From the IMG/VR virus record IMGVR_UViG_3300023240_000135, positions 1-21,902 of that record: a DNA stretch of 21,902 nt; one strand, 5' to 3'. This document shows positions 1 through 21,902 of this stretch, one piece after another (the stretch's first letter is position 1; each line of letters opens with the position of its first letter). The translations under genes were made by a program, and so were the position numbers. The notes under the pieces were generated by a model, which saw only the letters and a program-made list of their open reading frames with translations, did no database searches and was not told the origin of the DNA. Origin of the DNA: a virus.

Positions 1-2
1 TT

Positions 3-617
3 GACCTTGAAGATATGTCAGAAGACGACCTTAAATCATTTATCGAAGATGTAATCGAAGATATGGTAGCAGCCGGTGAGTTAGGACCTGGAGAAGAAAT
101 GGAAGTTAAAGATGATAGTATGGATGTGGATATGGATTCGGAAGATGATATAGATATTGACGTTGAAGATGATATAACTGTAGATGAAAATGCTCGTACA
201 GATGCTGAAGAGGAAGGTTATAAAGATGGTATGGAAGATGAGAAAGAAGATTTAAGTAAAGATTTAAAAGAAGCAATGGAAACGGTTGCAATTTTAAGAT
301 CAGAGCTTAATGAAATTAACTTACTAAATGCCAAATTACTTTACACAAATAAAGTATTCCGTGCTAAAAATTTATCTGAAAGTCAAAAAGTTAAAGTATT
401 AGGTGCTTTTGATAAAGCTACAAATATTAAAGAAGCGAAACTTGTATTTGAAACTATTAATAGTAGTGTTAAATCAAAATTTATTAAACCAATTAGCGAA
501 AGCTTTAAAGGTAGTGCTTCTGCTTCAACATATGTTGCATCAAATACTAAACGCCCCATCCTTGAATCAGATGAGATGGTGGCACGATTCCAAAAATTAG
601 CGGGTATTATCCGTTAA
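3..617 (+). CDS. Prohead core scaffold protein (gp22-like), 5' end outside window
   Basis: Probable internal scaffold on which the capsid shell assembles, then degraded by the prohead protease. The frame is open to the window edge (D-L-E-D precedes the first ATG at 15), and the sequence reads like the middle of a protein, so the true start is probably upstream. Residues about 1-85 from the ATG are extremely acidic (runs of D/E). Residues about 85-160 are predicted helical, rich in L, K and N, with AILRSELNEINLLNAKLLY as the core. The C-terminus ends in ARFQKLAGI, a tail motif I associate with prohead core proteins of marine T4-like phages. Possible cleavage sites of the T4 (L/I)-X-E type include LNE and ISE. 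It sits directly upstream of the capsid gene, as gene 22 does in T4. Family assignment rests on composition, motif and position. Confidence 0.75.
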   Translation, partial: DLEDMSEDDLKSFIEDVIEDMVAAGELGPGEEMEVKDDSMDVDMDSEDDIDIDVEDDITVDENARTDAEEEGYKDGMEDEKEDLSKDLKEAMETVAILRSELNEINLLNAKLLYTNKVFRAKNLSESQKVKVLGAFDKATNIKEAKLVFETINSSVKSKFIKPISESFKGSASASTYVASNTKRPILESDEMVARFQKLAGIIR

Positions 618-660
618 TAGGTAAAAATTAATAAATTAATAAAACAAAAAAAAAATTAAA

Positions 661-2304
661 ATGAGTCAATTAAATTCTTTATTAGAAAGTGCTAATCCTT
701 ATAAGTCATTACAAAGTGATGCTGCAAGATTAGCCAATAAGTGGAGCAAGACAGGATTGTTAGAAGGTATTCCAAACGATACTGACAAGAACAATATGTC
801 TATGATCCTAGAAAATCAAGCTAAACAGCTTGTTGTAGAAACAAGTCAAACTGGAGGTCCTGCAGGAACATCAGGTACATTTACAGCTGGAACAGGTGCT
901 CAGTGGGCAGGTGTTGCTTTACCATTGGTAAGAAAAGTATTTGGTCAAATCGCAGCGAAAGAATTCGTTTCGGTTCAACCAATGAATCTTCCTTCTGGCC
1001 TAGTATTTTATCTAGATTTCCAATATGGTACTACAAAAGCTCCATTCACATCAGGTGATTCTATGTATGGTGATACTGATGGTAATACTCCATTTGGTAA
1101 TGGATCTACAGGTGGTGCTTATGGTGCGGGTCGTTTTGGATACTCTATCAACAACACACAATCTGCAGCTTACACTGTAGCTTCTGCTTCAGTTAACTGG
1201 TATACAGATCTACATGCTGATTCTTCAGTTTCCCAGTCTTATGTAGCGGGTGCCTCAAATCAAATTGTGAAGTTGTCAGTTCCTGTAGGATCTTTACCTA
1301 ACTATGATACAAGAGCAGTAAGAGCATTCTACCTTTCAGGTTCAGCTGCTGTCTTACCAGCTTCTACTACCCAATACCCACAGTTTACTACTGTAAGTGC
1401 TGATAGTACAACAATCGACTTCTTTGTCAGTAGTTCTGTAGTTAAGGGTGGAGCAGTTAAAGTTGAGTATTTACTAGAAACAAAAGACTTCCAAAGAGGT
1501 GATTTTGAAGATAGAAATAATAACTTAAACAACAACAACACACCAATCACAATCCCAGAAATCAACGTTCAAATGTCTTCTGAAGCCATTGTTGCTAAGA
1601 CACGTAAATTGAAAGCTGTTTGGACTCCTGAATTTGCTCAAGATCTTAACGCTTACCATAGTTTAGATGCTGAAGCTGAATTAACTTCTATCATGAGTGA
1701 GTATATCTCATTAGAAATTGATATGGAAATACTTGATATGTTGATCGAATCAGCTTCTGCTGGTACTGAATACTGGAGTGCACAAAACAACTTATCCATA
1801 GCATCAACGGGTGTTGTAAATAGTGATTTAGGTTTTTATAATTCTCAAGGCCAATGGTTCCAAACATTAGGAACTAAGATTCAAAAGTTAAGTAATGTTA
1901 TTCATCAGAAAACTCTTAGAGGTGGTGCTAATTTCTTAGTATGTTCTCCTTCAGTAGCTACTATTTTGGAATCAATTCCGGGATTTGCTAGTACTTCAGA
2001 TGGTGATGCTGCAAAAGCTTCATACGCATTTGGTGTACAGAAATCAGGTACTATTAATAGTAGATATACTGTTTATAAAAACCCTTATATGACTGAAAAT
2101 ACAATCCTTATGGGATTCAGAGGTGGTCAGTTCTTAGAAGCAGGTGCTGTATTTGCCCCATACATTCCTTTAATTATGACTCCATTGGTATACGATCCAG
2201 AAACATTTACTCCACGTAAAGGTTTACTTACTCGTTATGCTAAGAAAGTAGTTAGACCAGAATTTTATGCTAAAATTTTCGTAGAAGGTTTAAATACTCT
2301 ATAG
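661..2304 (+). CDS. 23: Major capsid protein (gp23-like)
   Basis: Forms the hexameric lattice of the icosahedral head (HK97 fold expected). At 547 aa it is close to T4 gp23 (521 aa). The N-terminal 60 residues are polar and helical and end near QAKQLVVE. This matches the gp23 delta region removed by the prohead protease; ILE at residues 49-51 fits the T4 (L/I)-X-E rule and VVE at 58-60 is a looser candidate. The central part contains a Ser/Thr/Gly-rich beta region (about 150-290). The C-terminal half carries conserved-looking capsid text such as RGGANFLVCSPSVATILE and TPRKGLLTRYAKKVVRPEFY. The ATG follows a long A-run (about 646-658) with no Shine-Dalgarno. It is preceded by the scaffold gene and followed by a strong terminator. 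Confidence 0.93.
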   Translation: MSQLNSLLESANPYKSLQSDAARLANKWSKTGLLEGIPNDTDKNNMSMILENQAKQLVVETSQTGGPAGTSGTFTAGTGAQWAGVALPLVRKVFGQIAAKEFVSVQPMNLPSGLVFYLDFQYGTTKAPFTSGDSMYGDTDGNTPFGNGSTGGAYGAGRFGYSINNTQSAAYTVASASVNWYTDLHADSSVSQSYVAGASNQIVKLSVPVGSLPNYDTRAVRAFYLSGSAAVLPASTTQYPQFTTVSADSTTIDFFVSSSVVKGGAVKVEYLLETKDFQRGDFEDRNNNLNNNNTPITIPEINVQMSSEAIVAKTRKLKAVWTPEFAQDLNAYHSLDAEAELTSIMSEYISLEIDMEILDMLIESASAGTEYWSAQNNLSIASTGVVNSDLGFYNSQGQWFQTLGTKIQKLSNVIHQKTLRGGANFLVCSPSVATILESIPGFASTSDGDAAKASYAFGVQKSGTINSRYTVYKNPYMTENTILMGFRGGQFLEAGAVFAPYIPLIMTPLVYDPETFTPRKGLLTRYAKKVVRPEFYAKIFVEGLNTL

Positions 2305-2335
2305 TATTAATTAACTACAAAGGTTAAATAATAAG

Positions 2336-2362
2336 AAGGGACGCATTTTGCGTCCCTTTTTT
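2336..2362 (+). terminator. Rho-independent terminator after the capsid gene
   Basis: Perfect 8-bp stem GGGACGCA / TGCGTCCC (2338-2345 and 2349-2356) with a TTT loop, followed by six T residues; two flanking A-T pairs can extend it. It lies about 30 nt past the capsid stop codon and should end the highly expressed capsid transcript. Confidence 0.93.
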
Positions 2363-2555
2363 ATAGGGGTATATATTATACTTTATTATTATTAATTAGT
2401 GGGTTAACGCTATATATAAACGTATAAATTCCACAAGTACCACACATTGATACCACATCATGCTATTTACATACACCTAAAGATTATACGCTTACATACA
2501 AGGTACTTCCGGAAGTAGTGGGAGAGTCAAAACGTAATTATAAAGCATATATATT
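2363..2555. other. Gene-free interval between two terminators
   Basis: I see no credible ORF or tRNA in these ~190 nt. They contain AT-rich, promoter-like stretches (TATATATAAACGTATAAATT near 2411-2430), two TACCACA words 13 nt apart (2438 and 2451), and a 14-bp palindrome. A second terminator follows at once, although no coding gene lies between the two. This suggests either a short non-coding transcript or a spacer insulating the capsid transcript from the neck genes. Confidence 0.5.
2504..2517. repeat. 14-bp perfect palindrome
   Basis: TACTTCCGGAAGTA is its own reverse complement. It is GC-richer than its surroundings and stands alone in the non-coding interval. It could be a protein binding site or a small RNA hairpin; the sequence alone does not say which. 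Confidence 0.6.
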
Positions 2556-2586
2556 GGGGTGATTTCTAAACGGAACCACCCCTTTT
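2556..2586 (+). terminator. Second terminator-like hairpin
   Basis: GGGGTG (2556-2561) pairs with CACCCC (2577-2582). After one A-C mismatch an inner TTTC/GGAA stem continues to a five-base loop. TTTT follows, merging into the promoter-like word of the next gene. Confidence 0.72.
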
Positions 2587-2589
2587 GTA

Positions 2590-2598
2590 TATTTATAA
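2590..2598 (+). promoter_or_regulatory. Late-promoter-like box TATTTATAA
   Basis: One copy of a word repeated before many genes here. It ends 10 nt before the ATG at 2609. If it is a -10 element, transcription would start only a few bases before the start codon. Confidence 0.55.
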
Positions 2599-2608
2599 CA
2601 AAAATAAC

Positions 2609-3070
2609 ATGGCATCTATATTAACCCCAACAGTATTCCAAATCAAAATTAAGGAAGAACATATAGTTAAGGGTATTAAAACACTTAATGAAACATATTT
2701 CTCAGTAAATAATGTAACTAATGTGGATAGAAGAATTATAACAATTCCCCCTACAACATCTATTGACTTGATAAATGTAAACGGTGTAAACCCAGGCGCA
2801 GGAACATTTCCTTCAAGTAGTATAAAATACGTTAGAATTTCTAATCTAGATACATCATCATCTCTATCAGTATCATTCACATCATCTGATGTAGGTAGTG
2901 GTCCTTCTTATTGGAGTATGGAATGTCTTCCAACTTCATCATTGATGTTTTCAAGTACCAAAGTTACAGGAAGTAATTTTAATGGGACATTTAATAATGA
3001 TATAACAAACATTGCTGTATATTCTCTAAGTTCAAGTTTAGATGTAGAGTATGTAGTAGTTAATGCATAA
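2609..3070 (+). CDS. Small beta-rich putative virion protein, function unknown
   Basis: A 153-residue protein with no recognised enzymatic motif, no signal peptide and no membrane segment. It is rich in S, T, V and I in alternating patterns (for example SSSIKYVRISNLDTSSSLSV), which suggests a beta-sandwich. Its place between capsid and neck genes fits a head decoration or neck-associated component, but that is inference. Start choice: a TTG at 2585 would add eight residues (MYIYNKNN), but that stretch is the end of the terminator plus the promoter-like box, so ATG 2609 (MASILTPTVF) is preferred. The upstream sequence is A-rich without Shine-Dalgarno. The next gene follows after 11 nt. Confidence 0.75.
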   Translation: MASILTPTVFQIKIKEEHIVKGIKTLNETYFSVNNVTNVDRRIITIPPTTSIDLINVNGVNPGAGTFPSSSIKYVRISNLDTSSSLSVSFTSSDVGSGPSYWSMECLPTSSLMFSSTKVTGSNFNGTFNNDITNIAVYSLSSSLDVEYVVVNA

Positions 3071-3081
3071 CATATAAAAAT

Positions 3082-4239
3082 ATGGCAAATATACAAATAT
3101 ACCCAGGATCTAGTTCATTTACCCCAGGTGATACACCTTTTGGGTTTTATGATAATGATTTAGAATTTCAAGCTGATGCCAATAAATTTACAACTTTTGC
3201 CTCACGTCGTCTAGGTTACCCTATTGTAGATGTTGAACTTCAAGACCTAAATTTTTATGCAGCCTTTGAAGAAGCAGTTACAGTTTATGGAAATGAGATA
3301 TATGCTTATAAAATTAGAGAAAATTATTTAACTTTAGAAGGAGCAGATAGTACTACTGATGTTAATAATGTTATAATTACCCCCAACTTAGGTAGAATTA
3401 TAGCAATATCAAAACAGTATGGGGTTGAAGCGGGAACGGGTGGTAATGTAGATTGGCATAAAGGTTCAATTGCATTGACAGAATCTATTCAAGATTATAA
3501 TTTAGAGGAATGGGCTGAAGTAAACATCCCACATTATAGAGGTCATGATATAGAAATTATGAGAGTATTTTACGAAGCACCACCTGCTATGTTAAGATTT
3601 TTTGACCCCTATGCAGGTACAGGAACAGGTACCATGGATATGATGGATTCATTTGGTTGGGAAAACTACTCACCAGCCGGGGTAAATTTCATGTTAATGC
3701 CTATTAATTATGATTTACAAGTAATTCAACAAATAGAATTTAATGATATGATTAGAAGAGCTAATTACTCTTTTGAAATGCATAACAACCATTTAAAAAT
3801 ATTCCCAATACCCGATGGAAGACCTACTTCTATGAAATTTGAATATATATTAAACTCAGAAAGATCATCAGCTTCGTTTGAAAATGGAAACGGGAGAATA
3901 ACCCAAATATCAGAGGTTCCCTATACTAATCCAGTTTATAGTAAAATTAACTCTATAGGTAGAAGTTGGATATTTGAATATGCTTTGGCACTGTGTAAAG
4001 AAATGTTAGGATATGTTCGTGGTAAATATCAATCAGTACCAATCCCTGGGGATACAGTTACTTTAAATCAAGCAGATTTAATATCAGCTGCAACTAATGA
4101 AAAAGAAAAACTAATTGATAGGTTAAGAACTTATCTTGATGATACTTCAAGGGAAAAGTTATTAGAAAGAAGAGCTACTGAGGGTGACTTTTTAGAAAAA
4201 GAACTAAGCAAAAGTCCATTTCCAATTTATATAGGATAA
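3082..4239 (+). CDS. 13: Neck protein (gp13-like head completion)
   Basis: Likely builds the neck connecting the portal to the tail after DNA packaging. At 385 aa it is somewhat longer than T4 gp13 (about 309). The N-terminal third carries the most family-like text: FGFYDNDLEFQADANKF, then ASRRLGYPIVDVELQDLNFY and AAFEEAVTVYGNEIYAYK, where a helical segment would pack against the portal. A middle beta region follows, and a basic helical C-terminus (NEKEKLIDRLRTYLDDTSRE). Identity is supported by its immediate neighbours, the gp14-like and gp15-like genes, in T4 order; the next gene starts 2 nt after this stop. The family call comes from remembered motif similarity and synteny, not an alignment. 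Confidence 0.72.
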   Translation: MANIQIYPGSSSFTPGDTPFGFYDNDLEFQADANKFTTFASRRLGYPIVDVELQDLNFYAAFEEAVTVYGNEIYAYKIRENYLTLEGADSTTDVNNVIITPNLGRIIAISKQYGVEAGTGGNVDWHKGSIALTESIQDYNLEEWAEVNIPHYRGHDIEIMRVFYEAPPAMLRFFDPYAGTGTGTMDMMDSFGWENYSPAGVNFMLMPINYDLQVIQQIEFNDMIRRANYSFEMHNNHLKIFPIPDGRPTSMKFEYILNSERSSASFENGNGRITQISEVPYTNPVYSKINSIGRSWIFEYALALCKEMLGYVRGKYQSVPIPGDTVTLNQADLISAATNEKEKLIDRLRTYLDDTSREKLLERRATEGDFLEKELSKSPFPIYIG

Positions 4240-4241
4240 TT

Positions 4242-4826
4242 ATGTGCGCACTTTTTGGATCTGCAAGAGATATAAGTTTATTTAGACACGTTAATCGAGA
4301 ATTGATGGCTGATATCATCACCCAACAATGTTCTTTTTACAAATATAAATTAGAAGAAACAAAAGTAAATATTTACGGAGAGGCCTCTGGGGGGAAATAT
4401 TATATGGGTCCTGTATTATTAAACTGTTTAATAGAAAGAAAAGCCCAAGAATACCCAGAAACCGATTTAGGTACAGATTTTACTTGGGGGGCTACATTTA
4501 AGTTCTTAAGAGATGATTTACTAGATAAGATGGAGGATTTTAACAAGAATTTCAACCCTACAAACTATCAATATGGGGCCAATTTGGTTCCTGAAGTGGG
4601 TGATATAATAATGTATCAAGATGGATATTATGAAATAGATAATACTAACGCTAACCAATATTTTATGGGGAAAAACCCAGATTACCCAAATAATACCAAC
4701 CCACTCAATCCAGGGTTAGAAGATTTTGGGTCTTCAATTTCAATTATTGTTGAAACACATTATGTACCTAGTGATAAAGTAGGAATTACACAATCAAGAT
4801 TATATACTGGAAACAATGGCGAATAA
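4242..4826 (+). CDS. 14: Neck protein (gp14-like)
   Basis: Second neck/head-completion protein, expected to form a ring under gp13 where tails attach. At 194 aa it is shorter than T4 gp14 (256 aa). The N-terminus has the characteristic FRHVNRELMADIITQQ, followed by YKYKLEETKVNIYGEASG and GPVLLNCLIERK. The second half includes EVGDIIMYQDGYYEIDN and an IIVETHYVPSDKVGI strand near the end. A possible weak Shine-Dalgarno (AGGA) lies a few bases before the ATG, exceptional in this window. The gene begins 2 nt after gp13 and its last 11 nt overlap the gp15-like start, so translational coupling is likely. Confidence 0.82.
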   Translation: MCALFGSARDISLFRHVNRELMADIITQQCSFYKYKLEETKVNIYGEASGGKYYMGPVLLNCLIERKAQEYPETDLGTDFTWGATFKFLRDDLLDKMEDFNKNFNPTNYQYGANLVPEVGDIIMYQDGYYEIDNTNANQYFMGKNPDYPNNTNPLNPGLEDFGSSISIIVETHYVPSDKVGITQSRLYTGNNGE

Positions 4827-5775
4827 AGGAAAAACACCAATACCAAAGACCCAAAGAGAAATAAGTATCTCACAACAGCAACCCTATAATCCACCTTCGG
4901 GTGCCTCTGGGTTTGCTGAAACTGGGAACCCAAACCAAACACCAGAATTTAATAGGGGGGGGCAGGTATCCTTTAGAGATGACACTACAAAACCCTTTAC
5001 CTTAGGTTTTAAAGAAATTGATGAAGCTATAGCTTATTATATGAACAATGTCATTAAACCTACAGTCCAGCAAAATGGTGTGGTACAAAGAGTACCATTT
5101 ATTTACGGTTCACCTGAAAGGTGGAAACAAGTTCAAAAGGATGGTTATTATAGGGATAAAAAAGGTAAAATTATGTTACCCTTAATTACATTTAAACGTA
5201 ATAATGTTGAGAAGATAAGAAGTGTCTCCAATAAATTAGATGCTAATCATCCTAATAATGTGGCCGTTTGGCAAAAGAGTTATTCTGTAAATAATGCTTA
5301 TGATAATTTCGGAATATTAAATAATAGACGCCCTGAAAAAGTAAACTACGCAGTAGTAGTCCCCGATTATGTTAATATAACTTATGATTTTATAGTTTCT
5401 ACATATTACGTAGAACAATTAAATAAGATAATTGAAGCTATTAACTATGCCTCTGATTCGTATTGGGGAGATCCCGAAAGATTTAAATTTAGAGCTAGAA
5501 TTGATAACTTCTCAACACCCGTAGAACTTCCATCACAAGGGGAGAGAGTAGTTAAATCAACTTTTACCTTAAAATTGTATGGGTATCTAGTTCCTGATAA
5601 TATACAAAAACAACTTTCATCATTGAAAAGATTTTCAAGTAAAACAAAAATTATTTTCAATATGGAAACTACTTCAAATTTAGAGGGTATAAATAATACA
5701 TTATCCCACTCAACCACAACAACCCAAATTAAAAGCGATGATAGTTTTACAGATTTTATCGAACCATCTTTATAA
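4816..5775 (+). CDS. 15: Tail terminator / proximal sheath stabiliser (gp15-like)
   Basis: In T4, gp15 caps the tail tube and sheath and joins the tail to the head. At 319 aa this is longer than T4 gp15 (272 aa), mainly because of an N-terminal disordered, Q/P/G/S-rich extension of about 60 residues. Landmarks line up with T4 gp15 as I remember it: VPFIYGSPERW corresponds to the VPITYASKEHF region. The section NYAVVVPDYVNITYDFIVST, then EQLNKIIEAINYASDSYWG, matches the ligand-free beta-alpha core. TFTLKLYGYLVPD near residue 250 matches the T4 strand ending in GWMYP. It overlaps the gp14 gene by 11 nt and is the last gene before the fibre. Confidence 0.75.
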   Translation: MANKGKTPIPKTQREISISQQQPYNPPSGASGFAETGNPNQTPEFNRGGQVSFRDDTTKPFTLGFKEIDEAIAYYMNNVIKPTVQQNGVVQRVPFIYGSPERWKQVQKDGYYRDKKGKIMLPLITFKRNNVEKIRSVSNKLDANHPNNVAVWQKSYSVNNAYDNFGILNNRRPEKVNYAVVVPDYVNITYDFIVSTYYVEQLNKIIEAINYASDSYWGDPERFKFRARIDNFSTPVELPSQGERVVKSTFTLKLYGYLVPDNIQKQLSSLKRFSSKTKIIFNMETTSNLEGINNTLSHSTTTTQIKSDDSFTDFIEPSL

Positions 5776-5790
5776 TATAAGGTTTTATAA

Positions 5791-5799
5791 TATTTATAA
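5791..5799 (+). promoter_or_regulatory. Late-promoter-like box TATTTATAA before the fibre gene
   Basis: Exact copy of the box at 2590, with the same 10-nt distance to the ATG. The following AAACAAAA is also shared with the copy at 13957. Confidence 0.6.
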
Positions 5800-5809
5800 A
5801 CAAAACTAG

Positions 5810-8800
5810 ATGGGGATTATATTAAGACAAGATAAAGGCTCAGAATTAACCTTTACGGATGTAGATGGCAATTTCCAATCACTCTACTACTCTAGCTCTC
5901 TGGATGGATCTATTCTTACATTCCATTTCCCCAGTAGTAGTGTTACCCATAGTGTAGAGATAGGAGAAACAGGATTCCCATTCACAGGATCAGCCCAAAT
6001 CACAGGATCATATGGTGGGGGTTTTGCTGTAACAGGTAGCAGTACATTTGATATAAGTGGTAACGGTGATGAGTTTTCAATAAAATCAGCACCTATTCAA
6101 GATTTTCCATTTTTATTAACATATGCTACGGGATCAGGTAAAATAGGATACGTTAAAATATCAAGTGGAACTAGTGGTACAGCGAGTACATCAGGTCGAA
6201 GCCTTACATCTGGTACATCTGGTACATCGGGTGTAGCAGGATCCACAGGTGAATCTGGCACAACTGGTGAGGGTGGCACTTCAGGAGCAACCGGTACTTC
6301 AGGTACTTCAGGTACAACGGGATCAAAGGGTACATCAGGATTAACACTTGGTACTTCAGGTACCTCAGGTGTAGGTGGCACTTCAGGTACCTCTGGTTTA
6401 TCAGGTACAAGTGGGTTAAGCTCTTCATCAGGAACAAACGGTTCCTCAGGTACAGTAGGTTCTTCAGGAAACGCAGGACAATCAGGCTTAAGTAATACAG
6501 CGGGTACATCTGGAACATCTGGAACATCTGGAGTCGATAGTACTTCAGGGGAAGCAGGTACTGCTGGTTCATCTAACATATCAAATACTTCCGGAACCTC
6601 CGGATCAAATGGTACCTCAGGCTCAAGCGGTACAAATGGTACTTCAGGTGAAGTAGGCTCAAACGGAAATGCAGGGCAATCAGGTTTAAGCAATACAACA
6701 GGAACCTCAGGCTCAAGTGGCTCAAATGGTTCTTCAGGAGAAGCAGGTGCAAGTGCCTTAAGCTCTTCCTCAGGCTCAAGCGGTACAAATGGTTCTTCAG
6801 GTGCAACAGGCTCGAACGGAAATGCAGGTCAATCAGGTTTAAGTAATACAACAGGAACCTCAGGCTCTTCAGGAGTAGATGGTACTTCAGGAGAAGCAGG
6901 AACATCAGGTTCATCAAATACCTCAGGTTCCTCAGGTACAGTGGGTTCATCAGGTGAGAGTGGTACTTCAGGATCAACCGGTAGTTCAGGTACTTCAGGT
7001 GCAACAGGCTCAAACGGGAATGCAGGTCAATCAGGTTTAAGTAATACAACAGGAACCTCAGGCTCTTCAGGAGTAGATGGTACTTCAGGAGAAGCAGGTG
7101 CAAGTGCTCTAAGTAATAGTAGCGGTTCAAGCGGTACAAATGGTACTTCAGGTGCAACAGGCTCAAACGGGAATGCAGGTCAATCAGGTTTAAGTAATAC
7201 AACAGGAACCTCAGGCTCTTCAGGAGTAGATGGTACTTCAGGAGAAGCAGGTGCAAGTGCTCTAAGTAATAGTAGCGGTTCAACAGGTTCAAATGGTACT
7301 TCAGGAGAGGCCGGAGAAGCAGGGGCAAGTGCCCTAAGTTCAACCTCAGGCTCAAGCGGTACAAACGGTTCTTCAGGAGAGGTAGGAGAAGCAGGTGCAA
7401 GTGCTCTAAGTTCAACCTCAGGCTCAAGTGGCTCAAATGGTTCTTCAGGAGAGGTAGGAGAAGCAGGTGCAAGTGCTCTAAGTGCAACCTCAGGCTCAAG
7501 TGGCTCAAATGGTACTTCAGGTGCAACAGGCTCAAACGGAAATGCAGGTCAATCAGGCTTAAGCAATACAACAGGAACCTCAGGCTCTTCAGGAGTAGAT
7601 GGTACTTCAGGAGAAGCAGGTGCAAGTGCCTTGAGTAATAGTAGCGGATCAACAGGTTCAAATGGTACTTCAGGAGAGGCCGGAGAAGCAGGGGCAAGTG
7701 CCCTAAGTTCAACCTCAGGCTCAAGCGGTACAAATGGTACTTCAGGAGAGGTAGGAGAAGCAGGTGCAAGTGCCTTAAGTAATAGTAGTGGATCAACAGG
7801 CTCAAATGGTTCTTCAGGAGAGGTAGGAGAAGCAGGTGCAAGTGCTCTAAGTTCAACCTCAGGTTCAAGCGGTACAAACGGTTCTTCAGGAGAGGTAGGA
7901 GAAGCAGGGGCAAGTGCCTTAAGTAATAGTAGTGGATCAACAGGCTCAAGTGGTACTTCAGGTGAGGTAGGAGAAGCAGGGGCAAGTGCCTTAAGTAATA
8001 GTAGCGGATCAACAGGTTCAAGCGGTACTTCAGGTGCAACAGGCTCAAACGGAAATGCAGGTCAATCAGGCTTAAGCAATACAACAGGAACCTCAGGCTC
8101 TTCAGGAGTAGATGGTACTTCAGGAGAAGCAGGAACATCAGGTGCAAGTGCCTTAAGTAATAGTAGTGGATCAACAGGCTCAAGTGGTACTTCAGGTGAA
8201 GCAGGCGAAGCAGGGGCAAGTGCCTTAAGTTCAACCTCAGGCTCAAGTGGTACAAATGGTACTTCAGGAGAGGTAGGAGAAGCAGGTGCAAGTGCCTTAA
8301 GTAATAGTAGCGGATCAACAGGCTCAAGCGGTACTTCAGGTGAGGTAGGAGAAGCAGGTGCAAGTGCTCTAAGTTCAACCTCAGGTTCAAGCGGTACAAA
8401 TGGCACTTCAGGTGAAGTAGGTGAAGCAGGTGCAAGTGCCTTAAGTAATAGTAGTGGATCAACAGGCTCAAATGGTTCCTCAGGTGAGGTAGGCGAAGCA
8501 GGTGCAAGTGCTCTAAGTAATAGTAGTGGATCAACAGGCTCAAATGGTTCTTCAGGTGAGGTAGGAGAAGCAGGGGCAAGTGCCTTAAGTTCAACCTCAG
8601 GTTCAAGTGGTACAAATGGTACTTCCGGTGAAGTAGGTGAAGCAGGTGCAAGTGCCTTAAGTAATAGTAGTGGATCAACAGGCTCAAATGGTTCCTCAGG
8701 TGAAGTAGGTGAAGCAGGGGCAAGTGCCTTAAGTTCAACCTCAGGTTCAAGTGGCTCAAATGGTACTTCAGGTGAAGTAGGTGAAGCAGGTGTAAGTGCC

Positions 8801-9622
8801 TTAAGTAATAGTAGTGGATCAACAGGCTCAAATGGTTCTTCAGGTGAAGTAGGTGAAGCAGGTGCAAGTGCCTTAAGTAATAGTAGTGGATCAACAGGCT
8901 CAAGTGGTACTTCAGGTGAAGCAGGTGAAGCAGGTGAAGCAGGTGCAAGTGCCCTAAGTTCAACCTCAGGCTCAAGTGGTACTTCAGGAGAGGCCGGAGA
9001 AGCAGGGGCAAGTGCCTTAAGTAATAGTAGCGGATCAACAGGTTCAAATGGTTCTTCAGGTGAGGTAGGAGAAGCAGGGGCAAGTGCCTTAAGTTCAACC
9101 TCAGGTTCAAGTGGTACTTCAGGCTCTTCAGGAGTAGATGGAGCTTCAGGGGCAAGTGCCTTAAGCTCTTCTTCAGGCTCAAGTGGTACAAATGGTTCTT
9201 CAGGAGAAGTAGGAGAAGCAGGTGCAAGTGCCTTAAGCTCTTCCTCAGGCTCAAGTGGTACTTCAGGGGCTGAAGGTACATCTGGGGTAACTATAAGTGG
9301 GACAAGTGGTATTAGTGGAGGTGCTTATGTTACTACAAATGCTATGGTAAGAACAGTATCATCAACTTTAGTACAGTCATCGGATTTCACCACAATTGAT
9401 AATACTCTTGAAGAGGTTTACATAGATGGTAGAACCCGTACAACTACATTAAGAGTAGATGATGCAGCATCAGTATACGAACCAACTCGTGGAGATTACC
9501 CTGATAAAATAGTTGGAGGTACTGAAGCTTACGCTGATACCTCCATCTATTTAGGAAGACCCGATATTTGGCTTTTTATCAATGTAAATGGAACCAAATA
9601 CCAATTCCCAGGATATGATTAA
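5810..9622 (+). CDS. Giant proline-free Gly-X-Y (collagen-like) phage fibre protein
   Basis: A 1270-residue fibre with three parts. Residues 1-119 form a globular, probably virion-anchoring head (MGIILRQDKGSELTFTDVDG at the start). Residues about 120-1168 are a continuous triplet repeat with glycine at every third position, built almost only from G, S, T, N, A and E. Residues about 1170-1270 form a non-repetitive C-terminal tip (IYLGRPDIWLFINVNG near the end). Within the repeat, a 24-residue unit (GEV GEA GAS ALS NSS/STS GSx GxN GxS) recurs. SALS occurs about 28 times, and another block with GNAGQSGLSNT about seven. Two non-glycine triplets (ALS and NSS or STS) break the pattern in each unit. 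I see no proline in the repeat, unlike animal collagen. Triple helix or polyglycine-II bundle are both possible. Whether it sits on neck, tail or baseplate is unknown. Confidence 0.85.
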   Translation: MGIILRQDKGSELTFTDVDGNFQSLYYSSSLDGSILTFHFPSSSVTHSVEIGETGFPFTGSAQITGSYGGGFAVTGSSTFDISGNGDEFSIKSAPIQDFPFLLTYATGSGKIGYVKISSGTSGTASTSGRSLTSGTSGTSGVAGSTGESGTTGEGGTSGATGTSGTSGTTGSKGTSGLTLGTSGTSGVGGTSGTSGLSGTSGLSSSSGTNGSSGTVGSSGNAGQSGLSNTAGTSGTSGTSGVDSTSGEAGTAGSSNISNTSGTSGSNGTSGSSGTNGTSGEVGSNGNAGQSGLSNTTGTSGSSGSNGSSGEAGASALSSSSGSSGTNGSSGATGSNGNAGQSGLSNTTGTSGSSGVDGTSGEAGTSGSSNTSGSSGTVGSSGESGTSGSTGSSGTSGATGSNGNAGQSGLSNTTGTSGSSGVDGTSGEAGASALSNSSGSSGTNGTSGATGSNGNAGQSGLSNTTGTSGSSGVDGTSGEAGASALSNSSGSTGSNGTSGEAGEAGASALSSTSGSSGTNGSSGEVGEAGASALSSTSGSSGSNGSSGEVGEAGASALSATSGSSGSNGTSGATGSNGNAGQSGLSNTTGTSGSSGVDGTSGEAGASALSNSSGSTGSNGTSGEAGEAGASALSSTSGSSGTNGTSGEVGEAGASALSNSSGSTGSNGSSGEVGEAGASALSSTSGSSGTNGSSGEVGEAGASALSNSSGSTGSSGTSGEVGEAGASALSNSSGSTGSSGTSGATGSNGNAGQSGLSNTTGTSGSSGVDGTSGEAGTSGASALSNSSGSTGSSGTSGEAGEAGASALSSTSGSSGTNGTSGEVGEAGASALSNSSGSTGSSGTSGEVGEAGASALSSTSGSSGTNGTSGEVGEAGASALSNSSGSTGSNGSSGEVGEAGASALSNSSGSTGSNGSSGEVGEAGASALSSTSGSSGTNGTSGEVGEAGASALSNSSGSTGSNGSSGEVGEAGASALSSTSGSSGSNGTSGEVGEAGVSALSNSSGSTGSNGSSGEVGEAGASALSNSSGSTGSSGTSGEAGEAGEAGASALSSTSGSSGTSGEAGEAGASALSNSSGSTGSNGSSGEVGEAGASALSSTSGSSGTSGSSGVDGASGASALSSSSGSSGTNGSSGEVGEAGASALSSSSGSSGTSGAEGTSGVTISGTSGISGGAYVTTNAMVRTVSSTLVQSSDFTTIDNTLEEVYIDGRTRTTTLRVDDAASVYEPTRGDYPDKIVGGTEAYADTSIYLGRPDIWLFINVNGTKYQFPGYD
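6168..9300 (+). repeat. Triplet-coding minisatellite, 72-bp units
   Basis: DNA of the fibre repeat domain. From about 7230 to 9240 it is a tandem array of imperfect 72-bp units, all in the same reading phase. Units differ mainly by synonymous changes and T/S/N swaps. Before 7230 the repeats are shorter and more varied. Unit boundaries such as GCAAGTGCC(T/C)TAAGT recur nearly unchanged, which is what unequal recombination or slippage would produce. Confidence 0.92.
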
Positions 9623-9632
9623 ATAATATAAA

Positions 9633-9660
9633 AGGAAGAAGATCGAAAGATCTTCTTCTT
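9633..9660 (+). terminator. Hairpin after the fibre gene, GAAA tetraloop
   Basis: GAAGAAGATC (9635-9644) and GATCTTCTTC (9649-9658) form a perfect 10-bp stem closed by a GAAA (GNRA) tetraloop, extendable by a G-U and an A-T pair. The T-tract is weak (TT then GA), so it may terminate only partly or protect the 3' end of the fibre mRNA, while letting some transcription reach the glycosyltransferases. Confidence 0.75.
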
Positions 9661-9720
9661 GATATTTAGAATTTGGCTATTAGTATAATTGTTATTATAT
9701 TGAGGGATAAGAAAAATTAA

Positions 9721-11805
9721 ATGCGAAAACTCCTTTATATTGCCCCCCACCTCTCAACTGGTGGTTTACCCCAATATCTGGTTAAAAAAATAGAACTACT
9801 TAAAAATGACTTTAAAATATATGTTATTGAATGGGTTGATTGTACTGGGGGTAGATTAATAGTAACAAAAAATAAAATTATTGACATAATACCTATCGAT
9901 AGATTTTATACCCTACAAGATGATAAATCAGAATTGTTTGATATTATTAATGATATAAACCCTGATATAATCCACCTAGAAGAAATACCTGAGTATTTTA
10001 TGGGTGATGAGATAGCTAGGAAATTGTATGATGTTAATAGAGATTATTTTATAGTCGAAACCTCACATGACTCCTCAATGGATATCAATAATAAGATATT
10101 CTTCCCAGATAAGTTTATGTTTGTGTCTAATTGGCAAATTAACCAATATAAAAATATTGATATTCCAAAAATATTAGTTGAATATCCTATTGAGTATATT
10201 AGCCGTCCCTGTAGAAATACATCACTAAAAAATCTAGGATTAGATCCAAATAAAAAACACGTACTCCATATTGGATTATTTACTCCACGTAAAAACCAAT
10301 CTGAATTTTTTGAATATGCTAAATCCCTCCCAGATATTGAATTTCATTGTGTAGGTAACCAAGCAGATAATTTTAAATGGTATTGGGAACCCTTAATGAA
10401 AGGCAAACCCGATAATATTACATGGTGGGATGAACGTGTTGATGTAGATAATTTCTACCAATCTATGGATTTATTTTTATTTACATCTCGAGGCACTCAT
10501 AAGGATAAAGAAACTATGCCTTTAGTAATACGTGAAGCAATTTCTTATAAAATCCCTTCATTAATTTATAATTTGGAGGTATATCAAAACTATTTTGATA
10601 GGTTTAAAACTGTATCCTATTTAGATTTTAGCGATAAGAATTACAATAAAGAAATAATTACTCTCCTCTTAAAAACCCAAGTTCCTAAAGTTGTACAAAT
10701 ATCATCTGAAGAATTCTCAAAGATTTCAACAATAGACCCTTCTCTAAGTATAAAACCTCAAGAAGAAGCATATGTTATTTGTACTTACCCAAATACACAA
10801 TCTAGTATAGATACAACTATTAAATGTATTAAATCTTTAAGAAAAGATAGTAAAAGAAAAATTATTATTTCATCACATCATGCAGTTCCTAAAGAACTCC
10901 AAGATATGGTTGATTATGTTTTCTACGAAAAAAACAACACCTTAACTAAACACACGTTTTATTCAAATTATACTTATAGTACTGATATTTTTGATACTAA
11001 CATAAACCTCAGAGGTGAAGATAATGATATATATCATGGTCCTGCATGTTATACATTATTTTACAACCCCGCAACATTTGCTAAAAGTTTAGGGATAAAG
11101 AAACTCCATTATGTTAATTTCGACTACCTTCTTAAAGATGAAGAATACATCAACTATATATCAGAAAAACTAAATAACCATAATACATTTTTTGGTGAAT
11201 ACGAAGCTCAAGAAGGAAAATGTTATTATACATACTTTTTCAGCGCACATCCTGAAGCAATTTTAAATAATTGTAAGTTTATAGAAACTGAAAATCAATA
11301 TAATGATTTAATGGGTGAGTATGGTTCTGAGTCAAATGGGCTTGAAAATTTATACTATCATATTTTTAAAAATAATAAAAATAATTATATTGAACCAAAA
11401 GAAAAATTTAATTTAGATATTATAAAATACTTTGAATTTGAAGACTATTCTAGGGTTGAATATTATACAATACTACCATCAAATATTCCTAATAGATTTT
11501 GTCCTTGGGTTACAATTTCAAATAATATTGAAAATAAATCAATCCATTATACAGTTAAAAGAAATAAAGACTTAATTATTGATAGAAAGTTAAATGTTAC
11601 CGGTAAATTTATATTTTGGGATCTAGTTCCATATAATATAGACGATAACATAATCGTTAATTTTTACATTACAGATTTAACTACTGGGGAGTTTATCAAA
11701 GAATATAATTTTATTCTTAATAAAGATTACTTTTTAAATAACATGCCTAACAATGGTTCCTTTAAATGGAAAGGAGATAGAGGATTATATTTATCTAAAA
11801 ACTAA
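9721..11805 (+). CDS. Multi-domain glycosyltransferase (GT4-type plus a second GT-like domain)
   Basis: Predicted cytoplasmic sugar transferase of 694 aa. Residues 1 to about 320 form a GT-B fold enzyme of the GT4 type. It opens with LLYIAPHLSTGGLPQYLVKK, has the second-domain start VLHIGLFTPRKNQSEF, and keeps a canonical E-X7-E motif (E264-E272 in ETMPLVIRE) that binds the sugar nucleotide. Residues about 350-540 look like a second, GT-A/GT2-like domain (YVICTYPNTQ, then SLGIKKLHYVNFDYLLKDEE); this call is weaker. Residues about 590-694 form a beta-rich tail (IIVNFYITDLTTGEFIKEYN). No signal peptide or membrane segment is seen. The stop codon shares one base with the next start, so the genes are probably co-translated. 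Likely acceptor is the upstream fibre, by context only. Confidence 0.82.
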   Translation: MRKLLYIAPHLSTGGLPQYLVKKIELLKNDFKIYVIEWVDCTGGRLIVTKNKIIDIIPIDRFYTLQDDKSELFDIINDINPDIIHLEEIPEYFMGDEIARKLYDVNRDYFIVETSHDSSMDINNKIFFPDKFMFVSNWQINQYKNIDIPKILVEYPIEYISRPCRNTSLKNLGLDPNKKHVLHIGLFTPRKNQSEFFEYAKSLPDIEFHCVGNQADNFKWYWEPLMKGKPDNITWWDERVDVDNFYQSMDLFLFTSRGTHKDKETMPLVIREAISYKIPSLIYNLEVYQNYFDRFKTVSYLDFSDKNYNKEIITLLLKTQVPKVVQISSEEFSKISTIDPSLSIKPQEEAYVICTYPNTQSSIDTTIKCIKSLRKDSKRKIIISSHHAVPKELQDMVDYVFYEKNNTLTKHTFYSNYTYSTDIFDTNINLRGEDNDIYHGPACYTLFYNPATFAKSLGIKKLHYVNFDYLLKDEEYINYISEKLNNHNTFFGEYEAQEGKCYYTYFFSAHPEAILNNCKFIETENQYNDLMGEYGSESNGLENLYYHIFKNNKNNYIEPKEKFNLDIIKYFEFEDYSRVEYYTILPSNIPNRFCPWVTISNNIENKSIHYTVKRNKDLIIDRKLNVTGKFIFWDLVPYNIDDNIIVNFYITDLTTGEFIKEYNFILNKDYFLNNMPNNGSFKWKGDRGLYLSKN

Positions 11806-12749
11806 TGAGAATATGTCAAGTACACCCCGGATGTGGGATCCCCATCCCTCCTACCAGCTGGGGAGCTATAGAAAAGATAGTATGGGAATTTACTGTAAAT
11901 TTGAAAAAGTTAGGACATGCCGTTGATATTAAATTCCTCAATGAAATAACCCCCTCTGAATATGATATAATTCACTGCCATGTTACTAACCTAGCAGTAG
12001 GATTAGCTGAAAGAGGTATTCCTTATATTTTTCAACTTCATGATCATCACGTTTACTATTTTGGTAAAGATTCACTGACATATAAACAAACATTAAAGGC
12101 AATTGAGGGTTCAATAAAAACTATAGTCCCAGCAAGATTCTTAGTTGATTATTTCAACCATCCAAGAGTAGAATATTTTTCACACGGTGTAAATGTAGAT
12201 AAATTTTATCGAAAAGAAAAAACTACTCCCAAAGAACCAAAATTACTAATGGTTGCTAATAATGGTTTAGCAGGTGATAACACATTTGATAGAAAGGGAT
12301 TTACATATGGTGTAGGTTTAGCAATGTTAAATAATTTACCTATTACAATAGCAGGTCCCTCAAATAATAAGGAGTTTTTTAACACCCATCTCTGGATGTT
12401 AAGTTATTCTAAGTTAAATTTGATTTTTGATATCCATAATGATGAATTATTAGAATTATACCATAAACATGATATATTTATTCACCCTACAATGTTAGAA
12501 GCAGGACACCCCAATTTAACTATGGTTGAAGCTGCTGCTGCTGGTTTACCTATTATAGCTAATTGGGAACATTCAACTGACTTTCATGGGGCTTGGAGAT
12601 CACCACGTGATATTTTTGAAATGGATAAAGGATTAAAAGATATCATAACCAATTGGGATAGTTATAGAAACCAACTAACCCAAACTAGTAAAGAATTATC
12701 ATGGTTAAATCGTTCAATAGAATTAGTTAAATTGTACAAAACCCTATAA
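11805..12749 (+). CDS. GT4-type glycosyltransferase
   Basis: A 314-residue GT-B enzyme expected to move a sugar from a nucleotide donor to a glycan or protein. The N-terminus (MRICQVHPGCGIPIPPTSWG, then AIEKIVWEF) resembles the glycine-rich first loop of GT4 enzymes. IIHCHVTNLAVGLAERGIPY and FQLHDHH follow, typical of this fold. The C-terminal domain begins around residue 145 (PKLLMVANNG) and carries EAGHPNLTMVEAAAAGLPII. The two glutamates there are separated by nine residues rather than the usual seven, so the motif is shifted but recognisable. It is shorter than many GT4 enzymes (350-400 aa). Its start overlaps the previous stop (TAATG) and the next gene begins 4 nt after its stop, making a compact three-gene unit. 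Confidence 0.85.
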   Translation: MRICQVHPGCGIPIPPTSWGAIEKIVWEFTVNLKKLGHAVDIKFLNEITPSEYDIIHCHVTNLAVGLAERGIPYIFQLHDHHVYYFGKDSLTYKQTLKAIEGSIKTIVPARFLVDYFNHPRVEYFSHGVNVDKFYRKEKTTPKEPKLLMVANNGLAGDNTFDRKGFTYGVGLAMLNNLPITIAGPSNNKEFFNTHLWMLSYSKLNLIFDIHNDELLELYHKHDIFIHPTMLEAGHPNLTMVEAAAAGLPIIANWEHSTDFHGAWRSPRDIFEMDKGLKDIITNWDSYRNQLTQTSKELSWLNRSIELVKLYKTL

Positions 12750-12753
12750 CAGT

Positions 12754-13956
12754 ATGAAAGAAATTTTAATAAAAGAGTACAATAATTTAATCAAAGTACC
12801 TAAACCCCCCCTTATAAAACAAAACATTTTCAAATTTGACTTTATTAAAGGTTGTAAATTTGAAGTATTGGGTGATATAAAAGCAAAATATATTGTAAAC
12901 TTTATCAACCAGGATACGGGAGATATAGTTTATGAAAATACAATTACAAATAATATGTGGTGTAAGACCAATATTCAATATTTTATCAAGTATCTAATAA
13001 AGGTTAAAGATGAGAACACCGGGAAAGTTGTATTTGAACATTCATATAATGCCGAGGATCAAAAGATTTATATTCATTTATCTTCTAGTGCTTTAGGTGA
13101 TACATTATCATGGATTTCACATTTGGAAGAATTTAGGAAAATTCATAAATGTAATTTAACTGTATCAACATTTCATAATAAAATGTTTGATGAAAAATAC
13201 CCAAAAATTACTTTCATCAACCCCGGTGTAGAGTTATTTGGTTTATACGCTATGTATGAGATAGGATGGCATTATAGTGAAGGGGGAAAAATAGATTATA
13301 ATAAAAACCCTTTAAATTTTAGAAAAAACCCTTTATCAAAAACAGCAACTGATATTTTAGGTCTTAATTATAAAGAAATAAAACCAAAGCATACATTTAA
13401 AAATACGGGTTCAACCATTGATGGAAAATATGTTTGTATAGCCCCCCATGCTTCATCACACGCTAAATATTGGAACTATGAAGGTGGGTGGCAGAAAGTA
13501 ATAGATTACTTAAATAGTAAAGGTTATAAAGTTGTAATGATTACACAAGAACCTTTAAATGATAAATGGCATGATTCTAAATTAGGAAAAACATTAACTG
13601 GAGTTATTAATAAAACTGGAGATCACCCATTAAGTGAAAGAGCAAATGATTTAATGAATGCTAAAGCTTTTATAGGGTTAGGGAGTGGGTTAAGTTGGTT
13701 AAGTTGGGCTGTGGGGTGTCCAACAATCCTAATCTCAGGATTTAGTGAACCCTACAGTGAATTTGAGGGTTGTGAAAGGATATATACACCTGAAAACAAA
13801 TGTAGGGGTTGTTTTAATTTTACAAAATTAGATGCTGGTGATTGGGAGTGGTGTCCCGAACATAAAAATAGTTCAAGACATTTTGAATGTACTAAAACCA
13901 TCCTACCCCAAGTTGTAATTGATGCTATAGATCGTCAATTATTAAAATTTTCTTAA
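12754..13956 (+). CDS. TibC/BAHT-type O-heptosyltransferase-like protein
   Basis: A 400-residue protein closely resembling the autotransporter strand-loop-strand O-heptosyltransferase family, which attaches heptose to serines of repetitive adhesins. It has an N-terminal beta domain (residues about 25-105, including VNFINQDTGDIVYENTI). The GT9-like catalytic core follows: SSSALGDTLSWISHLEEF near residue 110, KTATDILGLNYKEIKP near 205 and GLGSGLSWLSWAVGCPTILI near 308. Four cysteines, C350, C353, C367 and C379 (C-X2-C-X13-C-X11-C), reproduce the family's metal ('iron finger') motif. No membrane segment is seen. True sugar donor is uncertain: ADP-heptose is the family's known donor, but phage members may use another. 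The stop codon abuts a promoter-like box for the next gene. Confidence 0.85.
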   Translation: MKEILIKEYNNLIKVPKPPLIKQNIFKFDFIKGCKFEVLGDIKAKYIVNFINQDTGDIVYENTITNNMWCKTNIQYFIKYLIKVKDENTGKVVFEHSYNAEDQKIYIHLSSSALGDTLSWISHLEEFRKIHKCNLTVSTFHNKMFDEKYPKITFINPGVELFGLYAMYEIGWHYSEGGKIDYNKNPLNFRKNPLSKTATDILGLNYKEIKPKHTFKNTGSTIDGKYVCIAPHASSHAKYWNYEGGWQKVIDYLNSKGYKVVMITQEPLNDKWHDSKLGKTLTGVINKTGDHPLSERANDLMNAKAFIGLGSGLSWLSWAVGCPTILISGFSEPYSEFEGCERIYTPENKCRGCFNFTKLDAGDWEWCPEHKNSSRHFECTKTILPQVVIDAIDRQLLKFS

Positions 13957-13965
13957 TATTTATAA
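13957..13965 (+). promoter_or_regulatory. Late-promoter-like box TATTTATAA (distal copy)
   Basis: First of two boxes before the gene at 14035, starting right after the heptosyltransferase stop codon. The sequence following it (AAACAAAATAATTACATAA) nearly repeats after the second box, so the promoter region looks duplicated, 52 bp apart. Confidence 0.55.
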
Positions 13966-14008
13966 ACAAAATAATTACATAAATCATCAATTAAGGAGTT
14001 ATTTTTAA

Positions 14009-14017
14009 TATTTATAA
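14009..14017 (+). promoter_or_regulatory. Late-promoter-like box TATTTATAA (proximal copy)
   Basis: Second tandem copy, 17 nt before the ATG at 14035, followed by TAAAATTATTACATAA, almost the same as downstream of the distal copy. Confidence 0.6.
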
Positions 14018-14034
14018 TAAAATTATTACATAAT

Positions 14035-14679
14035 ATGGCTTTAAATTTTACAAACACAGGAGTAGTAACAGGACAACCCGTAGAAGCTTCTCAAATCTCC
14101 CAATCTTTTGATGCGTTTACAGGTGTAAATGCTTATAATATTAACCTTTCTGGTTCTTTATCTGTAACCGGTTCTATATCATCATCACTTGGTTTTGAAG
14201 GAGATTTAACAGGTGAAGCATCAACATCAGTTAGTTCATCATTCGCAGTTAGTTCATCATTCGCAGTTAGTTCATCATTAGCAGTTAGTTCATCATTCGC
14301 AGTTAGTTCATCATTAGCAGTTAGTTCATCATTCGCAGTTAGTTCATCATTAGCAGTAAGCTCATCATTAGCAGTAAGCTCATCATTAGCAGTAAGATCA
14401 ACCCAATTAGAATTTACAAACATAGCAGGAACATTAACATCAGAAGTCTTCCTTAAAGGTACTGCAGTATTTGAAAGTGGTGTGGCAACAGTAACTGATT
14501 TTTCACCACAGTTAGAAGGTAAAACCCTTGGTACTGATTGTTTTGTATTAACAACATACATGGGTACATCAATAAATGGGAGTCCAATTGGAGTAACACT
14601 AAATGAGAGTGGGCATTTAGTATTTAATGAAAAAGGAGAGCAAAGTGAAGAATTCATGTTTATGGTATTTTTCACATAA
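14035..14679 (+). CDS. Short fibre-like protein with SSS(F/L)AV hexapeptide repeats
   Basis: A 214-residue protein. Residues 1-60 (MALNFTNTGVVTGQPVEASQ at the start, then a SLSVTGSISSSLGF strand) look like an attachment segment. Residues about 66-120 hold nine tandem six-residue repeats SSS(F/L)AV, alternating F and L in the first seven. A beta-structured C-terminal head (about 125-214) ends in EFMFMVFFT. Six-residue repeats of this kind occur in trimeric phage fibres and similar beta-helical shafts; left-handed beta-helix is possible, not proven. No transmembrane segment. Lying between the glycosyltransferases and the sheath gene, it is probably a second tail or neck appendage, and its serine-rich shaft is another possible glycan acceptor. 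Confidence 0.72.
   Translation: MALNFTNTGVVTGQPVEASQISQSFDAFTGVNAYNINLSGSLSVTGSISSSLGFEGDLTGEASTSVSSSFAVSSSFAVSSSLAVSSSFAVSSSLAVSSSFAVSSSLAVSSSLAVSSSLAVRSTQLEFTNIAGTLTSEVFLKGTAVFESGVATVTDFSPQLEGKTLGTDCFVLTTYMGTSINGSPIGVTLNESGHLVFNEKGEQSEEFMFMVFFT
14230..14394 (+). repeat. 18-bp tandem repeat, nine copies
   Basis: Unit GTTAGTTCATCATT(C/A)GCA, encoding V-S-S-S-(F/L)-A. The first copies read GTT AGT; the last ones switch to GTA AGC, a synonymous drift suggesting a recently expanded array. Confidence 0.93.
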
Positions 14680-14701
14680 TAATAATTAAAAAGTTTTAAA
14701 A

Positions 14702-14950
14702 ATGGTAAAAAAATTAACACAGGGAGAAATCGATAGTTTAACCAAGCTTCAAAAAAGCTATGCTGAACTAACAACAGTTGTAGGTAATGTTGAGATGCAG
14801 ATATTAGCACTTGAGTTACGTAAAGATCAATTTAAGAATAGTTTATTAAACCTGCAAGAAGGTGAAATTAAATTAGGTAAAGAATTAGAAGATAAATATG
14901 GTGATGGCTCTATTTCTTTGGAAGCTGGTGAATTCACCCCAAATAAATAG
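14702..14950 (+). CDS. Small coiled-coil protein, unknown function
   Basis: An 82-residue, highly charged protein. Residues about 5-68 show heptad-like spacing of L, I and V (LTKLQKSYAELTTVVGNVEM, then ILALELRKDQFKNSLLNLQE), indicating a helical hairpin or coiled coil. There is no cysteine, signal peptide or membrane segment. Its position just before the sheath gene suggests a tail assembly helper or chaperone, similar to small coiled-coil proteins found among structural genes of other T4-like phages, but that is context only. The ATG follows TTTTAAAA without Shine-Dalgarno. Confidence 0.75.
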   Translation: MVKKLTQGEIDSLTKLQKSYAELTTVVGNVEMQILALELRKDQFKNSLLNLQEGEIKLGKELEDKYGDGSISLEAGEFTPNK

Positions 14951-14969
14951 TTTTTGAGGAAAAATTACA

Positions 14970-14978
14970 TATTTATTA
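14970..14978 (+). promoter_or_regulatory. Late-promoter-like box TATTTATTA before the sheath gene
   Basis: One mismatch from TATTTATAA. It is followed by the same A-rich tail (TCAAAATAATAA) seen after other copies, 24 nt before the ATG at 15003. Confidence 0.5.
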
Positions 14979-15002
14979 TCAAAATAATAACAACTATATA
15001 AA

Positions 15003-17291
15003 ATGGCAGAAACATTAATTTCCCCAGGAGTATTAGCAAGAGAGAATGATCAATCCCAAATAACTACCCAACCATTACAAGCAGGAGCTGCTTTAGTAGG
15101 TCCAACAGTGAAGGGGCAGGTAAATATTCCAAAACTAATTACTACCTACAGTGAATTCCAAGCTGATTTCGGAACAACTTTCGACAGTGGTTCGGATGAA
15201 TTTACATTCTTTACCTCAATATCGGCTTATAATTACTTTCAAAATGGGGGTACTTCATTACTAGTAACAAGAGTTGCTTCCGGTAGTTTCACCCCAGCTT
15301 CTTCTTCTACAATGTATAATGATGTAGAAAGCGGTGCTATAATTGCAGGAACTAGTTTATTAGGTTCATTTGCAAGTGGTGGACAAGGTGGAACAGCCGG
15401 AACATATTCAGATGTGGTATCAACTACTTCTGGTACAGGTACAGGTTTAAGTTTAGATGTAGTTACAAGTATAGATAATGGTAAACTATTAGCTACAGCT
15501 GATGCATTATTAGCAAGTGTTACAATTCAAATATCAGGTGGGGCTGCAGCAACTTATCCAGGTGTCGCTCTCTCAGGAGGAACTGAAGGAACAGGTGCTG
15601 TTGGTACTATTATATTATCAGATTCAACAACAATATCATCAATAACAGTTACAACCACAGGCTCAGGGTTTGTTGCTACTGAAACTATCACAATCCCCTC
15701 ATCATCTTTAGGTGCATCAGGTTCAGGTGGTACGGATGCAGTATTTACCTTAGTAGCCGGTGATTTATTTGTAGAACCTACATCAATATCAGCTCAAGAT
15801 GTAGGTGCAGGGTATGCTGTAGGTGATACAGTAACAATAGACTCAACCTTAATTGGAACACCAGCAGCTGATTTAGTATTAACATTAGTAGATGCTGATA
15901 TAGTAGATGCAAATGCTTTTACATTAGAAACAATTGGTCAAGGTATCATTATGAATAATGATGGTGCTTTAAATTCACAAGGTGCCTTAACTAATGGAAC
16001 TTCTGATAACATTAGATGGCAAATCACTAACCCATCAACGGGGTCAGGTACATTTAGTATAATTGTAAGACGAGGTAATGATACCACAAGAGCAAATTCA
16101 GTTCTAGAATCATTTAATAATGTATCGTTAGACCCAAAATCATCTAATTACATATCTAGAATAATTGGCGATCAAACCAAAGTAGTAAGAGGAGAAGGAA
16201 CATCAGATGTTTATTTACAAACATCAGGATCCTATCCAAACGCCTCAAGATATATAAGAGTAAGTAATGTAGCCTACAAAACACCAGATTATTTCGACAA
16301 TAGTGGAACTCCAAAATCACAGTATACAGCATATATACCAGTAGCAGCTTCAGGTACATTTGGGGGTGCATCCGGAACAATTTTAACTGGAACTGGAAAA
16401 TATTATAACCAAATTAATGGTACAGATACTCAAGGGTTAAAAGGTGATAATTATACAACTGCTTTTAATTTATTAGCAAATAAAGATGATTACAAGTATA
16501 ATTTAATATCTGCACCTGGTTTATACCAATCAGATTATAGTTCAGTATTAAATACTTTAACATCAAATACCGAAAATAGAGGTGACAACATTGTAATTTT
16601 AGATCTTGAAGCCTATAATTCTTCAATAACAGCAGTTACACAAACCGCAGCTAGTAAAGACACTTCATATGCCGCTTCATATTGGCCATGGTGTATGGTA
16701 ACAGACCCCGATTCAGGTCAAAATGTTTGGGTCCCAGCTGGAACACTAATGCCAGGAGTTTATGCTTCAAATGATAGAACAGCAGAAGCATGGTTTGCAC
16801 CTGCCGGTATTAATAGAGGTGGTTTAGGTAATGTAATCCAAGCAGAAAGAAAATTAACTCAAAATAATAGAGATACATTATATCAAGGTAAAGTTAACCC
16901 AATCGCAACATTCCCCGGAAGAGGAGTTGTAGTATTTGGTCAGAAAACATTACAAACTACAGCATCAGCTTTAGATAGAATAAATGTTAGAAGATTATTA
17001 ATTTCACTTAAAAATTATATCTCACAAGTAGCAGATAATTTAGTATTTGAACAAAATTCATCAGCAACTAGAAATATATTCTTAACTCAAGTAAACCCAT
17101 ATTTGGAATCAGTACAACAAAGACAGGGTTTATACGCATTTAAAGTCGTTATGAACGAGTCAAACAATGGTCCCGACATAGTTGATAGAAATGAATTAAG
17201 AGGCGCTATATACGTTCAACCAACAAAAACAGCAGAATTTATTTACCTAGATTTCAATATACTCCCAACAGGAGCTGAATTCCCTGCATAA
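15003..17291 (+). CDS. 18: Contractile tail sheath protein (gp18-like)
   Basis: Forms the outer contractile cylinder that drives the tube through the host envelope. At 762 aa it is longer than T4 gp18 (659). The N-terminus (MAETLISPGVLARENDQSQI) and LQAGAALVGPTVKGQVNIPK are classic sheath sequence. The C-terminal part (about 540-762) includes WAPAGINRGGLGNVIQAERK-like text (PAGINRGGL), GRGVVVFGQKTLQ, NVRRLLISLKNYI, and ends in the conserved FIYLDFNILPTGAEF. Residues about 120-305 look like an inserted surface domain containing two beta repeats (TGSGFVATETITI and VGAGYAVGDTVTID). It is followed by a strong terminator. Confidence 0.95.
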   Translation: MAETLISPGVLARENDQSQITTQPLQAGAALVGPTVKGQVNIPKLITTYSEFQADFGTTFDSGSDEFTFFTSISAYNYFQNGGTSLLVTRVASGSFTPASSSTMYNDVESGAIIAGTSLLGSFASGGQGGTAGTYSDVVSTTSGTGTGLSLDVVTSIDNGKLLATADALLASVTIQISGGAAATYPGVALSGGTEGTGAVGTIILSDSTTISSITVTTTGSGFVATETITIPSSSLGASGSGGTDAVFTLVAGDLFVEPTSISAQDVGAGYAVGDTVTIDSTLIGTPAADLVLTLVDADIVDANAFTLETIGQGIIMNNDGALNSQGALTNGTSDNIRWQITNPSTGSGTFSIIVRRGNDTTRANSVLESFNNVSLDPKSSNYISRIIGDQTKVVRGEGTSDVYLQTSGSYPNASRYIRVSNVAYKTPDYFDNSGTPKSQYTAYIPVAASGTFGGASGTILTGTGKYYNQINGTDTQGLKGDNYTTAFNLLANKDDYKYNLISAPGLYQSDYSSVLNTLTSNTENRGDNIVILDLEAYNSSITAVTQTAASKDTSYAASYWPWCMVTDPDSGQNVWVPAGTLMPGVYASNDRTAEAWFAPAGINRGGLGNVIQAERKLTQNNRDTLYQGKVNPIATFPGRGVVVFGQKTLQTTASALDRINVRRLLISLKNYISQVADNLVFEQNSSATRNIFLTQVNPYLESVQQRQGLYAFKVVMNESNNGPDIVDRNELRGAIYVQPTKTAEFIYLDFNILPTGAEFPA

Positions 17292-17318
17292 AAATAAATT
17301 TTAACAATAATTGGAAAT

Positions 17319-17342
17319 GAGGTGCGTTTAGCACCTCTTTTT
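17319..17342 (+). terminator. Rho-independent terminator after the sheath gene
   Basis: GAGGTGC (17319-17325) pairs with GCACCTC (17331-17337) around a GTTTA loop, followed by five T residues. Confidence 0.92.
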
Positions 17343-17344
17343 CG

Positions 17345-17353
17345 TATGTATAA
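17345..17353 (+). promoter_or_regulatory. Promoter-like box TATGTATAA before the HNH gene
   Basis: G-variant of the recurrent TATTTATAA word, 19 nt before the ATG at 17373 and immediately after the sheath terminator, so the HNH gene may be transcribed independently. Confidence 0.45.
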
Positions 17354-17372
17354 CTGACCCAAACGACATGAT

Positions 17373-18062
17373 ATGAAAAAATGCTCTAAATGTAACCAAG
17401 ATAAGGAATATTCAAATTTCTATAAAAAATCATCTTCAAAAGATGGTTGTTCACATATATGCAAGGGGTGTAGAATAGAATATAACAACAATTCCAAAGA
17501 TTTAACCCAACGTTACTATAAAGAAAATAAGGAAAAGTATCAAGAAAGTAGTAAAAAATACTATAAAACCAACACAGAAAAAGTCAAAAACAATAGCACA
17601 AAATGGCAAAAACACAACCATGAAGAATATAAACTAATACAAAAAAAATGGCATAAAAATAACAGGGAATACCATAAAGTTTGGAGAAAAGATAAATGGG
17701 ATAATGACCCTAACTATAAATTAAGGATTTTATTAGGAAATAGATTAAATGAAGTCCTAAAGAAAAATAAAACATATAAAAGTAGTAACATTATTGCTCT
17801 TCTAGACTGTTCTTTAGGTGAATTAAAATCCCATCTCCAACAACTATTCAAAAAGGAAATGTCTTGGATCAACCATGGAATTATATGGGAAATAGACCAC
17901 ATCATACCCTGTGCTAATTTTAATTTGTCACTCGTTGAAGGACAAAAAAAATGTTTCCATTTTTCTAACCTCCAACCCTTATTTAAAACCACCAAAATAT
18001 CCAAAAGTTTTGGTTATGATAGTGAAATAGGAAATAGAAATAAGTCTGATAAATTTATGTGA
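17373..18062 (+). CDS. HNH endonuclease, probable free-standing homing endonuclease
   Basis: A 229-residue basic protein. An N-terminal zinc-finger-like module uses C4, C7, C30 and C33 (KCSKCNQDK and HICKGC). A long Lys/Asn/Tyr-rich helical linker follows (about 40-115), likely DNA-binding, with repeated Y-K-x-N-x-E/K patterns. The C-terminal nuclease has IWEIDHIIPCANF (D175-H176) and HFSNLQPLF (N199), a standard HNH metal and catalytic set. It sits between sheath and tube genes, which are normally adjacent in T4-like phages, and is flanked by terminator and promoter-like sequences. That fits a mobile, self-spreading gene inserted between essential genes. No intron or inteins are seen here. 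Confidence 0.88.
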   Translation: MKKCSKCNQDKEYSNFYKKSSSKDGCSHICKGCRIEYNNNSKDLTQRYYKENKEKYQESSKKYYKTNTEKVKNNSTKWQKHNHEEYKLIQKKWHKNNREYHKVWRKDKWDNDPNYKLRILLGNRLNEVLKKNKTYKSSNIIALLDCSLGELKSHLQQLFKKEMSWINHGIIWEIDHIIPCANFNLSLVEGQKKCFHFSNLQPLFKTTKISKSFGYDSEIGNRNKSDKFM

Positions 18063-18080
18063 TTTAACCCCCCCATCATA

Positions 18081-18089
18081 TATGTATAC
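18081..18089 (+). promoter_or_regulatory. Promoter-like box TATGTATAC before the tube gene
   Basis: Part of ATATATGTATACA, which is repeated almost exactly before the gene at 18783. Its core TGTATACA is palindromic. Distance to the ATG at 18127 is 37 nt, longer than for the T-type boxes. Confidence 0.5.
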
Positions 18090-18126
18090 ACGATAACAAA
18101 ATTAAAATAAAATAAAATATAAAATT

Positions 18127-18615
18127 ATGGCTGTACTAGACCCCAATGAGATCTTTTTTACCGCGTTTGAACCAAAGCAAGCAAATAGGTTCATAATGTA
18201 TGTAGACGGGATTCCATCCTATATTATAAAGGGTATTAGTGGACTAGGTTTCGCACAAGATGAAATCACACTTAACCACATTAACACGTACCGTAAAGTA
18301 AAGGGTAAGTTAAGATGGAACGATATTACAATGCAACTATTTGATCCAATTACACCCTCAGGAGCTCAAGCAACTATGGAGTGGGTAAGATTACACCATG
18401 AGTCAGTAACCGGTAGAGATGGTTATAGTGATTTCTATAAGAAAGATTTAACTATAGACGTATTAGGTCCTGTAGGTGATGTTGTTTCTGAATGGATTAT
18501 TAAAGGAGCATTTATTAAAGATGCATCGTTTGGTGATATGAATTGGGACACTGATGGTGAAGCAATGAATATTGACATGACTATTGGAATGGATTATTGT
18601 GTTTTGAATTTTTGA
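18127..18615 (+). CDS. 19: Tail tube protein (gp19-like)
   Basis: Hexamer-ring subunit of the inner tail tube through which DNA passes. At 162 aa it matches T4 gp19 (163 aa). Typical features are the N-terminal FEPKQANRFIMYVDGIPSYI strand pair, the ISGLGFAQDEITLNHINTYR section, the central FDPITPSGAQATMEWVRLHH helix, and the terminal MNIDMTIGMDYCVLNF strand. The ATG follows an A/T-only leader without Shine-Dalgarno. It is separated from the sheath gene by the HNH gene and closed by its own terminator, allowing strong separate expression. Confidence 0.95.
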   Translation: MAVLDPNEIFFTAFEPKQANRFIMYVDGIPSYIIKGISGLGFAQDEITLNHINTYRKVKGKLRWNDITMQLFDPITPSGAQATMEWVRLHHESVTGRDGYSDFYKKDLTIDVLGPVGDVVSEWIIKGAFIKDASFGDMNWDTDGEAMNIDMTIGMDYCVLNF

Positions 18616-18638
18616 TATAAAACAAATATTTTTAAATT

Positions 18639-18668
18639 GAGCTTGGCTAAAACAGTCAAGCTCTTTCT
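18639..18668 (+). terminator. Terminator after the tube gene
   Basis: A 10-bp stem with one G-U pair: GAGCTTGGCT (18639-18648) with AGTCAAGCTC (18654-18663), loop AAAAC, then TTTCTATT. Confidence 0.88.
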
Positions 18669-18696
18669 ATTCTCATATATAGTAGAAAATAGAAAG
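18663..18696. repeat. 9-bp inverted repeat downstream of the terminator
   Basis: CTTTCTATT (18663-18671) and AATAGAAAG (18688-18696) could form a hairpin that shares its first base with the terminator stem. Rest of the interval to 18782 shows a promoter-like box but no gene. Confidence 0.55.
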
Positions 18697-18739
18697 TAAG
18701 AAACAACTTGGCTTGTGCAATACTTTTTCTTATATTATA

Positions 18740-18748
18740 TATGTATAC
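18740..18748 (+). promoter_or_regulatory. Promoter-like box TATGTATAC before the gp26-like gene
   Basis: Inside ATGTATACAT, a perfect 10-bp palindrome (18741-18750). It is the same element as at 18081 and lies 34 nt before the ATG at 18783. Confidence 0.5.
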
Positions 18749-18782
18749 ATGAATAATAAAGTTATAATTAAATAAAATTTAT

Positions 18783-19517
18783 ATGGAAGAATTTACCCGC
18801 CCCACTGAAAACGTAGAATTACCCTCAAAAGGTTTACTGTATCCTGAAGAAAACCCATTATCTTTGGGCATAGTCGAAATTAAATATATGACAGCCAAAG
18901 AAGAAGATATTTTGACAAACCAATCCTACATTAAAAAAGGTATTGTATTAGATAAACTCTTACAATCACTTATAGTTGATAAAAAAATTAATTATGATGA
19001 TATAGTTGTAGGGGACAAAAATGCACTACTAATAGCAGCACGTATTTTAGGTTATGGTTCAAACTATGAATTTGAGTATAATGGTGAAAAAGAATCTGTA
19101 GATTTATCTATATTAGAAAACACACAATTCGATGAGGCTTTAATTACAAAAGGTATCAATGAATTCGAATACCAACTCCCAAAAACAAAAGCTAATATAT
19201 CCTTTAAAATTTTAAATGGGAGAGATGAAAAAGCTATTGAAAGAGAATTACAGGGGCTTAAAAAAATAAACAAGGAAGCGAATCCTGAAATGTCAACACG
19301 ATTAAAATATATTATAACATCTATTGAAGGAGATCCTGATAAAAAATCAATTAGGGAGTTTGTAGACAATTATCTACTAGCCCAAGATTCCCGAGCACTA
19401 AGAAACTATATTAAATTAGTTCAACCAGATGTTGATCTAACTTTTTTTCCCGAGGGAAGTAGTGATGACGCAATCATCCCCATTGGACTTAACTTTTTTT
19501 GGCCTGACGCTAGATAA
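18783..19517 (+). CDS. 26: Baseplate protein (gp26-like, T4 baseplate family)
   Basis: A 244-residue protein resembling the T4 gp26-type baseplate family of marine phages. The N-terminus has NVELPSKGLLYPEENPLSLG, then VEIKYMTAKEEDILTNQSYI and KGIVLDKLLQSLIVDK, all characteristic. A middle part follows (DKNALLIAARILGYGSNYEF, then beta strands), with a helical region about residues 150-210. The C-terminus ends in IPIGLNFFWPDAR. Its role would be in baseplate hub or wedge assembly. The last 53 nt overlap the next ORF, which is in the +1 frame. A run of seven T residues (19494-19500) within the overlap, and another at 19442-19448, are possible slip sites. Preceded by a promoter-like box and A/T-rich leader. 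Confidence 0.82.
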   Translation: MEEFTRPTENVELPSKGLLYPEENPLSLGIVEIKYMTAKEEDILTNQSYIKKGIVLDKLLQSLIVDKKINYDDIVVGDKNALLIAARILGYGSNYEFEYNGEKESVDLSILENTQFDEALITKGINEFEYQLPKTKANISFKILNGRDEKAIERELQGLKKINKEANPEMSTRLKYIITSIEGDPDKKSIREFVDNYLLAQDSRALRNYIKLVQPDVDLTFFPEGSSDDAIIPIGLNFFWPDAR

Positions 19518-19797
19518 CTCACCGGGGGCAAGATTAAATTTATTTAATTCAATACATGAAATTGTATTTAATAGTAAGGGGGGGTATGGTTGGGAAACTG
19601 TTTATAATATGCCTATATGGTTACGTAAATTCACTTTCAACAAACTTAAAAGCCATTATGATGAAGTTGAAGAAGGTAGAAAAAAATCCAATAGAGAAAG
19701 GGACACACAGATTGATTTAAATAATCCAACCAACCCCACCCAACCATCAAAAAGTATATCCCCCCCTACTTATATCTCAAAAAGAACAAAAAAATAG
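19465..19797 (+). CDS. Small overlapping tail/baseplate assembly protein (gp51 position)
   Basis: A 110-residue protein from the ATG at 19465; a GTG one codon earlier (19462) is an alternative. The upstream GAGGGAAG, inside the previous gene, is one of the few Shine-Dalgarno-like sequences here. The core HEIVFNSKGGYGWETVYNMP, then IWLRKFTFNKLKSHYDEVEE, resembles small proteins found after the gp26-like gene in T4-like phages. In T4 the equivalent place is gene 51, a baseplate hub assembly factor, so that is the working guess. The C-terminal 30 residues are proline/serine/lysine-rich and probably disordered. It overlaps the previous gene by 53 nt; production as a frameshift fusion is an alternative. 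Confidence 0.62.
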   Translation: MTQSSPLDLTFFGLTLDNSPGARLNLFNSIHEIVFNSKGGYGWETVYNMPIWLRKFTFNKLKSHYDEVEEGRKKSNRERDTQIDLNNPTNPTQPSKSISPPTYISKRTKK

Positions 19798-19807
19798 GTT
19801 TTTCTAA

Positions 19808-19816
19808 TATTTATAA
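19808..19816 (+). promoter_or_regulatory. Late-promoter-like box TATTTATAA before the tape-measure gene
   Basis: Exact copy of the recurrent word, followed by TAAAACAAA, ending 15 nt before the ATG at 19832. Confidence 0.58.
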
Positions 19817-19831
19817 TAAAACAAAGTTAGA

Positions 19832-21902
19832 ATGACCGATAACAATTTAGATCCCAAAAAATATCAACAGGTAGTTGAACTCCTTAAAGAGATAAGAAGA
19901 GGTTATGAATCTTTAGGCCAGGCAAACCCTTTTACAGGCCAAACAGCCCGTGAGTTTATTGCAACTATGGGGGATGCTGATGATGCCATTATTAAATTAG
20001 TTGATGGTGTAGATGATTTAGACAAGAAATTAGATAATGTTGGAAAAAATGCAAAGGGTTACTTTGAAACTTTAATAGGTTTAAATGGTGCAATAAAAAA
20101 GCAAAATGAAAGTCTTAACATTACTAAAAAAGCAACTAGCCAAATTCAAGGAATTGCTGAAAAGTTAAAAGACGACCAGGAAGGTATTAACAGACTAAAT
20201 GCTAAAGAACTTAGCCAACTCCAACAAAAATACAAATCCCAACTTTCTAACTTTCAAATAGCTAACAAAGAAATACTTTTAGGGAAAGATGGTGAAAGAT
20301 TAAATGAAGCTAATCTAAAAAAACGTTTAGCATCATTATTAGTAGCAGAAAAGATTACTGAGGGTCATGCTGATATGATAATGGAGATGCAAGCTGAATC
20401 TTCAGTTTTAACTGACATAAACCAAAAATTAGCAGATAGAACAGCAAAAGAAGAAAAGATTGCCGGGTATAATGAATTAACTAATAAAGCACTAGACTCA
20501 GCTGGTGGGTTAATGAAAAGTATAGGATTTGGTAAATATGCTGATATGTTTAAGGACATAGGTAAAGAAGCTAATGAATTAACTGAAGAACTTTACGACC
20601 AACAACAAGCAGCTAATGATTTTAATATAGAATTAAAAAAGGCCCAGAAAAACGGTGAAAGAACAGGTGAAGAGCTTAAAGATTTAGGTAAACTAGGTTT
20701 AGAGGATGCCGACATTGAGGCAAAAGTTTTAGGAGATACACTTGTAAAGGGAGCTACAAAGTTTAAGAAGGAAATGTTAGCTGCTTTAGATGTAGCTATA
20801 TTTAAAGGATTTAAAGATGGAATAAAAGCCTTTGGAGCAGCAAGAGAAGATCTAGCAAAAACTTTTGGGTTAGGAAGAAGTGATGCTAATGGTTTAAAAG
20901 AACAAATGAATTTTATGGCTAACTCAGCAGGTGAAGCTGATAGTAATTTAGGCCATTTACATTTTACTATAGCGGATGCTGTTAAGGGTATACAAGAATT
21001 TAATGCTGAAATAGGAGGTGCTGTAAAATTAACCCAAGATGAATTAAAAACATTTTCATTATTATCTAATGAATTTGGGTTAACCACTAAACAAGCAGCT
21101 CAATTTATAAAATTAGCAAAGTCAAGAGGTGAAAGTTCTGAAGATCTTACAGCATCCTTAAGAGGACAAGTAGCAATACTAGCAGAACAGGAAGGAGTAG
21201 CAGTAAACCAACAACAAGTATTTTCTGATATTGGTAATATTAGTGCAGCTAATAGAATGTCAATGGAAGGTCAAGGCAAATCATTAGCTAATGCAGCTTT
21301 CTACTCTGCTAGGTTAGGAATGAGTCAATCTCAACTTGAAAAAACATCTTCTTCATTACTAGATTTTGAAAGCTCTATAGGAGCTGAAATGGAAGCTGAA
21401 TTGTTGACTGGTAAACAGTTGAATTTACAGGATGCTAGGAAAGCAGCATTAATGGGTAACCAAGAGGATTTGGCAAAGGCTATATCAAGAGAAATAGGAA
21501 CATCAGCTGATTTTCAGGAGTATAATGTCTTGCAACAACAATCATTAGCTAAAGCATTTGGAATGTCAAGAGATGAATTAGCTGAAATGTTAGAAACTCA
21601 AAAACTTTTAGGTAATGGGGCAAAATCACTAGATGATGCTTCTAAAGAGTATAATAAAGCTATGGAAGATGGGGTAATAACAGCGGATGAACAAAGAAAA
21701 ATTGGAACTGAGCAATTAACAAATCAATTACATGCTGAAGCTGCTGCTAAAAGATTTGCGGATGCTATGACAAAGCTAAAGGATCAATTAACTCCTATAA
21801 TTGATAAATTTGCATCACTATTAGATTATTTAATGGATGGGGTTGAAACCGTAATGAGTTTTAAAGGAGTATTAACAGGAATTGGGAAAATAATGCTGGG
21901 TA
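19832..21902 (+). CDS. Tail tape-measure protein (partial, runs off the window)
   Basis: Open frame of at least 690 codons starting MTDNNLDPKKYQQVVELLKE and still open at the last base. The product is almost wholly helical and rich in A, K, E, L and Q, with no cysteine-rich or catalytic motif. Residues about 55-165 look like a coiled coil (DDLDKKLDNVGKNAKGYFET, then ALNITKKATSQIQGIAEKL-type sequence). Later sections include repeated AE(L/M)-rich helices such as SRDELAEMLETQKLLGNGAK. At the window edge FKGVLTGIGKIMLG begins a more hydrophobic stretch, common in tape-measure proteins. Its position after the baseplate genes fits a gp29-like role as tail-length ruler. Upstream is a late-promoter-like box and A-rich leader. 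The remaining C-terminus cannot be seen. Confidence 0.78.
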   Translation, partial: MTDNNLDPKKYQQVVELLKEIRRGYESLGQANPFTGQTAREFIATMGDADDAIIKLVDGVDDLDKKLDNVGKNAKGYFETLIGLNGAIKKQNESLNITKKATSQIQGIAEKLKDDQEGINRLNAKELSQLQQKYKSQLSNFQIANKEILLGKDGERLNEANLKKRLASLLVAEKITEGHADMIMEMQAESSVLTDINQKLADRTAKEEKIAGYNELTNKALDSAGGLMKSIGFGKYADMFKDIGKEANELTEELYDQQQAANDFNIELKKAQKNGERTGEELKDLGKLGLEDADIEAKVLGDTLVKGATKFKKEMLAALDVAIFKGFKDGIKAFGAAREDLAKTFGLGRSDANGLKEQMNFMANSAGEADSNLGHLHFTIADAVKGIQEFNAEIGGAVKLTQDELKTFSLLSNEFGLTTKQAAQFIKLAKSRGESSEDLTASLRGQVAILAEQEGVAVNQQQVFSDIGNISAANRMSMEGQGKSLANAAFYSARLGMSQSQLEKTSSSLLDFESSIGAEMEAELLTGKQLNLQDARKAALMGNQEDLAKAISREIGTSADFQEYNVLQQQSLAKAFGMSRDELAEMLETQKLLGNGAKSLDDASKEYNKAMEDGVITADEQRKIGTEQLTNQLHAEAAAKRFADAMTKLKDQLTPIIDKFASLLDYLMDGVETVMSFKGVLTGIGKIMLG

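What the first reader, a model, noticed from the sequence alone, without database searches (positions are those of the whole stretch)
12754..13956. TibC-like heptosyltransferase with intact four-cysteine metal motif in a phage
C350, C353, C367 and C379 sit in text such as NKCRGCFNF and WEWCPEH, together with LGDTLSW and GSGLSWLSWAVG. This family is known from bacterial autotransporter systems, where the cysteines bind iron in a multi-subunit enzyme. Keeping the whole motif in a phage gene suggests a working enzyme and hints at ring-like assembly on a repetitive substrate. A phage source of donor sugar is not visible, so it would depend on the host or use a different donor.
Basis: partly seen in the sequence, partly recalled or inferred. 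Interest (0 to 1): 0.65.

Follow-up and report, generated by a model that had tools for sequence, protein, structure and literature searches.

The report
Phage enzyme likely glycosylating collagen-like fibres
This phage gene encodes an intact relative of TibC, the bacterial enzyme that puts heptose on serines of adhesins, and across many phages such genes sit with long, serine-rich, collagen-like fibre proteins, so these phages probably coat their own fibres with sugar.

Summary
Window 12754-13956 encodes a 400-aa protein that scores 314.7 bits against NCBIfam TIGR04414 (cut-off 200). Its predicted fold matches TibC over 363 residues (Z 40.2). Catalytic Asp (D116), Lys (K238), Trp (W315) and all four iron-finger cysteines are kept.

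The ring inference is not supported. The hydrophobic beta-hairpin thumb tip that joins the TibC ring is replaced by WHDSKL, modelled as a helix, and is missing in about a third of phage relatives.

The likely substrate is what makes the finding interesting. The gene ends an operon of two GT4-type glycosyltransferases, directly downstream of a 1270-aa collagen-like protein (31% Ser; Ser at 60% of Y positions). All 26 related phage loci with more than 6.1 kb upstream carry a collagen-like gene. In a pattern-sampled test, TIGR04414 was found in 14 of 42 Ser-collagen contigs against 1 of 40 Gln-collagen contigs (p=0.0003). A sister clade without the operon has nearly serine-free collagen at the same locus, though the tree makes this one event.

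Best reading: O-glycosylation of serines on a trimeric virion fibre. No activity, sugar or metal was measured, and no complete donor pathway was found in a phage.

The parts
12754..13956 (+). TibC-like (TIGR04414, GT9/GT-B) protein glycosyltransferase, 400 aa
   Evidence: TIGR04414 314.7 bits vs cut-off 200; PDB 4rap phmmer E 2e-59; predicted model pLDDT 86.4, pTM 0.84, VIA Z 40.2, rmsd 2.3 over 363 residues to TibC
13099..13101 (+). D116, equivalent of TibC catalytic base D110
   Evidence: alignment to TibC; 91/91 phage representatives; role of D110 from PMC4358343
13465..13467 (+). K238, equivalent of TibC K230 (beta-phosphate contact)
   Evidence: 91/91
13639..13641 (+). R296, equivalent of TibC R286 (adenine contact)
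   Evidence: kept in 59/91 phage representatives
13696..13698 (+). W315, equivalent of TibC W305 (heptose O4 contact)
   Evidence: 91/91
13801..13890 (+). Iron-finger module with C350, C353, C367, C379 (TibC C339/342/358/370)
   Evidence: alignment; each Cys 90/91 in phages; low model confidence here (block pLDDT 52-71), metal not tested
13567..13584 (+). WHDSKL (272-277) in place of the hydrophobic tip of the TibC beta-hairpin thumb
   Evidence: invariant in 36 close phage relatives; helix 271-277 in the model; no counterpart of TibC F265/V266
11805..12749 (+). GT4-type glycosyltransferase (GT1b), 314 aa; start overlaps the stop of the gene before; the TibC-like gene starts 4 bases after its stop
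   Evidence: Pfam PF00534 27.5 bits; conserved cassette in relatives
9721..11805 (+). GT4-type glycosyltransferase with long C-terminal extension (GT1a), 694 aa
   Evidence: Pfam PF00534 46.1 bits; conserved cassette
5810..9622 (+). Collagen-like protein, 1270 aa, 1029 residues in Gly-X-Y; Ser 31%, Ser at 60% of Y positions: proposed substrate
   Evidence: Pfam Collagen PF01391 308.7 bits, 15 stretches; composition
14035..14679 (+). Ser-rich repeat protein (SSSFAV/SSSLAV repeats), alternative or second substrate
   Evidence: direct reading; no family match
661..2304 (+). Major capsid protein (context)
   Evidence: phrog_138 247 bits; 57% to Flavobacterium phage immuto
15003..17291 (+). Tail sheath (context; anchor for the comparison of loci)
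   Evidence: phrog_23 238.7 bits; 54% to immuto

Best explanation
The gene encodes a soluble GT-B O-glycosyltransferase of the TibC family that the phage uses on its own virion fibre. It would put a first sugar, by family an ADP-activated heptose, on serines (mostly at the Y position of Gly-X-Y) of the collagen-like protein encoded three genes upstream. The two GT4-type enzymes of the same operon would lengthen or branch the glycan, and in relatives a carbamoyltransferase and FkbM methyltransferases would cap it. The result would be a sugar-coated trimeric collagen-like tail or head fibre. Shown here: family, fold, kept catalytic and cysteine residues, purifying selection, gene order, and association with Ser-rich collagen. 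Inferred: activity, acceptor, sugar, order of steps and purpose (stability, shielding or adhesion).
For: Family and active site. Operon-like run of two GTs plus this gene, directly after a 1029-residue Gly-X-Y tract with Ser at 60% of Y. All 26 viral loci with more than 6.1 kb upstream of the TibC-like gene carry a collagen-like ORF, three of them with a different gene order. Mel-JY01 phage (44% identity, different genome site) has a Ser-rich one next to the gene. The 735-kb megaphage has the gene fused to GT1b, with ORFs of 1665-3488 aa matching Ser-type collagen. Sampling by collagen type alone: TIGR04414 in 18/50 Ser-type contigs against 1/50 Gln-type; in the subset chosen only by listed contig length 14/42 against 1/40, Fisher p 0.0003, with similar total bases (2.94 and 2.89 Mb). 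In 10 of 16 fetched neighbourhoods of such genes a Ser-rich collagen ORF lies within 10 kb. A sister clade lacking the cassette has collagen with 1-8% Ser at the same locus. TibC modifies serine, not threonine. Some relatives of the collagen protein end in Peptidase_S74, the endosialidase-type chaperone domain known from trimeric phage spikes and fibres.
Against: No activity, glycan or virion protein was measured. On the sheath tree the Ser-to-Gln change with cassette loss is one event, so that comparison alone has no statistical weight. Two-thirds of the sampled Ser-collagen contigs show no TibC-like gene, and L167, L251, L277 and L281 have Ser-rich collagen without one (all fragments). Three divergent TibC-like-positive contigs (G046, G050, G051) and the 636-kb megaphage show no collagen signal. 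Contigs sampled by collagen type were not corrected for relatedness. TibC acts on beta-helix loops, not on a collagen helix. No complete donor pathway was found.
Confidence: 0.66

Rival explanations
1. The enzyme and the two GTs modify host surface glycans (LPS or O-antigen) to block superinfection, as proposed for glycosyltransferases of marine myophages, and linkage to collagen-like genes only reflects the hypervariable host-recognition region.
For: Glycosyltransferases in host-recognition regions of pelagimyophages were read this way (PMC7029224). GT1a and GT1b match lipid- and polysaccharide-type GT families.
Against: The gene itself is of the protein-O-glycosyltransferase branch, not LPS heptosyltransferase (TIGR04414 314.7 bits; heptosyltransferase I 27 bits). 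Linkage is to Ser-type, not Gln-type, collagen. The Gln-collagen clade at the same locus lacks the cassette.
Confidence: 0.15
2. The protein is an active serine glycosyltransferase but its acceptor is another virion protein, such as the Ser-rich repeat protein at 14035-14679 immediately downstream.
For: That protein is adjacent and very Ser-rich, and a gene with a similar start lies between the TibC-like gene and the sheath in several loci.
Against: In Mel-JY01, L071, L079 and the 735-kb megaphage the constant partner is collagen-like. A similar downstream gene also occurs without a TibC-like gene (L251, L306).
Confidence: 0.12
3. The donor is not heptose: the enzyme has been retuned to another nucleotide sugar available in the host. 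This is compatible with the best explanation apart from the sugar.
For: No GmhA or HldE-C homologue in the 147-kb relative G001 or in Mel-JY01; the adenine-contact Arg is replaced in 32 of 91 phage representatives; the stereoselective Pro300 of TibC is Gly here.
Against: In this protein all four donor-contact positions are kept (R296, W315, K238, and S234 for Thr); one megaphage has GmhA 27 kb from the gene (307 bits against PRK00414, cut-off 265) and four 158-164 kb phages have an HldE-C-like enzyme (102-113 bits, below cut-off 181).
Confidence: 0.35
4. The gene is a decaying or inactive passenger.
For: None found in this window; one phage copy elsewhere (L603) has lost all four cysteines.
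Against: dN/dS 0.10-0.17; catalytic residues kept in 91 of 91; cassette conserved.
Confidence: 0.03

Closest known systems
TibC / AAH bacterial autotransporter heptosyltransferases (BAHT, TIGR04414, PDB 4rap)
   Same: Whole-length homology at 34% identity, same N-terminal barrel plus GT-B plus iron-finger layout, same catalytic Asp and donor-site residues, serine-rich repetitive partner encoded nearby
   Different: Phage gene; hydrophobic thumb tip missing, so the TibC-type ring contact is not expected; Gly310 instead of Pro300; partner is a collagen-like protein, not a beta-helix autotransporter; two GT4 enzymes in the same gene run
Mimivirus L230 lysyl hydroxylase/glucosyltransferase acting on viral collagen (PMC4691112, PMC9614988)
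   Same: A virus-encoded GT that modifies collagen-like proteins of the virus
   Different: Unrelated enzyme; acts on hydroxylysine with glucose; no hydroxylase domain here; eukaryotic virus
Bacillus anthracis BclA collagen-like exosporium glycoprotein (cited in PMC3368898 and PMC9614988)
   Same: O-glycosylated collagen-like region in a prokaryotic setting
   Different: Bacterial spore protein; different sugars; no TibC-type enzyme known to me there
Prophage collagen-like tail fibre proteins EPclA/EPclB of E. coli O157 (PMC3368898)
   Same: Collagen-like tracts in trimeric phage fibre-type proteins
   Different: Recombinant EPclA was not glycosylated; no linked glycosyltransferase was seen in the passages read

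Membership tests
TIGR04414 TibC-like protein family (homology) | Whole-protein HMM score above the curated cut-off of 200 | tested here: met
   314.7 bits, profile 12-373/374
TIGR04414 TibC-like protein family (homology) | N-terminal beta-barrel plus GT-B core as in 4rap | tested here: met
   VIA Z 40.2, rmsd 2.3, model residues 23-400; Pfam TibC_1st 23.2 bits is just under its cut-off of 27
TIGR04414 TibC-like protein family (homology) | Catalytic Asp and donor-site Thr/Lys/Arg/Trp | tested here: met
   D116, S234 (for Thr), K238, R296, W315
TIGR04414 TibC-like protein family (homology) | Four iron-coordinating cysteines in sequence | tested here: met
   C350, C353, C367, C379
BAHT in the strict sense (bacterial autotransporter heptosyltransferase) | Bound iron | not testable with these tools
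   model confidence is low in this module
BAHT in the strict sense (bacterial autotransporter heptosyltransferase) | Beta-hairpin thumb with two hydrophobic tip residues (ring contact) | tested here: not met
   WHDSKL modelled as a helix; no counterpart of F265/V266
BAHT in the strict sense (bacterial autotransporter heptosyltransferase) | Dodecameric ring | not testable with these tools
   only single chains can be predicted here
BAHT in the strict sense (bacterial autotransporter heptosyltransferase) | Partner autotransporter with strand-loop-strand repeats next to the gene | tested here: not met
   NCBIfam scans of 11 window proteins showed no autotransporter or strand-loop-strand repeat model; the partner is collagen-like
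BAHT in the strict sense (bacterial autotransporter heptosyltransferase) | Heptose transfer to serine | not testable with these tools
   needs an enzyme assay
LPS heptosyltransferase I/III and RfaQ | Score above family cut-offs | tested here: not met
   27 bits vs 185.3 (I), 21.4 vs 170.2 (III), 37 vs 467 (RfaQ)
Viral collagen glycosylation of the mimivirus L230 type | Lysyl hydroxylase domain fused to the GT | tested here: not met
   Pfam finds Glyco_transf_9 and TibC_1st as the relevant matches and no hydroxylase

The most novel reading that the evidence does not exclude
Tailed phages, from Bacteroidota-type T4-like myophages to 700-kb megaphages, have a dedicated cytosolic O-glycosylation system (TibC-like initiator, GT4 extenders, carbamoyl- and methyl-capping enzymes) that builds glycans directly on serines of giant collagen-like virion fibres, with fibre serine content evolving together with the enzyme.
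Probability: 0.55. Interest if true: 0.78.

Novelty: new variant of a known kind. Interest (0 to 1): 0.66.

Why it matters
It would give a function to Ser-rich collagen-like proteins common in environmental phages and to the glycosyltransferases beside them, usually read as host-surface modifiers. It would extend TibC-type protein glycosylation from bacterial adhesins to virions, with a different substrate fold and probably a different assembly, and would be a collagen-glycosylation system in prokaryotic viruses parallel to that of mimivirus. The prediction can be tested with one co-expression experiment.

Tried and rejected
A scan of genome contigs with the phage profile gave only two loci, both phage-like contigs in Flavobacteriales and Winogradskyella MAGs, so no chromosomal source and only a weak host hint. 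The sheath-tree comparison was meant as an independent statistical test; it gave one independent event and was set aside in favour of the pattern-sampled test. Eight Ser-type contigs (L440, L441, L443, L448, L458, L445, L461, L470) were added without listed lengths, two of them already known to be positive; they are excluded from the strict figure. Four calls with too many handles failed. The ring idea was checked against TibC mutant data and rejected on the thumb. PHROGs has no family for the protein. Literature searches found no paper on phage TibC-like enzymes or on glycosylated phage collagen in the held library.

Full report
OBSERVATION. The catalytic Asp is residue 116. The protein matches NCBIfam TIGR04414 (autotransporter strand-loop-strand O-heptosyltransferase) at 314.7 bits, cut-off 200, over nearly the whole profile, and LPS heptosyltransferase models only weakly. 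phmmer finds TibC (4rap, 4rb4) and nothing else in the PDB at E up to 1.

FOLD AND RESIDUES. An AlphaFold2 model from 36 viral sequences has mean pLDDT 86.4 and pTM 0.84. Foldseek ranks TibC chains first (E 3e-36, TM 0.83). VIA-align gives Z 40.2, rmsd 2.3 over 363 residues, against about 18-21 for other GT9 enzymes. Mapping to the TibC paper (PMC4358343): D110 to D116, T226 to S234, K230 to K238, R286 to R296, W305 to W315, P300 to G310, and C339/342/358/370 to C350/353/367/379. Among 91 phage representatives D, K and W are invariant, position 234 is always Ser or Thr, each Cys is kept in 90, and R296 in 59. dN/dS is 0.10-0.17 against five relatives. The iron-finger module itself is modelled with low confidence, so its geometry is not shown.

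NO SUPPORT FOR A TIBC-TYPE RING. In TibC the ring contact is made by the beta-hairpin thumb with F265 and V266; mutating either leaves an inactive dimer. The iron finger serves the back-to-back dimer. The phage protein has WHDSKL instead, modelled as a helix (residues 271-277), and divergent phage proteins lack this stretch. A dimer is expected, but other ways of assembling are not excluded.

SURROUNDINGS. The window is a T4-like structural cluster: major head protein, head-tail adaptor, sheath, tube, closest in isolates to Flavobacterium phage immuto and Microcystis phage Mel-JY01. Upstream of the gene lie two GT4-type glycosyltransferases in tight tandem (stop/start overlap at 11805; a 4-base gap before 12754) and, before them, a 1270-aa collagen-like protein. 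In relatives the cassette also holds a NodU-type carbamoyltransferase, FkbM methyltransferases, or N-terminal fusions to methyltransferase-like or glycosyltransferase domains.

LINK TO COLLAGEN. Of the loci brought in by the protein, all 26 with more than 6.1 kb upstream of the gene hold a collagen-like ORF; some of these loci are near-duplicates. In L071, L079 and L081 it lies downstream on the other strand. In Mel-JY01, at a different genome site and 44% identity, it lies just upstream. In loci with the TibC-like gene the Gly-X-Y tract has 14-51% Ser, with Ser at 30-95% of Y positions. Related loci anchored on the sheath but without the cassette include a clade with 1-8% Ser and Gln or Thr at Y. 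The sheath tree puts this clade on one branch (SH-aLRT 100), so it is one event. Several contigs (L167, L168, L251, L277, L281) have Ser-rich collagen and no detected enzyme; all are fragments.

INDEPENDENT TEST. Two DNA patterns drew viral contigs by collagen type only: six Gly-X-Ser(TCN) or six Gly-X-Gln triplets. TIGR04414 was then sought in whole contigs: 18 of 50 Ser-type and 1 of 50 Gln-type. In the subset chosen only by a listed length of 20 kb or more: 14 of 42 and 1 of 40, Fisher p 0.0003, total bases 2.94 and 2.89 Mb. In 10 of 16 fetched neighbourhoods a Ser-rich collagen ORF lies within 10 kb of the gene; in the one Gln-type exception no Ser-type collagen was found on the contig and the Gln-type ones begin about 46 kb away. 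Relatedness among sampled contigs was not corrected for. Many Ser-type contigs lack the enzyme, so it is not a universal partner.

FIBRE. Several of these collagen-like proteins end in Peptidase_S74 (L077 and L079 with the enzyme, L132 without), the chaperone domain known from trimeric phage spikes and fibres (general knowledge). The window's own copy has a different C-terminus without a family match, so its role as a fibre is by analogy. PMC3368898 showed that prophage collagen-like fibre proteins are trimeric and, when made in E. coli, not glycosylated.

DONOR. None in the window. The 636-kb megaphage LR756504 has GmhA (PRK00414 307.5 bits, TIGR00441 251 bits, both over cut-off) about 27 kb from its TibC-like gene. 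Four 158-164 kb relatives have a 134-135 aa enzyme most like HldE-C (102-113 bits, below the cut-off of 181; glycerol-3-phosphate cytidylyltransferase about 65). Others have neither. The Flavobacteriales MAG that holds one related contig has a GmhA-like match just under and an HldE-C match over the cut-offs; the Winogradskyella MAG has none. Heptose is therefore the family-based guess, a little better than even odds.

LITERATURE. Marine-myophage glycosyltransferases have been read as host-surface modifiers (PMC7029224). Mimivirus L230 glucosylates viral collagen by an unrelated enzyme (PMC4691112, PMC9614988). The held library gave no paper linking TibC-like enzymes to phages; this does not prove that none exists.

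VERDICT. A true TibC-family enzyme by homology, but not a BAHT in the strict sense (thumb and autotransporter partner tested and not met). It most likely glycosylates serines of a collagen-like virion fibre. New variant of a known kind.

Noticed in passing
L603 9318-11621 (-) (IMG/VR contig G082): A phage TibC-like protein that has lost all four iron-finger cysteines but keeps the catalytic Asp; next to a Ser-rich collagen ORF 3.7 kb away. A natural test of whether the metal site is needed.
   Followed up: partly
L602 4607-7758, L605 8604-11387; also contig G096: Tandem or paired TibC-like genes in one phage, one copy short in L602 and L605 (about 293-298 aa) and matching only from about profile position 78-81, so without the N-terminal barrel.
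   Followed up: no
LR756501.1 (735 kb megaphage, no annotation), about 103-124 kb and 400-423 kb: Several giant ORFs (1665-3488 aa) matching Ser-type collagen; its TibC-like domain is fused to GT1b.
   Followed up: partly
LR756504.1 about 430083-430652 (L194 10084-10653): Phage-encoded GmhA (sedoheptulose-7-phosphate isomerase) in a megaphage with a TibC-like gene but no detected collagen tract.
   Followed up: partly
L195 9404-9811 (-), L196 9064-9468 (+): Short HldE-C-like nucleotidyltransferase in 158-164 kb relatives, below the family cut-off; substrate unknown.
   Followed up: partly
L079 8392-10020 and L071 8383-10020: NodU-type carbamoyltransferase inside the glycosylation cassette, suggesting a carbamoylated phage glycan (family tested for L079; L071 by similar start).
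   Followed up: partly
L297 1912-9671: Next to a fused TibC-like gene: what read like a small kinase, a HAD-type enzyme, a nucleotidyltransferase and two nucleotide-sugar epimerase/reductase-like genes; perhaps a donor pathway.
   Followed up: no
window 17373-18062: Free-standing endonuclease VII/HNH-like gene between sheath and tube, a candidate homing endonuclease.
   Followed up: no
PP395634.1 1-3052 (L090): The first two annotated minus-strand genes lie opposite a plus-strand collagen-like ORF that reaches the record start; they are probably spurious.
   Followed up: no
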